A DNA stretch of 64,000 nt from a bacterium (GTDB lineage Bacteria; CAIWAD01), in the NCBI GenBank assembly GCA_030429345.1, contig JAUIFJ010000012.1, positions 68,512 to 132,511 on the forward strand. The letters run 5' to 3'. The position numbers and the translations under genes were made by a program. The notes under the pieces were generated by a model that was not told the origin of the DNA, made no database searches, and saw only the letters and a list, made by a program, of their open reading frames with translations. Positions 1 through 64,000 of the stretch are shown in pieces (the stretch's first letter is position 1; the number at the start of each line of letters is the position of its first letter).

Positions 1-86
1 CTGTGGATCGACACCTGGGGTTCATCCAGGGCCTGCACGGTGGACAGGCCGACGAAAAGGAAACTGATCAGTAGGTGCGATTTCAT
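1..86 (-). CDS. Secreted protein, N-terminal fragment (runs off the window)
   Basis: Only the first 28 codons are inside the window. The ATG is the complement of positions 84-86 and is preceded by a good Shine-Dalgarno sequence (AGGAG, complement of about 91-95). The peptide begins MKSHLLISFLFVGLSTVQA and then DEPQ, which is a classical Sec signal peptide with a likely cleavage after VQA. Nothing of the mature protein is visible, so no function can be given. It is divergent from the SUMF1-fold lipoprotein gene at 334, with about 250 bp of sequence between them. Confidence 0.6.
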   Translation of the reverse strand, partial: MKSHLLISFLFVGLSTVQALDEPQVSIH

Positions 87-333
87 GAGGTTCTCCTGCG
101 CTGTGTCCCTTTTTGCAAAGGTTGCTGTGTTCTTGAGGATGAGGAAGAGCAGACAGAACCGCAAGGACTGATCCGGACAACCGAAAACAGCGTCGCGATC
201 GATCGCCGGCTCACCCGGCTACGCCTTCACTGGATTTCCGGTATTGGTCGAAGGCGATGCGTGGTCGATTTTCCCTGTAGGCGAATTGACATGCCTCATG
301 GCGAATCCGGATCCCTTTCGTCTGCTTGACCGG

Positions 334-1296
334 ATGAAACTCTTTCCCTTGATGCTCTTGAGCCTCTGCTTCCTCCACCTGGCGGGCTGCGAGGACGATT
401 CTCCTGCACCTCCAGACCTCGGCGAATGGGTCTTCGTTCCCGCCGGAAGCTTCCGCATGGGGGAAACGGGAACTGCCCGCGCCGAGCCGGAGCATGAGGT
501 CACCCTGACCCGGCACTACTATCTGAGTCGCTACGAGACCACCAACCTGCAATTCGCCTCCATGCTTCAGTGGGCCTGGGAGAACGGACGCGTGCTCGCC
601 GACAGCTCGGAAGTGCGCTATCCCTACGGGCAGCATCTGATCCAGCTGATGGACCTCTCGAATCCGGCCTGCGAGATCGCTTTCGACAGTACGGGTTTCC
701 GGGTACGGGCGTCACGGGATCCAAGGGCACTGGCTGCCTATCCCCAGGGCTACGAGGCGGAGCTGCATCCGGTCAAGCTGCTCTCCTGGCGGGCCGCGGC
801 GCTCTACTGCGACTGGCGCAGCATCCGCAACGGCCTGGCCCCGTACTACAATGATGAATGGGAACAGGGCGCTGGCCATGATCCCTACCTGGCGGAGGGC
901 TTCCGCCTGCCGACGGAAGCCGAATGGGAACACGCCGCGCGCTACCCGGACTCCCGGGTCTTTCCCTGGGGCAACCAGCCCCTGACGCCGCAGCGCGCGG
1001 CGTTCCGGCAGTCCTGGTCCAGTCCCGTCGGTTCGAGGCCTTCCGGGGAAAGCGCGCTGGGCCTGGCCGACATGGCGGGCAATGTCTGGGAATGGACCGA
1101 CGACGGCTACGGCGAGTATCCCTCTGCCGCAGAGCGCCAGAACCCCCTGGGCCGCTCCGGCGGCTGGCCGCACACCATACGGGGCGGCTACTGGGACAAC
1201 GGCGAATCCCTGTTGCGCACGACGGCGCGCACGAGCTTCGGAGTCGACTACCCGCATGCGGGCATCGGCTTCCGCGTCTGCCGGCTGCTTCCCTGA
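334..1296 (+). CDS. SUMF1-fold (formylglycine-generating-enzyme-like) lipoprotein, copy 1
   Basis: A 320-aa protein of the SUMF1/FGE-sulfatase fold family. The chosen ATG gives a lipoprotein signal with lipobox LAGC (Cys19), so the protein should be anchored in the cell envelope; an upstream in-frame extension from 244 lacks a signal sequence. Family hallmarks are present in order: VPAGSFRMG near the start of the mature part, LPTEAEWE, FPWGNQ, MAGNVWEW, RGGYW and the terminal GIGFRVCR. The active-site cysteines that true formylglycine-generating enzymes carry in the GGSWxC region are absent (RGGYWDNGES here), so it is probably a non-catalytic or ligand-binding member. It is followed 37 bp later by a paralogue. 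Confidence 0.85.
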   Translation: MKLFPLMLLSLCFLHLAGCEDDSPAPPDLGEWVFVPAGSFRMGETGTARAEPEHEVTLTRHYYLSRYETTNLQFASMLQWAWENGRVLADSSEVRYPYGQHLIQLMDLSNPACEIAFDSTGFRVRASRDPRALAAYPQGYEAELHPVKLLSWRAAALYCDWRSIRNGLAPYYNDEWEQGAGHDPYLAEGFRLPTEAEWEHAARYPDSRVFPWGNQPLTPQRAAFRQSWSSPVGSRPSGESALGLADMAGNVWEWTDDGYGEYPSAAERQNPLGRSGGWPHTIRGGYWDNGESLLRTTARTSFGVDYPHAGIGFRVCRLLP

Positions 1297-1333
1297 AGGC
1301 AAGAGCGCGTTTCGAAGAAGAGGAGTTCCCGGC

Positions 1334-2305
1334 ATGAAACACAAGGCACGCAGGGTTCTACAGTGGTTCCCTTTCCTGAGTGTCGCACTGCTTCTCGCGT
1401 GTGATGGAATCCACGACGCGCCCGCCCCCCTGGCCGGGGACCTGGAGATGATCCCGGTGCCGGAGGGCAGCTTCGTGATGGGCAGGGAGGCATGGCCCGA
1501 GGCGGAACCGGAGCATGGGGTCACCCTGAGCCGTTCCTTCGAGCTGAGCCGATTCGAGATCACCAATGCCCAGTACATCGACATGCTGAACTGGGCCTGG
1601 GAGCAGGGCCGGCTGGCGGTCCATGCGGGCAGTGTCTACCTTCTGCCGGGCTACGCGCATCCGCTGTACCTGCTGAATGCCGACGGCAGCGAGATCTTCT
1701 TCATTGGATCACGCTTCCTGCCGCGTCGTCACGACCTGGTTGTCCTGCCGGAGGACTATGACCCGGACCCGCACCCCGTCAAGTGCGTGACCTGGTACGG
1801 CGCGGCCTTCTACTGCGACTATTTGAGCCTGCTGGAAGGGCTGCAGCCCGTCTACAGTCCCAGGCGGTTCCTGCTGGATGACCTCTCCCCCTACGAGCAA
1901 GAAGGCTACCGCCTGCCGACGGAAGCCGAATGGGAACGGGCCGCCCGCTTCGACGACGGCCGGCTCTACCCCTGGGGAAACCAGGGGGCTTCCCAAGAAC
2001 GGGTCGTATACGGCAACGCCTGGTCCGAAGCCGTCGGCTCCAGGCCGCTGGGCCGCAGCCGGCTGGGGCTCGAGGATCTATCCGGCAATGTCTGGGAATG
2101 GGTGCACGATCGCTACGGCATGTATACGGCGGAGTCCCGCACGGACCCCTTCGACAACGGCGGGGAGGACCGTCGGGCCATGCGCGGCGGCTATTGGGCA
2201 ACGCCGCCTCTTCTGCTGAGCACGGTCACGCGGAGCTTCGGGGACCCGGACAAGGGACACAAGGCGAACGGCTTCCGGGTCTGTCGTACAGCGCCGGAGC
2301 AGTAG
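1334..2305 (+). CDS. SUMF1-fold lipoprotein, copy 2
   Basis: A 323-aa paralogue of the preceding gene and almost certainly its tandem duplicate and operon partner. The ATG is preceded by AGAGGAG at a proper distance and opens a lipoprotein signal ending LLLAC (Cys23). It has the same series of motifs (VPEGSFVMG, LPTEAEWERAARF, YPWGNQG, LSGNVWEW, MRGGYWA, NGFRVCR). As in copy 1, the copper-binding cysteine pair of genuine formylglycine-generating enzymes is missing. The role is unknown; family members in envelope locations are often carbohydrate- or partner-binding modules, which is an inference here. Confidence 0.85.
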   Translation: MKHKARRVLQWFPFLSVALLLACDGIHDAPAPLAGDLEMIPVPEGSFVMGREAWPEAEPEHGVTLSRSFELSRFEITNAQYIDMLNWAWEQGRLAVHAGSVYLLPGYAHPLYLLNADGSEIFFIGSRFLPRRHDLVVLPEDYDPDPHPVKCVTWYGAAFYCDYLSLLEGLQPVYSPRRFLLDDLSPYEQEGYRLPTEAEWERAARFDDGRLYPWGNQGASQERVVYGNAWSEAVGSRPLGRSRLGLEDLSGNVWEWVHDRYGMYTAESRTDPFDNGGEDRRAMRGGYWATPPLLLSTVTRSFGDPDKGHKANGFRVCRTAPEQ

Positions 2306-2357
2306 TCGCACCTGCCTGGCGACGGGCCTGCAGGCGTTTCTCCCGCGCGCTCCCGCG

Positions 2358-2819
2358 CTACTCCCCCTGCACGAGCTTCCGCAGGGCTTCCACGCGCTTG
2401 CGGTTCGCGCCCAGGTCGCTCTTCCCCACGCGGGAGGCCGAGCGCAGGTGGATCACTTTCCGTGTAGTGTCCAGGCGCGCTTCCAGGTCGTCGACGAAGC
2501 CGAACCAGGAACTGCGGAAAGTCGCCGCCAGGTAGGACTCCTCTGCCGTCTGGATCACGCCGCCCTCCCGTGACACAGCCTCGCCCAGGCGACGCCACGT
2601 CTTCCGCGGATCCTGTCCCTTCAGGGCCAGCGGCATGACGTAGGACGCCGCCCCTTTTGCCCCCTCGCTGCAGACGCAGTTGCCGGCAGATTCGCAGGGC
2701 GCCAGCGTACCCCCGTTGCGCGCCGGGGAATCCATCCTGCGTGATACGAAACCCAGCCACATGCCGCCCAGCTGCGCGATCAGCGCCAGCACCAGCAGCG
2801 CCGGCAGAATGCCTTTCAT
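2358..2819 (-). CDS. DUF1499 family membrane-anchored protein
   Basis: A 153-aa protein. The start was placed at MKGILPAL because it has a strong AGGAGG ribosome binding site and overlaps the stop of the upstream oxidoreductase gene by 4 bp (ATGA). Residues 1-22 form one hydrophobic segment (signal anchor or uncleaved signal). The rest matches the DUF1499 family pattern: a Cys-rich PCxSxGNCVCS stretch, then WRRLGEAVSREGG, the SYLAATFRSSWFGFVDDLEAR core and the terminal RSASRVGKSDLGANRKRVE. DUF1499 has no established biochemical role. Translational coupling to the FAD protein suggests a joint function. Confidence 0.75.
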   Translation of the reverse strand: MKGILPALLVLALIAQLGGMWLGFVSRRMDSPARNGGTLAPCESAGNCVCSEGAKGAASYVMPLALKGQDPRKTWRRLGEAVSREGGVIQTAEESYLAATFRSSWFGFVDDLEARLDTTRKVIHLRSASRVGKSDLGANRKRVEALRKLVQGE

Positions 2820-3799
2820 CCCTGCCTCCTTCGAAGGATCTCCGCCAGCCGTTGGCCGGCATCCCAGCCGGCGAGGACGGCGTCTTCCACCCGCCCCCCG
2901 CGAAAGCCGTCGCCGGAAACCAGCAGCGGCGGATCCGACTGCAGCAACCGGCTCTCCACCTGCGGCACGCGGATCGGCCTGCTGTAGCGCCAACGGTGCA
3001 CCTGGACCTCCACGGGATTCGACGGCAGCCAGGGGCGGGCCGCGGCCAGCATCGGCTCGGCCGCTTCGGCCGGATCGCGATCCAGCCACTTGTCGGCGAA
3101 CTCCGCCGTGGAATGCAGGGTCAGGGCCGGCAGCGGGGAGATTCCCTTCTGCTGGTTGTCGGCGATCCAGCCCAGCGGCCCCTCCGCGAGCTCCAGGAAG
3201 CCGGGAGCGGGCACCCTGCTCGGGGCATCCAGCACGGCCAGCAGGGCCAGGCAGGTCTCGTAGCCCGTGGCCGGCAGCCCTTTCGGGGAGTGCAGGCCGC
3301 TTTCGGCCAGCAGGCTTTCGACCTGCGGCAAGGGAAAGGTCAGCAGGACGGCATTGGCCTGCAGCATTTCGCCCCCTTCGAGCTCGGCCCGCCAGCCGCG
3401 CCCGCTCGCTTCCAGGCGCAGCAGGCGCTTTGGGCAGCGCAGATCCAGCCCTTCCGCCAGGGCCTTTGGCAGGGCGCTGAAAGACGGATCTCCGCGCCAG
3501 CGGATTTCGCCCGCCTGGCTATCCTGGCGTGCGGGCCAGGGGCGCAGAGTACCCTGCTCCGCCAGGCGCGCCACCAATCCCTGGAAGCGTCCCTCGCGGG
3601 CGGTCAGGAACTGGGCGCCATGGTCGAAGACCGCCTTCCCGATGCGGCGGCTGCAGGCCCGTCCTCCCGGCCCGCGCCCCTTGTCGATCACCACGACCCG
3701 CTGCCCTGCCCGCTGCAGCTCGCCGGCGGCAGCCAGACCGCAGAGGCCAGCACCCGCCACCAGGATTCCTCCGGGCGACTCCTTCGCGGTCCGCTCCAT
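2816..3799 (-). CDS. FAD-dependent oxidoreductase, renalase / amine-oxidase-like
   Basis: A 327-aa flavoprotein. The dinucleotide-binding motif GAGLCG is at residues 16-21 and is followed by an acidic strand end and the family motif IDKGRGPGGR (about 38-47) and FDHGAQFLTA. A C-terminal ATG-binding-type motif (VSGDGFRGGRVEDAVLAGWDAG, quoted in part) closes the FAD site. This combination is typical of the small NAD(P)/FAD-dependent amine-oxidase-like proteins related to renalase. The ATG has an AAGGAGG Shine-Dalgarno sequence; a longer reading to 3931 has none. The substrate is unknown. It is coupled to the DUF1499 gene downstream. Confidence 0.8.
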   Translation of the reverse strand: MERTAKESPGGILVAGAGLCGLAAAGELQRAGQRVVVIDKGRGPGGRACSRRIGKAVFDHGAQFLTAREGRFQGLVARLAEQGTLRPWPARQDSQAGEIRWRGDPSFSALPKALAEGLDLRCPKRLLRLEASGRGWRAELEGGEMLQANAVLLTFPLPQVESLLAESGLHSPKGLPATGYETCLALLAVLDAPSRVPAPGFLELAEGPLGWIADNQQKGISPLPALTLHSTAEFADKWLDRDPAEAAEPMLAAARPWLPSNPVEVQVHRWRYSRPIRVPQVESRLLQSDPPLLVSGDGFRGGRVEDAVLAGWDAGQRLAEILRRRQG

Positions 3800-3941
3800 G
3801 CGCCCCTCCTTTCGAAACAGTGTTTTCTGGAAACCCTCCCGGGACCCGCCAGGTTCCTTCCGCGCGAAGGTGCTCGCGCGCACTCCGGATCCTCTGCGAA
3901 TCCGTATACTGGCGACAGAATCACACAGCAAGGATCACCGC

Positions 3942-6182
3942 ATGAACACAAGACGAATGGGCCTGCTGCAGGCAGGAGCCCTGGCGACCCTGGTCGCCCT
4001 GCTGGGCTGTACGGACGAAGAGAACGATCCCGCCGGCGAAAGCGGCTGGAGCGGCACATTCAGCGCCATGATCAACGGCGTCGCCGTCTCTTTCAACGAA
4101 GGCATCTGGATGGAAGAGATCAACGGAGGCGACGCCTGGGTGATCGCCAACTCAGGAGACCGGCAGCTGCAGTTCTACGTGCCGAACAAGGCTGTCGGCA
4201 TTTTCCTGACCGACGGCGGCGCCATGGGCCGCTATGTCCCAGACACTTCCGACCCGGACTACGACTACGCCAATCCGACGGACGCCTACGAGAGCCGCCC
4301 CGGCATCATCGGCGGCAGCATCACCCTGACCGAGGCGGGAGCGAACAGCCTGGGCGGCAGTTTCGCCTTCGACCTGCTCAACGCGGCCGGAACGGATACG
4401 GTCCGTGTGACAAACGGCAGCTTCGCCATGGAATACGGCGTCTCGGCGAATCCGACGACACCGGTCGGTGCGAGCTGGCAGGCCAACGAAACCGGCGTGC
4501 TGGAGCACAGCTTTCACCTGGCCGACGACGGCAGCATGGAAAGCGTGCTCGCGCTCTTCGAGCTGGAAAGCTGCATTTCCTTCGACGGCAGCTATTCCAT
4601 CACCGGAGACAGCCTGCACCTGGTCGAGGACGGTGTCACAAGCTCCTTCGCCTGGAGCCTGAGCGGGGAGGTGCTGCTGCTGCGGGACGCCACCAATCCG
4701 GCCGGCTTCAGCTACCAGCGGATCACGGCCCTGCCGGAGTGCTCGGACTACGGCTTCGGCGCGGCCAGCGATTGGCAGGGAACCCTGATGGCCCGCATCG
4801 ACGGGCAGGAGGTCTCCTTCACGGACCGGATCCGCGTCGAGACGATCTTCGGCGACGACCTGTGGGTGATCGCCGACGCGGGAGATACGCAGCTGCAGTT
4901 CTACCTGGAAAGCGCCGAGGTCCGCACGCACAACACCGGTGACGACGCCATGGGACGCTATGTGCCCGACACCAGCCTGCCCGGCTACGACTATGCCAAC
5001 CCGGCCGGGGCCTTCGAGAGCATTCCCGGCGTGATCGGGGGCGGCATCGTGATCAGCGAGCTCAGCGAGTCCCGCATCGTCGGCAGTTTCGCCTTCGACC
5101 TGGCCAACGCCGGGCAGACCGAGTTCACCAGCGTGACACATGGCCAGATCGACATCCACCTGGGCGAACCTGCCCTGGATCCCGCGGGAGTCTGGCAGCG
5201 CACGGAAGGCGGCCTGATCGAGGAAAGCTGGGAGTTCCTTTCCGAAGGCAGCTATACGCGTGTTACAGCCTACCTGGACCAGGAATACTGCGAGAGCGAG
5301 AACGGCAGCTGGAGCCTGGACGGCGACCTGCTGAGCCTGATGCCCCTGAGCGGCGGCACGCGGGTCTACACCCTGGCCCGCTCCTCATCCCTGTTGAGCC
5401 TGTCGGCCGGCGGGGAAACGATGCTCTTCAATGAGATCCTCAGCCTGCCCGACTGCGAGCACTACGGCTTTGATCCCTTCGCCGCCTTCTACGGTTCCTG
5501 GCAACATGGCGTCGCCGGCGACTTCGAGGAGACCTACACCTTCCGCGAGGACGGCCGGGTCGACATCCTCGTGGCCCTCTTCCAGGACGACTATTGCTTC
5601 GTCGTCGAGGGCCTGTGGACGGCGACCCTGGCCGAGATCACCATCGAGTACCTCTTCAACAACGGGCCGCCGCTCTTCGCCTGGAGCCGCAGCGGGAACA
5701 CCCTGACCCTCGACAGCCCGCTCTATTCGCCCTTCGTGCTCGAGCGTGTCGAGACCGCCCCCACCTGCGACGACTACGACTTCGTCTCCGGCACCCCCCA
5801 GGGCACCTGGCAGCAGGGAGTGCCCGGGACCTGGGAGTTCTCCGTGGAGTACGCGGCCGACTTCGGCTACAGCCAGACCTATGCCATTTTCACCGACGCC
5901 AACTGCTTCGAGGAAGCCGGCAGCTGGAATGCCGACAGCGACTCCGTCTACACCAACGTGGACGGCAATCTCAACGCCCTGGCCTACGAACGCCAGGGCA
6001 CCCTGCTGACGCTGACCTATTCCGACGGCAACCGCACCAACCAGTTCACCATCGATCCCGCGGACATGCCCGCCTGTTCCGACTACGGCCTGGGCGGCGC
6101 GGCGGCGGGAGGCAGTTCGCCGCACGCGCTTCGCGGCGGATCGGGCCTCTTCCGGGTGGAAGGCCCGCGGCCCCTGGACTAG
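3942..6182 (+). CDS. Repeat-built surface lipoprotein of unknown function
   Basis: A 746-aa protein with a lipoprotein signal ending LLGC (Cys about 24). The mature part is modular. Two copies of a roughly 130-aa beta-rich module occur at about residues 35-165 and 280-405, each with the pattern WxGTxxAxIxGxxVSF, LQFYxxxxxV, DDAMGRYVPDTS and GSFAFDLxNA. Each is followed by a second type of module of about 85 aa (WQxxExGxxExSFxxxxDGSxxxVxA...CxxxxGSWSxxGDxLxL), present about five times in all, each with a conserved Cys pair. The second module type resembles lipocalin-like or META-like stress domains by pattern only. No enzyme motif is visible. It stands alone and ends at a strong terminator. 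Confidence 0.65.
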   Translation: MNTRRMGLLQAGALATLVALLGCTDEENDPAGESGWSGTFSAMINGVAVSFNEGIWMEEINGGDAWVIANSGDRQLQFYVPNKAVGIFLTDGGAMGRYVPDTSDPDYDYANPTDAYESRPGIIGGSITLTEAGANSLGGSFAFDLLNAAGTDTVRVTNGSFAMEYGVSANPTTPVGASWQANETGVLEHSFHLADDGSMESVLALFELESCISFDGSYSITGDSLHLVEDGVTSSFAWSLSGEVLLLRDATNPAGFSYQRITALPECSDYGFGAASDWQGTLMARIDGQEVSFTDRIRVETIFGDDLWVIADAGDTQLQFYLESAEVRTHNTGDDAMGRYVPDTSLPGYDYANPAGAFESIPGVIGGGIVISELSESRIVGSFAFDLANAGQTEFTSVTHGQIDIHLGEPALDPAGVWQRTEGGLIEESWEFLSEGSYTRVTAYLDQEYCESENGSWSLDGDLLSLMPLSGGTRVYTLARSSSLLSLSAGGETMLFNEILSLPDCEHYGFDPFAAFYGSWQHGVAGDFEETYTFREDGRVDILVALFQDDYCFVVEGLWTATLAEITIEYLFNNGPPLFAWSRSGNTLTLDSPLYSPFVLERVETAPTCDDYDFVSGTPQGTWQQGVPGTWEFSVEYAADFGYSQTYAIFTDANCFEEAGSWNADSDSVYTNVDGNLNALAYERQGTLLTLTYSDGNRTNQFTIDPADMPACSDYGLGGAAAGGSSPHALRGGSGLFRVEGPRPLD

Positions 6183-6202
6183 TCTTCTGGCCTTGGCACA
6201 CG

Positions 6203-6243
6203 AAAAGCCCCGCCGGGACACGCCCGGCGGGCTTTTCTTTTTC
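6203..6243. terminator. Strong bidirectional intrinsic terminator
   Basis: AAAAGCCC-CGCCGGG-ACACG-CCCGGCG-GGCTTTTC: a perfect GC stem with an A tract on one side and a T tract on the other, placed between the convergent genes ending at 6182 and 6346. It can serve both strands. A second GC hairpin without a T tract lies at 6281-6312. Confidence 0.85.
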
Positions 6244-6345
6244 CGGCTCGCGGGAACTGGCCGGCCGCCAGGAACGGACTGAGCCCCCGCCGGCATCGCC
6301 GAACGGGGGCTCCATGGTGTTGCAGGATTCGTGGCTGCTCGCGCC

Positions 6346-7164
6346 CTAGCGCACCAGCAGCATCTTTCGTGTCGCCTTCAGCTCGCCCGCCTCCAGGCGC
6401 AGCAGGTAGGCGCCGCTGGGCAGGGAACCGGCCTCGAAGTGCAGACTGTGCTTGCCCCGGCTCAAGACCTCCTCGACCAGCGTGCGCACAAGCGCACCGG
6501 TCAGGTCATGCACCGCCAGGCGCGCGAAGGAGGTTTCGGGCAAGGTGAACTCCAGGCGCGTCGCCGGATTGAAGGGGTTGGGGTAATTCTGCTGAAGCGC
6601 GAAACCGCCCGGCTGCTCCGCCGCCGAAGCCGTGTCTCCCCCTTCCGGTCCGAGCACGAAACAGAGCTCGAAAGGCGCGTCCTCGCAGCGCTGGACGCAG
6701 CTCTGCGGATCGAAGGAGCTGTAGACCTTCACCTGGAGGATGTAGTCCCCGGCCTCCAGGCACTCGTCTCCCCAGGCCGTGCCGATGGCCGCGGGCGTAT
6801 AGCTGATGCAGGCCAGCTCGTCGACGCAGTTGTAGTCGTCGTTGCGGGCGACCCGGTCATCGTCGTGATACAGCCAGAAGGCCGTGTCCGCCGACAGGTC
6901 GCCGCAGGAGGAGATCGACCAGTCGCAGAGGGTCTCGTCCAGGCTGAAGGTCAGGTAGGTGCAGGTGCTGCCGCTGCAGCCGCCCCACTGGGTCGCCTCC
7001 ACGGTGAAGGTATCACAGAAGACCCCGGCGCCGATGTCCAGCTCGATCGCGTCCCAGGTGCGGGAGTCGGGGTTGAAGGGATCCGGCCGGTCCGACTTGT
7101 CCGCGCGCACACTGCCCGCCGCAAGCAGCAGCGCCAGGGGGGCAATCCAGAATTCTTTTTGCAT
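6346..7164 (-). CDS. Secreted protein with FlgD-like C-terminal sorting domain
   Basis: A 272-aa protein with a Sec signal peptide (hydrophobic run to about residue 21, cleavage near VRA-DKS). The middle is beta-rich with several cysteines, probably disulphide paired, and resembles a PPC-like domain (FTVEATQWGGCSGSTCTYL, LEAGDYILQVKVY). The last 80 residues are a FlgD-like Ig/type-A sorting domain: NYPNPFNPATRLEFTLPE, LAVHDLTGALVRTL, GKHSLHFEAGSLPSGAYLLRL and a basic end RKMLLVR. In FCB-group bacteria such domains direct secretion and surface attachment. The function of the mature domain is unknown. Confidence 0.75.
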   Translation of the reverse strand: MQKEFWIAPLALLLAAGSVRADKSDRPDPFNPDSRTWDAIELDIGAGVFCDTFTVEATQWGGCSGSTCTYLTFSLDETLCDWSISSCGDLSADTAFWLYHDDDRVARNDDYNCVDELACISYTPAAIGTAWGDECLEAGDYILQVKVYSSFDPQSCVQRCEDAPFELCFVLGPEGGDTASAAEQPGGFALQQNYPNPFNPATRLEFTLPETSFARLAVHDLTGALVRTLVEEVLSRGKHSLHFEAGSLPSGAYLLRLEAGELKATRKMLLVR

Positions 7165-7394
7165 GGGGGGCCTTTCCTCTGGTCCTGTTGTGCTCCGCCG
7201 TGGCGGAACCCTTTCGACGCCTTCCTTGGCAATCGCGGGGCCAGTCTGTGCCCATCGTCCGCGTTACCGGACCTTCGGGGCGAATTCAAAGCGAAGGTAA
7301 AGGCCAACTGCCCGGCTGGTCCCGGCGCGGCGGCCGAGGGGCAGCGGATGCAGGCTGGTGGAAATGGGCCACTCTGGGGCAGGCGAAGGGGGGA

Positions 7395-8465
7395 TCAGCC
7401 ACCCTGCTCGACCTGCTGCAGTAGCAGCAAGGTCTGCTTCCAGACCGCCTCGACGGAAATCCCGGCCAGGCTCTCGGCTTCTTCGCAGGGACCGTCCGTG
7501 GGCAGGCTGCGCATATGGGAGGCGGTTGCGATCCATTGCTGGAAAGGGTCCCGCGGGTCGGTCCAGGCCTGGGGATGCACACGTCCGAAGAGGGCCAGGC
7601 AGGGAACCCCGACGGAAGCCGCCAGGTGTTTGGGCCCGCCGTCGTTGCCCACGAAGAGCGCGCAGGAGCCCAGGACTTCCTTGAGCTGGGCGAAATTCAG
7701 CATGGGCAGGTCGCGCCAGGCGGCGGGACCGATGGCTGACGCCAGCTCCCCGGCGGCCTGCTCTTCCCCGGGACCATGCACCAGGAAGAGGCGGTAGCCG
7801 CGTTCGGCCAGCCGGCGGCCGATCTCGGCCAGCTTCTCCGGCGGCCAGACCTTGTAGGCCTGGCGGCTGACCCCGAAAAGGGCGGCGACTTTCCAGCGCC
7901 GGCGGCCCTTGCGGTCGGGAAGCGACTCGGCCTCGGCGAAGTGCCGCGCGCAGAAGGCACTTGCCGTCCTGCGGTCGGCCTCGCCGACTGGAAAGTCGAT
8001 GTCCAGGTCCAGGGGATCCGCCTCGAAGCCGGGCAGGCAGGCCGCCAGGCGAAGCTTGTCCAGGGCGCTGTAGTCCGCGTTGCGGCGCGTGTAGCGCCTG
8101 CCGTAGCACAAGCGCCGCCAGCTCTTACCGCCGAAGCCGCAGGTCCTGGCCCCCGACAGACGCGCCAGCAGGCCGGTCTTGGGCAGGCCCTGGGCATCGA
8201 TCACAAGATCGTAGCGTCGTGCGCGGACAGCGCGCAGGCAGGCCAGCAGCGCGCCGGCGCCTTCGCCGCGCTTCAGGTGCAGCAGCTGTGATACATGGCG
8301 ATTGTGCTCCAGCAGCTGCCGGCCGATCGGCTCGCAGAGCACGTCGATCTCCGCCTGCGGCCAGGTCTTCCGCAGCTGGCGCAGCAGGGGGGTGATCATC
8401 AGGATATCGCCCAGCTGGCGCAGCTGGATCACGAGAACGCGGCTGGTTGGGGTTCCGGTGGACAT
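7395..8465 (-). CDS. Glycosyltransferase family 9 (LPS heptosyltransferase-like)
   Basis: A 356-aa GT-B glycosyltransferase. The N-terminal RVLVIQLRQLGDILMITPLL is the classic GT9 opening, followed by AEIDVLCE and LVIDAQGLPKTGLLARL. The C-terminal donor site has VGNDGGPKHLAASVGVP and LFGRVHPQAW. Family members add heptose or other sugars from ADP- or nucleotide-sugars to lipopolysaccharide core or to surface glycans at the inner face of the inner membrane. The ATG at 8465 was chosen because the upstream in-frame extension (to 8666) is not protein-like. No other glycan gene is adjacent, so the acceptor cannot be stated. Confidence 0.85.
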   Translation of the reverse strand: MSTGTPTSRVLVIQLRQLGDILMITPLLRQLRKTWPQAEIDVLCEPIGRQLLEHNRHVSQLLHLKRGEGAGALLACLRAVRARRYDLVIDAQGLPKTGLLARLSGARTCGFGGKSWRRLCYGRRYTRRNADYSALDKLRLAACLPGFEADPLDLDIDFPVGEADRRTASAFCARHFAEAESLPDRKGRRRWKVAALFGVSRQAYKVWPPEKLAEIGRRLAERGYRLFLVHGPGEEQAAGELASAIGPAAWRDLPMLNFAQLKEVLGSCALFVGNDGGPKHLAASVGVPCLALFGRVHPQAWTDPRDPFQQWIATASHMRSLPTDGPCEEAESLAGISVEAVWKQTLLLLQQVEQGG

Positions 8466-8736
8466 GGGCCCAAGATAGGAATCCGGCGCACAGACGCTCC
8501 TCCTTCGGCTTCCACGCGATCGGCTTCGCCGGGCGCGGGGAAGTCGGGGGCTGTACCCTCTCGCGACGGATGGCAGAATTCTTCCGAGCACGCCTGTCTC
8601 CTGCTGACAACCGCCCTCCTGCGGGATCTTCCGGAAACCCGGCCAGTGCAGCTTGCAGACGCGCACTGGCGCAGGAGCCTCTGCGCAATGAACCCGGGGA
8701 CCGGCAGGATTTCAGGAGATGCCGGCTGGCGCTTGT

Positions 8737-9987
8737 TCAGGTCGTATACTCGGAATTGATCTCCACGTAGCGGCGGCTCAGGTCGGTGGTCGCCATCCAG
8801 GCATTGCCCGGACCCTTCCCCAGGCGCAGGCGGATCTCCACCTGTTCTGCCGCGAAAGTCTGCGACAGGGACTTCGTGTCGACTGCCTGCGGGGCACCTC
8901 GGGTGTATACCGTGTGATCCCCCAGCTCCAGATGCAGCGAGTCCTCTTGCAGCGCGACGCCGGCATTGGCCGCCGCGGCCAGAATGCGCCCCCAGTTGGG
9001 ATCGCCTCCGGCCAAAGCCGTCTTCACGAGGCTGGAGGTGGCAATCGCCAGCGCCACCTGCCGCGCTTCCGCATGGCTTTCCGCCCCTTCGACGGCGATC
9101 CGCGCCATGCGCGCGGCCCCTTCCCCGTCCCGGACGATCTGCAGGGCCAGCTCGCGGGCCACCCGCCGCAGCCCCCGGGCGAAGAGCGCCTCGCGCGCCC
9201 CTTCGGGCCGCAGGGCGGGCATGGCGGCTCCTCCGGCGAGGAGCAGCACGCTATCATTGGTGCTGGTGTCCCCGTCCACGGTGATACAATGAAAGGAGCG
9301 GTCCACCGCCGCTCCCAGCAGCGCGTCCGCCCTCCCCTCCGCCAGCACGGCCTCGCTGCCGATGACGGCCAGCATGGTTCCCATGCGGGGGTGGATCATA
9401 CCCGAGCCTTTGGCCGCGCCGCCGATGGTCACACGCCTGGCGGGATCGCCGTCTTCCTCCGGCAGCTCCAGTTCCAGGGCGCACTGCTTGGTGCAGGTAT
9501 CCGTGGTCAGCATGGCCGCGGGCACCTCCCGCAGGGCCTCGGAACCCAGGCGGCCCTTCAACCGGTCGAGCCCCGCCTCGACCTTGCCGATCGGCAGGGG
9601 CACGCCGATCACGCCCGTGCTCAAGACGAGCGCCGGCCCGCCGAAATGTGCTTCGCTGCGTGTCCGCATGCGCTCGGCGTGTTCCAGCCCCTTCCTGCCG
9701 GTCAGCGCGTTGGCGTTTCCGCTGTTGATCACGACACAGGAGGCCCTGGCCGAGTCGGCGAGCATGCGGCGGCAGAGCTGCACCGGCGCGGCCGGCAAGC
9801 GGTTGAGCGTGAAGCGGCCGGCTGCCTGCAGCGGTTCTTCCGCCGCGATCACGGCCAGGTCCGGATTTCCGCTGTCCTTGAGTCCGACCCCAAGCGCGCC
9901 TCCGCGCATCCCGGGCACCGAATGCAAGCCGCCCCCATCGAGAAAGCGGCCCTCGCCGGGCTCAGGCGCTGCAGGTGAGAGAGCCAC
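8737..9987 (-). CDS. argJ: Bifunctional glutamate N-acetyltransferase / amino-acid acetyltransferase ArgJ
   Basis: A 416-aa ArgJ. It transfers the acetyl group of N-acetylornithine to glutamate and so recycles acetyl groups in arginine synthesis; many members can also use acetyl-CoA. Visible hallmarks are NSGNANALTG, LVLSTGVIGVPLP, MLTTDTCTK, AKGSGMIHPRMGTMLAVI with the autoprocessing Thr in GTML, DTSTNDSVLLLAGG, and the family end EINSEYTT. The start is a GTG with AAAGGAG upstream; it lies 26 bp inside the end of the acetyltransferase gene, so translation is coupled. It is the last gene of the arg operon. Confidence 0.93.
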   Translation of the reverse strand: MALSPAAPEPGEGRFLDGGGLHSVPGMRGGALGVGLKDSGNPDLAVIAAEEPLQAAGRFTLNRLPAAPVQLCRRMLADSARASCVVINSGNANALTGRKGLEHAERMRTRSEAHFGGPALVLSTGVIGVPLPIGKVEAGLDRLKGRLGSEALREVPAAMLTTDTCTKQCALELELPEEDGDPARRVTIGGAAKGSGMIHPRMGTMLAVIGSEAVLAEGRADALLGAAVDRSFHCITVDGDTSTNDSVLLLAGGAAMPALRPEGAREALFARGLRRVARELALQIVRDGEGAARMARIAVEGAESHAEARQVALAIATSSLVKTALAGGDPNWGRILAAAANAGVALQEDSLHLELGDHTVYTRGAPQAVDTKSLSQTFAAEQVEIRLRLGKGPGNAWMATTDLSRRYVEINSEYTT

Positions 9988-10450
9988 GCCTCTGCTCCTT
10001 TCCGCTGAAATGGACCCGTCGCCGCATCACATGGCGCCGGGCGCTGAGCGGCAGCTCCTTCCTGGCATCCTTTTCCGGAAGCCGGGAATCCTCCGCCCTT
10101 TCGAATCCCTGCAGCTGGAAGAAGGCCGGAGTCGTTGTCACACATAGCAATTCGCGTCCGCGCCTCTGCGCCTCGATACAGGCTGCGCGCACGACCCTTG
10201 CCCCCAGGCCATCCCCCTGCCACTCCGGATCAACGGCCACGCTGCGCAGCTCCAGATCCCCTTCCGGCAGGGATTCCAGGCTGGCGGCGGCTCGCGGACT
10301 GCCCGGCGGGCCAATGACGAACCAGTTTCCGATGCCGTCGGCAACCTCCTTCGCCGTGACCGGCAGGCAGCGTGGCACACAGCGTCCGACCAGGCGCGCA
10401 ATGGCACCCGCCTCGGCCGGAAGCGCCTGACGGGGAATTCGCGGATTCAT
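9962..10450 (-). CDS. GNAT acetyltransferase in the arg operon (candidate short N-acetylglutamate synthase)
   Basis: A 162-aa GNAT-fold protein. The acetyl-CoA loop SVAVDPEWQGDGLGARVV lies at residues 70-87 (QGDGLG at 78-83), followed by LLCVTTTPAFFQLQGFERAE, which is the strand-helix end typical of the family. The C-terminal RLPEKDARKEL resembles short-form N-acetylglutamate synthases. Its ATG overlaps the argD stop by 4 bp and its end overlaps argJ by 26 bp, so it is an integral operon member. Acetylation of glutamate as the entry step of arginine synthesis is the most economical role; ArgJ could overlap with it. Function is inferred from context. Confidence 0.7.
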   Translation of the reverse strand: MNPRIPRQALPAEAGAIARLVGRCVPRCLPVTAKEVADGIGNWFVIGPPGSPRAAASLESLPEGDLELRSVAVDPEWQGDGLGARVVRAACIEAQRRGRELLCVTTTPAFFQLQGFERAEDSRLPEKDARKELPLSARRHVMRRRVHFSGKEQRRGSLTCSA

Positions 10451-11643
10451 GCGAGCTTCTCCAGGGTCTTGGCGAGGCGCCGTGCTCCTTCGTCCAGCTC
10501 CTCGTCGGTGATACATAGCGGCGGGTAGAGACGGACCACCGGATCCTCGCTGGGGATCACCAGCAGTCCTTCCTCCAGGGCGGCCTTCATCACGGCGGCA
10601 GCGGATGCGCCCCGCACCTCCAGGCCCAGCATCAGGCCGCGGCCGCGCAGGCCGACGGCAGGCCCCTCCGCCGACAACAGGGGCTCCAGTGCCTTGCGCA
10701 GGCGCTTCCCGGCTCGCTCCACATGCGCCAGGGCCTCCGGCGAGGACAGTTCGTCGAAGACCGCTGCTGCCACATGGGTTACGAAGGGGCCGCCTCCGAA
10801 GGTGCTGCCGTGCATGCCGGGACGCAGCCGGGCGGCAAGGGCCCCGCTCATCAGCACGGCTCCGATCGGGAGGCCGCCGGCCAGGGGCTTGGCGAGCGTC
10901 ATCATGTCCGGCCGCAGGCCCGCGTGCTCGTGCGCCCAGAGCGTGCCGCTGCGCGACAGGCCGCTCTGGATCTCGTCGACGCAGAACAGGGTTCCTGTCT
11001 CACGACAGCGCTCCTCGAGACGTCGGAGCCAGGCCGCATCCGCCTCGCGCACTCCGCGTTCCCCCTGGATCGGTTCGACGATCGCCAGGGCCGTGTCCCT
11101 GCCGATCTCCTCCAGGGCGGCGGCATCGTTGAAAGGCAGGCGCTTGTAGCCGGCGGGCAGGGGTTCGAAGGGACGACGATAGTCCGGCCGGTCCGTGGCC
11201 GCCAGCGCGCCCATGCTGCGCCCGTGAAAGGAACCGCTGAAGTAGACGATCTCGCGTGCGTCCCCGCCGGCGACCCGGGCGAACTTGATCGCCGCCTCGA
11301 CAGCCTCCGTGCCCGAGTTGCAGAAGAAGGCCCGGTCGGCGAACGAGCGCTCGCAAAGGCTTTCCGCCAGGCGAACCTGGGGCTCGCTGTGCAACAGGTT
11401 GGAGACATGCAGCGGCAGCTCCGCCGCTTCGCGAAGCGCGCGCAGCACCGCAGGGTGTCCGTGCCCCAGCGAACTCACGGCGATGCCGCAGGAGAAATCA
11501 AGGACATCCCTTCCCCCGCTGTCGAAGAGGCGCGCGCCCTCGCCCTTCGCGAAGAGTGCATCCGCCCGCGCGTAGGTCGGGGCCAGCACGTGCTCCGCGC
11601 GTGCCACAAGCTCATTGTCGAGATGTGTCGCATCGCCATTCAT
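10447..11643 (-). CDS. argD: Acetylornithine aminotransferase
   Basis: A 398-aa class-III PLP aminotransferase. It converts N-acetylglutamate semialdehyde to N-acetylornithine. Motifs in order are VLDFSCGIAVSSLGHGHP, FFCNSGTEAVEAAIKFAR, YFSGSFHGRSMGAL, FCVDEIQSGLSRSG and the PLP-lysine region MTLAKPLAGGLPIGA, then HGSTFGGGPF. I chose the ATG at 11643, which overlaps the argB stop by 4 bp; a GTG two codons upstream is possible. It is the third gene of the operon. Confidence 0.92.
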   Translation of the reverse strand: MNGDATHLDNELVARAEHVLAPTYARADALFAKGEGARLFDSGGRDVLDFSCGIAVSSLGHGHPAVLRALREAAELPLHVSNLLHSEPQVRLAESLCERSFADRAFFCNSGTEAVEAAIKFARVAGGDAREIVYFSGSFHGRSMGALAATDRPDYRRPFEPLPAGYKRLPFNDAAALEEIGRDTALAIVEPIQGERGVREADAAWLRRLEERCRETGTLFCVDEIQSGLSRSGTLWAHEHAGLRPDMMTLAKPLAGGLPIGAVLMSGALAARLRPGMHGSTFGGGPFVTHVAAAVFDELSSPEALAHVERAGKRLRKALEPLLSAEGPAVGLRGRGLMLGLEVRGASAAAVMKAALEEGLLVIPSEDPVVRLYPPLCITDEELDEGARRLAKTLEKLA

Positions 11644-12410
11644 ATGCACACCGCCGTTCCGCCGAAGGCGCGCATGGCCGCCAGGTCACCGATGCGCACG
11701 CGGCTCACGCCGGCGCGGATCGCTTCCGCGGCCGCGCGGATCTTGGGCCGCATGCCCCCGTGAATCACGCGCTTCTCGATCAGTCGCCGCGCCTCCGAAA
11801 GGCGCAGGAGCGGCAGCACCTCGCCCTGCTCGTCCTTGACTCCGGGGATGTCGGACACGAAGGCCAGTTCCTCGGCGGCCAGCGAGACGGCCAGGGCGTG
11901 GGCGGCGTCGTCGGCATTGACATTGACCATGCCGCCGTCCTCCGCCAGCGCCACGGGCGCGATCACCGGCATGCGCCCGGCCTGCAGCTGCTCGCGGACC
12001 AGGTCCGGCCGCACGCATGGCGGCAGGCCCACGCGGCCCAGGCGATCCTCGTCCCGCAGCGCGGAGCGCAGCACTCCGCCATCCACTCCCGAGAAGCCGA
12101 CGGCAGGCAGGCCCTGCGCCAGGCAGGCCGCCGTGAGACGCTTGTTGACCAGGCCGCAGAGGGCCATCAGCACCACTTCCAGGTCCTTCTCCTCCGTCAC
12201 ACGCAGGCCCTCGACGCGCCGGGGCTCCATTCCCAGGACGCCCTGCAGCCGGTCGATGTCCGGCCCGCCGCCGTGTACGACAACGGCCCGGCGTCCCTTG
12301 CGGCGCAGCGCCTTGAGGTAGCCGCAGAAGGCCTTCAGGTCCTTGTCGGCGACCAGGTTCGCTCCGCCGACCTTGACCAGGGTCACCGTGTCGGATGTGT
12401 GGTTCTTCAT
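11640..12410 (-). CDS. argB: Acetylglutamate kinase
   Basis: A 256-aa amino-acid kinase family protein that phosphorylates N-acetylglutamate. The N-terminal VTLVKVGGANL and AVVVHGGGPDIDRL motifs form the phosphate-binding site; VNVNADDAAHALA and VSDIPGVK with IHGGMRPKIRAA complete the nucleotide and substrate site. It lacks the long N-terminal extension typical of arginine-inhibited hexameric enzymes, so direct feedback control is doubtful (inference). It follows argC by 30 bp. Confidence 0.93.
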   Translation of the reverse strand: MKNHTSDTVTLVKVGGANLVADKDLKAFCGYLKALRRKGRRAVVVHGGGPDIDRLQGVLGMEPRRVEGLRVTEEKDLEVVLMALCGLVNKRLTAACLAQGLPAVGFSGVDGGVLRSALRDEDRLGRVGLPPCVRPDLVREQLQAGRMPVIAPVALAEDGGMVNVNADDAAHALAVSLAAEELAFVSDIPGVKDEQGEVLPLLRLSEARRLIEKRVIHGGMRPKIRAAAEAIRAGVSRVRIGDLAAMRAFGGTAVCI

Positions 12411-12440
12411 CGAATCGTCCTTGCCTTGTGTTCGGGGTTC

Positions 12441-13487
12441 TCAAAGGCGCAGCCCGAGAGTCTCGGGCCAGCCCTGCATCACGTTCATGTTCTGCACTGC
12501 CGCTCCGGCAGCGCCCTTTCCCAGGTTGTCGATGGCGCAGCTCACCAGCAGCCAGCCGGTCGCCTCGTCGTGCGTCAGGCTGATCACCGCCTTGTCGCGT
12601 CGCGCCACACAGCGTATGCGGCTCTCCTTTCCGGGGGGCAGCACTTCGACCAGCTTCTCCTGCGCGAAGTGCCGTCGGTAGAGCCGCTGAGCGCCTTCCC
12701 CGTCGAGTCCGCTGTCCTGCACCAGGCAGTTGGCCAGGATCCCCCGTTCGAGCGGCACCAGCTGCGGCACGAAGAAGAGAGGCGGGCATTCGCCGCCCTC
12801 CCCGTGATCCAGGGCCGCCTGCGCCAGGACCTGCTCCATCTCCGGCACATGGCGGTGTGCCCGCCCGGGCTTGTAGGGCCGCACATCGTCGTGCGCCGAG
12901 CAGAAATGGGTCAGCGGAGTGGCGGCCCGCCCCGCTCCGCTCAGGCCGGATTTCGCATCCACGTAGACGGGGTTGCGCAGCAGGCCGCTCCGGGCCAGGG
13001 GCAGGAGGGCCAGTTCCACGGAGGTGGCGTAGCATCCCGGATTGGCCACGAAGCGGGAAGCGCGCAGTTTCCGGCGATTGCTCTCCGGCAGTCCGTAAAC
13101 GGCCTTTTCGGCGAGGGCCTGGTTGCGCTGGGATCCGTATACACGCTGGTGAAGGGATTCCGCGCGCAGGCGATGGTCCCCTGAAAGGTCGATCAGCGCG
13201 CAGCCGCGGGCATGCAGCTTTTCAGCCGTCTCCGCCGAGCGCCCGTGGGGCAGGCACAGAAAGGCCAGGTCGATCTCTTCTTCCAGGGCCTGCTCCGGAA
13301 GAAGCAGGGACAGGTCGGGAGCGGCGGGGTCCACATCCGGCAATCGGATGTCCTTCGCTTCTCGAGTGCTGCCGAAGAGCAGCTCGACGCCCGGATGCGC
13401 CTGCAGGCGCTCCGCCAGTTCGATGCCAGTGGTTCCGGTTACGCCGAAGATCCCGGCCCGCAGGGAGGGGGTGGTTGCAGCCTGCAC
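12441..13487 (-). CDS. argC: N-acetyl-gamma-glutamyl-phosphate reductase
   Basis: A 348-aa NADPH-dependent reductase, second step after the kinase. The NADP motif GVTGTTG is at residues 15-21, the catalytic cysteine is in FVANPGCYATSVELALLPL, and SGLSGAGR and the histidine region HRHVPEMEQ follow. The start is a GTG (complement of 13485-13487) with AAGGAAG upstream. A longer reading from 13604 is rejected because it would start upstream of the sigma-54 promoter at 13531-13548. It is the first gene of argC-argB-argD-GNAT-argJ. Confidence 0.92.
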   Translation of the reverse strand: MQAATTPSLRAGIFGVTGTTGIELAERLQAHPGVELLFGSTREAKDIRLPDVDPAAPDLSLLLPEQALEEEIDLAFLCLPHGRSAETAEKLHARGCALIDLSGDHRLRAESLHQRVYGSQRNQALAEKAVYGLPESNRRKLRASRFVANPGCYATSVELALLPLARSGLLRNPVYVDAKSGLSGAGRAATPLTHFCSAHDDVRPYKPGRAHRHVPEMEQVLAQAALDHGEGGECPPLFFVPQLVPLERGILANCLVQDSGLDGEGAQRLYRRHFAQEKLVEVLPPGKESRIRCVARRDKAVISLTHDEATGWLLVSCAIDNLGKGAAGAAVQNMNVMQGWPETLGLRL

Positions 13488-13530
13488 GCGGCTTCCTTGT
13501 TTTTCCTGGACGATGCTTTCGCAGTCCAAC

Positions 13531-13548
13531 TGGCAGGAAGCGTGCCAG
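13531..13548 (-). promoter_or_regulatory. Sigma-54 (-24/-12) promoter of the arg operon
   Basis: On the minus strand the sequence reads CTGGCACGCTTCCTGCCA. It matches TGGCACGN4TTGC at 10 of 11 defined positions, with the invariant GG (13546-13545) and GC (13534-13533) exactly 10 bases apart. The expected start site is about 12 bp further on, giving a leader of about 34 nt before the argC GTG. The divergent neighbour is a sigma-54 enhancer-binding protein, which supports the call strongly. Confidence 0.85.
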
Positions 13549-13587
13549 ATTGTATCTCTTTTCAAATCATGAGCTTGTATTTTGACC

Positions 13588-13640
13588 TTGACATTATCGG
13601 ACAACTATGGCCTATTTGATGGGACAATGAAGACACATTG
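13588..13640. promoter_or_regulatory. Candidate enhancer / operator region between argC and its regulator
   Basis: This stretch lies 40-110 bp upstream of the sigma-54 promoter, where activator sites normally lie. It holds an exact inverted repeat CAATG-N6-CATTG (13625-13640) and an imperfect one, TTGAC-N7-GACAA (13588-13604). The same TTGACA at 13588-13593 could be a -35 element of the divergent regulator, but no good -10 follows at 17 bp. Assignment as activator sites is inference. Confidence 0.35.
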
Positions 13641-13658
13641 CATGGAAACAGGTCAAGG

Positions 13659-15083
13659 ATGTCCGAAACCCGCAAACAATTGTTGCTCCTGGGGGCTCGA
13701 CCACTGCAGGAGCGCCTCGAATCCTGGGGCTATTCGACCCTGCACTATGCCGGCACGAAAGAGCTGCTGGCCGAAGCGCCCGAGGTCGGCGCCCGCGCCT
13801 GCATCGCTTCGCTGGAGCTGGTACCGGCAGAGGAACTGCCGCAGTTCATCCGCCGACTGCGCTCCGTGATTCCCTTCATGGACGTGGTCGGCTGGGCGCC
13901 CGGGGCGACACCGGAAAAGGTCCGCAGCGCCTTGCAGGCGGGCTTGAAGGACATTGTGCTACACGTGGATTCGCAGGATCTGCGCGAGCGGCTGCAGCGC
14001 GTGATCGCCCGGCAGCAGTTCCTGCCCCGCCTGCTGGAGCACCGCGGCCGCGCGGAAACCTGGCGCTTCGAGGGACTGCTCAGCCGGGACAGCGCCATGC
14101 ACAGCATCTTCGATACAGTCGTGCGCACGGCTCCCACGGACGCCACGGTGCTCGTGATGGGCGAGACGGGAACGGGCAAGGAGCTCCTGGCGCGCGCGTT
14201 TCACAATCGTTCGGAAAGGGAGGGGCCGATGGTGGCGCTCAACTGCGCCGCCGTGCCGGAGAACCTGATCGATTCGGAACTCTTCGGCAACGAGAAGGGT
14301 GCCTTCACCGGCGCCACCAGTCCGCGGGACGGGCTCTTTCGCCACGCCGAAGGCGGCACGCTGCTGCTGGATGAGATCGGCAGCATTCCCGAACCTGTGC
14401 AGAACCGCCTGCTCCGCGTGCTGCAGGAGGGCGCGGTGCGTCCGGTAGGCGGACAACGGGAGGTGCCGGTGGATGTGCGCATCATTGCCGCCACCAGCCA
14501 GCACCTGGACACCCTCGTCGGCGAAGGCCGCTTCCGCGAGGACCTGCTCTACCGGCTGGATGTGATACGCATCCAGATTCCGCCATTGCGCGAACGGCCC
14601 ATGGACGTGATCTACCTTTTCAGCGTCTTCATGAGCAACCTCTCGTCGAGCTACAAGCTGCAGAGGCACGAGGTCTCCGACAGCTTTCTCGACGCCCTGC
14701 AGACCTACGACTGGCCGGGAAACGTGCGCCAGCTGGAGAACTTCGCCGAGCGCGTGCTGTTGACCGTGCCCTCCTCCGAGCGCCTGAAGGCCGAGCACTT
14801 CCGCAAATACGTCATGCCGATGAGCGAACACGAAAACGCGACGGATTCCGCGCCGCGCACTCCCGCCAGCAATTTCCCGCAGCCGGATCCGAAGCTTCCG
14901 CTTCCCCGGGCCCTGCAGATGGCCCAGGCGTCGCTGGAGAAGTCCTTTCTGCACCAGGCGCTCAAGGCCAACCGCGGCGCTATCGGCGAAAGCGCGCTCC
15001 AGCTCGGCATCAGCCGTCGCACGCTGCAACGCAAGATGCAGCGCTACGGCCTGCAGCGGCAGGCCTATCGCCCGGACCGTTGA
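13659..15083 (+). CDS. Sigma-54-dependent transcriptional activator (NtrC type) with degenerate receiver
   Basis: A 474-aa enhancer-binding protein. Residues about 1-125 have the alternating pattern of a receiver domain (ALQAGLKDIVLHVDSQDL resembles its last helix), but the acidic pocket and phospho-acceptor Asp are missing (RACIASLELVP at that strand), so it is not expected to be phosphorylated. The AAA+ domain is complete: Walker A GETGTGKE at 168-175, GAFTGA at 214-219 for sigma-54 contact, LLLDEIGSIP, and an arginine finger region. A Fis-type helix-turn-helix ends the protein (ESALQLGISRRTLQRKMQRYGL). It is divergent from the arg operon and is the obvious activator of it. The ATG at 13659 was preferred to TTG at 13638. 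Confidence 0.9.
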   Translation: MSETRKQLLLLGARPLQERLESWGYSTLHYAGTKELLAEAPEVGARACIASLELVPAEELPQFIRRLRSVIPFMDVVGWAPGATPEKVRSALQAGLKDIVLHVDSQDLRERLQRVIARQQFLPRLLEHRGRAETWRFEGLLSRDSAMHSIFDTVVRTAPTDATVLVMGETGTGKELLARAFHNRSEREGPMVALNCAAVPENLIDSELFGNEKGAFTGATSPRDGLFRHAEGGTLLLDEIGSIPEPVQNRLLRVLQEGAVRPVGGQREVPVDVRIIAATSQHLDTLVGEGRFREDLLYRLDVIRIQIPPLRERPMDVIYLFSVFMSNLSSSYKLQRHEVSDSFLDALQTYDWPGNVRQLENFAERVLLTVPSSERLKAEHFRKYVMPMSEHENATDSAPRTPASNFPQPDPKLPLPRALQMAQASLEKSFLHQALKANRGAIGESALQLGISRRTLQRKMQRYGLQRQAYRPDR

Positions 15084-15168
15084 GCCAGGCCCTTATCGCC
15101 GAGCGGCCTTCCCGGGGTCCGGGACCGGCCCTTCGTGATACACGATCCCCTTCAGGATAACACCGCTC

Positions 15169-15198
15169 TTGCCTTTGTGACCCCATGAGTGCTAGTAT
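15169..15198 (+). promoter_or_regulatory. Candidate sigma-70 promoter for the ATP-grasp cluster
   Basis: TTGCCT (15169-15174), an 18-bp spacer and TAGTAT (15193-15198), about 155 bp upstream of the ATP-grasp start codon. It is the best match in this 274-bp gap, but it is weak and unproven. Confidence 0.35.
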
Positions 15199-15357
15199 GC
15201 CTCGCGCACGCAGGGTCTCCGGGAACACGCTTTCCTTGTGTATCACATCATGAATATCCGGATCCTGCGGAACACGGCACGCACGCCCGCGGTACAAGCG
15301 CGGGCCGGCCCGATGCACGGCCGAACACTGCATCACGGAACCTGAAAGGAGCACGGA

Positions 15358-16578
15358 ATGCCTTCCCCACGACGCCGCAAGATCGCCCTGCTGGGCTACA
15401 TGATCGAGGCCATGGAAGCCGCCCGCAGCCTGCAGTACGACTTTGTCTGTGTCGTGCCGCCCGAATTCGTCGCCTCCCTGGAGGCCGACGGCGTTCCGGC
15501 CGTCGGCTGGGACTTCGGCAGGATCAACGAACAGTCCACCGACCTGGCCCGCCAACTGCGGGAAGCCGAGGTCAGCCTGGCGATCCCCTTCTACGAGGAG
15601 ACCGTCGAATGGGCCGGCGCGCTCAACGCCCAGTTCCTCGAGGATCCGCGCATCTTCAACCGCTCCCTGCTCTTCCGCGACAAGGCGATGATGAAACGCA
15701 AGGCGCAGATGAGCGGCATTCGCGTCGGGGTCTTCGAGGAAGTCGACAGCGCCTCCGACGCGCTCACCTTCTTCCGCCGCGTCAACAAGGCCCTCGTCAA
15801 GGGGCCGGAGGAGGATCCGGAACCGGTGCACCTGAAGCCGATCAGCGCGGCGGGCAGCGTGGGCCACTTCATGGTGAGACAGGAAGAGGATCTGGACGAG
15901 CTGCCGGCCGAGGTCTTCCCCTGCCTGGCGGAAAGCCACCTGGCGGGGCAGGAGTTCTCCTGCGAGGTATTCATCCAGGACGGCGTGATCCGCTTCCTGA
16001 ACATCAACGAATACATCCACCTGGGCTACAGCCAGCTGCTGCCGCCGACTCCGGCCCTGGAGCGGCACCGGCCCAGGATCCGCCAGGAGATCGAGAAGCT
16101 GATCCGCGCATTCGGCTTCCGCAACGGGGTCCTGCACCCCGAGTATTTTCTGGACGAGAACGAGGAGCTCAACTTCGGCGAGGTGGCCAATCGCGTGCCG
16201 GGCGGACACATTTTCGAACTGATCCAGCGCGCCTACGGATTCGATCCCTTCGCCGGCCTGATCCTCTGCAGCGATCCGGACACGACGGACGAGGAACTGG
16301 CCGCCTTCTTCCCCGACGAACGCGAAGGCAAACGTGGTCACGCGGGGAACGTGCTGATCTACCCCCGCCGCAAGGAGATCCACGAACTGCGGATACCGGA
16401 CGAGCTGGAGGCCGAGGACTACTACCACAGCCACGATCTCTTCGAACCGGTCAACTCGAAAGTGGCCGAAAGAGCGGGCTTCGGCAACCACTACGGCAAG
16501 GTCGACTTCTTCGGCGAGGATCCGGATCGCCTGCGCGAGGTGCTACAGCGCTTCGAATCCCTGGAGTACTACATCTAG
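15358..16578 (+). CDS. ATP-grasp family ligase, first gene of a three-gene cluster
   Basis: A 406-aa protein with the ATP-grasp architecture: an N-terminal Rossmann-like part (KIALLGYMIEAMEAA), a central lysine-containing lid region (VHLKPISAAGSVGHFMV), and a C-terminal magnesium site (GVLHPEYFLDENEELNFGEV, then ANRVPGG). These enzymes join a carboxylate to an amine through an acyl-phosphate. It has GAAAGGAG before the ATG. The next gene begins 29 bp downstream and alanine racemase follows, so a D-amino-acid or peptide-like substrate is plausible. The actual substrate is not known. Confidence 0.8.
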   Translation: MPSPRRRKIALLGYMIEAMEAARSLQYDFVCVVPPEFVASLEADGVPAVGWDFGRINEQSTDLARQLREAEVSLAIPFYEETVEWAGALNAQFLEDPRIFNRSLLFRDKAMMKRKAQMSGIRVGVFEEVDSASDALTFFRRVNKALVKGPEEDPEPVHLKPISAAGSVGHFMVRQEEDLDELPAEVFPCLAESHLAGQEFSCEVFIQDGVIRFLNINEYIHLGYSQLLPPTPALERHRPRIRQEIEKLIRAFGFRNGVLHPEYFLDENEELNFGEVANRVPGGHIFELIQRAYGFDPFAGLILCSDPDTTDEELAAFFPDEREGKRGHAGNVLIYPRRKEIHELRIPDELEAEDYYHSHDLFEPVNSKVAERAGFGNHYGKVDFFGEDPDRLREVLQRFESLEYYI

Positions 16579-16607
16579 CCGCTTCGGCCTTGTACGACAG
16601 GAATCGA

Positions 16608-18605
16608 ATGGCAAACACCGCGACACGGGAGGTCCCAGTGCAGGAGGAAATCCGCAAACGCAGCCGCCGCTTCGAAGAGGCGTTGGCCGAACTCGAAGCG
16701 GCGCCGCCCTTTGCCAAGGCGCGCTACCAGACCGCTGTCTTCCGTCGCTCGACGGACCTGCTCGACGCGAGGGAAGGCATTCCGCTCGTCTACGAATACG
16801 CCGGCCGCTTCGACGCGGCGGGCGTGTTCCACGGCGGCCCCTGGGAAGCCCCGGCGAAACTGCTGCCCCAGCTGGTCGGAGTGGGCCTGCTGGGCGACGG
16901 CGTATACCCCAGCGTGGAGGCGCTCAGCGAACTGCGGGTGCTGGCCATCGCCGAAGGAAAGGCCGAAGGCCGGGATTTCAGCGCCGACGAGGCGGCCGAG
17001 TTCCTGCGGGAGGTCGTGGCCAAGCACCTGCACCTGCTCTACCCCGGGGAAACCGAGGACCGCCGCTCGCGGCCCCGCATCTACTTCCGCGCCGAGAGCC
17101 TCCTGCGCTTCATTGCCGACCACATCGGCCTGGAAGGCCTGCGCGAGCAGGTCATCGAGGAGATCGAACTGCTCTGCGTGCAACGCCCGATCGCCACGGA
17201 CCGCATCCGCGGCCTGCTCGAGATGGCGAGGCGCATCGAGCCGGGGAAGGAAAGCGACGAGGCGCAACGCACGCTGGATCTGTATACGCAGGCGGTCGGA
17301 GCGCCGACAGCGGGCAGCCGGGCGACCGCGGAGCCCGGCTCCTACCGCGACTGGATCCGGGAAGCCGGGCCCGCCGCCCTCGGGGAGGAGGCGCGCTCCT
17401 TCGCCGAGTCCCTTTGTCGCACAGGACTTGGCAGCCCCTTCCATCCGGTCCTGCTGCGTTTCCTGCAGAAGAACGACCCTTCGGGCCTGCCGGGCGCGCT
17501 GGGGCTGAGTGAAACCGGCTCGGCGGAACTGTTCCGCAACGCGGAACTGGCGGGACAGCTGCTGCGGGCGTCGCTCTTTCCGGCGACGGCCGACGCGCTG
17601 ACCGGCTTCCGGGGCATGCTCGAGCGCGGACTGCTCTCGCGGCGCGAGGTGGCGGGCGGACTGCGCCGGCTGCTGGACCTGGACATTCTTCCATCGGTCC
17701 GCGAGATGCTGCTGGACTCCCAGGCGGACACGGGCGGCCTCTCCCCGAACAACCTGCTGCTGGCGGCGGCGATCCGCGTGCTCGGCCAGCCCCTGGGCGT
17801 GGGACAGGGGAACAACCCCACCTGCCAGGCGGCGCGGGGCATCAGCCTGTGGAGCCTGCACGCTCCCGGCCTCCTGCTCGGCATGGCGGCCAACGCCGCC
17901 CGGGACGGCACCGTTGAATGCCGTTTCGAGGGGCAGGTGCTGAGCTCCGGGCAGATCGTATACGAAGGCAGCTACGACACGCGTTCGCTTTCGGTCGATC
18001 CCCTTTCGAGCCTGCTGGTGCCGCACCTGGATCGCCTCTACTTCCGCATGCAGCAGCTGGCCGCCTACCGGGGGGAGGACCCGCACCGCTGGATCAATCC
18101 GGCCCTGTATGGGCGCTGGGTGCCGACCCAGTTCGAGTCCGTCCTGGATCCGGCCAGCGGCGCTGTCCGCGACCATGGCGGATTCGTCCGCCGCTTCTTT
18201 GCGACACACCACCCCGACTACAATGAGGGCCATGAGCTGCTCTACCCCAATCCGGTGGGCCTGATGGTAACCAATGTACACGGCCGGCTGCTGGGCCCCC
18301 ACGCGGTCTCGATCCAGCGCATCCGCAGGGACCCGGACGGCGCATTGAGGATCTACTTCTTCAATCCGAACACCGAGGGCCGACAGGACTGGGGCATGCA
18401 GGTTCGTCCGAGTGTCCGCGGGCACGGCGAGGCGCACGGCGAGTCCTCCCTGCCCTTCGGGAGTTTCGTCTCACGGATGTATGCCTTCCACTACGATCCC
18501 TACGAGATGGGCGAGGTCTACGCCGTCCCTTCCCCCACCGTGGAGGAAGTCGGCCGCATGGCGCGCGAGAGCTGGGCGCGCGAAATGCCCTGGCTGGACT
18601 CCTGA
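16608..18605 (+). CDS. Unrecognised 665-aa protein with a Cys-His-Asn set (candidate cysteine peptidase / acyltransferase)
   Basis: I do not recognise a named family. The N-terminal 380 residues are mostly helical and charged. The C-terminal part has a compact set of conserved-looking motifs: GQGNNPTCQAARGISLWS with Cys406, VTNVHGRLLGPHAVSIQRI with His565 and IYFFNPNTEGRQDWG with Asn586. The Cys-His-Asn order and the FNPN turn after a beta strand resemble papain-like or transglutaminase-like folds (inference). No signal peptide or membrane segment is visible, so it is probably cytoplasmic. It sits 29 bp after the ATP-grasp gene and its TGA overlaps the start of alanine racemase by one base, which implies joint expression. 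Confidence 0.6.
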   Translation: MANTATREVPVQEEIRKRSRRFEEALAELEAAPPFAKARYQTAVFRRSTDLLDAREGIPLVYEYAGRFDAAGVFHGGPWEAPAKLLPQLVGVGLLGDGVYPSVEALSELRVLAIAEGKAEGRDFSADEAAEFLREVVAKHLHLLYPGETEDRRSRPRIYFRAESLLRFIADHIGLEGLREQVIEEIELLCVQRPIATDRIRGLLEMARRIEPGKESDEAQRTLDLYTQAVGAPTAGSRATAEPGSYRDWIREAGPAALGEEARSFAESLCRTGLGSPFHPVLLRFLQKNDPSGLPGALGLSETGSAELFRNAELAGQLLRASLFPATADALTGFRGMLERGLLSRREVAGGLRRLLDLDILPSVREMLLDSQADTGGLSPNNLLLAAAIRVLGQPLGVGQGNNPTCQAARGISLWSLHAPGLLLGMAANAARDGTVECRFEGQVLSSGQIVYEGSYDTRSLSVDPLSSLLVPHLDRLYFRMQQLAAYRGEDPHRWINPALYGRWVPTQFESVLDPASGAVRDHGGFVRRFFATHHPDYNEGHELLYPNPVGLMVTNVHGRLLGPHAVSIQRIRRDPDGALRIYFFNPNTEGRQDWGMQVRPSVRGHGEAHGESSLPFGSFVSRMYAFHYDPYEMGEVYAVPSPTVEEVGRMARESWAREMPWLDS

Positions 18606-19780
18606 TGGAACACGGACAGCGCGCCGTGCGCCACTCCTCGCGCATCGAGCTCAGTCTCGGGGCGCTGAGGCAGAACCTGGGTTTCACGCGCGAGCTCATC
18701 GGCCGGCAGGCGCGCATCTCGCTGGTCGTCAAGGCCAATGCCTACGGACACGGCTATGCGGCCATCGTCAAGATGGCGGAACGCTGCGGCATCCGGCACT
18801 TCTCGGTGGCCTCCTCGCAGGAGGCCGAGGAGGTGCTGGCGGCCGTGCGCGAGGACTCGCGCGTGATGATCATGGGCATTCTCTACGACGAGGACCTGCC
18901 CTGGATCATCGAGCACGACATCGAGTTCTTCGTCTACGATCTCGAACGGCTGAAACACGCCGCCGGGATCGCCGGCAGCATCGGCCGGCCGGCGCTCGTG
19001 CACCTGGAACTGGAGACCGGCGGCAACCGGACAGGCCTGGCCGCCGCCGAGCTGCCGGAGGCCCTGCGCCTGCTCACGCGCAACCGGCGGCAACTGCAAC
19101 TGGCGGGAGTCTGCACCCACCTGGCCGGCGCGGAAAGCCTGGCCAACCGCTTCCGCATCACGCAGCAGCTGCAGCTCTTCCAGCAGCTGCGCAGGAGGAT
19201 CGCGCGGGCGCGCAGCCTTGAACCCGCGTATCACATTGCCAGTTCGGCGGCGACGGTCGCCCTGCCGGAAAGCCGGCTGGACATGGTGCGGGTCGGCAGC
19301 CTGGCCTACGGCCTCTGGCCCAGTCCGGACGTGCGCGACCTCTACCTGATGCATCACAAACCCGCCAGGAGCAATCCGTTGAAGCGGGTCTTCAGCTGGA
19401 AGACCGACATCATGCAGGTCAAGTCGGTATCCCGGGGGGAATTCGTCGGCTACGGGACCTCCTTCCAGGCCCATCGCGACAGCCGGATCGCCGTCCTGCC
19501 CATCGGCTACGGCAACGGCCTGCCCCGCGAACTTTCCAACCGCGGCACCGTGCTGATCCGCGGCCGCCGTGCGCCCATCGTGGGCAGCATCAACATGAAC
19601 CTCTTCTTCGCGGATGTGACCACCATCCCCGAGGCGCAGGTCGGCGACGAGACCGTTCTCGTCGGCAGGCAGCGGAACAACGAGATCGGCCTGCGCTCCT
19701 TCACCGAGTTCAGCTCCGCGCTGAACACGGAGTTCGTCTGCCGGCTCCCCGCGGGCATCCCCCGCACCATCATCCGCTGA
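18605..19780 (+). CDS. Alanine racemase (cluster-encoded)
   Basis: A 391-aa fold-type III PLP enzyme. The PLP lysine is Lys43 in LVVKANAYGHGYA; HIASSAATVALPESRLDMVRVGSLAYGLWP and the catalytic tyrosine Tyr283 in FVGYGTSFQA are present, as is IGYGNGLPRELSNRG and the SINMN motif. All residues expected for alanine racemase activity can be seen. The gene is translationally linked to the Cys-His protein, so it may feed D-alanine (or another D-amino acid) to the ATP-grasp enzyme rather than, or in addition to, cell-wall synthesis. Because it may be a dedicated copy I do not assign alr. Confidence 0.88.
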   Translation: MEHGQRAVRHSSRIELSLGALRQNLGFTRELIGRQARISLVVKANAYGHGYAAIVKMAERCGIRHFSVASSQEAEEVLAAVREDSRVMIMGILYDEDLPWIIEHDIEFFVYDLERLKHAAGIAGSIGRPALVHLELETGGNRTGLAAAELPEALRLLTRNRRQLQLAGVCTHLAGAESLANRFRITQQLQLFQQLRRRIARARSLEPAYHIASSAATVALPESRLDMVRVGSLAYGLWPSPDVRDLYLMHHKPARSNPLKRVFSWKTDIMQVKSVSRGEFVGYGTSFQAHRDSRIAVLPIGYGNGLPRELSNRGTVLIRGRRAPIVGSINMNLFFADVTTIPEAQVGDETVLVGRQRNNEIGLRSFTEFSSALNTEFVCRLPAGIPRTIIR

Positions 19781-20173
19781 CGTCCCGCTCCTTGACGCCC
19801 GGGTGGAGCCAGGCTAGAGCCTGCGCACAAGCAGCAACAGGCACAAGGCTCCGGCGCAGGCGGCCACCGTTCGCGCCCGGTTCCAGGCGATCCAGCGCGC
19901 AGAGGAGCGCAGAAACGATCAGACTGAACTCATACCAGGTGGTGAGTGACATGAACCCTCCGATTACTACGCGCCGGCGCGCGGCCGACAATGCGGGATT
20001 CCGAATTCCCCGTGGTGCCGAGCACAAGGATCTTCTCGCGATTCGCGTGTTCGCGTTTGATCGTTCCACTCATGGCAAGCCCACTTCAGGTGTGTCATGC
20101 AACACAAGGCAGGGAGGCGGAAGGCGTGATTCTTGTTCGGCAGCGCCAACTTTTGGACTGCCGACGCCACAGG
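19781..20173. other. Non-coding gap with a possible decayed small membrane gene
   Basis: No convincing gene. On the minus strand, a reading starting MSLTTWYEFSLIVSALL (start near 19951) is hydrophobic, and after a shift of frame the sequence continues as AACAGALCLLLLVRRL followed by a stop near 19814. This may be the remnant of a short two-helix membrane protein broken by a frameshift. No terminator of note was seen after the racemase. Confidence 0.25.
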
Positions 20174-21184
20174 CTAGGCGGGGGGCAATGCGTCGAGGCG
20201 GTATGAGCGCGGAGTCCGGCCTTCCCATCGCCTGAAGGCCCGCGTGAAGGCGCTCTGGTCCGAGAAGCCGGCCATGAAGGCAATCTCATTCAGTCCGTAG
20301 CCGCTTTCCCGCAACAGGCCGCAGGCCAGCTGCCGGCGGGTGTCGTCGACCAGGGCCTGATAACTGAATCCCTGACGGGCGAGGCTGCGCTGCAGGCTGC
20401 GGGTACTCAGGCCCAGGCCTTCGGCCATGGTTGCGATGCGCGGAACCCCTTCGCTCAGAGAGTCAACAAGCGCCTGGCGCAGACGGGCCTCCACGGAAGG
20501 CCGTGCGCCAAGCTTCTCCATTTCGCCTTCCAGATGGTTTTCGAAAAAGCGCGTGAGGCCTTCGTCGCCCAGCCGATTGGGGCGCGCCAGGTCCTCGGCG
20601 GAGAGGCGCAGCGCGTCCCGGTCGGCCTCGAAGGACACAGGGCAACCGAACCAGGCTTCGTGATCCACGATGCTTCGCGGGGCCGGATGACGGAAACGGA
20701 CCTCGAGCGGCCGGATCTCCCTGTCCGACACCTGGCGGCTGATCGAAAGCACGGCCGCCAGGCTGGCCTCGTTGGACAACCGCAGCCCCAGGATCCGCTC
20801 CCCGCCCCGGTGAAGGTGCATCCAGGCCCCCTTCTCCGTCTGCTCGACCTGGTAGCGTGTGACGCTGGTCAGCACGCGACCATAGCGTTCCGCGCGCTCG
20901 AAGGATCCGCGCAGGGTCCGCGCCGATTTCCAGGCAAGGCCGAAGGCTCCGTAGTCGTCACAGCGCATGGCCGCGCCGGCGCGCAGGGGAAGGGTCACCG
21001 GATCCGGATCGACCTGCGCCAGCCGCTCCAGCAGAGTGTAGTAGGCGCTTGCAGCAACCATGAGTCCCGCATCCTGCATGCATGCGGAGTCGATGCCCGC
21101 TTCCGCGAGCAGGGCTTCGGGATCCAGCGATCCCTGGACGATCTGCAGCACCTTCTGCACGAACAAGGCAGTGATTTGTCCCAC
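20174..21184 (-). CDS. AraC-family regulator with arabinose-binding-type N-terminal domain
   Basis: A 336-aa regulator. The N-terminal two thirds match the 'Arabinose_bd' type ligand domain of the OruR/ArgR-like AraC subgroup (LRAGAAMRCDDYGAFGLAW, VRFRHPAPRSIVDHEAWFGCPVSFEADRDAL, both seen in part). The C-terminal HTH pair is intact: IATMAEGLGLSTRSLQRSLARQG and LNEIAFMAGFSDQSAFTRAFRRW. A GTG start with GGGAAGA upstream was chosen; the longer reading has an implausible N-terminus. No adjacent metabolic operon shares its orientation, so its target is unknown. Confidence 0.85.
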   Translation of the reverse strand: MGQITALFVQKVLQIVQGSLDPEALLAEAGIDSACMQDAGLMVAASAYYTLLERLAQVDPDPVTLPLRAGAAMRCDDYGAFGLAWKSARTLRGSFERAERYGRVLTSVTRYQVEQTEKGAWMHLHRGGERILGLRLSNEASLAAVLSISRQVSDREIRPLEVRFRHPAPRSIVDHEAWFGCPVSFEADRDALRLSAEDLARPNRLGDEGLTRFFENHLEGEMEKLGARPSVEARLRQALVDSLSEGVPRIATMAEGLGLSTRSLQRSLARQGFSYQALVDDTRRQLACGLLRESGYGLNEIAFMAGFSDQSAFTRAFRRWEGRTPRSYRLDALPPA

Positions 21185-21349
21185 GGCGTCTTCCCGGCTT
21201 CCAGAGTTGCTGCAAGCTAGGATTGCGGCACCGGGAGAGGCAAGGCCGATCGAGCCGGCAGGGAATTGCGGGCTCGTCTCCCGGCGATCGCTTGTTCCGG
21301 GCCCGTGACACACCGCCAGGCGGACGAAAGCCCCGCAGACCGAAACGAG

Positions 21350-21726
21350 AAACCCCGGCTCCGCAGCATGCGGAACCGGGGGAGGCGTTTGTCGGACGGC
21401 TAGCTGGGATCGCGCGTTCCAGGCGCATCGATCACTTGACCAGCATCATCTTCCGCGCGCTGTGGCCGCTTTCCGTCTGCAGCCGGGCGATGTACAGCCC
21501 GGAGGGCCGGCCGGCCGCGTGGAAGACCGCTTCGTGCTCGCCGCCGGCCAGCATGCCGTCGATCAGCTGTGAGACAAGGCGACCCTGCAGGTCGTAGACG
21601 GCCAGGGAGACAGCGCCCGTCTCCGGCAGCGTGAAGGCCAGGGTCGTGGCGGGGTTGAAGGGATTGGGCACCGGAGCCTGCAGGGCGAAGGCCCGCGGCA
21701 GGTCGCGGGCGTCGGCCGTGGGGCTG
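21350..21726. repeat. 377-bp module, copy 1 (sorting domain plus terminator)
   Basis: Near-identical to 23390-23766 (offset exactly 2040 bp; about nine differences by eye, near 97-98 % identity). The module comprises the terminator hairpin, the short trailer and the last about 98 codons of the gene at 21432, up to the codons for SPTADARDLP. Identity stops abruptly at 21726. Confidence 0.9.
21353..21381 (-). terminator. Intrinsic terminator of the lamin-tail protein gene
   Basis: On the minus strand CCCCGGTTCCGCATGCTGCGGAGCCGGGG is followed by TTTC. It lies about 50 bp after the stop codon of the gene at 21432 and is duplicated at 23393-23421. Confidence 0.75.
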
Positions 21727-23015
21727 CTGTTGGGCGCAGCGGGCGTGCCGCCATCCACATAGCTGATCTGCCAGCTCGAGGCCAGGGCGTTGTCGAGGGC
21801 GGGATCGATCAGTTCGAGACTCGGTCCGTCGCCATCGGCCTCGCCGGGCCAGTCGCCGCCGTCGTCGTACTCGACCGCATCCACCTGGGCGCCGCCCGCC
21901 GTGTTCAGGACCAGCTCCTCGCCGCCGTTGGACAGGGCGCCGCTGTCCCACTCGTAGTCGGGCAGGAAGCCGAAGGCATTCTCGAACTCGGATTCGTCGA
22001 CTGCCAGCACCAGGAACGCGCCCGGTGCGATGGCGGCACCCGCCGGGAAGGTGAAGGTGAATCCGTCGAAGTACCATCCTTCCAGGTCGACTGTCGTGCT
22101 GCCGTTGTTGTAGAGCTCGAGGAATTCGAGCACATCCTCGCCGGCGGGATTGTACATGATCTCGTTGATCACGATGTCCAGGGTCCCGCTGAAGACCGTG
22201 TAGCTGTACCAGTCGCTGCTTGCGCTTTCCGCGTCGTCGTCTGTCGCCGTGACACGGTACTCCACGACGGATCCGGCGACCTGCCCGGGGATCACGGACT
22301 CGAAATCATCTCCGCTCATCAGGATCATCGGCTGGGACTGTAGCGGCCCGGCATCGACCGTGTACTCCAGGGTCACGCCGAAGACCATGCTTTCGTCGAC
22401 GACCGTGGCGGTCACGGTGACGGCCTCGGCGGGGTTGACCAGCTCGGGATCCTGGATCACGCTGACGATCACGGGAGGACCGCCGAGAGCCTCGAAGGCG
22501 CTGTTCTGGGCGCCGGGAGTGCCGTTGCCGCTGCTGGCGGCCCAGTTGCTGCCGTCGTTGTTGTCCAGGGCCGGGTTCTTCAGTTCCAGGCTCGGTCCGT
22601 TGCCGTCCGGGTCGCCTGTCCAATCGCCGCCGTCATCGTAGTCCACGACATCGATCACGGCGAGGCTGCCGTCGACGAGCTCGATGTCCTCGCCGCCGTT
22701 GCTCAGGGCGCCGCTGGTCCACTGCAGCACGCCCGTGAGGCCATAGGTCGACATGATGGCTGCGGCATCCACACCGATCACCAGGTAGCCGCCGGCAGGC
22801 ACGATGGTGGGATCTGGAAAGACATGGTCGACTCCCTGGGTGAAGGACCAACCACCCATGTTGACGTCGGATCCCCCGGTGTTGTAGAGCTCGATGTACT
22901 CGTTGATATCCGTTCCCGACTCGATCGGGTTGTACATGATCTCGTTGATCACGATGTCCGCCGAAGCGGCACCGGCCAGGGCGAGGCCGGCAAGACAGAT
23001 CAAGGCATTCTTCAT
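21432..23015 (-). CDS. Secreted lamin-tail-domain protein with sorting domain
   Basis: A 527-aa protein with a Sec signal peptide (MKNALICLAGLALAGAASA, cleavage before DIVINEIM). It has two lamin-tail (LTD) beta-sandwich domains, at about residues 20-160 and 275-420; each begins IVINEIMYNP and carries EYIELYN or LEFLELYN, GGWSF or GWYFD, and SGALSNGGE. Between them is an Ig-like linker (VTVTATVVDESMVFGVTLEY). The C-terminal 85 residues are a FlgD-like sorting domain (VPNPFNPATTLAFTLPETG ... RKMMLVK). Such proteins are exported and attached to the surface; LTD domains in bacteria often accompany secreted nucleases, but no enzyme domain is present here. Confidence 0.85.
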   Translation of the reverse strand: MKNALICLAGLALAGAASADIVINEIMYNPIESGTDINEYIELYNTGGSDVNMGGWSFTQGVDHVFPDPTIVPAGGYLVIGVDAAAIMSTYGLTGVLQWTSGALSNGGEDIELVDGSLAVIDVVDYDDGGDWTGDPDGNGPSLELKNPALDNNDGSNWAASSGNGTPGAQNSAFEALGGPPVIVSVIQDPELVNPAEAVTVTATVVDESMVFGVTLEYTVDAGPLQSQPMILMSGDDFESVIPGQVAGSVVEYRVTATDDDAESASSDWYSYTVFSGTLDIVINEIMYNPAGEDVLEFLELYNNGSTTVDLEGWYFDGFTFTFPAGAAIAPGAFLVLAVDESEFENAFGFLPDYEWDSGALSNGGEELVLNTAGGAQVDAVEYDDGGDWPGEADGDGPSLELIDPALDNALASSWQISYVDGGTPAAPNSSPTADARDLPRAFALQAPVPNPFNPATTLAFTLPETGAVSLAVYDLQGRLVSQLIDGMLAGGEHEAVFHAAGRPSGLYIARLQTESGHSARKMMLVK

Positions 23016-23389
23016 GGCTCTTCCTTCGGTTTTCAGGCGTTGTTGCAAACGGGTTGAATCAGGCACAGGCAGGGCCATGGCGGACCCTGCGCATCTTGTC
23101 TTGGTCGTGATTCTTTCCGCGACTAGGCGCGGCAGGGCTCGGGGCTGGATCTCGGCGGGCAAGCCGGAATCCCCCGATGGCCATCGAAACCCCCTCTCCC
23201 GGGGCAGCGACGGGCGGTCAGGCAGGGCCTTCGGCAGAGAACGGCCGCCTGACGGCCAACAGGAAGACACTCGAAGGTTAGATCGCGATAAGCATCCGGT
23301 TAGTTCCGGCCGGAACACGCTCCCCGGGCGAAGCGGGTACCCGAACGGAGAGATGGCGGAGCGCCAGTTGCCCTCCTTCGCACGACAAA
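23016..23389. other. Intergenic region upstream of the lamin-tail gene
   Basis: About 375 bp between the start of the lamin-tail gene and the terminator of the upstream gene. I see no gene, no tRNA and no riboswitch-like fold; it presumably holds the promoter of the lamin-tail gene, which I could not pick out with confidence. Confidence 0.5.
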
Positions 23390-23766
23390 AAACCCCGGCT
23401 CCGCAGCATGCGGAACCGGGGGAGGCGTTTATCGGACGGCTAGCGGGGATCGCGCGCTCCAGGCGCATCGATCACTTGACCAGCATCATCTTCCGCGCGC
23501 TGTGGCCGCTTTCGGTCTGCAGGCGGGCGATGTACAGCCCGGAGGGCCGGCCAGCCGCGTGGAAGACCGCTTCGTGCTCGCCGCCGGCCAGCATGCCGTC
23601 GATCAGCTGTGAGACAAGGCGACCCTGCAGGTCGTAGATGGCCAGGGAGACGGTGCCCGTCTCCGGCAGCGTGAAGGCCAGGGTCGTGGCGGGGTTGAAG
23701 GGATTGGGCACCGGAGCCTGCAGGGCGAAGGCCCGCGGCAGGTCGCGGGCGTCGGCCGTGGGGCTG
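23390..23766. repeat. 377-bp module, copy 2 (sorting domain plus terminator)
   Basis: Second copy of the module at 21350-21726. It supplies the C-terminal sorting domain, stop codon and terminator of the PPC-repeat gene at 23472. Upstream of the shared module the two proteins are unrelated. Confidence 0.9.
23393..23421 (-). terminator. Intrinsic terminator of the three-repeat PPC gene
   Basis: Same hairpin as at 21353-21381; here the minus-strand stem is followed by TTTTTTGTCG, which is a better uridine tract than in the other copy. Confidence 0.8.
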
Positions 23767-25022
23767 TCCAGCCGGCTCAGGCTGAAAGTGAAGGGCTGGC
23801 CGTCCCACTGGAAACCGTCGACGACCGCGTAATACATTCCGGCGGGATAGTCGCCGCTGATCGTCTCGCTGCTGCCGATCAGCCAGGGCATGGCCAGGCA
23901 GTCTGCTGGATCACAGCTGCCGAGCAGGACCAGGTCCAGCTGCTCGCTGTCGCTGGAACTCAGCTCCAGGTGCAGGGGACCACCGGGATGATCGATGGCA
24001 AAGATCACTTCCGGCGCGGTCTCGCCCGTGAAGCAGTAGCCGCTCCACAGGTTGCCGTTCTGCGAATCGGCACTGGAGCCGTTGACGGTCTCGCCCAGCG
24101 CCAGCGGCAGGGCGGAGGCGCAGGGGTCCAGGTCGCCGGGACAGGTCACATCCAGCTCGAAGGTGAAGGGGGCGCCGTTCCAGTTGTAGGCGTCGACGAC
24201 CACGTAATACGTGCCGGCCGCGTAGTTGCCCGAGATCGACTCGCTGCTGCCGACCAGCCAGGGCATGGCCAGGCAGTCCGCCGGATCACAACTGCCGAGC
24301 AGGACCAGGTCCAGCTGCTCGCTGTCTGTCGAACTCAGCTCTAGCGAAAGAAAGCCGCCCGGGTGCTCGAGGGAATAGATCACCTCGGCACCGCTCTCGC
24401 CGCTGAAGCAGTAGCTGGTCCAGGTGTTGCCGTTCTGCGAATCGGCACTGGACCCCGTCATGGTCTCGCCGCAGGTCAGCGGAATGGCGTTCTCGCAGAA
24501 GTCCTGGCTGCCCAGGCACTGCACATCCAGGGTATAGCTGAAGGGAACTCCGTCCCAGAAATAGGCGTCGACGACCACGTAGTAGGTGCCGGCAGCGTAG
24601 TCGCCGGAAATCGTCTCGAAACTGCCGACCAGCCAGGGCATGGCCAGGCAATCCGCCGGATCACAGCTGCCGAGCAGCACCAGGTCCAGCTGTGCGCTGT
24701 CCGGGCTGTCGAGGGTAATGCTGAGCAGCCCGCCGGGGTGGTCGATCACATGCAGCACCTCCGGCGCCGTTTCGCCGGAGAAGCAGTAGGCCTCCCAGAG
24801 GTTGCCGTTCTGGGAATCGGCCGAACTGCCGGTGTAGACCTCGTTGCAGGCCAGTGGAATCGCCAGGTCGCAGGCCGTCTGCTGGTCGCGGGAGCCGGAG
24901 TCCGCAATGGCGTCTCCGCTGTGGGTCTGCATCTGGCCGTTTTGCACCGGCGCCGACTGGCTGGCGGCATGCAGGGAGCTGGCCAGTAGCCCGAGACAGA
25001 GCGGAGTCAGGAAATGGGTCAT
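23472..25022 (-). CDS. Secreted protein with three PPC-like repeats and a sorting domain
   Basis: A 516-aa protein with a short signal peptide (MTHFLTPLCLGLLASSLHAA). Three repeats of about 113 aa follow, each with CxxAxPLxCxExxxGSSADSQNGN, YCFSGExxxEV, HPGGxLxLxLxS, QLDLVLLGSCDPADCLAMPWLxGSxExISGxYxAG and Y[YF]VVVDAYxWxGxPF. The four cysteines per repeat probably form disulphides. The fold is that of bacterial pre-peptidase C-terminal (PPC) domains. The C-terminus is the FlgD-like sorting domain shared with the lamin-tail protein. No catalytic domain is present, so it is probably an adhesin or structural surface protein (inference). Confidence 0.82.
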   Translation of the reverse strand: MTHFLTPLCLGLLASSLHAASQSAPVQNGQMQTHSGDAIADSGSRDQQTACDLAIPLACNEVYTGSSADSQNGNLWEAYCFSGETAPEVLHVIDHPGGLLSITLDSPDSAQLDLVLLGSCDPADCLAMPWLVGSFETISGDYAAGTYYVVVDAYFWDGVPFSYTLDVQCLGSQDFCENAIPLTCGETMTGSSADSQNGNTWTSYCFSGESGAEVIYSLEHPGGFLSLELSSTDSEQLDLVLLGSCDPADCLAMPWLVGSSESISGNYAAGTYYVVVDAYNWNGAPFTFELDVTCPGDLDPCASALPLALGETVNGSSADSQNGNLWSGYCFTGETAPEVIFAIDHPGGPLHLELSSSDSEQLDLVLLGSCDPADCLAMPWLIGSSETISGDYPAGMYYAVVDGFQWDGQPFTFSLSRLDSPTADARDLPRAFALQAPVPNPFNPATTLAFTLPETGTVSLAIYDLQGRLVSQLIDGMLAGGEHEAVFHAAGRPSGLYIARLQTESGHSARKMMLVK

Positions 25023-25313
25023 GAGGTCCTCTTCAGGATGAGTGAGTGGGAATCTGCTGTTGATGCATTGTTCAAGCCGGGTACTATTGAAAGAAATGGC
25101 AGGAATCGAAGCAAGCGAAGAATGAAGCTGCAGCTGAAGATCCAGACCGCGACCAACGACCAGCCGAATACAAGCGATCCCTGGCGGGGAGGCATTACGC
25201 TTCTTCTAGACACATTTTACAGAATCAGCTTCCGAGCTGGCATTGCCGAAGGCACTTCTCTATTCTTCGGTGCTAACACAGCAGTTCACAGTACAAGCAA
25301 CGATCAGGACACC

Positions 25314-27233
25314 ATGCAAAACCACGGTACCCGTTTTCCCGGCCTGCAGGCTCTCTCTGCTTTCTTCCTGCTGGCACTCTTTGCGGGCTCTCCCGCTCAT
25401 GCCCAGACCCGCGACATCACGGACCTGCAGATCACGGCCCAGGGCGATTCCCTGCGCCTGGAATGGGAGGAGCAGGCAGGCGTGCCGAAGATCAGCTATT
25501 CAGCGGAACCCCACGGCGTATACGGAATCGTCCCAGACGCCACCACCTGGACCAACGGCCAGCGCCGCTTTGCCAGCTTCCCGGCGGACACGGCGGGCAT
25601 CGGCTTCTTTCGGGTCAGCGTCAACCAGCCGCCGGTCGCCAGCCTGCCCCAGGGGCCGCTGCTGGTCGAGCTGGGCCAGCTGCTGCAGATTCCGGCGGGA
25701 GGATCAGACCCGGACGGGGACCCTCTGAGCTACCGCTGGGAGAGCGTGGATCACGCGCCTCAGTTCGGTGACACGCTGAGCCTGCCCACGCCGAGCGATG
25801 ACGGCGTGATCTGGTCCTTTGCCCTCTACGCCAGCGACGGACTGCAGGAGAGCGCCCCGGCGCAGGTCGAGGTGCGCGTGGTCCAGCCCGTGCTCGACGG
25901 CTGGTGCGTGGCTCCCTGGGGAGACGACGGCAACCCGGGCACTCCCCTGCTGCCCAAGGCCACCGTCGGGTTGGCCGTCGAACAGGCGCCGGGCAGCCGC
26001 GTCTACGTGGCCGAGGGCGAGTACGAGGGCTTTCTGGTCAGCCAGCTTCCGGGTCTGGTGCTCAAGGGCGGCTATTCACAGGACTTCCTGCACCGCCATC
26101 CCGAGAACAGCCAGACGATTTTCAACAGCCAACAGACCCTCACGGGTGCCCGCATTCGAATCGACTCCAGCGACGGGGCCCACCTGTCGGGGATACAGAT
26201 ATTGGGCGGGAACCCGGCCCTTGGCCTGGCTTTCAGCGACGATCTGTTCCTCGAAGACCTGGTCCTCGAATCGGACCCAGGCAGCAACGGCCAGCATGGC
26301 TTTCCGGGGATCAACGGGAACAACGGCGGCAACGCCCAGAATGGACGACCCGGCTGCGAGGATGGCAGCGGTCCCTTCTGCGAGAGCTGCTCGCGCCCGT
26401 CAGGTGGACTTGGCGGCTCGGGCTATTACTATGGCGGGCGCGGGGGCCATGGCGGCCACGGATCAGGTTCCGGGTACAATGGCATTGATGGCGGTGGCCC
26501 CTTTGGCGGCCCAGGATCCGGCGGAGCCTCGGGCCAGAACGCCAGCCGGGGCTATGCCGGCGGTGACGGCGCAAACGGGGACAACGGGGCCCAGGGGCTC
26601 CAGGGCAGCTGGAACCCGCTCTCGACGACCCTGCAGGTCTACGTCGGCGGCAATGGCACGCGCGGAGACGGAGGCGCCGGCGGGGGCGGCGGTGGGGGCG
26701 GCGGCGGCGGCACCAGTGGCTGCGACAGCTACGGCAGCTCCGGCGGCGGCGGTGGCGGGGGAGGCTATCCCGGCTATGGCGGAACCGGTGGCGAGGGGGG
26801 ACAGGCCAGCATCGGCCTGCGGCTGCGCGAATGTTCCAACGTGACCCTCTTCGCCCAGATCACCGTCGGCAGCGGCGGCCAGGGCGGCAATGGTGGCCAG
26901 GGAGGCAGCGGCGGTACTGGGGGCAACTACGGGAATGGCGGCGCCTACGGCGGCAGTGGCGAACAAGACGACGCCGGAAACGGAGCGCGCGGCGGCGAAG
27001 GCGGTGATGGCGGCAACGGGGGCTGGGGCGGCAACGGCGCCGGCGGGCCGGCGGTCGGCATCCTGACCAACAACGCCGAGCCATCGAGCGGCGCGGTCCA
27101 GGTCAACCTGCCGGCCCCGGCCCCCGGAGGCAGCAACGGTGGCGGCACGGGCCTGCCCGGCGCGACCCTTGCCCTGCTGAACGTGAGCAACCCGACGGCC
27201 GTGCCTTCCGGGCTGGACCTGCAGGTGCGCTAG
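25314..27233 (+). CDS. Secreted glycine-rich protein with a beta-helix-like region
   Basis: A 639-aa protein. The ATG at 25314 opens a signal peptide (LQALSAFFLLALFAGSPAHA). Residues about 30-195 look like fibronectin/PKD-like beta domains (LRLEWEEQAG, DPDGDPLSYRWE). A pectate-lyase-like beta-helix part follows (WCVAPWGDDGNPGTPLLPKATV, quoted in part; GVQILGGNPALGLAF type rungs). From about residue 325 to 590 the chain is extremely rich in Gly, Asn, Ser and Tyr with GGxGG and GNGG runs, then a short non-repetitive end. No sorting domain is present, unlike its neighbours. A structural or adhesive surface role is likely. It ends at a terminator 27 bp downstream. Confidence 0.7.
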   Translation: MQNHGTRFPGLQALSAFFLLALFAGSPAHAQTRDITDLQITAQGDSLRLEWEEQAGVPKISYSAEPHGVYGIVPDATTWTNGQRRFASFPADTAGIGFFRVSVNQPPVASLPQGPLLVELGQLLQIPAGGSDPDGDPLSYRWESVDHAPQFGDTLSLPTPSDDGVIWSFALYASDGLQESAPAQVEVRVVQPVLDGWCVAPWGDDGNPGTPLLPKATVGLAVEQAPGSRVYVAEGEYEGFLVSQLPGLVLKGGYSQDFLHRHPENSQTIFNSQQTLTGARIRIDSSDGAHLSGIQILGGNPALGLAFSDDLFLEDLVLESDPGSNGQHGFPGINGNNGGNAQNGRPGCEDGSGPFCESCSRPSGGLGGSGYYYGGRGGHGGHGSGSGYNGIDGGGPFGGPGSGGASGQNASRGYAGGDGANGDNGAQGLQGSWNPLSTTLQVYVGGNGTRGDGGAGGGGGGGGGGGTSGCDSYGSSGGGGGGGGYPGYGGTGGEGGQASIGLRLRECSNVTLFAQITVGSGGQGGNGGQGGSGGTGGNYGNGGAYGGSGEQDDAGNGARGGEGGDGGNGGWGGNGAGGPAVGILTNNAEPSSGAVQVNLPAPAPGGSNGGGTGLPGATLALLNVSNPTAVPSGLDLQVR

Positions 27234-27259
27234 CAGCTGCCAGCAACCGTAGAGCAACT

Positions 27260-27295
27260 GGCCCCGCCGCGTGATTCGCGGCGGGGCCTTTCTGT
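27260..27295 (+). terminator. Intrinsic terminator after the glycine-rich gene
   Basis: GGCCCCGCCGC-GTGATTC-GCGGCGGGGCC followed by TTTCTGTCT: an 11-bp perfect stem with a T-rich tail. Confidence 0.85.
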
Positions 27296-27334
27296 CTGTG
27301 TCTCACAGGAACGGACTCCAGGAGTGCCCGAGGC

Positions 27335-28519
27335 TCAGGGCTGCAGGACCGTCTCGAGCATCGCCGCCGTATACGGGCCGTCGGCCTGGCGGGAACGGCT
27401 CGCCAACTGCCGCCAGGCCTGAAAGACCGGCACGGGGCTATGCGCATACAGCAGGTAGCCGCAGGGGTAGACGGCGGCGAAGTCGCCCTCGCCGACGGCC
27501 GCTTTCAGGGAGCGTCCTTCCAGCGCCCTCTCGCAGGCCGAGGCCATCGAAACGCTGAATGCCGCCGAGTCGGCCTCGCTCCAGATGCCGGCTCGCGTCA
27601 AGGCCGAGACGGCCTTGGCCTCGGCGCCGCCCTCGTGGATCCAGGGGAGATGCGAGGCAAAGGGCGTGTCGAGGCTCTGTTCTTGCCAGAGGTGAGCCAG
27701 CTCGTGGGCGATTAGCTTCTGCAGCCCCTGTTTCAGGGAGGGCTGCTCCTCCAGCAGGTCGCGGCCCTGGAAATGCATCATAAACTGCCCGGCCAGAGCA
27801 CCGCCCTTGATCGAGTAGCCTTCGGCAGCGTGCAGCATGCCAGCGGCGAAGAGAGCCAGGGGACGATCGGTCAGCTCCAGTTGAAGTTCGTTCCTGTAGA
27901 CGGCAGAAGCGGCAGGGGCGACCTGCTCCACCGTGTCGAGGATCCACGCCGGTAGGGCCGGGTCGATCAGAAGCCGCAAGCCGTTGTGCTCCCTGGGCTC
28001 CTGAGGCCCGAAGAAGGCGTAGGCGGGATCGCCGAAGGCCGGCAACGCGGGAAGTAGTGTCAGGTCGCCTTCCAGGCCATCCAGTACGAAGGAGCACTCG
28101 AGCAGTTGCCAACCCTGCTCCGTCTTCGCTTCTCCCCAGAGGTGGCCCAGGAAGAGGGCCCGGCCACCGTCGGAAAAGCGCGCCACCGGCATATAGGTGT
28201 CCGCCTCGAAGGAGCTGTCGCTGGCGAAGAGCACACTGAAACTGTTGCGCGCCTTGCCTGAAAGGAGCAGTTTCCCGGCTCCTTCCCCTTCCTCGAAAAC
28301 GCATCCGGGCGTTTCCAGGAGCCATCCATCGCTGCGGAATGCGCCCGCGCGTGTCACGAACTGCAGGGCTTCGACGGAATTCTCGAATCTGTAGAGGACG
28401 CGCCAGCGATCCTCATCCAGCCTTGCGACCTGGATTTCGGCCCTCACTTTCGCGGCCCCGACTTCACCCGTACAGGCAAGCACCGCCAGAAACAGGATCC
28501 TCACCATCCACTTGGCCAT
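27335..28519 (-). CDS. Exported gluzincin-type zinc metallopeptidase
   Basis: A 394-aa protein with an N-terminal export signal (MVRILFLAVLAC; Cys16 could be a lipoprotein site). The zinc site HELAH is at 272-276 and the third ligand glutamate is Glu296 in PWIHEGGAEAKA, the HExxH...E arrangement of the gluzincin clan (M1/M61-like). The N-terminal 220 residues form a beta-rich domain (RWRVLYRFENSVEALQFV, TYMPVARFSDGG) as in M61-type peptidases. It is likely to cleave peptides in the periplasm or at the surface. No sorting domain. The start codon is the first of the reading frame with a hydrophobic signal. Confidence 0.78.
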   Translation of the reverse strand: MAKWMVRILFLAVLACTGEVGAAKVRAEIQVARLDEDRWRVLYRFENSVEALQFVTRAGAFRSDGWLLETPGCVFEEGEGAGKLLLSGKARNSFSVLFASDSSFEADTYMPVARFSDGGRALFLGHLWGEAKTEQGWQLLECSFVLDGLEGDLTLLPALPAFGDPAYAFFGPQEPREHNGLRLLIDPALPAWILDTVEQVAPAASAVYRNELQLELTDRPLALFAAGMLHAAEGYSIKGGALAGQFMMHFQGRDLLEEQPSLKQGLQKLIAHELAHLWQEQSLDTPFASHLPWIHEGGAEAKAVSALTRAGIWSEADSAAFSVSMASACERALEGRSLKAAVGEGDFAAVYPCGYLLYAHSPVPVFQAWRQLASRSRQADGPYTAAMLETVLQP

Positions 28520-28631
28520 GTACCTCGCACTCCTCTTTCTTGAATGCCATCAATGATTCTTTGACCGACAAGCCAGGGCATCGTTTCTGCGGAAACACGG
28601 TTTTCCAGGGCGTATCCGGACACATGCCTAG

Positions 28632-28656
28632 CAAAAACGGGCCCCGCAGGGCCCGC
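28632..28656 (-). terminator. Intrinsic terminator of the two-repeat PPC gene
   Basis: On the minus strand GCGGGCCCTGCGGGGCCCG is followed by TTTTTG, 25-50 bp after the stop codon at 28681. Confidence 0.85.
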
Positions 28657-28680
28657 TCGTGATTCATGAAGTGCATGATC

Positions 28681-30387
28681 CTAGTCGCAGAGATGCAACG
28701 CCTGGTAGAAACGGCGTCCCAGTGTGACACCGCCCGTGTGGGTGTAGCTGCCGTCCATGGCATCGACCTCCACCAGCAGGGCGCCCTCCTCGTAGGCTTC
28801 CATGCCGTTGGTGATGCGAAGGGTTCCGGCTACCGGGGTCCAGCTGAGCACGGCACTGGTGCCGACGGTCTCGATGGTGAGCTCGACGGCCTCGCAGGGC
28901 TGGCTGGTCGTGACACAGAGGTTCAGCTCGTCGAAGAACTCTTCCCCGTTGCCCCACCAGTTGTCGTAGCTCTCGCCGTTGTAGAAGCTGCTGTACTCCT
29001 CGTAGCCGCCGGGGCTGCCGGCGAAGAAGCCCAGGCGATCGTCCATGCCTGCCGGAGCGAAATCCACGCGGATCACATAGTCCTGGAAGGCCTGGATCTG
29101 GTAGCCCAGCGGGGTCATGTCCAGTTCCATGTAGCCGTCCCCAAGAGCGCCGGCATCAAAGTCCAGCGAACCGGCCAGGCTGCCGGGGTAGTCGCCGGGC
29201 GCGGGCTCGTATACGGCAAGGCTCAGGGTGCCATCGTGCTGGGGTTCGCTGTCCGTGTCCACGTGCAGCAGCACCGACTGCAGGGTGGCGTCGGCCTCGG
29301 GAATGAAGAGCTGCAGGTAGCTCAGCGCCGAGCCCATGGGATCGGGCAGGGTGAGCAGCAGGCCCGTGCTTTCGTGGTGGCAGAGGGCATCCTCGCCCAG
29401 GCAGTCGGCACGCAGGGTGAAGGTGAAGGGTTGGCCATCCCACTGGAAGGCGTCGACGACTACGAAATAGCGGCCGGCGGGCCAGACGCCGCTGATCGTT
29501 TCCGAGCTGCCGATCTGCCAGGGCATGGCCAGGCAGTCTGCTGGATCACAACTGCCGAGCAGGATCAGGTCCAGCTGCCCGGAGTCCTGGGAATCCAGTT
29601 CCAGGCTGAGCAGGCCGCCCGGATGATCGAGTGCGTAGAGCACTTCCGGACCGGACTCGCTGGAATAGCAGTAGTCGCTCCAAAGGTTGCCGTTCTGGGA
29701 ATCGGCGCTGGAACCATTGACCGTCTCGCCACAGTTCAGCGGCAGGGCGAATTCGCAGGGATCCAGCTCGCCGGGGCAGGTCACATCCAGCTCGAAGGTG
29801 AAGGGCTGGCCATTCCAGTTGTAGGCGTCGACGATGACGTAATACGTGCCGGCGTCGTACTCGCCGGAGATCGATTCGCTGCTGCCGATCAGCCAGGGCA
29901 TGTCCAGGCAGATCGGCAGCAGAAAATCGTACTCGCCGGAGATCGATTCGCTGCTGCCGATCAGCCAGGGCATGGCCAGGCAGTCGGCTGGATCACAACT
30001 GCCGAGCAGGATCAGGTCCAGCTGTTCACTGTCCGTGCTGTTCAAGGTCAGGTTGAGCAGACCGCCCGGATGGTCGAGCACATGGATGATCTCCGGAGCG
30101 GACTCGCCGCTGAAACAGTAGGCGGTCCACATGTCCCCGTTCTGCGAATCGGCGCTGCTGCCGTTGTAGACCGCATTGCATGCCAGCGGAAAGGCCAGAT
30201 CGCAGCCCTCGCGCTGGTCGCGGGAGGCGGGGGGCAACACGGCCTCGCCGTGATCCGCCTGCAGGGTCGCGTTCGTCAGCAGATGGTTCCGTGTGGCCTC
30301 GGCGGGCATTTCGGCAACCGCAGGCTGCGCCGCCTGCAGCGCGCCGGCGAGCAGGCCGCCGCAGAGGGTGATCATCAATGGGTTCAT
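28681..30387 (-). CDS. Secreted PPC-repeat protein with an internal 24-residue duplication
   Basis: A 568-aa relative of the protein at 23472. The ATG at 30387 (GAGGAC upstream) starts a signal peptide (MITLCGGLLAGALQA). Two PPC-like repeats with the same motifs (GSSADSQNGD/N, LDLILLGSCDPADCLAMPW) are followed by a region with cysteines and LQLFIPEADATL and a fibronectin-III-like end (VELTIETVGTSAVLSWTPV). It has no FlgD-like sorting domain and ends HLCD. In the first repeat the segment DMPWLIGSSESISGEYD occurs twice in a row, from a 57-bp in-frame duplication. It is probably a surface protein; retention mechanism unclear. Confidence 0.75.
   Translation of the reverse strand: MNPLMITLCGGLLAGALQAAQPAVAEMPAEATRNHLLTNATLQADHGEAVLPPASRDQREGCDLAFPLACNAVYNGSSADSQNGDMWTAYCFSGESAPEIIHVLDHPGGLLNLTLNSTDSEQLDLILLGSCDPADCLAMPWLIGSSESISGEYDFLLPICLDMPWLIGSSESISGEYDAGTYYVIVDAYNWNGQPFTFELDVTCPGELDPCEFALPLNCGETVNGSSADSQNGNLWSDYCYSSESGPEVLYALDHPGGLLSLELDSQDSGQLDLILLGSCDPADCLAMPWQIGSSETISGVWPAGRYFVVVDAFQWDGQPFTFTLRADCLGEDALCHHESTGLLLTLPDPMGSALSYLQLFIPEADATLQSVLLHVDTDSEPQHDGTLSLAVYEPAPGDYPGSLAGSLDFDAGALGDGYMELDMTPLGYQIQAFQDYVIRVDFAPAGMDDRLGFFAGSPGGYEEYSSFYNGESYDNWWGNGEEFFDELNLCVTTSQPCEAVELTIETVGTSAVLSWTPVAGTLRITNGMEAYEEGALLVEVDAMDGSYTHTGGVTLGRRFYQALHLCD
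29855..29983. repeat. In-frame direct repeat inside the PPC gene
   Basis: Positions 29855-29911 and 29927-29983 are 57-bp copies with one mismatch, 72 bp apart (24 codons). The frame is kept, so the protein gains 24 residues in one PPC domain. Confidence 0.9.
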
Positions 30388-30512
30388 GGAGTCCTCGTGG
30401 ATGGGTTCGATTCTTCGCTGTCTTTCGTTCAAGCCGACCCTTTAGAACGGAAAGTGCGCCGATTGAAGCAAGGGCTAGCTCTGTCCAGGGAAGAGGCATG
30501 GGATGAGGTGCT

Positions 30513-30740
30513 GTGTCGGCCGCAATCGTCGATCCTGGTGCCTTGACGAAGGGGGATGTGTACTCCGCCTTCGGGATTGACGATTGCGGAGAGGTCTCTG
30601 GGCGGGGGCACAGGGTGTCAGCCGCAATCGTCGATCCTGGTGCCTTGACGAAGGGGGATGTGTAATCCGCCATCGGGATTGACGATTGCGGAGAGGCCTC
30701 TGGGCGGGGGCAAAGGGTGTCGGCCGCAATCGTCGATCCT
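30513..30740. repeat. 102-bp direct repeats with internal inverted arms (2.2 copies)
   Basis: Units at 30513-30614, 30615-30716 and a truncated third at 30717-30740 with an exact 102-bp period and only a few differences. Each full unit contains the arms CCGCAATCGTC and GACGATTGCGG (30520-30530 and 30579-30589 in unit 1), extendable with GATCC/GGGAT. No reading frame here is credible. They lie in the 450-bp gap between the PPC gene and tRNA-Ser. Confidence 0.85.
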
Positions 30741-30777
30741 ATAGGAAAGCGCGCTAGGCGCGCGCACTATCTCTGGG

Positions 30778-30844
30778 CCTCTCCGTACGAAAACGAGAAA
30801 TGGCACACCGACGGTGTGCCATTTCTCGTTTTCGTACGGAGAGG
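30778..30844. repeat. 67-bp perfect palindrome overlapping the tRNA-Ser(GCU) 3' end
   Basis: Arms 30778-30810 and 30812-30844 are exact reverse complements around the single base A30811. The right arm contains the last 8 bases of the tRNA gene. The central GCACACCG-T-CGGTGTGC core, followed on the minus strand by CATTTCTCGTTTT, could act as the tRNA terminator, but the perfect pairing extends well beyond what a terminator needs. Confidence 0.9.
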
Positions 30845-30923
30845 GAGGGATTCGAACCCTCGGATGGTTTCACCCATCATACCCTTAGCAGGGGTACGCA
30901 ATCAGCCGCTCTGCCACCTCTCC
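30837..30923 (-). tRNA. tRNA-Ser (anticodon GCU)
   Basis: Minus strand, 87 nt including a G discriminator. The acceptor arms GGAGAGG and CCTCTCC pair fully, the anticodon loop is CCTGCTAAG with GCT, there is a long variable arm, and the T arm is GAGGGTTCGAATCCCTC. CCA is not encoded. It is the second gene of a tandem pair of serine tRNAs. Confidence 0.95.
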
Positions 30924-30953
30924 TGGATTTTTGGTCCCGCCTGTCGGAAATAG

Positions 30954-31036
30954 CGGAGGAAGGGGGACTCGAACCCCCAAGGGCGCTAACCCGGCGGTTT
31001 TCAAGACCGCTGCCTTACCAATTAGACTATTCCTCC
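30954..31036 (-). tRNA. tRNA-Ser (anticodon UGA)
   Basis: Minus strand, 83 nt with a G discriminator. Acceptor arms GGAGGAA and TTCCTCC pair, the anticodon stem-loop is GCGGT-CTTGAAA-ACCGC with TGA, a variable arm (CGGGTTAGCGCCC) and T arm GGGGGTTCGAGTCCCCC follow. CCA is not encoded. It lies 30 bp upstream of tRNA-Ser(GCU) and is probably co-transcribed with it. Confidence 0.93.
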
Positions 31037-31048
31037 AGGCAGACCCCG

Positions 31049-31077
31049 AATGTAGAATGCTGTTCTTCAAAAGTCAA
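31049..31077 (-). promoter_or_regulatory. Sigma-70 promoter of the tandem tRNA-Ser genes
   Basis: On the minus strand TTGACT, a 17-bp spacer and TACATT, ending 13 bp before the first tRNA base. The match and position are both good. Confidence 0.75.
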
Positions 31078-31174
31078 AGGGCTGCCCGATTCCCTTGCAT
31101 TGAAACCCGCTTGCCTGTTCCTTCGTATCTTCGACGCGGAGGGCGACGGGGCCCTCCGGCAACAGCGGCTATTC

Positions 31175-32308
31175 GTGACCCTCTTCCTTCTTTGGTGTGT
31201 AGGCCTGCCCGGGCTTTGGGCTCTGGTGCGGGAATGCCGCGACATGCGGCGCGCGGCCCAGGTGCCCCCGGCGGAGCTGCGACCGCTGCAGGATGAAAGT
31301 GCCGCCGGCCTGCGGGTCGTCTGCGCCTTCCGGAACGAAGAGGCCTGTCTGCCCGAACTGCTGGCGGCCTTGCTGCCCCAGCTGGAATCCCTGCCCGGCG
31401 CCGAGGCCTGGTTTGTCGATGACCACAGCAGCGACGGCGGAGCCGCGCTGGTCCGCGAGGCGGCCCAGCGGAACCCGTCGATCCACCTGCTGGAGGCAGA
31501 GGGACAGGGCAAGACCGCGGCTCTAGCCCAGGCGATTCGCGCCTGTGGCGGAAAGGTGCTGGTCTTTCTTGACGGGGATTGCGTGCCTGGGGCCGGATGG
31601 CTCAGGGCGCACGCACGGGCCCACGAAGACGGGGCGCGAATCGTGCTGGCCCACCAGCGCGTGATCGGCAAGGGATTCTCCCCCATGGAAAGCCTGCTGG
31701 CCAGCGCCCAGGTCGCCGGCGGAGCCGTGCGAGGCGCGCCTCCCTTCGCCCGCGGAGGAAACTGGTCGATCCGGCGCGAGGACTGGGAGGCTGTCGGCGG
31801 CTACGCCTCCATGGCCGCCCAGGGAAGCGGAGACGATGTCTTCCTGCTGCACCGCCTGCTGGACTCCGCGCCGACCTGTCGCTTCCTGCTCGGCGATGGC
31901 TGCCAGGTCAGCACGCCGGCCCTCGAGCGCCGCAAGCGGCCGGCCCAGCGTCGCCGGCGCTATTCGAAATGGCGCGGGCTCTCCGGCAGAGAGGCCCTGC
32001 GTCATGGCCTGCTCGCCTGGGGCCTGCTGCTGGGCATCGGGCTGCCCGTGGCGGCAGCGGCCACGAAGAACGGCATGGCGACCCTGCTGCTGCTGATGCA
32101 GCTGGCCTGGCTCTGGGTGATCGCCGCGCGCGCCCTGCGCCGTTTCGCCCGAAGTCTTCCGGCCGACGCCGCGGAGAGGAAAGGCCTGCGCCGCCTCCCT
32201 CTCTGGCCGGGACTGGTATTCGTATACAGCCTCTGGGGAGGACTCGGCGGCTATACCTGGAAGGGGCGCGAGGCGCGCACCCTTTCCGCAAGGAGAGAGA
32301 GCACATGA
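31175..32308 (+). CDS. Family 2 glycosyltransferase, first gene of a five-gene operon
   Basis: A GT-A fold GT2 of about 377 aa. The N-terminus is a membrane segment (VTLFLLWCVGLPGLWALV), then LRVVCAFRNEEACLPELL, the nucleotide-sugar aspartates in AWFVDDHSSDGG and FLDGDCVPGAGWL, and GGYASMAAQGSGDDVFLLHRL with the ED/DD catalytic region. Two or three C-terminal membrane helices follow. The start is uncertain: GTG at 31175 is chosen because it opens the first membrane helix, but no clear Shine-Dalgarno sequence is seen. Its stop overlaps the next gene by 4 bp. It probably builds a lipid-linked or surface glycan. Confidence 0.78.
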   Translation: MTLFLLWCVGLPGLWALVRECRDMRRAAQVPPAELRPLQDESAAGLRVVCAFRNEEACLPELLAALLPQLESLPGAEAWFVDDHSSDGGAALVREAAQRNPSIHLLEAEGQGKTAALAQAIRACGGKVLVFLDGDCVPGAGWLRAHARAHEDGARIVLAHQRVIGKGFSPMESLLASAQVAGGAVRGAPPFARGGNWSIRREDWEAVGGYASMAAQGSGDDVFLLHRLLDSAPTCRFLLGDGCQVSTPALERRKRPAQRRRRYSKWRGLSGREALRHGLLAWGLLLGIGLPVAAAATKNGMATLLLLMQLAWLWVIAARALRRFARSLPADAAERKGLRRLPLWPGLVFVYSLWGGLGGYTWKGREARTLSARREST

Positions 32309-33648
32309 AAGAGCACTGGCTCTTCATTCGTCACACATTCAGCCTGCGCCGCGTCTGGAACGCGGCGATCAACGGCCTGTCCTACCACCTGAGCAACTGG
32401 ATCGGCAAGCCCGTCGTCTGGGGCCTGCCGCCGGTGGTCGCCGTCGAGCCGACCAATCTCTGCAACCTGAAGTGCCCGCTCTGCCCCACCGGCGCGGGCA
32501 CCCTGCGTCGCCACGGCTCCTTCATGGATTTCGAGCTCTACAAGAAGGTCATCGACGAGGTATACAGGGACTCCTTCATGATCCTGCTCTGGAACCAGGG
32601 CGAAAGCTTCATGAACAAGGACTTCCTCAGGATGGCGCGCTATGCCGCCGACCGGGGCCTCTGGACCTACAGCAGCACCAACGGCCATTTCCTCGACGAC
32701 CCGGAGGCTGTCGTACATAGCGGCCTGGGAACCCTGCTGGTCAGCGTGGACGGCGCGACGAAGACGACCTACGAGGCCTATCGCCGCAGCGGCAAGTTCG
32801 ACCAGGTGATCGAGGGCATGCGCGAGCTGGTCGCCGCCAAGCGCCGCCTGAAGAGCGCCACACCCGTGATCCATCTGCAGTTCATCATCATGCGTCACAA
32901 CGAGCACGAGATTCCGCACATCACCGAGCTGGCGCGGGAGATCGGCGTCGACCGCCTGACCCTGAAGACCGTGCAGATCTACGACGATGCCGACATCGAT
33001 GTCTGGCTGCCGGAGAACATGGGCCAGAGCCGCTACGAGATCACGGAGGACGCGGAAGGCAAGCACTTTGCCCTCAAGGGCGGCTACAAGAACCGCTGCC
33101 GCAAATTGTGGAACATGCCCGTGGTCAACGCGGGCGGCGAGTTCGCCGTCTGCTGCTTCGACAAGGACGTGGACTTCCCCATGGGCAACATGAAGAGCGA
33201 GGGCTTCCGCGCCATCTGGAAAAGCGAGCGCTACCAGGCTTTCCGCCAGGGGCTGATGCAGGATCGCAGCGCCCTGGAAATGTGTCGCAACTGCGGCGAA
33301 GGCGTGAAGCTGAATCACGACCAGCGCGACATCCAGGTCGATCTGTCCAGGTCGGCCGCCACTCCGCAAAGGGTCGAGCTAAGCCCCGAAGAAGAGGCGG
33401 AACTGGCGCGCACGATTGCCGAGCGCGTCGATTCCACGGTCGAACGCATCGACACGCCGGAAGAAGCCCGCATGCGTGCCGAGAAGCTGGCCCGCGCCAA
33501 GGCGTCCCGCCCCCGAACCGCCGGCAGTCGCGAGAGTCGCCGCGAAGGCCGCACCGGCGTGGCCGGTCTTTCGCTGGGACAGGGGCCGCGCCCCATCGAG
33601 GAACTGCGCAACCGGCAGACGGACTCGAACAAGGAACAGCCCCGGTGA
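32305..33648 (+). CDS. Radical SAM / SPASM protein in a glycolipid-type operon
   Basis: A 447-aa protein. The [4Fe-4S] motif CNLKCPLC lies at residues 53-60 (Cys53, Cys57, Cys60) within EPTNLCNLKCPLCPTG; LLWNQGESFMN and LVSVDGAT are typical strands of the radical SAM barrel. A C-terminal SPASM-type auxiliary cluster is suggested by FAVCCFDKD near 280 and MCRNCGEG near 330. The last about 100 residues are charged, low-complexity and rich in Arg and Glu. Radical SAM/SPASM enzymes modify peptides or carry out sugar and lipid chemistry; the neighbours are glycosyltransferases and a deacetylase. ATG overlaps the GT2 stop by 4 bp. Confidence 0.85.
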   Translation: MKEHWLFIRHTFSLRRVWNAAINGLSYHLSNWIGKPVVWGLPPVVAVEPTNLCNLKCPLCPTGAGTLRRHGSFMDFELYKKVIDEVYRDSFMILLWNQGESFMNKDFLRMARYAADRGLWTYSSTNGHFLDDPEAVVHSGLGTLLVSVDGATKTTYEAYRRSGKFDQVIEGMRELVAAKRRLKSATPVIHLQFIIMRHNEHEIPHITELAREIGVDRLTLKTVQIYDDADIDVWLPENMGQSRYEITEDAEGKHFALKGGYKNRCRKLWNMPVVNAGGEFAVCCFDKDVDFPMGNMKSEGFRAIWKSERYQAFRQGLMQDRSALEMCRNCGEGVKLNHDQRDIQVDLSRSAATPQRVELSPEEEAELARTIAERVDSTVERIDTPEEARMRAEKLARAKASRPRTAGSRESRREGRTGVAGLSLGQGPRPIEELRNRQTDSNKEQPR

Positions 33649-34574
33649 ATCTCCGGCCCTGGCGGGGTGCGCTGCAGCTGGCTGTCAGCCTGGGCGCGCT
33701 CTGGCTGATCAGCCGCAGTGTTTCCCTGCAGGATCTCACTCGCCTCTGGAGCCTGGCCGACGGCGGGCTGCTCTTCGCGGCGGTCGCCCTGCTCCCGCTC
33801 AACCTTGGGCTGCAACTGATGAAGTGGCGTACCCTGCTCCTGGGCCTGGAGGTGCTGCCTCCCGGCAAGCAGATCCTGCGCAGCTGGTTCCTGGGCCTGC
33901 TGCTCGGCCTGTTGACGCCCGGCCGTCTGGGAGAACACGGCCGTATACTTTTCCTCAGGGACATTCCCCGCTCGCGTCTGCTCACCCTGAGCCTGCTTGA
34001 ACGGGCCGCCAGTTCCGTGGTCACGGTCTTCCTGGGACTGGCCTGCCTGCTGGCCCTTCCCCACTCATGGTTTCCCGGACTGCCGCGCCAGGCGATTCTC
34101 GTCTACGCGGGAGTCTCCTTCCTGCTGCACCTGCTGGCGCTGGCGGTCCTGCTGCGCCCGGTGCTGCTTGGCGGTCTGCTGGACCGCCTGCCAAGGCTTC
34201 GTGAACACCGCCGCCTGCAGGAGGCGCGCGCGGCCCTGGCCGGCATTGCCCCCTCGCATCGCCTGGCCCTATTGGGCTGGTCCCTGGCTTTCTGGCTGTG
34301 TTTCACCGGCCAGTTCGTGCTGCTGATCCGCTCCCTGGGATTCGAGCATTCGCTGAGCTGGGCCGCGGCCGGCGGCACCTTCCTGCTCAACGCCCTCTTC
34401 CCGATCAGCTTCGGCAATCTGGGCCTGAGGGAACTGTTCTCCGCGGCCCTGTTCCAGTCGATCGGCGCAGAGGCGGCGCTGGCTGTCGGGGCCAGCCTGC
34501 TGCTCTTCAGCATCAACATGCTGCTGCCGGCGCTGATCAGCCTGCCCCTGCTCCGGTCGGGGAGAGCCTCGTGA
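33645..34574 (+). CDS. Lysylphosphatidylglycerol-synthase-like flippase-domain membrane protein
   Basis: A 309-aa integral membrane protein with about eight hydrophobic segments. Motifs such as LKWRTLLLGL-type (MKWRTLLLGLEVLPPG), LGLLTPGRLGEHGRI and LLERAASSVVTVFLG, and FPISFGNLGLREL near the end, fit the UPF0104/LPG synthase transmembrane family, whose members move or modify lipids in the inner membrane. The GTG start has AAGGAA upstream and overlaps the radical SAM stop by 4 bp. It is the probable translocator of the product of this operon (inference). Confidence 0.78.
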   Translation: MNLRPWRGALQLAVSLGALWLISRSVSLQDLTRLWSLADGGLLFAAVALLPLNLGLQLMKWRTLLLGLEVLPPGKQILRSWFLGLLLGLLTPGRLGEHGRILFLRDIPRSRLLTLSLLERAASSVVTVFLGLACLLALPHSWFPGLPRQAILVYAGVSFLLHLLALAVLLRPVLLGGLLDRLPRLREHRRLQEARAALAGIAPSHRLALLGWSLAFWLCFTGQFVLLIRSLGFEHSLSWAAAGGTFLLNALFPISFGNLGLRELFSAALFQSIGAEAALAVGASLLLFSINMLLPALISLPLLRSGRAS

Positions 34575-35662
34575 GCCTGCTGCTTCTGCTGGGGGCCGTA
34601 TACGCCCTTGCCGTCTGGCGCCTGGGCAGCCTGCTGCGGCCGGAAACCGCCGACGGGACGGAGCCCCTTCCCGGCCTGAGCGTCCTGGTGTGCTACAGAA
34701 ACGAGCAGGAGCGGATTGCCGCCTGCCTTGAGAGCCTGCTCGAGCAGGATCACCCGGAGCTGGAAGTGCTGGCGATCAACGATCGCAGCGAGGATCAGGG
34801 GCCGGAGATCGTCGCCGGGATGGCGAGGAAGCATCCCCGCCGGCTGCAGGCCCTCGCGGCTCCTGCGCCGGGCGGAAAGAAGCGCGGCCTGAGCGCAGGC
34901 ATGCAGGCGGCGACATACGACCTGCTGGCTGTGGTGGACGCCGATTCCCGCGCGCCGCAAGGCTGGGCCCGCCGCCTGGCAGGCGCGTTTGACCAGGAGA
35001 CGGGCCTGGTTGCCGCGCCGGTCGTCTTCGAAAGCGGGAACAGCAGCCTCTTCTCCCGCGCCGTCGCCAGCGAGTACGCCGCCCTGCTCGGAGCGGGGCT
35101 CGCCGCTCTGGCGGACGGCCGACCGCTCTTCGCCAGCGGCAGCAACCTGGCCTGGCGTCGCCAGGCCTTCCTCGACGCCGGCGGCTACCAGGGCCTGGAA
35201 GACATTCCCAGCGGGGACGATACCCTGTTGCTCCAGCGTATACACACAAGAACGCGCTGGAAACTGCGCAGCCTGCTCGACCCGCGGGCCGTGATCCACA
35301 CGCGCGGTCCATCAAGCCTGGCCGAGCTTGTGCGCCAGCGTGTCCGCTGGAACAGCACCGAGCGGCACTACCCGGACCCGCTGGCCCTGCTGGCCGCCCT
35401 GGCCGTGTATACGGTCTGGCTCGGACTGCCGCTGTCCCTCGTCCTGGCCCTGGCCGGGCGGGCGGATGCCGGCGCGGTCCTGCTGCTCTGGCTGCTCAAG
35501 CTGCTGCCCGACCTGCGGCTGGCGGGGCGCGCCCGGGAGACCTTCGGCCTGCCGAAGGATTCGCTCTCCCTCTTGCCGGCCTGGCTGCTGCAGCTGGGCT
35601 ATGGCCTGCTGGTTCCTTGGCTGGGCCTGGCCGGCCGCTTCCGTTGGCGGGAAGGCCGATGA
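34571..35662 (+). CDS. Family 2 glycosyltransferase, second of the operon
   Basis: A 363-aa GT2 with an N-terminal membrane helix (LLLLLGAVYALAVW), SVLVCYRNEQERIAACLESLL, the aspartates in VLAINDRSEDQG and VVDADSRAPQGW, FASGSNLAWRRQAFLDAGGY, the DDTLLLQR catalytic region, and RQRVRWNSTE (QxxRW-type processivity motif). Two to three helices end the protein. It is distinct from the first GT2 of the operon. GTG start overlaps the previous stop by 4 bp and its own stop overlaps the deacetylase start by 4 bp. Confidence 0.85.
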   Translation: MSLLLLLGAVYALAVWRLGSLLRPETADGTEPLPGLSVLVCYRNEQERIAACLESLLEQDHPELEVLAINDRSEDQGPEIVAGMARKHPRRLQALAAPAPGGKKRGLSAGMQAATYDLLAVVDADSRAPQGWARRLAGAFDQETGLVAAPVVFESGNSSLFSRAVASEYAALLGAGLAALADGRPLFASGSNLAWRRQAFLDAGGYQGLEDIPSGDDTLLLQRIHTRTRWKLRSLLDPRAVIHTRGPSSLAELVRQRVRWNSTERHYPDPLALLAALAVYTVWLGLPLSLVLALAGRADAGAVLLLWLLKLLPDLRLAGRARETFGLPKDSLSLLPAWLLQLGYGLLVPWLGLAGRFRWREGR

Positions 35663-36303
35663 CGGGCTGGTACTACCGAAGCGGCGGGCCGCGGCATCTT
35701 CTCCAGGGCGGTCTCTGGTCCCCTCCCCGGGGGCAGGGCCTGCTGGCCAGTTTCGACGACGGGCCCAGCGGGAACAGCCTCAGAATCGGCGAGCTGCTGG
35801 CCGGATCCGGTGTGCGCGCGCTGTTCTTCGTGTTGGGCGACAAGGCGCGAAGGCACCCCGAATGGCTGCGGGAGCTGGCGGCCCAGGGGCATCTGCTGGG
35901 AAGCCACGGCGAGCGGCACGAGCGGCACACCTGGCTGCGCGCGGAGAGCGTGCGCGAGTCCCTGCGACGCAGCCAGGACGCGATCCGCGCGGCGGGCCTG
36001 GAGCCCTCGGGCTGGTTCCGTCCGCCATACGGCGCCTGGTGGCCCTGGCAGAACCGCCTGCTGAAGGAAGCGGGCCTTAGGGCGCTCTACTGGAACCTCA
36101 ACCCCCACGACTATGCGGGCATTCCGGCGAAGACCATTCGCGATCGGCTCTTGCGCTATCGGCGCGAGCGCAGCCTGGCTCTTCTCCATTGCAGCGGAAA
36201 CAACGAAGAGCAGACATGGCTCTGCCTGCAACGCTATCTTCCGGAATTGCTGGAAGCCGGACTGGGCCGGCTGGCGCCGATGGAACTGCTCCCCGGCACC
36301 TAG
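35659..36303 (+). CDS. Polysaccharide deacetylase (NodB domain)
   Basis: A 214-aa carbohydrate esterase family 4 protein. The metal and catalytic motifs are in place: FDDGPS at about 32-37, SHGERHERH about 78, RPPYGAW, and LLHCSG near the end. It removes N-acetyl groups from an amino sugar in a glycan or glycolipid. No signal peptide is seen, so it may act on a cytoplasmic, lipid-linked intermediate before export (inference). It is the last of five overlapping genes. Confidence 0.87.
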   Translation: MTGWYYRSGGPRHLLQGGLWSPPRGQGLLASFDDGPSGNSLRIGELLAGSGVRALFFVLGDKARRHPEWLRELAAQGHLLGSHGERHERHTWLRAESVRESLRRSQDAIRAAGLEPSGWFRPPYGAWWPWQNRLLKEAGLRALYWNLNPHDYAGIPAKTIRDRLLRYRRERSLALLHCSGNNEEQTWLCLQRYLPELLEAGLGRLAPMELLPGT

Positions 36304-36363
36304 GGGAAGCGTCCTCCGCAAGGGTCGAGAACGACCGATACAGGAGATGAAAGGAACCCGGCG

Positions 36364-37614
36364 ATGATCAATATCCGCTCCGAGGTCGGCCGGCTGAAGA
36401 CCGTGCTGATCCACCAGCCCGGATTCGAGCACCGCAAGACCGTGCCCTGGAACAAGGACGCGATGCTCTTCGACGACATCCTGGATGTAGACGCGGCGCG
36501 CCGCGAGCACCGGGGCATGGCCGACGAACTGGCCGCTTCCGGCGTGGAGGTGGTCTACCTGCTCGACCTGTTGAAGGAGGTCTGCGCCGACAAGCAGCGG
36601 CGCCGCGCCTTCTACGAGGATTTCCTCGGGCCGGAGATCCTGCGGACGCTCGATGTCGATCGCCTGCAGCCCTGGCACCTGATCCACGGCTGGCCGGACC
36701 GTTTCCTGATTACGGCGGACACGCTGGTGCCGCCCCTGCCCAACCTCTATTTCACCCGGGATCCGGCTTTCGTGATCCACGACTGCCTGATCGTGAGCCA
36801 TCTCTACTGGCCGGCCAGGCTGCGCGAAAGCCGCCTGCTCTCGAGCATCTTCCGCCTGCATCCCTCCATGCAGGAGGTCAAGGTCTGGGACGGCCTGCTG
36901 GAGAGCGAGGAGACGCGGGTCGAAGGCGGGGATGTGCTCGTCGCCAACGAGCATACGGTCCTGGTCGGCGTTGGCGAAAGGACGACCTCTGCGGGTGCCG
37001 ATCTGCTGGCGGAACACCTCTTCAAGCATACGCCGGTGGACACGGTGATCAAGATCCTCCTGCCCGCCAAGCGCGAGTTCATGCACCTGGACACGGTGCT
37101 GACCTTCGTGGATCACCAGCGCATCCTGACCATGCCCTATCTCTGGGACCGTCCGGATCTCTACGCCGCCGTGGCGGACAAGGCCCGCGATATCTGCATC
37201 CGCAACCACCACCAGTATACGGGACCGGATCCCGACGAGCTGCGCACCGGTTCGCAGATGGAGATCCTGCGCAAGGGCAAGAAGGTGGAATGCAGGGACA
37301 AGGTGCTCGAGGGCCTGGCCGAGCTGGGCATCATCAACCCGGACTGGACGGTCTGGGTCGGCGGCCGGCTGAATCTCTACCCGACCCCGGACGAGCACAT
37401 CATCTGCGCCCTGCGCGAACAGTGGAACGACGCCGCCAACACCTTCGCCATCAGCCCGGGGCGCGTGCTCTGCTACCAGCGCAACATGCGCACGCTGCAG
37501 GCGCTCGAAGAGGCGCACGTGGACCTGGTGACCTTCCACGGCAGCGAGCTGGTCCGCGGCCGCGGCGGTGCGCGTTGTATGACAATGCCCCTGGGCCGGG
37601 TGGAGTCGGTGTAG
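36364..37614 (+). CDS. arcA: Arginine deiminase
   Basis: A 416-aa guanidino-group hydrolase. It converts arginine to citrulline and ammonia. The catalytic set is visible: YFTRDP, EGGDV (187-190), HLDTVLTFVD from His241, and the nucleophile Cys405 in RGRGGARCMTMPL. Length and motif spacing fit true arginine deiminases. It has AAAGGAA before the ATG. No carbamate kinase or ornithine carbamoyltransferase is adjacent, so the usual ATP-yielding pathway is not clustered here. The gene lies 60 bp after the glycan operon and may have its own promoter. Confidence 0.92.
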   Translation: MINIRSEVGRLKTVLIHQPGFEHRKTVPWNKDAMLFDDILDVDAARREHRGMADELAASGVEVVYLLDLLKEVCADKQRRRAFYEDFLGPEILRTLDVDRLQPWHLIHGWPDRFLITADTLVPPLPNLYFTRDPAFVIHDCLIVSHLYWPARLRESRLLSSIFRLHPSMQEVKVWDGLLESEETRVEGGDVLVANEHTVLVGVGERTTSAGADLLAEHLFKHTPVDTVIKILLPAKREFMHLDTVLTFVDHQRILTMPYLWDRPDLYAAVADKARDICIRNHHQYTGPDPDELRTGSQMEILRKGKKVECRDKVLEGLAELGIINPDWTVWVGGRLNLYPTPDEHIICALREQWNDAANTFAISPGRVLCYQRNMRTLQALEEAHVDLVTFHGSELVRGRGGARCMTMPLGRVESV

Positions 37615-37939
37615 CACGCGAAGGATGGCAGGGGCGAACCCCGGCACATCCGTGGTGACACACCTTCGCACTTCCCCCAATCCGTCATCCCCGCGCAGGC
37701 GGGGCCCATTCCGTTCCGGACGCTGCTTCTTGTGCGTTCCGCCGACTGTCTGCAATCAAAAGCTCTTCGCGGAACAATGGATTGGCTATACGCCAGGATA
37801 GGCCCCCGCCTTCGCGGGGGCGACTGAATGGAGAGGATCTCCCGTAACACTAAAGCGGGCGGCTGCAACGCAGCCGCCCGCTCTTTTGTATACAGTTCCT
37901 CCGCGCTCTCCGTCTCCTCCGCGCCCTCCGTGCGAGTTC
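37615..37939. repeat. Intergenic region with REP-like hairpins
   Basis: This 325-bp gap contains two related GC hairpins, CCCCGCGCAGGCGGGG (37689-37704, preceded by GTCATC) and CCCCCGCCTTCGCGGGGG (37803-37820). A third copy of the type lies at 63863-63880. They resemble dispersed REP-type palindromes. A purine/pyrimidine-skewed CTCCGCGCTCTCCGTCTC stretch (37898-37928) also occurs. No gene is visible. Confidence 0.6.
37854..37882. terminator. Bidirectional hairpin terminator
   Basis: GCGGGCGGCTGC-AAC-GCAGCCGCCCGC with TCTTTTG on the plus side and TTTAG on the minus side, between convergent genes ending at 37614 and 37940. Confidence 0.8.
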
Positions 37940-39253
37940 TTATTCGGAAAGCTTCGCCAACACGAAAGCCAGGTCCGGCTGCCCGATCTCCTGCAGCTCA
38001 TAGCCCACCCGCAGGCAGGGGCAGTCGAAGTTGATCAGCTTGCGCAGGTCGATCGGCGTGCCGATGATCACCAGGTCGGCATTGACGGCCTCGATGGTCT
38101 TCTTCAGGTCCTCGACCTGGGCCGGGCTGTAGCCCATGGCGGGCAGGATCTCGCCCGTGTCCGGGTACTTCTCGAAGGTCGTCTGGATCGAGCCGACGGC
38201 GAAGGGCCTGGGATCAATGATCTCCGCCGCGCCGTGACGCTTGGCGGCGACCCAGCCGGCGCCGTACTTCATGCCGCCGTGTGTCAGCGTCGGGCCGTCC
38301 TCGACCACCAGCACGCGCTTGTCGCGGATCTTCTCCGCCTGCTCCACGGTCAGGGGACTGGCGGCCTCGATGACCGTCGCCTCCGGATTCAGCTTGTAGT
38401 CGATGCGGTGACACAACTCGATGTCCTCGCGCGAGGCGCTGTCGATCTTGTTGACGATCAGCGCGTCGGACATGCGGACATTGGTCTCGCCCGGGTAGTA
38501 CTTCTCCGCGTGATCCGGCCTGTGCGGGTCGACGACGGTGAAGAAGACATCCGGCTTGATGAAGGGCGTGTCGTTGTTGCCGCCGTCCCAGATCACGATG
38601 TCCGCTTCCTCCTCGGCGCGGCGCAGGATGGCCTCGTAGTCGACGCCGGCGTAGATCACCAGGCCCGCGTCCACGTAGGGTTCGTACTCCTCGCGCTCCT
38701 CGATGGTGATCTTGTGCTTGGCCATGTCCTCGTAGGTGGCGAAGCGCTGCACGGCCTGTTCGGCCAGGTTGCCGTAGGGCATGGGGTGGCGGATCGCCAC
38801 GACCTTCTTGCCCGTCTCCTTGAGCAGCTTGACCACCTTGCGGCTGGTCTGGCTCTTGCCGCAGCCGGTGCGGCTGGCGCAAACGGCGACCACCGGCCGC
38901 GAGCTGGGCAGCATGGTCTTCTTCGGGCTGAGCAGGATGAAATCCGCTCCGTTGGCGTTGCAGATCGCCGCCAGGTTCATCACGTGCTGATAGGGCACAT
39001 CGCTGTAGCTGAAGACGCACTGCTCGGCTTTCAGCTCCTTGATCAGGCGCGGCAGCTCGCTCTCATCCTCGATGGGAATGCCGTAGGGGTAGCGCGGTCC
39101 CGCCAGTTCGGGCGGATACCGGCGACCGTCGATGTCGGGAATCTGCGTCGCCGTGAAGGCAACCACCTCGACCTCCGCATTCTCGCGGTAGCAGACATTG
39201 AAGTTGTGGAAATCCCGGCCTGCGGCTCCCAGGATGATGGTGCGAGTGGACAT
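37940..39253 (-). CDS. Cyclic 2,3-diphosphoglycerate synthetase-like GTPase (COG2403 type)
   Basis: A 437-aa P-loop protein. The N-terminal RTIILGAAGRDFHNFN is the family opening, followed by IPDIDGRRYPPELAGPRYP (seen in part), FSYSDVPYQHVM, the P-loop VCASRTGCGKSQTSR at about 127-141, and IWDGGNNDTPF, LIVNKIDSA, VVEDGPTLTHGGM. This is the family of cyclic 2,3-diphosphoglycerate synthetase from methanogens; many bacteria carry it without making that solute, so the bacterial role is open. ATG at 39253 has a strong GGAGGAG site. It is convergent with arginine deiminase. Confidence 0.8.
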   Translation of the reverse strand: MSTRTIILGAAGRDFHNFNVCYRENAEVEVVAFTATQIPDIDGRRYPPELAGPRYPYGIPIEDESELPRLIKELKAEQCVFSYSDVPYQHVMNLAAICNANGADFILLSPKKTMLPSSRPVVAVCASRTGCGKSQTSRKVVKLLKETGKKVVAIRHPMPYGNLAEQAVQRFATYEDMAKHKITIEEREEYEPYVDAGLVIYAGVDYEAILRRAEEEADIVIWDGGNNDTPFIKPDVFFTVVDPHRPDHAEKYYPGETNVRMSDALIVNKIDSASREDIELCHRIDYKLNPEATVIEAASPLTVEQAEKIRDKRVLVVEDGPTLTHGGMKYGAGWVAAKRHGAAEIIDPRPFAVGSIQTTFEKYPDTGEILPAMGYSPAQVEDLKKTIEAVNADLVIIGTPIDLRKLINFDCPCLRVGYELQEIGQPDLAFVLAKLSE

Positions 39254-39468
39254 GGAACTCCTCCGCATGATTCGCGTTCTGCGCGGGCGCGCCTTTCGAA
39301 GGCAGGGTGGTCATCACCGGGCTGCTTCAAAACAGAGTTTGTCATGCCAAAGGCGGAGGTGCCTTGACGATTGTCATGCACAGATCTGCTCCAGGACAAG
39401 GCGGCCGGAAGTCCAGCAGCGAAGCCCGAAGCTGGTGGGCAACCTGGAGGAACGCGGCCAGGGCAGAC

Positions 39469-40257
39469 TCAGTCGCGTTGCGAGCTTTCAGCCGGCAGCC
39501 GCAGCCGGTGTCGCTCGTCGAAGAAGCCGCGCTGGGCCATCTGCAGGGCGATGCGCTGGCCGAGGATCGTCGCCAGGAAGATCAGCAACAGGACCAGGTA
39601 CTGGTAGAGAATGGCCTGCATCACGGAGGCGCCGGCCAGCAGCTGGCCGGTCATCATCCCAGGCAGGAAGACGATGCCCACCGTGGCCAGGCTGTTGATC
39701 GCCGGCGTCAGCGCGCGCCGCATCTCGCCCTTCCGCAAGGGGGCCAGGGCTTCTCCCGGAGTCATGCCGAGGGCCAGCCTCTCCGTGATCCATTCGCGCT
39801 CCTCGCGCAGGCGGGCGCAGAAGCCCTGCAGCGAAAGGCTGATGCCGTTCATCGAGTTGCCGAGCATCATGCCCAGCAGGGGAACCACGAGGCGCGGCTC
39901 CTCGAAGAGTCCCTGGCGCAGCACGATCAGGGCGATCCCCAGGCTGCAGGCGGCGCTGCCGGCAAGGGCCAGCAGGGTGCCGGGCCACAGGCGGCGTGCC
40001 TCGTCTTCCTGCCGCGCCAGCACCTCGCGCAGGGCGGCTCCCAGCATGAGGACCATGCACAGCGCCAGCCAGGGCCAGCCGGCGCTTTCGAAGAGCCAGG
40101 CCAGCACCAGGCCCAGCAGGGCCAGCTGCACGGCGGCGCGCAGAACCGCGATCCAGGCCGGACGCGCGACGCCGCTGCGCAGGAAGCCCTCCAGGGCCAG
40201 CACCAGGCCCAGCAGGCCCAGCGGCAGGAGCATGCGTTCCAGCTGCAGTTCAATCAT
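39469..40257 (-). CDS. fetB: FetB-type ABC transporter permease
   Basis: A 262-aa membrane protein of the UPF0014/FetB family with about six helices. Characteristic pieces are LRAAVQLALLGLVLAWLF, PLLGMMLGNSMNGISLSL, REWITERLALGMTPGEAL, INSLATVGIVFLPGMMTGQLLAG and YQYLVLLLIFLA. In E. coli FetAB exports or handles iron during oxidative stress. It overlaps the fetA stop by 8 bp. Last gene of the probable operon that starts with ispH. Confidence 0.88.
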   Translation of the reverse strand: MIELQLERMLLPLGLLGLVLALEGFLRSGVARPAWIAVLRAAVQLALLGLVLAWLFESAGWPWLALCMVLMLGAALREVLARQEDEARRLWPGTLLALAGSAACSLGIALIVLRQGLFEEPRLVVPLLGMMLGNSMNGISLSLQGFCARLREEREWITERLALGMTPGEALAPLRKGEMRRALTPAINSLATVGIVFLPGMMTGQLLAGASVMQAILYQYLVLLLIFLATILGQRIALQMAQRGFFDERHRLRLPAESSQRD

Positions 40258-40834
40258 CGACGGGCGCTTCCATTTCGATCACCGTATCACAGGCCTCGAG
40301 CACCTCGCGGTTGTGGCTGACCCAGATCACGCCGCGCCCGTCCTGCTGCAGCCATTCGCGGACAACCCGGCACAGCAGGCCGCGTCCTTCCGGATCCATG
40401 TGCGCGCCCATCTCGTCCAGCAGCAGCACGGAGGGCTCCAGCAAAAGGGAGCGCAGCAGCAGCAGGCGCTGATCCTCTCCGCTGCTTCGTTCCTGCTTCA
40501 GTTCGCCGTCGATGCCGAGTCGTTTCGCCAGGGTTCCGGCCCTGTCGCTGTGCAGCAGTTCGGGAAAGGGCTCCCTGCGCAGCCGGCTGGCGGGCGGCGT
40601 ATACAGCACCCGGCGGCGCCAGGCTTCCGGCCGGAAGTCCATCGCCGGACGCCCTTCCAGCAGGCAACGCCCCCGGTGGGGAGCCAGGTCGGCCATGGCC
40701 AGCAGCAGGGTGGTCTTGCCGCAGCCGCTGGGACCGCGCAGACCGAACATTCCCTTCGGCGGCAAGTCCAGGTCGATCCGCGGACTGAAAGCGGTCTGCA
40801 GTTCCTCGCAGCGGAAAAGAGGGGGGTGGCTCAC
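40250..40834 (-). CDS. fetA: FetA-type ABC transporter ATPase
   Basis: A 194-aa short ABC ATPase. Walker A is GPSGCGKTT, the signature is SSGEDQRLLLLRSLL (a variant of LSGGE), Walker B is SVLLLDEMGAHMD, and the switch histidine is in IWVSHNRE. It is slightly shorter than E. coli FetA. The GTG start lies only 6 bp after the stop of the secreted EEP nuclease, so it is likely to be co-transcribed with that gene. Confidence 0.87.
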   Translation of the reverse strand: MSHPPLFRCEELQTAFSPRIDLDLPPKGMFGLRGPSGCGKTTLLLAMADLAPHRGRCLLEGRPAMDFRPEAWRRRVLYTPPASRLRREPFPELLHSDRAGTLAKRLGIDGELKQERSSGEDQRLLLLRSLLLEPSVLLLDEMGAHMDPEGRGLLCRVVREWLQQDGRGVIWVSHNREVLEACDTVIEMEAPVDD

Positions 40835-40840
40835 AGGACC

Positions 40841-42604
40841 CTACTTGAGCAGCAGCAATCGCTGGACCTGCCGCATGCCGTTGCTGCTCAGGGCCAGCAG
40901 GTAGAGGCCCGCGGGCAATGAACCGGCATGCAGTTCCAGGCTGTGCTCGCCGGCGGCGCAGGGTCCTTCCCTCAGGATCTGCTCCAGCCCTCCCCGCAGG
41001 TTGTAGAGTTCGAGCCTCGCCAGGCCTTCCTGCCGCTGCACCCAGCGGATGCGCGTGCTCGGGTTGAAAGGATTGGGGTGGACGCTGAGTTCCGTATCCG
41101 TTGGCAGGGCAGGATCCGCGAGGCCTGTCTGTGTGACAGGCCGGAAATCGGCGAAACGGGGAATGTGATCCGAGGCCAGGGCCGCGTCCCCGGCCAGCAG
41201 GCTGTACTCGTCGAGCGCTTCTTCCGGCATCGAGGCGGTCCAGACCGTGCCGTGGCGCGCCGTCTCGATGACGCTGTCCGAGTAGAGCACATAGTCCAGC
41301 CAGCCCGGAGAGAAGCTGCTGCCCGTGTCATGCCAGGTGAAGACATCCGCCGTGCCGCAGTGCGGGCTGTTGAGGCTTGTGATTTCGCTGCCGTCCCAGT
41401 CGGGCGGGCTGTCGGGGCCGAAGAGCCCCTCGTTCTGCACATCGCCTTCCAGCAGCGTGAGCAGCTGCTGGCGCTGGCCGACCAGGTTGAAATCGCCCAG
41501 CAGGACGAAGGGCGTGTTCTGCGGAATGCCCTGGATCTCCCCGTTGCGCGCCTCGTGCAGGAAATGGATGATGCTGTCCGCCTCGTACTGCCGCTGGTTG
41601 TCGGCGCCGCAGCAGCGCAGATGGATGTTGAAGACCAGCAGCGGTCCGCCAAGGGCCGTGGACTGGGCATCCACCAGGTGCGCCGTGTTGCGGTAGCCGG
41701 CGTCGATCAGCCAGCTCTCCGTGATCGGCAGGGCGCTGGCGAGCACATTCCCGCTGCTCAGCTTGACGGCCTGCCACTCCTGCTCCGGAAACCACTGCTC
41801 GAGCTGCTGCACCACCTGCGAGGCGGGGGGGTCCCAGATCTCCTGGAAGGCGATCAGGTCCGGCCGCAGCGCCGCCAGCATGCGTTCATAGGCCGGCTGA
41901 GCCGAGGGCTCAAGCAGCAGGCGGCCATGCAGCGTGTTCCAGGCCATCAGCCGCAGGTCGGTGGCCTCCTCGCGCTCGAAATCGGGACAGGGCAGGGGCG
42001 GCAGCTCGCCGTCGTCGCCGAAGGAGGCCAGGAAGAAGCCGACATCCGGCAGGCGGTCGCCGGCGGTCACGCGCAGCACCGCCGTCAGGGTATTGGACGG
42101 AAAGAGGGGCTGTCCCGCCACCTCCGCCGTTCGCGAAAGAGCCAGTTCGAAGTCCGCGCTGCCGTGTGTCGGCAGGATGCGCAGGCCCACGTCAATGTGC
42201 GACACGGCGTTTCCCTGGCCCTGGGGCGTATACACGACCCCGCTGCGCGAGCCGAAGTACCAGGCGAAATCCACGCCCAGTCCTTCCTCCGCGAGCCCCG
42301 TCTGCGGATCGCCATCCGTGTCGACCAGCAGCTGCAGACCGTTGGGATCCTGCTGGACGAGCTCCTGGGCCAGCTCGATGCGGAAGACGGCATTCTGCTC
42401 GTCGTTGGCGAAAGACAGGCCGAGCAGGTCGATCGAGGCCCCGTCCCCCGTCGGATCCTCCTCCACCTGGGCCGCGCCCGCCCAGTCCTCCGTGAAACCG
42501 TCGATCGCCAGGCGACGGAGCTCGGCGGAAACCGGCAGGGCCAGCGAAAGCGCCAGCAGGGAAGCCAGGATCCTATTTGAGAAGCAGCAGGCGTTGTGTG
42601 ACAT
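40841..42604 (-). CDS. Secreted endonuclease/exonuclease/phosphatase-family protein with sorting domain
   Basis: A 587-aa exported protein: signal peptide (ILASLLALSLALPVSA), then a beta domain of about 190 residues (IDGFTEDWAGAAQ, LLVDTDGDPQTG), then an EEP-superfamily catalytic domain at about 220-490 with LRLMAWNTLHG, LIAFQEIWD, VFNIHLRCCG, VLLGDFNLVG and ASDHIPRFADF, the usual Asn, Glu, Asp-x-Asn and terminal Asp-His residues. The C-terminus is a FlgD-like sorting domain (VHPNPFNPSTRIRW ... QRLLLLK). It probably degrades extracellular nucleic acid or phosphodiesters. The ATG has GGAGGATC and overlaps the upstream nuclease gene by 32 bp. Confidence 0.85.
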   Translation of the reverse strand: MSHNACCFSNRILASLLALSLALPVSAELRRLAIDGFTEDWAGAAQVEEDPTGDGASIDLLGLSFANDEQNAVFRIELAQELVQQDPNGLQLLVDTDGDPQTGLAEEGLGVDFAWYFGSRSGVVYTPQGQGNAVSHIDVGLRILPTHGSADFELALSRTAEVAGQPLFPSNTLTAVLRVTAGDRLPDVGFFLASFGDDGELPPLPCPDFEREEATDLRLMAWNTLHGRLLLEPSAQPAYERMLAALRPDLIAFQEIWDPPASQVVQQLEQWFPEQEWQAVKLSSGNVLASALPITESWLIDAGYRNTAHLVDAQSTALGGPLLVFNIHLRCCGADNQRQYEADSIIHFLHEARNGEIQGIPQNTPFVLLGDFNLVGQRQQLLTLLEGDVQNEGLFGPDSPPDWDGSEITSLNSPHCGTADVFTWHDTGSSFSPGWLDYVLYSDSVIETARHGTVWTASMPEEALDEYSLLAGDAALASDHIPRFADFRPVTQTGLADPALPTDTELSVHPNPFNPSTRIRWVQRQEGLARLELYNLRGGLEQILREGPCAAGEHSLELHAGSLPAGLYLLALSSNGMRQVQRLLLLK

Positions 42605-44174
42605 GTCGATCCTCCGTGCGAAGGTGCATCAGGTAGACGCCGCTGGGCGCTCCGCCCGCGTGCCATTCGAGGCTGTGCCTTCCGGCGGCATAGCGTGTGA
42701 CAGGCCAGTCTTCCACCATGCGGCCCGCCAGGTCGTATACCGCGGCCTGCAGCAGCCCGGCCCGCTCCAGCTGGAAGAGCACGCGGGTCCGCGGGTTGAA
42801 GGGGTTGGGGTGCGCTCCGAGCAGTTGCAGGCCTTCCGGTCGTGCGCTTGCCTCGTCGACAGAGACCCAGACGAGGGTGGCGCGAAAGGGAAGATGATAG
42901 GTTCCCGCCGTGCTGCGGAAGGAGATGTCGATCTCGTTCTCCTCGAAGGGAGCCGTTTCGGAAAGCGCGAAAGAGACGGCGGCCGCTTCCCCGGGCTCGA
43001 GGGTCGAGGGCAGCTCTCCCAGCTCCAGCAGGGGCGGATCCGCCTCGAGGCTCCACAGGCTGACCACGGACGTGCCGCTGTTGTGGATCACGAAGGAGCC
43101 GGCGCATTCCTCGTGCCAGACCTCCTCTCCCAGGTCCAGGGTGTCCGGGTAGAGCGCCAGCGAGGCCGTGTTGGGCGGCTCGGGATTGCCGGCCAGCGAG
43201 CCGATGCGCTCGAGCAGGCCCGGGTGATCGACGAAGGGATTGCGGTTGCCCTGCACGTTCTCGATGGCCGAGTTGCGTGCGGCTTCCTGCTCGTCGACGG
43301 GATCCTGCAGGGACCATTCGCGCAGGGTCGCCTCCTGGTAGTCCAGGAAGTCGTAGGGATTGTCGTAGACCAGCGCCACGTAGAACAGCGAGCGCGCCGC
43401 GTCGCCCTTGTGCTCGTCCCGGGGCTCGAAGACGGTCACTCCCTGGGAATCCTCCCCTCGGGAGCTGCCGCCCTGCGGCCAGCCGTTGTCGGCGTCGACA
43501 ACGACTCCGAAGGGCAGGTTGCCCCGGGCGCTGTTGACCGTCGATGCCGTCGGGTAGAGGTGATGCAGATCGCTGCGCGGCGTCGAGCCGTCGAAGAGGC
43601 TCTGCGGCCAGGTGTGCTCCGTGTTCATCACTGTGTGATCCGGAATGCCGGAGGTCTGCAGCATGAAGCCCGTATACACGCCCTCGACCCAGCCGTCCAC
43701 GTTGTCGATGGTCGAGAACATGTGCGTGCGGGCATTGGTGTAGCTCAGTTCCGTGTGCGGACCGGCCGCCGCCTGCAGGGCCTCGACGAGCTCCTCACCG
43801 TCCAGCCCCTGGCTGTCGTCCCAGAGGCTGCCGGGATAATCGCCCGTGGCCTGCAGGCTGAGCAGCGCCGCGCCTTCCGCGCCTTCGGCCAGCAGGGCGC
43901 TTTGCCGCAGGGTGTTCTGCGTCGGCTGGAATCCCACCTGGACCAGCAGGCTCTCCCCGGCGGCCAGGCTGAAGAACCCGTCCTCGACCAGCACGTCCTC
44001 GCTGGCGGGCAGCAGACGGAGCAGGAACTCCTCCTCTGCCGTGTTGAAGAGCCAGACCTCGCTCTGCAGGGGCGAGTCGGTGGAAAGCGTGCCCAGGTCC
44101 AAGGCGGCGGGCTCGAAATGCAGGCCGGCCCGGGCGACAACGCTGAGTGCTAGCAGCAGAAGAAAAGGTCTCAC
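42573..44174 (-). CDS. Secreted endonuclease I family protein with sorting domain
   Basis: A 533-aa protein. A GTG start (overlapping the pepT stop by 4 bp) opens a signal peptide (FLLLLALSVVARA). Residues about 20-110 are an Ig/choice-of-anchor-like domain. The nuclease domain (about 130-330) has the endonuclease I (EndA/NucM) pattern NTEHTWPQSLF, DLHHLYPTASTVNSARGN, GDAARSLFYVALVY and NRNPFVDHP with the His and Asn metal-site residues. A second Ig-like domain and a FlgD-like sorting domain (AHPNPFNPRTRVLFQ ... QRLLLLK) follow. It probably cuts extracellular DNA. It is adjacent to a second secreted nuclease. Confidence 0.87.
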   Translation of the reverse strand: MRPFLLLLALSVVARAGLHFEPAALDLGTLSTDSPLQSEVWLFNTAEEEFLLRLLPASEDVLVEDGFFSLAAGESLLVQVGFQPTQNTLRQSALLAEGAEGAALLSLQATGDYPGSLWDDSQGLDGEELVEALQAAAGPHTELSYTNARTHMFSTIDNVDGWVEGVYTGFMLQTSGIPDHTVMNTEHTWPQSLFDGSTPRSDLHHLYPTASTVNSARGNLPFGVVVDADNGWPQGGSSRGEDSQGVTVFEPRDEHKGDAARSLFYVALVYDNPYDFLDYQEATLREWSLQDPVDEQEAARNSAIENVQGNRNPFVDHPGLLERIGSLAGNPEPPNTASLALYPDTLDLGEEVWHEECAGSFVIHNSGTSVVSLWSLEADPPLLELGELPSTLEPGEAAAVSFALSETAPFEENEIDISFRSTAGTYHLPFRATLVWVSVDEASARPEGLQLLGAHPNPFNPRTRVLFQLERAGLLQAAVYDLAGRMVEDWPVTRYAAGRHSLEWHAGGAPSGVYLMHLRTEDRHVTQRLLLLK

Positions 44175-45436
44175 GAAGCGGCTCCCGTCCAGCGGCGCGC
44201 CAGGTGCAGGATGGTCTCGCTGGCCGCGCAGAGCGCTTTCAGCGGCACCCATTCCCGGGTGCTGTGATACATGAGTCCGCCGGTGAAGATGTTGGGCGTC
44301 GGGTGCCCCAGGGCCGTCAGGGTGCTGCCGTCGGTGCCGCCGCGGATCTCCCTGCGCAGCACGGTCACGCCGGCATCCTCGATGGCCCGCGCCGCCCGTT
44401 CGGTGATCTGCGGATCCTGGCGCAGCCCTTCCTTCATGTTGGCGTACTGGTGTTCCCATTCGAGTTCGACCTGCAGCCGCGGCATGCGTTCCCGCAGGCG
44501 GGCGACTCCGTCCTCGATGACCGCGCGGCGGCGGCGGTTCTCCTCCGCGTCGAAATCGCGCAGCAGCAGCCGGATCTCGGCCTGCTCGGCATCTCCCCGG
44601 AAGAGGTGCAGGAAGTAGAAGCCTTCCCGTCCTTCGGTGCGCTCGGGACTCTCGCCTTCCGGCAGGCTGGCCAGCAGGCGGGCCGCGGCCATCGAGGCGT
44701 TGACCAGCACGCCCTTTGCGCTGCCGGGGTGAACCGGCACTCCCGTGAAGCGCGCCTTGAGCTGCCAGGCGTCGAAGCACTCGTCCTCCAGCTCGCCCAT
44801 CAGCCCGCCGTCCATGGTGTAGCAGGCGCGGGGCAGGCGCTCGAGCGGCACCCCCTCGATGCCGCGGCTGACCTCCTCGTCCGTGGTGAAACAGATGCGG
44901 ATCTCGCCGTGAGGCAACTCGGGCCAGCGGGTGAAGGCGGCCATCGCGGTCATGATCTCCGCAACACCGGCCTTGTCGTCGGCGCCGAGCAGGGTGTCGC
45001 CGCTGGCCGTGATGACGGTGTCGCCAATGAACTGCGCCAGCTCCGGGCTGTCCTCCAGGCCCAGCCGCAGGGCCGGATCCTTCGGAAAGTGGATCACGCC
45101 GCCATCCCAGTTCTCGTGGCAGCGGGGCTCGACGCCTTCGCCGCTCTGGTCGGGAGAAGTGTCCACGTGTGCCAGCAGGCCGAAGGGCTCCGCCTCGCCG
45201 TCGCCGGCGGGAAGGGTCGCCAGCAGGCAGCCCTCCGGCAGCAGCTCGACTTCTTTCAGGCCCAGCTCGCGGCACTCGGCCTCCAGCATGCGCAGCAGGT
45301 CGAACTGGCGCTCGGTGGAGGGGCAGGAAGGACTGTCGGGATCAGAGGTGGTGTGGACACGGACATAGCGCAGGAAACGCTCCCGCACCTGTTCGCGGAG
45401 GAAGGCCTGTTGTTCGGCGCTCAAGGAAAGACTCAC
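44171..45436 (-). CDS. pepT: Peptidase T (tripeptide aminopeptidase)
   Basis: A 421-aa M20B metallopeptidase that removes the N-terminal residue of tripeptides in the cytoplasm. Metal-site motifs are LLAHVDTSPD, LGADDKAGVAEIM, CFTTDEEVSRGIEG, YTMDGGLMGEL, VHPGSAKG and IRGGTDGSTLTALGHPTPN (seen in part) with FTGGLMYHSTREW. Start is GTG, overlapping the ispH stop by 4 bp. Confidence 0.93.
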   Translation of the reverse strand: MSLSLSAEQQAFLREQVRERFLRYVRVHTTSDPDSPSCPSTERQFDLLRMLEAECRELGLKEVELLPEGCLLATLPAGDGEAEPFGLLAHVDTSPDQSGEGVEPRCHENWDGGVIHFPKDPALRLGLEDSPELAQFIGDTVITASGDTLLGADDKAGVAEIMTAMAAFTRWPELPHGEIRICFTTDEEVSRGIEGVPLERLPRACYTMDGGLMGELEDECFDAWQLKARFTGVPVHPGSAKGVLVNASMAAARLLASLPEGESPERTEGREGFYFLHLFRGDAEQAEIRLLLRDFDAEENRRRRAVIEDGVARLRERMPRLQVELEWEHQYANMKEGLRQDPQITERAARAIEDAGVTVLRREIRGGTDGSTLTALGHPTPNIFTGGLMYHSTREWVPLKALCAASETILHLARRWTGAAS

Positions 45437-46308
45437 TGCTCCCCCTTCCGCTCGCGATCCAGTTCGCGGGCGATCTGCACCATGCGCTCGAAGACCTCGT
45501 CGATGGTGTCGTCCAGGGTCGAGGTGCCGGCGCTCAAGCCGACCACCTGGAAAGGACGGAACCAGTCGGGATCCAGCTCCGCCGCGGTCTGGATGTGGAC
45601 GGCGGGCAGGCCGCGGGACTCGGCCAGGCGGGCCTGCTCGCGGGTATTGTTGGAATTGCTGCCGCCGACGACGACCAGGGCTTCCACCTTCTCGATCAGT
45701 TCGGCGACCGCTTCCTGGCGCTTGCGCGTCGGCCGGCAGATGGTGTCCACGGGACGGATGTCCGCCGTCGGATTCGCTTCGCGGATTTTCGCCAGCATCC
45801 TCTCCGACTTGACGGGACTGGTGGTGCTCTGGCTGATCACGCCGAGGCTGGGCTGACCGAAGTCCCGCACATCCTCCAGCTGTTCGACGACGGTGTAGTT
45901 GTCGGGGAGGCTCCCCGTAATGCCGCGCACTTCCACGTGGTGCGGCTGGCCGATCACCAGCACATGCCGGCCTTCGGCGTGCAGGTCGATGGCGGCCTTG
46001 TGGACCCGCTTGACCAGCGGACAGGTGGTGTCGATCAACTCCTTGCCGGCCTGCTGCAGGCGCTCGCGCTCGGGATCGCTGATGCCGTGCGCCGTGATCA
46101 GCAGCCGCGGCCGTTCGCTGAGCGTTTCGCGCTCGTCTTCAGCGCTCATCGTCACGCCCCGCGAACGTATGCGTTCGAGGGCAACTTCATTATGGACCAG
46201 CTCTCCGTGAATGCTGACTTCCTGGGGATCGCTCAAGGTGTCGATGGTTTCCAGGGCGTCCTTGACCCCGAAACACATGCCCATCGCCTTGGCGCGGATG
46301 ATCTGCAT
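45433..46308 (-). CDS. ispH: 4-hydroxy-3-methylbut-2-enyl diphosphate reductase
   Basis: A 291-aa IspH/LytB, the last step of the MEP isoprenoid pathway. The three iron-sulfur cysteines are visible: Cys12 in MGMCFGV, the cysteine of IDTTCPLV, and that of VDTICRPT. HGELVHN, THGIS and GGSNSNNT complete the substrate site. ATG has AAGGGA upstream. It is the promoter-proximal gene of ispH-pepT-endonuclease I-EEP nuclease-fetA-fetB and is divergent from the M3 peptidase. Confidence 0.95.
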   Translation of the reverse strand: MQIIRAKAMGMCFGVKDALETIDTLSDPQEVSIHGELVHNEVALERIRSRGVTMSAEDERETLSERPRLLITAHGISDPERERLQQAGKELIDTTCPLVKRVHKAAIDLHAEGRHVLVIGQPHHVEVRGITGSLPDNYTVVEQLEDVRDFGQPSLGVISQSTTSPVKSERMLAKIREANPTADIRPVDTICRPTRKRQEAVAELIEKVEALVVVGGSNSNNTREQARLAESRGLPAVHIQTAAELDPDWFRPFQVVGLSAGTSTLDDTIDEVFERMVQIARELDRERKGEQ

Positions 46309-46489
46309 GATGTCCCTTCTGCAATCGGGTTGGTTTGTGGTACCGGGCTTCGGAATCGGTACCGCTCACTTCCGCTTCCTGTTCTGAAACGAAGGAGGAA
46401 TCTACCATTTCCCCCCTTGCCTGCACGGCGCAAGCACTTCCGGCTGTCGACTCCTATTTTCCCGCTTTTGCCTAGCTACCGGGAGATCC

Positions 46490-48352
46490 ATGAGCCACGA
46501 CAACCCTGCCGCCAGCGGTCCCGCCTGGGACCTGGACTGCGAGTATCCTTCCGCCGAACATGCCTCCTTCAAGGAGGACTTTGCCCAGTACCAGCTGCAC
46601 GCGGCGGAAGTTTCCAGCCACAGCGAAGCCCTCGAGAAGCTGGTGCTGCGGCAGGCGGAGCTGGACGTCGAACAGCGCACGCTGGCCATCGGCCTGGCCC
46701 GGAAGATCCACCAGCACCTGCGCCAGGCCGGCATTCTGCTGGGCAACCTGGGCACCTGGGTGCTCTGCCGGCTGAGCACGGATTCCGAAGACGAGCTGCT
46801 GCGCGGGCTGCAGTCCCGCATCAGCAACGAATACAGCCTGCTCTCGCAGATGAGCGAGTCCTTCCAGCTCTTCCTGCGCAGCTGCAGCGAAGAGGACTTC
46901 GAGGCCTTCCTCCAGGACCCGGTGGCGCGCGAAGGCGAGTTCCAGCATCGCCAGGCCCGCAAGCTGGCGGATTTCAACCTGGGGCTGAAGGAAGAGCAGC
47001 TGCAGAGTGCCCTGGCCGTCGACGGCCACCATGCCTGGGGCCAGCTCTACAGCAACCTGGCGAGCACGATTCGAGTGCCGCTGAAGGGCGAAGAGCTGGG
47101 CCTGGCCCAGTTGGGCGGAAAGCTGCAGGATCCTGATCGAGGCACCCGCGAGGCGGCCTGGAAGGCGATCAACAGCGGCTGGCGCCAGCACCATGAAAGC
47201 GTGGCCCAGGGGCTGAACTCGCTGGCCGGATGGCGCCTGGCGCTCAACCGCAAACTGAGCCAGCAGGCGGGACGCGAGATCCATTTCCTGGAGTCGCCGC
47301 TGTTGGGCAACAACCTGCAGGCCCACAGCCTGCACAACCTGATCCAGGCCGCCGAGGACCACCAGGACCTGGCCCGCGAGGCCCTGCGCCTGGTGGCCCT
47401 GGCCCACGGGATCGAGCGCGCGGCCCCCTGGGACCTGCAGGCGCCGCTGCCGGCCTCCCTGCGCCCGGAGGACAAGGGCATCGGCTACGAGGAGGGCATG
47501 GATCACGTCTGCGCCGCCTTCGAGCGCCTGGATCCCGCCATGGGCGCCTTTGCCCGCGCGATGCAGGAGAAGGGCTTCATCGAGGGCCGCAACATGCCCG
47601 GCAAGCGCACCGGCGCCTACTGCACGCGCTTCCGCAAGAGCGGCACCCAGCGCGTATACATGACCTGGAGCGGCAGCAGCTCCAACCTGCGCACCCTGGC
47701 CCACGAACTGGGACACGCCTACCACGGCCACGTAATGCGGGACCTGCCGCCCGAGCAGCAGGGCTACCCCATGTGCCTGGCCGAGACGGCGAGCATCCTG
47801 GCCGAGAGCCTGCTGACGGACTACATGATGGAACAGGCCGCCTCGCCGGCCGAGCAGCTGCCCGCCCTCTGGAGCGAGGTCAACCAGGTGCACAGCATGC
47901 TGCTCAACATTCCCTGCCGCTTCACCTTCGAGCACGAATTCTACGAGCGCCGCGGCGAATCGATCGTCGGCGTCAAGGCCCTGAGCCGCATGATGAGCGA
48001 ACACTGGCAGCGCTGGTACGGGGACGCGCTCAGCGAGGTCGACCCGGGCTTCTGGGCCAGCAAGCTGCACTTTTCCATGAGTCACACAAGCTTCTACAAC
48101 TTCCCCTATCTCTTCGGCTATCTCTTCAGCCTCTCCGTGCTCCAGGAACGCGAGCGCCTGGGCGCCTCCTTCCACGAGGCCTACGTGGCCCTGCTCTGTG
48201 ACACGGGCCGCGCCACGGTCGAGGAGGTCGCCCGCCGGCACCTGGACCGCGATGTCACACAGAAGGAGTTCTGGAAGCCGGCCCTGGACCGCCTGGCCGA
48301 GCGTGTCGCACACTTCCGCGAGGCGCTTGCCGAACGCGGCCTGCGTCCGTGA
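46490..48352 (+). CDS. M3-family oligoendopeptidase (PepF type)
   Basis: A 620-aa cytoplasmic zinc peptidase. The zinc motif HELGHAYHGH begins at His405 and the third ligand lies in the downstream AETASILAESL helix. Preceding GAYCTRFRKSGTQRVYMTW and following YNFPYLFGYLFSLSV are family landmarks. It hydrolyses oligopeptides. No signal peptide. Its stop overlaps the start of the MFS transporter by one base, so the two are coupled. Confidence 0.92.
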   Translation: MSHDNPAASGPAWDLDCEYPSAEHASFKEDFAQYQLHAAEVSSHSEALEKLVLRQAELDVEQRTLAIGLARKIHQHLRQAGILLGNLGTWVLCRLSTDSEDELLRGLQSRISNEYSLLSQMSESFQLFLRSCSEEDFEAFLQDPVAREGEFQHRQARKLADFNLGLKEEQLQSALAVDGHHAWGQLYSNLASTIRVPLKGEELGLAQLGGKLQDPDRGTREAAWKAINSGWRQHHESVAQGLNSLAGWRLALNRKLSQQAGREIHFLESPLLGNNLQAHSLHNLIQAAEDHQDLAREALRLVALAHGIERAAPWDLQAPLPASLRPEDKGIGYEEGMDHVCAAFERLDPAMGAFARAMQEKGFIEGRNMPGKRTGAYCTRFRKSGTQRVYMTWSGSSSNLRTLAHELGHAYHGHVMRDLPPEQQGYPMCLAETASILAESLLTDYMMEQAASPAEQLPALWSEVNQVHSMLLNIPCRFTFEHEFYERRGESIVGVKALSRMMSEHWQRWYGDALSEVDPGFWASKLHFSMSHTSFYNFPYLFGYLFSLSVLQERERLGASFHEAYVALLCDTGRATVEEVARRHLDRDVTQKEFWKPALDRLAERVAHFREALAERGLRP

Positions 48353-49677
48353 TGGAGGAGAATCGTCCCGCGGCGGGCGGGGTTCTGAAGATCCTCTTCC
48401 TGACGCTTTTCCTGGACCTGGTCGGCTTCTCGATCATCTTCCCGCTCTTTCCGGCGATGCTCGAGCACTACCTGGCCCACTCCGCGGAAGGGGCGCTGAT
48501 CCACTGGACGGTCGAGGGACTGACTCGCTTCGCCTCCTGGCTGGGCATGGACGGCCCGACACGGATCACGGTGCTCTTCGGCGGCCTGCTGACCTTCCTC
48601 TATTCATTGCTGCAGTTCCTGGCGGCTCCGCTGGCGGGCTGGCTGTCCGACCGCTACGGCCGCCGGCCGGTACTGCTCTTCAGCGTCGGCGGCATGGCCT
48701 TGTCCTACGCCCTGTGGATTTTTGCCGGCTCCTTCGCCCTGCTGGTCTTAAGCCGCCTGATCGGCGGGCTGATGGGCAGCAACATCACGACGGCCAGCGC
48801 GGCGGTGGCCGATGTCACCGGACGCAAGGAGCGCAGCCGCGGCATGGCGATCATCGGCATGGCCTTCGGGCTGGGCTTCATCCTGGGTCCGGCCATGGGC
48901 GGCCTGAGCGCCCGGCTGGACCTGGCGGCGCTCTTTCCGTCGGTGCCGGGACTGAATCCCTTCTCCACGCCGGCCCTGCTCGCCTTCTGCCTGACCCTGT
49001 TGAACCTGCTGCAGATCCACTTCCGCCTGCCGGAGACTCGCCGCCCCGACAGCAGCAGCCCGCGGCGCAGCATCAATCCCCTGGCCCTTTTGCGGCCGGT
49101 CAAGTATCCCGGCGTCAGCACGAACAACCTGGCCTACTTCTTCTTTCTGCTGGCCTTCTCCGGAGCCGAGTTCACCCTGACCTTCCTGGCGGCCGAGCGC
49201 CTCGGCTACAGCCCGGCGCAGAACGGGCTGCTCTTCGTCTACATCGGCCTGCTGCTGGCGGGAGTGCAGGGCGGCTATGTGAGACGGCGGGCCCCGATCG
49301 TCGGGGAACGGCGCATGGCCTTCCGCGGGCTGCTGCTGCTCGCGGCGGGCATGGGCGCCACGGCCTTTGCCGCCTCGACCCCCTCTCTCCTGCTGGCCAT
49401 GGCGCTGGTCTCCGTCGGATCCGGCATGGTCATGCCCTGCCTGACCGCCCTGGTCTCGCTGTATACGCCTGCCGACGACCAGGGCCGCATGCTGGGCATC
49501 TTCCGCAGCCTGGGCGCCCTGGCCCGCACCCTGGGGCCGATCCCGGCGAGTCTGCTCTACTGGAAACTGGGACCGGGCAGCCCCTGGGGACTGGGCGCAC
49601 TCAGCCTGTTGCTGCCCCTGCTGCTCATTCAGCGTCTGCCGGAACCGGCCAGGGAAGGCGAGACACAGGCCGGCTGA
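48352..49677 (+). CDS. MFS transporter, TetA-like drug/H+ antiporter family
   Basis: A 441-aa twelve-helix protein. The loop 2-3 motif GWLSDRYGRRPVLL and the motif GLGFILGPAMGG of 12-TM drug:proton antiporters (motif C) are clear; FLDLVGFSIIFPLFPAML is the usual first helix. An unusual insertion after helix 1 (AHSAEGALIHWTVEGLTRFASWLG, seen in part) lengthens the first periplasmic loop. The substrate is not predictable. It follows the M3 peptidase gene directly (TGATG). Confidence 0.87.
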   Translation: MEENRPAAGGVLKILFLTLFLDLVGFSIIFPLFPAMLEHYLAHSAEGALIHWTVEGLTRFASWLGMDGPTRITVLFGGLLTFLYSLLQFLAAPLAGWLSDRYGRRPVLLFSVGGMALSYALWIFAGSFALLVLSRLIGGLMGSNITTASAAVADVTGRKERSRGMAIIGMAFGLGFILGPAMGGLSARLDLAALFPSVPGLNPFSTPALLAFCLTLLNLLQIHFRLPETRRPDSSSPRRSINPLALLRPVKYPGVSTNNLAYFFFLLAFSGAEFTLTFLAAERLGYSPAQNGLLFVYIGLLLAGVQGGYVRRRAPIVGERRMAFRGLLLLAAGMGATAFAASTPSLLLAMALVSVGSGMVMPCLTALVSLYTPADDQGRMLGIFRSLGALARTLGPIPASLLYWKLGPGSPWGLGALSLLLPLLLIQRLPEPAREGETQAG

Positions 49678-49746
49678 TCGCAGCCAGGCACAGGCAGCCT
49701 GTCTTCCCCCAACCACGAACAGAACTCGAGGATCGACGCAAAAAGA

Positions 49747-49773
49747 GGCCCGCGGGGGGATTCCCCGCGGGCC
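49747..49773 (-). terminator. Intrinsic terminator of the papain-like secreted protein gene
   Basis: On the minus strand GGCCCGCGGGG-AATCC-CCCCGCGGGCC followed by TCTTTTTG, 38 bp after the stop at 49811. Confidence 0.85.
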
Positions 49774-49810
49774 GGCGACGATGCGAGAATGTGTTCCAGG
49801 TGAGCGGGAA

Positions 49811-52800
49811 CTAGGGCGCCAGGGCGCGTACCCGGAAGAACTGTCTTCCCGCCAGCGCGGAGAGCGCGATGTCCAGCTGCGTGTCCCCTGTACTCTGCCA
49901 GAGGCTCCAGCCGCTCGCGCCGTGGGTGAACTCCGGACTGGTGTATACCTCGTAGCTCGCAGCACCCGGGACCGGCTCCCAGCCGAGACGCAGGCTCTCC
50001 TCCGACGCCAGGTACTCGATGCGCAGGTCCGCCACCCCGGCTGCGGGCCGGTGCAGGATATGGAAGCGGTCAAGTACGTGACCGGACTGGCTGAGCAGGC
50101 TCAGCTTGAGGAACCAGTGGCCCAGGGGGACGGGGATCGGATCGATGAAGGGCGGCAGGATCTGTCCCGAACCGCCGCCGGAACCGCTGCCGTCCCCGGG
50201 GGCATTCTCTGTCGGGCAGACATAGTAGCTCGTCCCCAGGCTGCCCGAATCGTTGTCGTCGCCATAGCTGTCGAACTGGCCCGTCCGGGGATCGAACCAG
50301 CCATACTGTGTATCTCCTGTCCAGGGATCCATGAAGTCGAGCAGGAGCGTGCCGTCCGGCGCGGGCAGGTTGTGGATCGAGCTGAGTGTGACACTGTGCG
50401 CGCCTCCACCCTCCCATTCCAGCGTGGCGATCACATCCTGGCCCTGGGACTCCCCCTGGTCCTGCATGCCGGCGACCCCCTCGTCGCCGTGATGCACCGT
50501 GTAGCCGCCGCCGTTGTCGTCGATCCAGTCCTGCAGCCCGCTGCGCAGATCGGAGTGACTGGTGCCCGCCCCGCCCACGTTCGTGTTGCAATAGATCCCC
50601 AGCAGGGTGATCAGGTCCTCCCCCGACCAGCCGCCCGTCACATTGGTGCCATAGGTGGCGTCGAGCCATTCCAGGCAGGCGGCGGCGGCCGTGGGGGAAC
50701 AATGGGTGTCGCTGATGCCGCGCTGGTACTCGTGGGGTACGGAACGCTGCCATTCCAGCTCCTTGAGGCCCAGCTTCCAGTCGATGGAGACGATCTCCCC
50801 CGGCCAGGGCGTCGTCAGTGAAAGGAGGATCTCCTCCTCTTCCAGTTCCAGCTCGCGGGGCAGTCCGTCGTCCACGAGTTCGGGATCCAGCGCCGGCGTA
50901 TACCAGGTCGTCGCCGGCACGACCAGCACCTCGCCGTCGTCACAGAGGGCGCGCGCCTCGAAATGGATCTCGGCACCGGAGGGCGGCACCGGAAGCAGCA
51001 TCGGATCGAAATCCAGCCACCAGCCGAACTCGCCCTGTGTGCCGCTGGCCTCGGTCGCCATGCGCGAGGCCTGTCCGTCGCTGTCCGAGCCCAGCGGGAT
51101 CCAGCCGATGCCGTCGGGACTGGCGAAAAAGCCGACTTCCTGAATGCGATTGCAGGGATCATTCGCCAGCAGCCAGGCCGTGGAGGTGCTGGCCGAGAAG
51201 GAATTGTGCCAGAACTCCGCCCGCTCGCCCCAGGGGCCGATGACCAGGCTGGCATTGCTTCCCCCGCTGACGAAGGCCAGGTCCAGGTCGAAGGTGCCGG
51301 AGGCGTTTCCGGCGCCTTCGACGACGACGAAACAGGTCCCGGCGTCCAGGCAGCATGTGAGCCAACTGCGTGTGCTTCCCACTCCGCAGACCGTGCTGTT
51401 GTCGTTGGAGGCGAGCACCGTGCTGCCGTCCGCGGCCGTCAGCCGCAGGACCGTGTCGAAGTTCGTGTTCGGTCCGCAGGTCTTCGCGCGCAGGACGCCG
51501 CGGCCCGACACCTGCACCTTGTACCACACATCCTTCGCGGCGCCGAAGCCCTGGTCGCGATAGCTCGTGCTGGATCTTGTGTCACTGTAGGGCAACGAAG
51601 AGACGAGTATCGGATCCTCGCAGCAGTCGCCCACCGGCACGCTGGAGGGAATCTGCACCGCCGCCATGTTGTAGGATCCCTGCTGCAGGGAGGCCGGACC
51701 GGCCTGTTCCACCTGCACGTAGTAGTCGTCGATGGCCTCGATCTGCAGACAGGGATCAATCACGTAGCCCGTGTTCTCCCCCTCGCAGACACCTGCCTGG
51801 TTCGATTCGCCGAGCAGCAGCAGTCCCGAAGGTCCCATGCCCCACAGGCGCAACACGGGATCAAAGGTGTCCGGCTGCAGCAGAAGAGCCAGCTCTCCGG
51901 GCTGCCAGCCCAGCAGGTGGAACCAGTCGCTGTCCTCGCCGTGATCGCTGCTGCCGTGCATCGGATCCGTGATCCACCAGTCGACAGCCGTCTCCGGCAT
52001 GCCGTTCGGTTCCACCTCGAAGGCGCTTCCCGGCTGGGGCGAAACGGGAGGACAGGCGGCCGTGAAGAGCAGATCCAGGCGCGCCGCGCCATCCGCGCTG
52101 CCCGCACCCTCGAGGACCACGTAGTACAAACCGGCCTCCAGCGAGGTCGTCGTCATGCGGGAGCCGTTCGAGGCGACGCAGCTGTTGTCGTCACTGTCCA
52201 GCACCGTCTCACAATCCGCGTCGAGCAGCCAGAGAAAGGTGTCGAAGTTGGTCGGCGAAAGGCAGGTCTGGCTGACCAGGGTGCCCGCCTCGTCCAGCTG
52301 GACCGGAATCCAGATGTCCCGCGCCGCGTTCAGGCCCTGGTCGCGGAAGGGACTCGTCGTGGACAAGGTGTCCGACCAGGGAAAGGAGCTGACCGTCGGC
52401 AGCGGAAAACTGCAGCAGTCCCCCTGGGGGACGCCCCCGGAGGGCTGGAAACTCGTGCTCAGCTGGTAGCTGCCGTTCGTGGGAGGAGACTGGGCGCTGT
52501 GCGCCACCTCGACCACGACCGGACCGTCGACGACAAGGTCCCGGCAGGGATCCCATTGCACGGTCGTGTTCTCCGGCTGACAGAACTCTCCTTCGTCCGT
52601 CTCGCCGAGGAAGACCAGGTCGGGACCCGAATAGCCCCACAGCCGCAGGACCGGATTGAAGAAGTCCGGTCGCAGCTGGATCTCGAGCAGCGCGTCCGGA
52701 GGCGGGGGATCGATCAGGAAACAGTCCGTGTCCCATTCGAAGAGCTGGCCCCAGGCCGTTTCCATCGGGGGCAGGGGCTGGGCCATCATCGGATCGTCGT

Positions 52801-52951
52801 TGGGCTCCATCTCCGGCAGGCCCACCGGTTCCACCGGTTCACAGGCGACGGCCTGTCGTGGCCCCATGAAGAGCAGGGCCAACAGGATGAACAGCAGGAT
52901 CCACAGAAAAGACAGGCCGCCGCGGCGACCGGAGTTCAGGGTCAGGAACAT
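49811..52951 (-). CDS. Large exported protein with PPC-like domains and a papain-like C39-type domain
   Basis: A 1046-aa protein. ATG at 52951 has GGAGGG upstream and opens a hydrophobic export segment (LSFLWILLFILLALLFMG) ending QAVAC, possibly a lipoprotein site. Four beta-rich PPC-like domains of about 125-150 residues follow (two pairs: DCFLIDPPP..., SFPWSDTLSTTSPFRDQGLNAARDIW and their second copies). After an Ig-like region, about 735-890 is a papain-fold domain with Cys751 in THCSPTAAAACLEWLD, His852 in GGGAHSVTL and Asp near 873 in LLDFMDPWTG. A fibronectin-III-like domain ends it. It is probably a secreted cysteine peptidase or a peptide-processing enzyme. No sorting domain. Confidence 0.78.
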   Translation of the reverse strand: MFLTLNSGRRGGLSFLWILLFILLALLFMGPRQAVACEPVEPVGLPEMEPNDDPMMAQPLPPMETAWGQLFEWDTDCFLIDPPPPDALLEIQLRPDFFNPVLRLWGYSGPDLVFLGETDEGEFCQPENTTVQWDPCRDLVVDGPVVVEVAHSAQSPPTNGSYQLSTSFQPSGGVPQGDCCSFPLPTVSSFPWSDTLSTTSPFRDQGLNAARDIWIPVQLDEAGTLVSQTCLSPTNFDTFLWLLDADCETVLDSDDNSCVASNGSRMTTTSLEAGLYYVVLEGAGSADGAARLDLLFTAACPPVSPQPGSAFEVEPNGMPETAVDWWITDPMHGSSDHGEDSDWFHLLGWQPGELALLLQPDTFDPVLRLWGMGPSGLLLLGESNQAGVCEGENTGYVIDPCLQIEAIDDYYVQVEQAGPASLQQGSYNMAAVQIPSSVPVGDCCEDPILVSSLPYSDTRSSTSYRDQGFGAAKDVWYKVQVSGRGVLRAKTCGPNTNFDTVLRLTAADGSTVLASNDNSTVCGVGSTRSWLTCCLDAGTCFVVVEGAGNASGTFDLDLAFVSGGSNASLVIGPWGERAEFWHNSFSASTSTAWLLANDPCNRIQEVGFFASPDGIGWIPLGSDSDGQASRMATEASGTQGEFGWWLDFDPMLLPVPPSGAEIHFEARALCDDGEVLVVPATTWYTPALDPELVDDGLPRELELEEEEILLSLTTPWPGEIVSIDWKLGLKELEWQRSVPHEYQRGISDTHCSPTAAAACLEWLDATYGTNVTGGWSGEDLITLLGIYCNTNVGGAGTSHSDLRSGLQDWIDDNGGGYTVHHGDEGVAGMQDQGESQGQDVIATLEWEGGGAHSVTLSSIHNLPAPDGTLLLDFMDPWTGDTQYGWFDPRTGQFDSYGDDNDSGSLGTSYYVCPTENAPGDGSGSGGGSGQILPPFIDPIPVPLGHWFLKLSLLSQSGHVLDRFHILHRPAAGVADLRIEYLASEESLRLGWEPVPGAASYEVYTSPEFTHGASGWSLWQSTGDTQLDIALSALAGRQFFRVRALAP

Positions 52952-53811
52952 GATACCCTCCGCGCGTGTGTGTTCGGCCGCCGACGCCCTGCCGACGGCA
53001 GTGCAGGCCAAGGCGCTCGCGGGGGACCGTGATTGATTCGGGCGCGCTTGTACCACGAAAGGAGCACACCGTGATCCGGATTGTCAACTCAAAAGGGCTT
53101 GCCAGGAATTTTTATTGTTGTTAATTCCACGGTTTGTATTACACCATGAACTGAATGCCGGAAACCCAAGGAAATCAGCCTGCGAAAAGATGTCAACCAG
53201 GATCGATACTTCTTCGGGCAGCCTTTGAGGATACTCATGCAGCCGATAACCCCGCCCAGGGAAGCCCGCCGGAAGGAGCGGTTCGCAAGGCCCGCCCGGC
53301 AGTACCCCCACAGGAAGCGACCACGAGACCGCCCTGCCGTGTAATGCTTCCACTCTTCTCCGCGGCCCTCTGCACCTCTGCGCTCTCTGCGCGAGGAAGA
53401 GTACTGCAGACGGTCATCTCCAAAAACGAAAAACGGCCGCCGGCAAGGCCGACGGCCGCTGGTCATCTCCAGATGACCTCTCCTTCCCCTCCCGAATGGG
53501 ATTTTGCTGGGAATTTGACCCGCACGCGGGTCCAGGCAGATTCTTTCGAAGGAACCGGAAGACGGGAAACCAGGTTCCCGCTCGCCAGCGCCTGTGCACA
53601 ATCAATCATAGCGGTCGGGATGCACACGTGCTCCACTCGACCCGCACTCCGTGACGATGATCACACGCGCTCCGCTTTACGGCCATTCTCTCGCTTGACC
53701 AGAAAGAATGATCGCCTGGCGGAACAGGTCGTGGAATATAGGGATTCGGGGTGGAGCACGCCAAGCCCCTCTGGGCATCGACGCGCTTGGCAAAGCTGGA
53801 GAAAAAGAACA
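52952..53811. other. Long intergenic region without a convincing gene
   Basis: About 860 bp. The first 200 bp are AT-rich (TTTTTATTGTTGTTAATTCC at 53109-53128) and may hold the promoter of the large exported protein. A hairpin ACGGCCGCCGGCAAGGCCGACGGCCGCTGG is at about 53432-53461. A CTCCGCGGCCCTCTGCACCTCTGCGCTCTCTGCGCGAG stretch (53357-53394, here shown in part) is low complexity. Readings on both strands are basic and compositionally unlike real proteins of this genome. Confidence 0.5.
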
Positions 53812-53834
53812 TGCCCGCCCCGCAAGGGGCAGGC
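53812..53834 (-). terminator. Intrinsic terminator of pgk
   Basis: On the minus strand GCCTGCCCC-TTGCG-GGGCGGGC, then ATGTTCTTTTTC, about 30 bp after the pgk stop. Confidence 0.75.
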
Positions 53835-53860
53835 ACGAGGCTTTGTCCGGGATGCGTGAA

Positions 53861-55045
53861 CTAGATTTCGCTCAGGGCGGCGACGCCGGGGAGGACTTTG
53901 CCTTCCAGCAGTTCCAGGCTGGCCCCGCCGCCGGTGCTGACATGGCTGAAGCTCGCGTCCAGGCCGGCCTGCTTGACCGCCGCGGCGCTGTCGCCGCCGC
54001 CGACGATGCTCAGGGCCTTCGACTCCGCAATCGCCCTCGCCAGGCCGAAGGTGCCTTCGGCGAAGGGTTCCATTTCGAAGACGCCCATCGGGCCGTTCCA
54101 GAGCACGGTGCCGGCCGCGGCCACGCGCTCGCCGAAAAGGGCGAGCGACTTCGGTCCGATGTCGACACCGATCCACCCGGCAGGGATCTCCTCGCGTGAT
54201 ACAACACGCGTTTCGGCGTCGGCGGCGAAGCGGTCGGCGACCACCGTGTCGACGGGCAGCAACAACTCGACGCCGCGCTTCTCGCAGTCGGCGATCAGCT
54301 GGCGGGCCATCTCGACGCGGTCCTCCTCCAGCAGGCTGCCGCCGATCTCCAGCCCCATGGCCTTGTAGAAGGTGAACATCATGCCGCCGCCGACAATCAG
54401 GCAGTCCACCTTGCCGGCCAGGTTCTCGATGACATCGATCTTGCCGCTGACCTTGGCTCCGCCGAGCACGGCGACGAAGGGGCGGGCGGGCTCCTGGAGC
54501 TTGCCCTCCAGGTAGTCCAGCTCCTTTTCCAGCAGGAAGCCGGCGGCGGCGCTGCCCAGCGCGCGGGCCACGCCCTCGGTGGAAGCGTGGGCCCGGTGGG
54601 CGGTGCCGAAGGCGTCGTTGACGTAGACATCGCCCAGGCGGGCCAGCTGTGACACGAAAGCGGGATCGTTCTTCGTCTCCCCCTCGTGGAAACGCAGGTT
54701 CTCCAGCAGCAGCACATCGCCGTCCTGGAGGGCGGCAACGGCGTCCTCGGCGGCAGCGCCCACGCAGTCGGCAGCGAAGCCGACCGGGCGATCGAGCAGG
54801 ACGGAGAGGGCATCGCGGACCGGCTGCAGGCTGTATGCCGGATCCGGGGCGCCCTTGGGACGGCCAAGGTGACTCATAAGCACCAGGCGCGCGCCCCCGT
54901 CCAGCAGGGCGCGGATTGTCGGCAGGGCGGCCCGGATGCGCAGGTCGTCGCCCACCTTGCCCTCTTTCAGGGGCACATTGAAATCGACACGGCAGAGCAC
55001 GCGCTTGCCGCGTACTTCGAGATCACGCAGGGTCTTGCGGGGCAT
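53861..55045 (-). CDS. pgk: Phosphoglycerate kinase
   Basis: A 394-aa glycolytic kinase of normal length. Motifs are [74 protein letters not shown] (in part), and [21 protein letters not shown] is preceded by GGAGGGAG. It lies 57 bp downstream of gap, but a strong terminator occupies that gap, so its expression needs read-through or a separate promoter. Confidence 0.96.
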
Positions 55046-55060
55046 GGCTCCCTCCGGGAG

Positions 55061-55085
55061 AAAAAAGGGGGAGCCAGGCTCCCCC
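55061..55085 (-). terminator. Terminator / attenuator between gap and pgk
   Basis: On the minus strand GGGGGAGCC-T-GGCTCCCCC followed by TTTTTT. The uridine tract ends only a few bases before the pgk Shine-Dalgarno sequence. Confidence 0.85.
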
Positions 55086-55102
55086 GTGTGACATGGGCTG
55101 TT

Positions 55103-56218
<1,116 letters not shown>

Positions 56219-56596
56219 TCAGGAAAGGGCGTGCAGGATCTTGCGGACCCGCTGAAGGGTGACCGGCTCGCGGTCGAGCACGCTGAGGCAGTTCTCGGTG
56301 CCCAGCTGCTCGCAGAGTTGACGCATGCGCTCCAGGTCCTCGAAGGTCAAGGCCTCCAGGTGTCGTTGGCGAATCCAGCCCTGCAGCCGGTCTTCCCCCT
56401 GACCATCCAGGAAGACAATCGTGCAGCCCAGCTGATCGAAGACCTTGCGCAGCGAATCAATCTGCGGCGCGAAGCCCTCCTTGTTGAGCATGTCGTGCAC
56501 GGTACTCGTGCTCAGGCCGGCCATCTGCGAGAGACGTCGCGCGCTGATCCGCTGTTCCGCCAGCTTGCGATGCAGCATCTCTTTCCAGTTCGTCAT
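56219..56596 (-). CDS. XRE-type helix-turn-helix regulator
   Basis: A 125-aa protein. Residues 5-60 are a Cro/CI-type HTH (KLAEQRISARRLSQMAGLS, TVHDMLNKEGFAP). The C-terminal half is helical and lacks a known sensor motif. It lies 117 bp upstream of gap in the same direction, so it might regulate gap-pgk, but nothing in the sequence proves this. Confidence 0.8.
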   Translation of the reverse strand: MTNWKEMLHRKLAEQRISARRLSQMAGLSTSTVHDMLNKEGFAPQIDSLRKVFDQLGCTIVFLDGQGEDRLQGWIRQRHLEALTFEDLERMRQLCEQLGTENCLSVLDREPVTLQRVRKILHALS

Positions 56597-56838
56597 TTTC
56601 GACCCCCTTGAATCACACGAAGCAGTCTATGCAATCCGTACTGAAGCAACTCAGGCAATCGGCCACGCCTGGGGCATGTCCGGCAGCGGTCCTCGCCCGG
56701 ACGATGACCGACTAGTTTGGATCTACACGCATGGAAAAGGATTTCGCCAGTGGATCGGGGTATCGCGCCGGCAAAAATGCGGTTGCCATCCGCTGCATGC
56801 CCAACGCAAAGAATGGCACTAGTCGCCTAAATAAAAAA

Positions 56839-56857
56839 GCCCCCCGGAGCGGGGGGC
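56839..56857 (-). terminator. Intrinsic terminator of tRNA-Val
   Basis: On the minus strand GCCCCCCGCTCCGGGGGGC then TTTTTTATTT, five bases after the tRNA. Confidence 0.9.
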
Positions 56858-56861
56858 CCAG

Positions 56862-56935
56862 TGGGCGATACGGGACTCGAACCTGTGACCTCTGGTATGT
56901 GAGACCAGCGCTCTAACCAGCTGAGCTAATCGCCC
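56862..56935 (-). tRNA. tRNA-Val (anticodon CAC)
   Basis: Minus strand, 74 nt with an A discriminator. Acceptor arms GGGCGAT and ATCGCCC pair fully, D arm TAGCTCAGCTGGTTAGAGC, anticodon stem-loop CTGGT-CTCACATA-CCAG with CAC, T arm ACAGGTTCGAGTCCCGT. CCA is not encoded. Confidence 0.96.
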
Positions 56936-56958
56936 GGAATGCGAAAACGCAGACGCAG

Positions 56959-56987
56959 ATTGTAGCATCCGCGGGTGGATCAGGCAA
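56959..56987 (-). promoter_or_regulatory. Sigma-70 promoter of tRNA-Val
   Basis: On the minus strand TTGCCT, exactly 17 bp, TACAAT, ending 24 bp before the tRNA. A very good match. Confidence 0.8.
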
Positions 56988-57246
56988 GCTCGACGCTGTC
57001 TCAATGAAAATGAGGCTGTCGAAGTCTGTCCTCGCCCCTGACCAATCGGTGCCGCATGCTGCAACCTGGCGGAGCGGGGACAGGACGCGCTGGGTGCGAT
57101 CTGAACTTCGCTTTCGTAATCGACCTGCCGAATGCCGCTGTGGTTCAGCTCATGGACGGCTGCCTGGCGGAAGCTGCCCGCCTGCGGGAGTGCCCCGGAT
57201 CGAATTCTCCTTTGCATTCCACGGCGGGTTCTGACATAATCAGCGC

Positions 57247-58056
57247 ATGGCTGAAGACAAACATCTTCCCCAGCAGATCGGCAAGCGATACGCCCACGTC
57301 AAGTGGATCGCCAACCTGGTCCTCTCCCTGATCCTGGTACAGGTGGCCGCCTATGACGCGAGCCGTGTCCCATGGTTCCTGTATCACTGGCTCACCATGC
57401 TGGTCGGCGTGTTCGTGCGCATGCCCGCGAATGACCGCTTCAACCTGTGGCTGTGCTACAGGATCCTGCCGGAATCGCTCCTCCCCGAGCGCCTGCGCTA
57501 CTGGAGAGGCATGCTCTATGTCCTGCTGGACTGCCTGCAGTACGGCGTATACTATTGCTGGCCCTTCTTCCTCGTCCTGCCCGTATCACAGGCCCTTTCG
57601 CTGTCCGTCCTGGTCGCGCTGAGCTTTTTCGTGCCGATCCTGCTCAACCGGGAGGCCTTCCGGATCACGCCGGACGGGGGCTGCCGCTTCCGGTGGCTGC
57701 CCGCGCTGCAGACGAAATGGATCGGGGGCCTGCACACCCTGGGATGGCTGGTCCTGGCCTATGTGCAGCTGGACCATCCCCCGGCCCTTGCGATCTGGAT
57801 CACGGCGAGGGCGATTCCCCTGGTCGGCTCACGGCTGCTGCTGAACCAGACGGGCAGCCAGATCCTCTACATGCTGCTCTTCAGCTACGGCATCTTCGTG
57901 CTTGATTACGGGAGCACCTTCCAGAGCAACCTGGTCTTCGCCGGCGTATTCGCCGCGGCCTTCCTGGTTCTGCTTCCACACATGGTCGAGAACCTTCACT
58001 CCATGCGGCAGTACCGCCAGGCAAGACGCATCAATCTGGGCGCAGATCCGAATTGA
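57247..58056 (+). CDS. Multi-pass membrane protein, member 1 of a four-paralogue family (GC-rich member)
   Basis: A 269-aa protein with about seven hydrophobic segments and a basic cytoplasmic end (ENLHSMRQYRQARR). I do not recognise a named family. It aligns along its whole length with the three AT-richer proteins at 60411, 61427 and 62440: an N-terminal helix pair, a middle helix with LLDCLQYGVYYCWPFFLVLP (compare VFFDQTQKSFEYLLPFYLVAP), a region of the ITARAIPLVGSRLLL type (compare NALVIGRGPMIPIMIML), and the basic C-terminus. Its base composition is that of the surrounding chromosome, so it may be the resident member. It has no adjacent small gene of the type seen with the others. The role is unknown. 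Confidence 0.7.
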   Translation: MAEDKHLPQQIGKRYAHVKWIANLVLSLILVQVAAYDASRVPWFLYHWLTMLVGVFVRMPANDRFNLWLCYRILPESLLPERLRYWRGMLYVLLDCLQYGVYYCWPFFLVLPVSQALSLSVLVALSFFVPILLNREAFRITPDGGCRFRWLPALQTKWIGGLHTLGWLVLAYVQLDHPPALAIWITARAIPLVGSRLLLNQTGSQILYMLLFSYGIFVLDYGSTFQSNLVFAGVFAAAFLVLLPHMVENLHSMRQYRQARRINLGADPN

Positions 58057-58150
58057 TCCCATGGTTCACGATCCGACCTCGTAGAAAGAGGAAGGCCTCC
58101 CCTGCAACTCCTGCGGTTCCATGGGGCGCCACGGCGGGCTCCGTGCTGCA

Positions 58151-58487
58151 CCGCTGCGGGCTGTCGGCCGCAGCTACCATTTAGTCACCGCTTCGCGGTT
58201 GGCACTGTGCGTGATTGGAACTGTTCGCGGGGTGGCCTGCTCGGACCATGAAATGTGAACCAGTCCGTTGTGATACGGATCAACGGTTCCTCGATTCTGG
58301 TACAATCCGAAGGACGTGATATCCAGGCCGCATTCTGGTCCTGCAGGGTGATTGAATGCAGTACGCTTCTTCGACCCCTGTCCTGGTATCGGAAACTCAT
58401 CGATTGATCTTTCCTCTATCCATCGCCAGCACCAGCAATCCGCGAAGCGGAGGCTTAGCGGTAGCTGCGGCCGACAGCCCGCAGCGG
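58151..58487. repeat. Palindrome-ended element E0 next to the transposase gene
   Basis: 337 bp bounded by perfect 28-bp inverted repeats (58151-58178 and 58460-58487, starting CCGCTGCGGGCTGTCGGCCG), with a second inverted pair just inside (CACCGCTTCGCGG and CCGCGAAGCGG). The interior differs from elements E1-E3. It ends 11 bp from the stop codon of the transposase. No gene is seen inside. Confidence 0.85.
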
Positions 58488-58498
58488 GCACCAGTGTT

Positions 58499-58954
58499 TC
58501 ATTCCCCTTCGAACAGGTGTTCATCGCTGAAATCGATCCCGTGTGATCGAAGCAGAAATCTGTATTCGTCTTCGAAGCTCATGCTCGAATGATGCAGTTC
58601 CTGATTCTGGATGTACTGCCGTACAGTGGGAACCTTGGATACACTTACTGCGAATGCGCCATATCCCTTCTGCCATCGGAATTCACCGGCATACCCCTGC
58701 TCCCAGTTGAGCCACCGGGATGAATGAGCCTTTACATGGCGCAATACCGATGCGACCGATTGCGTCAGCGGCATTCCTGCAAGAATATGTACATGATCCG
58801 GCATGCCCCCGATTTCGATCACATGCGCCTTCCGGGACTCGAAGAGGCTCGCCAGATAGGGGTACAGCGAAGAGCAGAAGGGCGGGACAAGGTCAGGCCG
58901 TCGACGGCGTGTACTAAAGACAAGGTGTACATGGAGTCTCGAATAGCTTCCCAT
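58499..58954 (-). CDS. IS200/IS605-type HUH tyrosine transposase
   Basis: A 151-aa Y1 transposase of the TnpA_IS200 / REP-associated family. It has LHVHLVFSTRRRRPDL at the start, the HUH metal motif in GGMPDHVHILAGM, FRWQKGYGAFAVSVSK, and the nucleophile tyrosine in VRQYIQNQELHH. Length fits single-domain enzymes of this type, and no residue essential to the family appears lost. These enzymes cut and join single-stranded DNA at hairpins; the palindrome-ended elements on both sides are the likely substrates. The start at MGSYSRLH was chosen by homology; the upstream extension is not family-like. Confidence 0.9.
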   Translation of the reverse strand: MGSYSRLHVHLVFSTRRRRPDLVPPFCSSLYPYLASLFESRKAHVIEIGGMPDHVHILAGMPLTQSVASVLRHVKAHSSRWLNWEQGYAGEFRWQKGYGAFAVSVSKVPTVRQYIQNQELHHSSMSFEDEYRFLLRSHGIDFSDEHLFEGE

Positions 58955-59226
58955 TGCATGATTCCTGATTGCTGTTTCGGCACCACTACTGCGGGCCTCA
59001 GTATCAACAGAATTGGTTTGTAGTGCAATGCCGCACTGCTGAATGACCGGGAGATCACAGCGTATCGTCCACACCGTATGACACATTAATGGAAATCCCA
59101 ATATGTCAGCTGGGCAGGACGCCTGAGGCCCTCCCTGTGGAGATTTCCGCTTCTGGGCTCTTCCGGTTTGAATCGTGGGATGCCGCTGCGGGTTTCGTGC
59201 TACACCGCTGCGGGTTGCGTGCTACA

Positions 59227-60071
59227 CCGCTGCGGGCTTGCGGCCGCAGCTACCCTGAAACACCGCTTCGCGGAGGGCGATTCTTGTGTAATGGAAGACT
59301 TCCGGTGGGGTGGCTACTTGATACAAAAGATGTGGACCATCGCATTCGTGATAGGGATGGACAGTTCTACGAATGTTGAACCATCCTCTGCCCATCGCCG
59401 GCTCCATAAATCCGCGAAGCGGAGGCTGAAGGTAGCTGCGGCCGCCAGCCCGCAGCGGACTCAAGGATCCCCCCTAAAATCCCTCCAGTTCCCGCGGGTT
59501 TCGTGCTACACCGATGCAGGTTTCGTAATACACCGCTGCGGGCTTGCGGCCGCAGCTACCCTGAAACACCGCTTCGCGGAGGGCGATTCTTGTGTAATCG
59601 AAGACTGCGGGCGGAGTGGATTCTTGATCAGTGAGATGTGGACCATCGCATTTGTTATAGGGATGGACTGTTCTCCGAATGTTGAACCATCCTCTGCCCA
59701 TCGCCGGCACCACAAATCCGCGAAGCGGAGGCTGAAGGTAGCTGCGGCCGTCAGCCCGCAGCGGACTCAAGGATCCCCCCTAAAATCCCTCCAGTTCCCG
59801 CGGGTTTCGTGCTACACCGCTGCGGGTTTCGTAATACACCGCTGCGGGCTTGCGGCCGCAGCTACCCTGAAACACCGCTTCGCGGAGGGCGATTCTTGTG
59901 TAATCGAAGACTGCGGGCGGAGTGGATTCTTGATCAGTGAGATGTGGACCATCGCATTTGTTATAGGGATGGACTGTCCTCCGAATGTTGAACCATCCTC
60001 TGCCCATCGCCGGCACCACAAATCCGCGAAGCGGAGGCTGAAAGGTAGCTGCGGCCGTCAGCCCGTAGCGT
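59227..60071. repeat. Tandem array of palindrome-ended elements E1-E3 (306-bp period)
   Basis: Elements E1 59227-59458, E2 59533-59764 and E3 59839-60071, each 232-233 bp with 28-bp inverted ends (one or a few mismatches) that match E0. They recur with an exact 306-bp period. The 74-bp spacer between elements contains CCCTCCAGTTCCCGCGGG, which on the minus strand encodes PRELEG, the tail of the small gene found at 61210 and 63239. Short GCTACACCGCTGCGGGTT motifs also repeat just before E1. Confidence 0.88.
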
Positions 60072-60239
60072 TCTACAGGATCCCCCATAAAAACCCTCCA
60101 ACTCCCGCGGCTTTCCCGCATCCGCCACGTCCTTGCCGACGACAATGTCCCCGCTGACTTGGCCAATGCAGACCGTCGTGAAGTTCCGTGCCTGGGCCTT
60201 GCTGATGGCGTCCTGGAGCTCGCTGCTCTTTTTAATCAC
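59961..60239 (-). pseudogene. Small-gene copy A, 3' end replaced by element E3
   Basis: A GTG-started reading whose first 50 residues (SELQDAISKAQARNFTTVCI, then GQVSGDIVVGKDVADAGKPR) match the intact small gene at 63239 almost exactly. After PRELEG the normal end (about a dozen residues ending DIELI) is missing and the frame runs on into element E3 for about 40 residues. No good ribosome binding site precedes the GTG. It appears to be a truncated or fused copy. Confidence 0.7.
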
Positions 60240-60410
60240 AGATTGGAATTTTGGGATCCTGGAGCAATATCGACGGGTTCAGGTCGTGCTACACCCCTGC
60301 GAGCCTGCAGACGCCGTGCAATCAATCGTCACCCTGGGTGTGCATCCTGGAACCGGAATTTGCTACTCTTGTCTGGCGGTGTCGCAAATCTGATCGATCG
60401 TGGGGGACCA

Positions 60411-61205
60411 ATGGACGTGCGGATGCGTCGACATAACAACCGCATACTCGTACAGTACCTGGAACACATCGTTTTTTGTTTTAAGACTCTGTTGCTGGTA
60501 CAGATTGCTTTCGTACAGCCTTTGCTGGCACTACTATGGATTCCGCACTACTTCATTTCCCCAGCCGGAATACTTTTCTGGAAGAAAGACATTTGGACCT
60601 ATATCCCAATTCAAATAACATGGGTGGTCAGTGTGCTCTTGCCTTTCCCCAGGGAAAAGACACTGACACTAAGAATGACTATTCTAGTCTTCTTCGACCA
60701 AACCCAGAAGTCCTTTCAATGCTTCATACCATTCTACCTGGTAGCTCCATGGTCATGGGTCATATCAGCATGCATCCTGGTTGGAAGCGTTTGCACTTGG
60801 TTGTCTTTCCGAGATAGAACCTACATTCTCAGACTCCCAAATGGTGCGTTGAGATACACAAATGAGAAAGCAGGTTCCTGGTTCAGGGCCATCACCCTGC
60901 TTGCAGTATTGACTCTATTCAGGGACCAACTCCTACATCATCCTGAACTTCTTATTCCTGCTCCCATGCTATTGTTGTATGTGGCGAATGCCCTCTGGAT
61001 AGGTCTGGCACCCATTATTCCAATTATGCTACTGCTGCAGAACGCGCTCTATCGATACATCTTATGGAACTCACATGCCGTAGGTCTGATTCTAATCCTG
61101 CTATTTCTAGTACTCATCATTTACTTATGGAAGCCATTGAAAGAAGAGTTTCGAATCAGCCGCCAGAAACGCCTGATTCGAAAACTCAAATCACCTACAA
61201 ATTGA
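60411..61205 (+). CDS. Multi-pass membrane protein, paralogue 2
   Basis: A 264-aa protein with about seven hydrophobic helices. ATG has TGGGGGA upstream. Shared landmarks with paralogues 3 and 4 are FWKKDIWTYIPIQITWVV, MTILVFFDQTQKSF, PFYLVAPWSWV, CTWLSFRDRTYILRL, LLQNALYR and the basic end PLKEEFRISRQKR. It is clearly AT-richer than the rest of the window and uses codons rare elsewhere here, suggesting transfer. A convergent copy of the small gene starts its stop codon 5 bp downstream. No function is known. Confidence 0.8.
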   Translation: MDVRMRRHNNRILVQYLEHIVFCFKTLLLVQIAFVQPLLALLWIPHYFISPAGILFWKKDIWTYIPIQITWVVSVLLPFPREKTLTLRMTILVFFDQTQKSFQCFIPFYLVAPWSWVISACILVGSVCTWLSFRDRTYILRLPNGALRYTNEKAGSWFRAITLLAVLTLFRDQLLHHPELLIPAPMLLLYVANALWIGLAPIIPIMLLLQNALYRYILWNSHAVGLILILLFLVLIIYLWKPLKEEFRISRQKRLIRKLKSPTN

Positions 61206-61209
61206 ATTC

Positions 61210-61398
61210 CTAGATCAGTTCAATGTCGGTTCCTGCCGCGTTTTCTTCTGTCCCCTCCAACTCCCGCGGCTTTCCCGCATCCGCCACGTCCTTGCTGACG
61301 ACAATGTCCCCGTTGACTTGGCCAATGCAGACCGTCGTGAAGTTTTGGAGTTGGGCTAGACTGTCAGGAAATACTATTCTTTGCAAGCCGTTGTGCAT
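61210..61398 (-). CDS. Small gene copy B (62 aa), convergent with paralogue 2
   Basis: A 62-aa reading, MHNGLQRIVF at the start and the conserved core NFTTVCIGQVNGDIVVSKDV, DAGKPRELEG and the end GTDIELI. The N-terminal 20 residues differ from the intact copy at 63239 and the Shine-Dalgarno sequence is weak, so expression is uncertain. It lies tail to tail with the membrane gene at 60411 (4 bp between stops) and its start region overlaps the upstream sequence of paralogue 3. Confidence 0.55.
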   Translation of the reverse strand: MHNGLQRIVFPDSLAQLQNFTTVCIGQVNGDIVVSKDVADAGKPRELEGTEENAAGTDIELI

Positions 61399-61426
61399 GC
61401 TCTAAAATGAAAGTGGCGAAGCCAGG

Positions 61427-62206
61427 ATGGAAGTACGGTTTTATCCACATAACAAGCGTAAAGTCATCGAGTATCTGCCTACTGTTGCTTTTGCATTAAG
61501 GTTTCTGATTGTAGCACAGCTTGCGTTCGAATTGCCTCTCCTGGCGTTGCTTCTTCTCCCCCACTATGTCCTTTCGCCGTTTGTGGAGATGATCTGGAAG
61601 AAAGACCTCTGGAACTACAGCGCCGTCCAACTGGTCTGGCTGATTCGATTCCTGCTGCCCTTGCCTGACGAGAAAACGAGAACCTTCCGAATGACTGTTC
61701 TTGTATTCTTCGATCAAACCCAGAAATCCTTCGAGTACCTGCTTCCATTCTACCTGGTCGCTCCGTGGTCCTGGGTTTTCATTGCTTGCTTCGTGCATGG
61801 GGGAGTTTGCACCTGGATCACATTCAGAAACAAGACCTATCTTCTGCGACTCTCCTCAGGAGCATTGAAGTATATTAGCGACACGGCCGGTTCTGGATTC
61901 AGATTTGTCGCATTACTATTGCTTCTCGTGTTGACATGGGAACAGGTATCCCTGCACCCGGAAGTCCTGTTGTCCGCACCATATCTTCTGCTGCATTCCT
62001 TCAATGCTCTAGTGATCGGCAGAGGACCAATGATCCCGATCATGATCATGCTGCAGAATTCGCTGTACCGGTCAGCATTGTGGGATTCTTATGTCATAGA
62101 TTTGATTCTCATTCTGCTGAATCTGGTGTTGTTCACTTTTGTTCTGGATCCTCTCAAAGAAGAGATTCGAACCTGGCGACAGCTACGCAAGGTTCGAAAT
62201 CTCTAG
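61427..62206 (+). CDS. Multi-pass membrane protein, paralogue 3
   Basis: A 259-aa protein very similar to paralogue 4 (62440) and less so to paralogue 2. Motifs are MEVRFYPHNKRK at the N-terminus, MIWKKDLWNYSAVQLVWLI, MTVLVFFDQTQKSFEYLLPF, APWSWVFIACFVH, CTWITFRNKTYLLRLSSGAL and the basic PLKEEIRTWRQLRKVR end. About seven membrane helices. The upstream sequence (GGGCTAGACTGTCAGGAAATACTATT) is conserved before paralogue 4, so a promoter was probably copied with it. Function unknown. Confidence 0.82.
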   Translation: MEVRFYPHNKRKVIEYLPTVAFALRFLIVAQLAFELPLLALLLLPHYVLSPFVEMIWKKDLWNYSAVQLVWLIRFLLPLPDEKTRTFRMTVLVFFDQTQKSFEYLLPFYLVAPWSWVFIACFVHGGVCTWITFRNKTYLLRLSSGALKYISDTAGSGFRFVALLLLLVLTWEQVSLHPEVLLSAPYLLLHSFNALVIGRGPMIPIMIMLQNSLYRSALWDSYVIDLILILLNLVLFTFVLDPLKEEIRTWRQLRKVRNL

Positions 62207-62222
62207 CCTGGATCTTGCGGAA

Positions 62223-62411
62223 TCAAGGCAGTTCGATGTCCGCTCCACTCTGAGTCACCGCAGTCCCCCTCCAACTCCCGCGGCTTGCCCGCATCCGCCA
62301 CGTCCTTGCCGACGACAATGTCCCCTTTATCCTCCCCGATGCAGACGGTGGAGAAGTTATTTGCTGGGCTAGGCTGCCTGGAATTACTATTTTTTGCATG
62401 CCGTAGTACAT
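62223..62411 (-). pseudogene. Small gene copy C, broken by two frameshifts
   Basis: The start (MYYGMQKIVIPGSLAQQ) and the end (SGADIELP) are in one frame, while the conserved core (NNFSTVCIGEDKGDIVVGKD, then VADAGKPRELEG) is in another. Two opposite indels, near 62360 and near 62270, would be needed to restore one protein. It occupies the same tail-to-tail position after paralogue 3 as copies B and D do after theirs. Confidence 0.7.
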
Positions 62412-62439
62412 GCAACAGAAGAGAAAGTGGCGAAGCCTG

Positions 62440-63231
62440 ATGGAAGTTCGGTTTTATCCACACGACAAGCGTTCACTCGTCGAGTATCTGACAATTGTGA
62501 TCGTCTTATTCAGGTTGCTGATTGTAGCACAGCTTTCGCTCGAGGCGCCCCTCCTGGCGTTGCTTTTGCTCCCTCACAATGTCCTTGCACCGTTTGTGAG
62601 AATGATCTGGAAGAAAGACCTGTGGAACTACACCGCCGTCCAACTGGTCTGGCTGGTTCGATTCCTGCTGCCTTCGCCTGACGAGAAAACGAGAACGTTC
62701 CGAATGACTGTTCTGGTATTCTTCGATCAAACCCAGAAATCTTTCGAGTACCTTCTTCCATACTACCTGATCGCCCCGTGGTCCTGGGTTTTCATCGCTT
62801 GCTTCGTGCATGCGGGAGTTTGCACCTGGATCACATTCAAAAGCAAGACCTATCTTCTGCGACTCTCCTCGGGAGCCTTGAAGTATATCAACGACACGGC
62901 CGGTTCGGGATTCAGATTTGCCGCATTGCTCTTGCTTGTCGTCTTGACCTGGGAAGATGTTTCCGTACACCCGGAAATCCTTTTGCCCGCTACATTTCTT
63001 CTGCTGCATGCCTTCAATGCGCTTCGGATCGGCAGAGCACCAATTCTCCCGATTCTCTTCTTGCTGCAGAATTCGCTGTATAGGTCAGCGTTGTGGGATT
63101 CTCACGTTATTGATCTGATATTCATTCTACTGAATCTGGTGTTGTTCATTTTTCTTCTGGATCCCCTCAAGAAAGAGATTCGAACCTGGCGACAAGTTCG
63201 CAAGGTTCGAAATCTCTCGTCAGAATCGTAA
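62440..63231 (+). CDS. Multi-pass membrane protein, paralogue 4
   Basis: A 263-aa close relative of paralogue 3; most differences are conservative. MEVRFYPHDKRS at the start (the ATG was set at 62440 to match paralogue 3; an in-frame ATG at 62410 exists), MIWKKDLWNYTAVQLVWLV, MTVLVFFDQTQKSFEYLLPY, APWSWVFIACFVH, LLQNSLYRSALWDSHVIDL, and PLKKEIRTWRQVRKVRN. About seven helices with a basic cytoplasmic tail. It is followed after 7 bp by the intact small gene in the opposite direction. Confidence 0.82.
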   Translation: MEVRFYPHDKRSLVEYLTIVIVLFRLLIVAQLSLEAPLLALLLLPHNVLAPFVRMIWKKDLWNYTAVQLVWLVRFLLPSPDEKTRTFRMTVLVFFDQTQKSFEYLLPYYLIAPWSWVFIACFVHAGVCTWITFKSKTYLLRLSSGALKYINDTAGSGFRFAALLLLVVLTWEDVSVHPEILLPATFLLLHAFNALRIGRAPILPILFLLQNSLYRSALWDSHVIDLIFILLNLVLFIFLLDPLKKEIRTWRQVRKVRNLSSES

Positions 63232-63238
63232 ACAGGGA

Positions 63239-63445
63239 TTAAATCAACTCAATGTCCGTACCGTTATCTGTAGCTGCCTCACCTTCCAACTCCCGCGGCT
63301 TGCCCGCATCCGCCACGTCCTTGCCTACGACAATGTCCCCGTTCACCTCGCCAATGCAGACCGTGGTGAAGTTCCGTGCCTGGGCCTTGCTGATGGCGTC
63401 CTGGAGCTCGCTGATGTCGATTTTCCTGCTGGGTACGGTAGCCAT
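63239..63445 (-). CDS. Small gene copy D (68 aa), intact member
   Basis: A 68-aa protein starting MATVPSRKIDISELQDAISK and ending TDIELI, with the core ARNFTTVCIGEVNGDIVVGK and DVADAGKPRELEG and a single cysteine. An excellent AAGGAG lies 7 bp before the ATG, so this copy is probably expressed. No signal peptide or membrane segment. The predicted shape is one helix followed by a beta hairpin (inference). I do not recognise the family. It is the only copy with a complete N-terminus and is convergent with membrane paralogue 4. Confidence 0.75.
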   Translation of the reverse strand: MATVPSRKIDISELQDAISKAQARNFTTVCIGEVNGDIVVGKDVADAGKPRELEGEAATDNGTDIELI

Positions 63446-63727
63446 GTCTTCACTCCTTGATGAATTCGTCTGTTCGATTTCCGCGACATCCTGGATGCTG
63501 AGGATCCGGTTGTGTCGGGAATCGGTCCGAATGTAGCCTTCATGGAAGTGATTGGCACATGAGGAGGATCAAGCGATCGCCTTATCCGGAATTCATGCGG
63601 AAGTCCGGATTGGCCCGGACCAGGGAATTCTTCTTGCCGCCGCAGCGCGATGAACGGATCTTGCATCCGGCGAACGCGAACAAGGGCCTGTGCCCGCGAG
63701 TGGCAGGATGAAGGAGGAATCCCCGGC

Positions 63728-63826
63728 ATGAATGGAACCGCGCTGCTGCTGACCTTCGTGCTACTGGGGGAAGCGCGGCAGCAGCTCTTCGGCAGGCGAC
63801 GGGCCGAGGCCGGGACCGCGGGGTAA
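63728..63826 (+). CDS. Possible 32-aa membrane peptide
   Basis: MNGTALLLTFVLLGEARQQL and a basic tail, ending at TAA 63824-63826. It has AAGGAGGAA 10 bp upstream of the ATG, and a hydrophobic start followed by a basic end. It is too short for a secure call and may be chance. Confidence 0.3.
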   Translation: MNGTALLLTFVLLGEARQQLFGRRRAEAGTAG

Positions 63827-63862
63827 AGGCCCCCCGGCACCCTTCGTCCCCTGCACGGTCAT

Positions 63863-63880
63863 CCCCCGCCTTCGCGGGGG
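63863..63880. repeat. REP-like hairpin
   Basis: CCCCCGCCTTCGCGGGGG preceded by GTCAT, identical to 37803-37820 in its core. Confidence 0.6.
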
Positions 63881-63990
63881 CAGGCTCCGGTTGAGTCCGT
63901 AGATTTGTGCAAAAGCAGCTAAGCCCTTGAAAAAGGAAGGGCCATGGCCTTCTTTAGTGGTGCATAACCAAATCACTAAGGAGGAAAACC

Positions 63991-64000
63991 ATGGCCCAGC
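63991..64000 (+). CDS. Start of a gene that runs off the window
   Basis: ATGGCCCAGC (Met-Ala-Gln) preceded by AAGGAGG at the ideal distance. An imperfect palindrome AAGGAAGGGCCATGGCCTTCTTT lies 40-55 bp upstream (about 63934-63956). Nothing can be said of the product. Confidence 0.6.

Follow-up and report, generated by a model that had tools for sequence, protein, structure and literature searches.

What do three closely packed genes, for a carboxylate-amine ligase, a protein of no recognized family, and an alanine racemase-like enzyme, make together? The genes lie in a 64,000-nucleotide stretch of a bacterial contig (JAUIFJ010000012.1; the window hereafter), all on the plus strand, and encode an ATP-grasp carboxylate-amine ligase of 406 aa (P0001, 15358 to 16578), an unnamed, putative papain-like cysteine enzyme of 665 aa (P0002, 16608 to 18605), and an alr-family PLP-dependent racemase of 391 aa (P0003, 18605 to 19780). 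The initial annotation read them as a possible D-amino-acid conjugation system, and its coordinates, the 29-bp gap between P0001 and P0002, and the 1-bp overlap between P0002 and P0003 were all borne out in the window sequence. We give about an even chance to a different explanation, namely, a pathway that has not been described: the ligase would form an amide containing ornithine or a diamino acid like it, and the cysteine enzyme would then remodel or cleave this amide.

The conserved unit across phyla is the first two genes, those for the ligase and the papain-like protein. Relatives of P0002 turned up in at least 487 genomic stretches when one genome per species was scanned, and the best-scoring 80 of these, which are not an even sample, were analyzed as loci. 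The ligase and papain-like genes stood together in 72 loci; in 66 of these they share a strand, separated by a median of 26.5 bp. The distance matrices of the two proteins were correlated (r = 0.92; the highest value among 2000 permutations was 0.13), a value to which the common ancestry of the lineages adds. Of 12 carrier genomes, 11 had the ligase family, and the one that lacked it has a truncated papain-like gene; among 47 noncarriers, the family was detected in none (E 1e-30). The co-occurrence that the initial annotation had suggested checking held for this pair but not for the racemase, which follows the pair in only 36 loci, the window and 35 Bacteroidota-type loci, and is missing in most non-Bacteroidota carriers. 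Also to be set against our preferred explanation are the extra papain-like paralogues of Marinobacter, none of which adjoins a ligase. One such unlinked paralogue, in Marinobacter sp. CHS3-4 (L060, 5263 to 7890), has a KefC-like antiporter gene and an Asp/Glu-racemase-like gene upstream.

The carriers among the best 80 loci include Nitrospirota, a Deltaproteobacteria-labelled genome, Neobacillus, Cytophagales, Marinobacter, Wenzhouxiangella, Salinisphaera, and Henriciella, among others, and the P0002 family was present in 11 of 398 sampled Pseudomonadota genomes and 9 of 299 sampled Bacilli genomes. A tblastn search of plasmids recovered a Halomonas copy 38% identical to P0002, which immediately follows an ATP-grasp gene whose product shares 46% identity with the window ligase. 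The papain-like gene of the Halomonas plasmid (L007, 11809 to 13893) switches to a different C terminus near its end, probably through a frameshift. No relatives were found in the viral_contigs and phages collections, and a viral or phage origin was set aside on that basis, as was a defense-system reading, for which there was no PADLOC match. We found no description of the ligase/papain-like pair in the literature, among open-licence papers.

P0001 scored above the cutoff of PF13535 (30.3 bits; cutoff, 27), and its AF2 model (pLDDT 89.8) matched the L-amino-acid ligase RizA (4wd3) in VIA-align with a Z of 33.2 (rmsd 3.6 A, 365 residues) and in Foldseek with an E of 7e-25, followed in VIA-align by BL00235 (Z 32.6) and BacD/YwfE (Z 29.9). 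The ATP-grasp fold of the L-amino-acid ligases covers the full length of P0001. Residues E262, E275, R279, and P281-G282 are invariant among 29 to 30 homologues and align to RizA, and the acidic metal ligands and the Arg-x-x-Gly-Gly-type motif of the L-amino-acid ligases are present. By its fold, P0001 is a putative RizA-like ATP-dependent dipeptide ligase. RizA makes arginyl dipeptides (PMC9321006), which speaks for the ornithine-based explanation; against this, P0001 is only 18% identical to RizA. P0001 differs from all three known ligases in its low identity to them (16 to 18%), its own invariant EETVEW motif near residue 80, its constant pairing with a papain-like protein, and its position outside phosphonate or bacilysin clusters. 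A glutamate at RizA position 83 was considered as a marker of a basic-substrate pocket and dropped, since RizA has a lysine there (PMC9321006). D-Ala-D-Ala-type chemistry was likewise rejected for P0001, which shows weak D-Ala-D-Ala ligase similarity (E 5e-4) but scored far below the cutoff of TIGR01205, the D-alanine--D-alanine ligase family (16.5 bits; cutoff, 245.65).

The clearest pointer to function is the set of ornithine genes beside the pair, which the initial annotation, confined to the three genes, had missed. Across a sigma-54-type (NtrC-like) activator gene (13659 to 15083, plus strand; TIGR01818 was the best match, below its equivalog cutoff), at about 8.7 to 13.6 kb of the window, lie five genes on the minus strand. 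These are argC, for N-acetyl-gamma-glutamyl-phosphate reductase (12441 to 13604; TIGR01850, 296.9 bits; cutoff, 233.6); argB, for acetylglutamate kinase (11640 to 12410; TIGR00761, 210.6 bits; cutoff, 151.3); argD, for acetylornithine transaminase (10447 to 11649; NF002325, 401.3 bits; cutoff, 372); a gene for a short GNAT acetyltransferase, tentatively N-acetylglutamate-synthase-like (9962 to 10453; below equivalog cutoffs); and argJ, for ornithine acetyltransferase (8737 to 9987; TIGR00120, 344 bits; cutoff, 298), the sole argJ found in the genome. Together, and with the GNAT member tentative, their predicted products are a complete route from glutamate to ornithine.

Besides the window, at least four other lineages have ornithine genes next to the pair. 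In L009 and L127, two genomes from a different phylum, argC, argB, argD, argJ, a GNAT gene, the ligase gene, the papain-like gene, and an M20 amidohydrolase gene follow one another on one strand. Marinoscillum carries argB-argD-argC-argJ behind the racemase gene, and Cyclobacterium has a full arginine operon divergent from the ligase gene. In Neobacillus, argJ sits between two papain-like genes, joined in one genome by argC and argB, and two Neobacillus genomes have two argJ genes each, one of them inside the cassette. Beyond these lineages, argG lies a few genes past the cassette in Nitrospirota, and a locus of the class Bacilli (L122) has genes for ornithine transaminase and AblB beside the pair. 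Many loci, in Marinobacter, Algoriphagus, Marivirga, and Belliella, had no ornithine gene within about 8 kb, which counts against the ornithine-based explanation.

The intergenic region between the activator gene and the ligase gene holds a perfect 9-nt inverted repeat, GTGATACAC (15135 to 15143) and GTGTATCAC (15238 to 15246), with 94 nt between the arms, which is possibly a pair of operator sites. A sigma-54 promoter upstream of the window cassette was considered and rejected, given that the top site scored 17 of 23, the level expected by chance. The sigma-54-type activator cluster also adjoins the cassette in Nitrospirota and in L009 and L127. Three Nitrospirota loci (L011, L012, and L013) have a sigma-54-like site upstream of the GNAT gene, TGGAAC or TGGAAT followed by CTTGC at the same offset, which scores better than the window site. 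Farther along the window, at 21432 to 25022, two proteins, apparently duplicated, have almost the same C-terminal sequence, which resembles a secretion-sorting domain.

The Cyclobacterium arginine operon and the Nitrospirota argG would fit arginine metabolism equally well. We considered that the pair could store, recycle, or buffer arginine or ornithine, or could belong to an unusual arginine route that works without argG and argH. RizA does use arginine, and in the window genome, which is 98% complete, argG and argH were not found above cutoff while an OTC-like gene is present. However, argG and argH are ordinary in the other carriers that were tested, and three genomes of the same family, in which no cassette and no argJ were found, had no detectable argG or argH either, so that the cassette does not appear to compensate for their loss. 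ATP-grasp enzymes, moreover, normally activate carboxylates and not the ureido group of citrulline, and the duplicate argJ inside the Neobacillus cassette also speaks against an accessory role in arginine metabolism, which we regard as improbable. The window genome has its sole argJ here and no detected argG or argH, and the three genomes of its family lack all of these, suggesting that its ornithine feeds something besides arginine. The simplest inference is that ornithine serves a non-arginine purpose in this genome and that the cassette arrived with its own ornithine supply, which a missing contig could alter.

P0002 would provide the second activity of the ornithine-based pathway. It had no sequence match in Pfam, NCBIfam, PHROGs, or PDB, a profile query included, in agreement with the initial annotation, which had not recognized it. 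The annotation had also singled out Cys406, His565, and Asn586; these residues are at those positions, and all 59 aligned homologues keep them together with Gln400, six residues upstream of Cys406, and this invariance of all four argues that their placement is not due to chance. The six-residue spacing from Gln to Cys and the His-Ala and Asn-Pro-Asn surroundings are papain-like. The AF2 model, built from an alignment of the window and locus proteins with one annotated plasmid-record row left out, has a pLDDT of 90.0 and a pTM of 0.86 and divides into an all-helical N-terminal half (about residues 11 to 393) and a mixed C-terminal half whose papain-like domain (about 366 to 630) holds Q400, C406, H565, and N586. 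When residues 360 to 630 were compared by VIA-align, papain-like proteases occupied the top rows: calpain cores came first (calpain-3; Z 7.3, 4.2 A, 213 residues), at a Z in the range where a merely common arrangement is possible, followed by staphopains and other papain-type proteases. Foldseek against PDB gave no significant match (best E, 0.25), and the papain-fold assignment therefore rests on VIA-align and the invariant tetrad. The initial interpretation is supported in one part, a carboxylate-amine ligase paired with a putative papain-like cysteine enzyme, and the pair itself recurs across phyla. P0002 is like the papain/calpain-type peptidases (clan CA) in the order and spacing of Gln, Cys, His, and Asn and in the tentative structural match of this domain; it differs from them in having no sequence-level match, a metabolic operon setting, an attached helical domain, and numerous further polar residues that are invariant in both halves of the protein, outside the tetrad. 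These additional residues suggest that the substrate may be a specific small molecule.

The helical domain could instead bind proteins, which is an argument against a small-molecule substrate. We considered that the pair could carry out reversible protein tagging: the ligase would attach an amino acid (ornithine, arginine, or a D residue) to a target protein, which P0002 would recognize and deconjugate. Helical solenoids frequently bind proteins, the proteins that the C-terminal domain resembles most in structure are true proteases, and the ligase is tightly paired with the protease-like enzyme. However, P0001 is nearest to ligases of free amino acids, no recurrent small acceptor protein lies beside the pair in the examined loci, and the ornithine biosynthesis genes are linked to it repeatedly. 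The helical half is also rich in invariant polar residues, as a substrate pocket would be, and we consider protein tagging to be quite improbable.

The racemase bears on the D-alanine proposal. P0003 scored above the cutoff of TIGR00492 (260.7 bits; cutoff, 168), in line with its description as a complete alanine racemase, but the alanine-specific active site is absent. It keeps the PLP lysine K43, the catalytic tyrosine Y283, and R142, of which K43 and Y283 are invariant. In the numbering of the reference Alr enzyme (in part from PMC3485190), T375 stands at the Tyr354 site, N332 replaces Asp313, and E135 replaces the carbamylated Lys129; an alignment shows Asn at the Tyr354 site in most relatives. 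Strict conservation of this tyrosine, which bears on specificity, is reported for alanine racemases, and the site is occupied by Thr in lysine racemase, by Ala in a broad racemase, and by Asn in the VanT serine racemase (PMC3485190). P0003 resembles Lyr, Bar, and VanT, members of the Alr fold family in which the gate tyrosine is replaced (PMC3485190); it differs in carrying Arg-Thr in place of the Arg-Asn of Lyr and Bar and in scoring into TIGR00492. The Thr shared with lysine racemase is consistent with a diamino acid substrate. By these residues, the pocket is predicted to be a non-alanine one, making D-alanine an unlikely product.

A second alr, which the initial annotation had asked about, does exist in the window genome: a canonical-looking gene on contig C79, 30% identical to P0003. 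A further alr-like paralogue, on contig C21 (L003, 1024 to 2193), is 45% identical to P0003, keeps the alanine-type tyrosine, and adjoins an apparent sensor kinase gene. The scheme in which D-alanine from the racemase is attached by the ligase and then transferred or removed by the cysteine enzyme draws on the tight coupling of the racemase to the pair in its 36 loci, on the TIGR00492 score, and on the weak D-Ala-D-Ala ligase similarity of P0001, but is very improbable in view of the lost tyrosine, the absence of the racemase from most non-Bacteroidota lineages, the canonical-looking alr on C79, and the D-Ala ligase scores far below cutoff.

The ornithine-based pathway would proceed as follows. 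The products of argJ, the GNAT gene, argD, argB, and argC would convert glutamate to ornithine. P0001 would use ATP to activate the carboxylate of one amino acid and join a second to it, one of the two being ornithine or a diamino acid like it. P0002 would then transfer or hydrolyze the amide through a thioester on Cys406, with Gln400 forming the oxyanion hole and His565-Asn586 acting as the base. In Bacteroidota and in the window genome, the racemase with the altered pocket would supply or interconvert a D form. The analysis shows the pairing of the two genes, their conservation, the ligase fold, the link to ornithine genes, and the non-alanine racemase pocket, and from these we infer what the enzymes act on, which way the cysteine reaction runs, and what is made.

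Two known systems resemble this arrangement. Glutathionylspermidine synthetase/amidase also combines an ATP-grasp amide-forming enzyme with a papain-fold cysteine enzyme around a small diamine-containing product, and its amidase is of the CHAP type (PMC10318531). It is one fused protein, in contrast to the two genes and the Gln-Cys-His-Asn site of the window, and the window pair had no CHAP or GSP-synthase family match in Pfam. BtrH-type papain-fold transacylases carry out acyl transfer in ATP-grasp small-peptide clusters, sometimes with ornithine-generating genes (PMC2922099). The likeness, drawn by description, is that of a papain-like enzyme beside an ATP-grasp ligase; in contrast to those clusters, no carrier protein, cupin, oxygenase, or NRPS gene recurs at the cassette loci, and P0002 belongs to no Pfam family. 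By analogy, the cassette would couple the activity of an L-amino-acid ligase to that of an amidase or transacylase with a papain fold.

What the product might do is hinted at by other neighbors. Acetyltransferases recur: AblB (beta-lysine acetyltransferase) is encoded in three Bacilli loci, a second GNAT in five loci of the same class, and a third in Nitrospirota and in L009 and L127. A DctA/GltP-type transporter gene lies beside the cassette in Nitrospirota and Neobacillus. From their sequences, we take a large protein encoded near the cassette in Halomonas-like loci to be mechanosensitive-channel-like, a small protein in L086 to be MscS-like, and proteins in L056, L065, and L133 to be histone-deacetylase-like amidohydrolases. 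Many carriers are marine or saline organisms, judged by their names. Known osmolytes include Nepsilon-acetyl-beta-lysine and an acetylated glutamine dipeptide (both PMC1224877), as well as acetylated lysines (PMC4685198). Together, the channel-like genes, the acetyltransferases, and the marine or saline carriers suggest an osmolyte, and a salt-protective solute would be the most economical guess at its role; on these neighbor genes and organism names, we hold an osmolyte product to be plausible but less likely than not.

In summary, a protein family that remains unnamed in the libraries searched, despite its presence in at least 487 genomic stretches and in about 3% each of the sampled Pseudomonadota and Bacilli genomes, is paired with a RizA-like ligase across phyla. 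Somewhat more broadly, and tentatively, the cassette could make a new class of metabolite: an ornithine-based small peptide, N-acetylated or D-configured in some lineages, for which dedicated genes would provide the ornithine, a ligase like RizA would form the amide, and a new transferase of papain fold, binding its substrate with the helical domain, would complete the synthesis. In several phyla, this peptide could serve as an osmolyte or to store nitrogen. If the ornithine-based explanation is true, these genes would expose a new amino acid pathway, would give a role to the ornithine genes in a genome apparently unable to finish arginine, and would add a new function to the papain fold.

Follow-up and report, generated by a model that had tools for sequence, protein, structure and literature searches.

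A lineage-restricted locus in which an orphan membrane-protein gene was probably amplified in tandem with part of a convergent small gene

Two protein families without detectable relatives lie side by side in the window (the whole 64,000-nucleotide stretch of DNA analyzed here): a polytopic membrane protein, M, and a small protein, S, encoded on the opposite strand and facing M. Both are real, selected genes, and one of them has been amplified in a thinly sampled lineage. The locus is best read as a gene family specific to this lineage and not as an established two-gene system for attack or defence. We consider it probable that this is a lineage-restricted orphan locus in which M was amplified in tandem, the 3' part of S was carried along as a passenger, and S may act in trans.

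The membrane family comprises three intact ORFs arranged head to tail on the plus strand, each encoding an orphan membrane protein: genes B (60411-61205, 264 aa), C (61427-62206, 259 aa), and D (62440-63231, with an alternative upstream ATG at 62410). Each converges on a minus-strand copy of the small gene, namely S2 (61210-61398), S3 (62203-62463/62223-62411), and S4 (63239-63445), respectively. The stop codons are separated by 4 bp in B/S2 and by 7 bp in D/S4, and S3 overlaps the stop codon of C. An earlier, sequence-only reading had described three units of about 1 kb, each a plus-strand membrane gene facing a minus-strand small gene with stops 4-7 bp apart or overlapping, and both its coordinates and its layout were correct. 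Its list of small genes (S2, S3, and S4) was accurate as far as it went and missed a fourth copy, S1 (60093-60225, minus strand). The repeat period is 1,016 and 1,013 bp over the three copies, with the S fragments in register. The proposed joint duplication, in tandem, of the membrane gene and its facing small gene is borne out by these matched M and S parts: the units are head-to-tail copies of one segment with a regular period.

Selection has acted on the membrane proteins. C shares 81% identity with D, and B shares 54% with C. Between C and D, 105 substitutions in 777 nucleotides change 48 residues; when the same changes were placed neutrally, 69.8 residue changes were expected, with a minimum of 54 in 3,000 simulations. 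The dN/dS ratio was 0.33-0.50 for C-D and lower for B-C, a pair whose synonymous sites are near saturation. Because synonymous change is in excess, we conclude that selection kept these proteins and that the membrane family consists of real, selected coding genes. B, C, and D, with their open frames, are thus still functional gene copies, intact and diverging as the earlier reading held. The predicted structure of M (pLDDT 58.7) was too poor for fold assignment, and Foldseek returned no match at E<0.001. M is a polytopic membrane protein; hydropathy and this low-confidence model put its helices at about 7-9 and do not fix the count of seven given earlier. GC3 is 0.51-0.61 in B, C, and D, compared with 0.85-0.90 in gene A, gapA, and pgk.

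Gene A (57247-58056, plus strand) encodes a 269-aa polytopic membrane protein with native GC content and had been described as a fourth, GC-rich paralogue. The base composition was as described (GC3 0.85), and paralogy proved weakly supported. Identity between A and B/C/D was 22% in a forced alignment, and hhalign paired 102 residues at corresponding positions (E value 0.0012, 28% identity). The B/C/D profile scored 10.5 bits against A, higher than for any unrelated ORF in the window and for 999 of 1,000 shuffles, although the best shuffle reached 10.7. A is therefore, at best, a possible distant paralogue of B/C/D as judged from its sequence. No relatives of A were found in the genomes of the host's family. 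The AT-richness assigned to the whole region applies to B, C, and D, but not to A, whose GC3 is that of the chromosome.

The four copies of S are in different states. S4 is the sole full-length small gene, encoding 68 aa, and carries a Shine-Dalgarno-like AAGGAG 7 bases before its ATG. S2 is a 62-aa ORF that retains residues 25-68; its original N-terminus is gone, and an unrelated, new 18-residue N-terminus sits in the leader region of gene C. S3 contains two frameshifts, one base having been lost before the core and one gained after it. S1, which covers residues 12-55 and is 94% identical to S4, is open within a frame of 92 aa (59961-60239) whose N-terminus differs, and its C-terminal part has been lost and replaced by an adjoining array of REP palindromes. 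The boundaries of the S copies are sharp, and full length is found solely at the end of the array. The cores of S1, S2, and S4 are 90-97% alike (84-90 of 93 nt), closer than genes B, C, and D are to one another.

The substitutions among these copies follow the S reading frame, falling mainly at its third positions. The six-codon linker aside, 13 codons distinguish S2 from S4, 11 of them by synonymous changes; the two nonsynonymous codons compare with 9.5 expected, and none of 20,000 simulations gave two or fewer (P<5e-5). This synonymous excess is confined to the S frame and was seen in no other frame on either strand. All five changes private to S4 are synonymous, and S1, S2, and S3 carry private or copy-specific replacements. 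From the substitution pattern, the S3 frameshifts, and the AAGGAG of S4, we conclude that S4 is a constrained gene and that S1-S3 diverged as coding sequences before becoming relaxed or broken. Only S4 is clearly still functional as an amplified small gene; S2, with its open 62-aa frame, could be functional. This agrees with the earlier view that only one or two of the small genes look functional; S4 is whole, and S1-S3 are truncated or frameshifted.

Within S, a hexapeptide linker separates an almost invariant core (NFTTVCIG..GDIVV.KDVADAGKPRELEG) from the conserved tail GTDIELI, and this linker is wholly or almost wholly different among the copies: EAATDN in S4, TEENAA in S2, and TAVTQS in S3. 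Across these three copies (61213-61398, 62226-62411, and 63242-63445, minus strand), all six linker codons differ, at 11-13 of 18 nucleotides, which exceeds what the synonymous divergence elsewhere would suggest. With three sequences to compare, the variability looks no different from that of an unconstrained linker. Structure prediction for S reached a pLDDT of 56.7, too poor for fold assignment, and Foldseek found no match at E<0.001; S is presumed to be a small acidic cytosolic protein, modelled with low confidence as a helix, a beta-hairpin, and a flexible tail ending in GTDIELI.

Neither S nor B/C/D matched any family in Pfam, NCBIfam, PHROGs, or PADLOC, and no match to a known defence protein was found in PADLOC-DB 2.0.0 at E<=1. 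No relatives of either were found among PDB sequences, viral contigs, plasmids, and phages, in a pattern search of about 85,000 GTDB species (one genome each), or in a single-sequence search of 98 genomes. A profile search with the membrane family found no relatives in 290 genomes; weak profile matches in 13 other genomes were rejected as noise, being short, mostly crossing stop codons, and, where the frame was open, spanning 33-74 residues. Both families are absent from three genomes of the sister genus. The lineage is thinly sampled: the comparison set includes three other genomes of the family and one more of the class, and the next closest share only the domain. Within their own genome, the four S copies and B/C/D are confined to this locus, so that S as a dispersed mobile repeat was rejected. 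By sequence comparison at this breadth, S and M are new protein families without detectable relatives, and the earlier suggestion that both proteins are undescribed is upheld across Pfam, NCBIfam, PHROGs, PADLOC, PDB, and the GTDB-species set. Two findings that would have spoken against the proposed two-gene system, membrane homologues occurring widely without the small gene and the small gene belonging to a mobile element, were looked for and not found; S occurs only here. Except for tRNA, nothing in Rfam reached the gathering score, and promoter-like sites were no more frequent than expected by chance.

The surroundings of the array differ in nature from the M-S units. Between gene A and S1, at 58142-60075, lies a Y1-transposase gene flanked by genome-dispersed REP palindromes, unrelated to the M-S units. 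The transposase matched Pfam Y1_Tnp with 82 bits and passed the IS200 model (64.2 bits against a cut-off of 55), and it did not reach the NCBIfam equivalog for REP-associated tyrosine transposases (27.7 bits against a cut-off of 80). The REP repeats, arranged as inverted pairs, number 35 copies genome-wide and 0 in a reversed control. The array holds three 306-bp tandem units, each with about 20 nt resembling the 3' end of S1; therefore, the REP array grew over the end of S1. At the other side, 63888-64000 is the first part of an element that recurs across the genome in about 12 near-identical copies, many of them at contig ends. The contig end at 64000 falls inside this multi-copy element, which is probably an insertion sequence breaking the assembly.

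A tRNA-Val(cac) gene (56861-56935) adjoins gapA. The two are also neighbors in the three sister-genus genomes, in the opposite relative orientation; a 125-aa HTH gene lies between them here, and in the relatives the distance from tRNA to gapA is about 145 bp. The three sister-genus genomes carry other genes at the homologous gapA-tRNA-Val site, which is the side of the array that the contig covers, and the M-S array therefore appears specific to the host genus, as far as the compared genomes show. A tRNA-targeted integrative element was considered and rejected: the array is on the 5' side of the tRNA, and the sister-genus tRNA also stands by gapA, inverted. For these reasons, we favor a rearrangement at tRNA-Val/gapA over integration of the classical kind at a tRNA.

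The structure of the array suggests the following history. A single membrane gene M would originally have converged on a single small gene S. A segment of about 1.01 kb, with breakpoints upstream of M and inside S, would then have been duplicated to give M-S'-M-S'-M-S, so that every M bears the 3' part of S and the outermost S alone is whole; this structure is observed, and the order of events is inferred. Simple duplication would have to be supplemented by gene conversion among the S cores, as implied by S1, S2, and S4 being more alike in their cores than B, C, and D. Selection has kept the M copies, which are diverging; S4 has remained under strict conservation, and the truncated S copies show relaxation and breakage. 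M is presumed to be a polytopic protein of the inner membrane, whose extra copies may provide dosage or diversification. With three M genes maintained and a single S clearly so, the likeliest role for S, which remains a guess, would be to assist or regulate one or several M proteins in trans.

The state of the S copies also bears on whether M and S form a functional two-gene system (toxin-immunity, bacteriocin, defence, or export), as the sequence-only reading had proposed. We rate as unlikely a cognate pair of the toxin-immunity, peptide-receptor, or defence-like kind, in which each M recognizes its facing S and the hexapeptide sets specificity. S and M do converge, almost without a gap, in every unit, S was under purifying selection, and its two conserved blocks enclose a six-residue segment that differs completely per copy while M diverges in parallel; a free linker, however, can vary too. 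Moreover, the neighboring M genes are intact despite the frameshifts in S3 and the missing ends of S1 and S2, and this loss of S beside maintained membrane copies disfavors an obligatory one-to-one pairing. Toxin-immunity pairs are normally co-transcribed, and a convergent orientation is unusual for them. Neither protein belongs to a toxin, antitoxin, or immunity family in Pfam, NCBIfam, PHROGs, or PADLOC, and a search for M-S co-occurrence in other genomes yielded zero homologues of either gene to compare. The proposal of a functional system is thus not supported, given the missing family matches and the broken S1-S3 beside constrained M. The bolder version, a new cognate pair with the variable hexapeptide as its specificity determinant, that is, a so far undescribed system of the peptide-receptor or effector-immunity type that diversifies through tandem duplication, is less likely still.

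The same broken copies could be taken as a sign of pure decay, with S and M as remnants of a horizontally acquired AT-rich island, now functionless and heading for loss. The low GC3 of B/C/D, the REP/Y1-transposase array and multi-copy element next door, and the lack of relatives of S or M in the sister genus would all fit this account. However, all three M frames are intact and carry fewer amino-acid replacements than neutrality would give, and S4 is intact, with private changes that are synonymous only and a Shine-Dalgarno-like sequence. We therefore regard decay, too, as improbable.

An integron-like arrangement, with the S cores serving as recombination sites and the membrane genes as cassettes between them, is very improbable and was rejected: conserved blocks of about 92 nt do separate diverging AT-rich genes, the minus strands of S1 and S2 can form a long hairpin bounded by AACT/AGTT, and the genome encodes a bona fide integron integrase on another contig (TIGR02249, 452.5 bits, C58:12288-13223), but S3 and S4 lack such a fold, z-scores are unremarkable, canonical attC ends (RYYYAAC...GTTRRRY) are absent from the S blocks, and the S-block substitutions follow the S reading frame. 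The genome's own attC-like element, on contig C58 (about 14425-14553), looks unlike the S blocks, and blastn revealed no shared site. An integrase is present in the genome, and attC sites between the membrane genes are not. On C58 (12183-14666), the integrase and an AT-rich cassette ORF downstream of it (13837-14430) point the same way, and the attC-like hairpin follows that ORF. This co-directional layout recalls 'inverted' integrons, and the array runs off the contig.

Returning to the lineage-restricted orphan locus, we compared it with known systems. If the M-S pair were functional, it would be an undescribed system. In polymorphic toxin/immunity orphan arrays, fragments of one gene are repeated beside intact copies of a partner gene, and S fragments are similarly repeated beside intact M copies; unlike in those arrays, M and S are convergent rather than co-directional, S has 68 aa, and no toxin or immunity family is matched. 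Integron cassette arrays resemble the locus in their diverging AT-rich genes with similar short blocks between, and here an integrase is encoded elsewhere in the genome; in contrast, the M-S blocks are coding sequence without attC ends, and two of the four copies do not form the hairpin. The adjoining 2 kb, with inverted palindromes in 35 copies and a Y1_Tnp gene, is like REP/BIME elements with their Y1 (REP-associated-like) transposase (PMC2817692), whereas the M-S units are not REP, and the REP array meets them only where S1 is broken. Orphan gene families restricted to particular lineages of uncultivated taxa have been catalogued (PMC10849945). S and M resemble these families in having no homologues outside the lineage and in showing purifying selection at the protein level, and differ in that M-S occurs in a single genome so far, is locally amplified, and has its facing small gene trapped in the repeat. 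As it currently stands, the locus offers a clean example of an orphan-gene family that is growing and has trapped a passenger gene.
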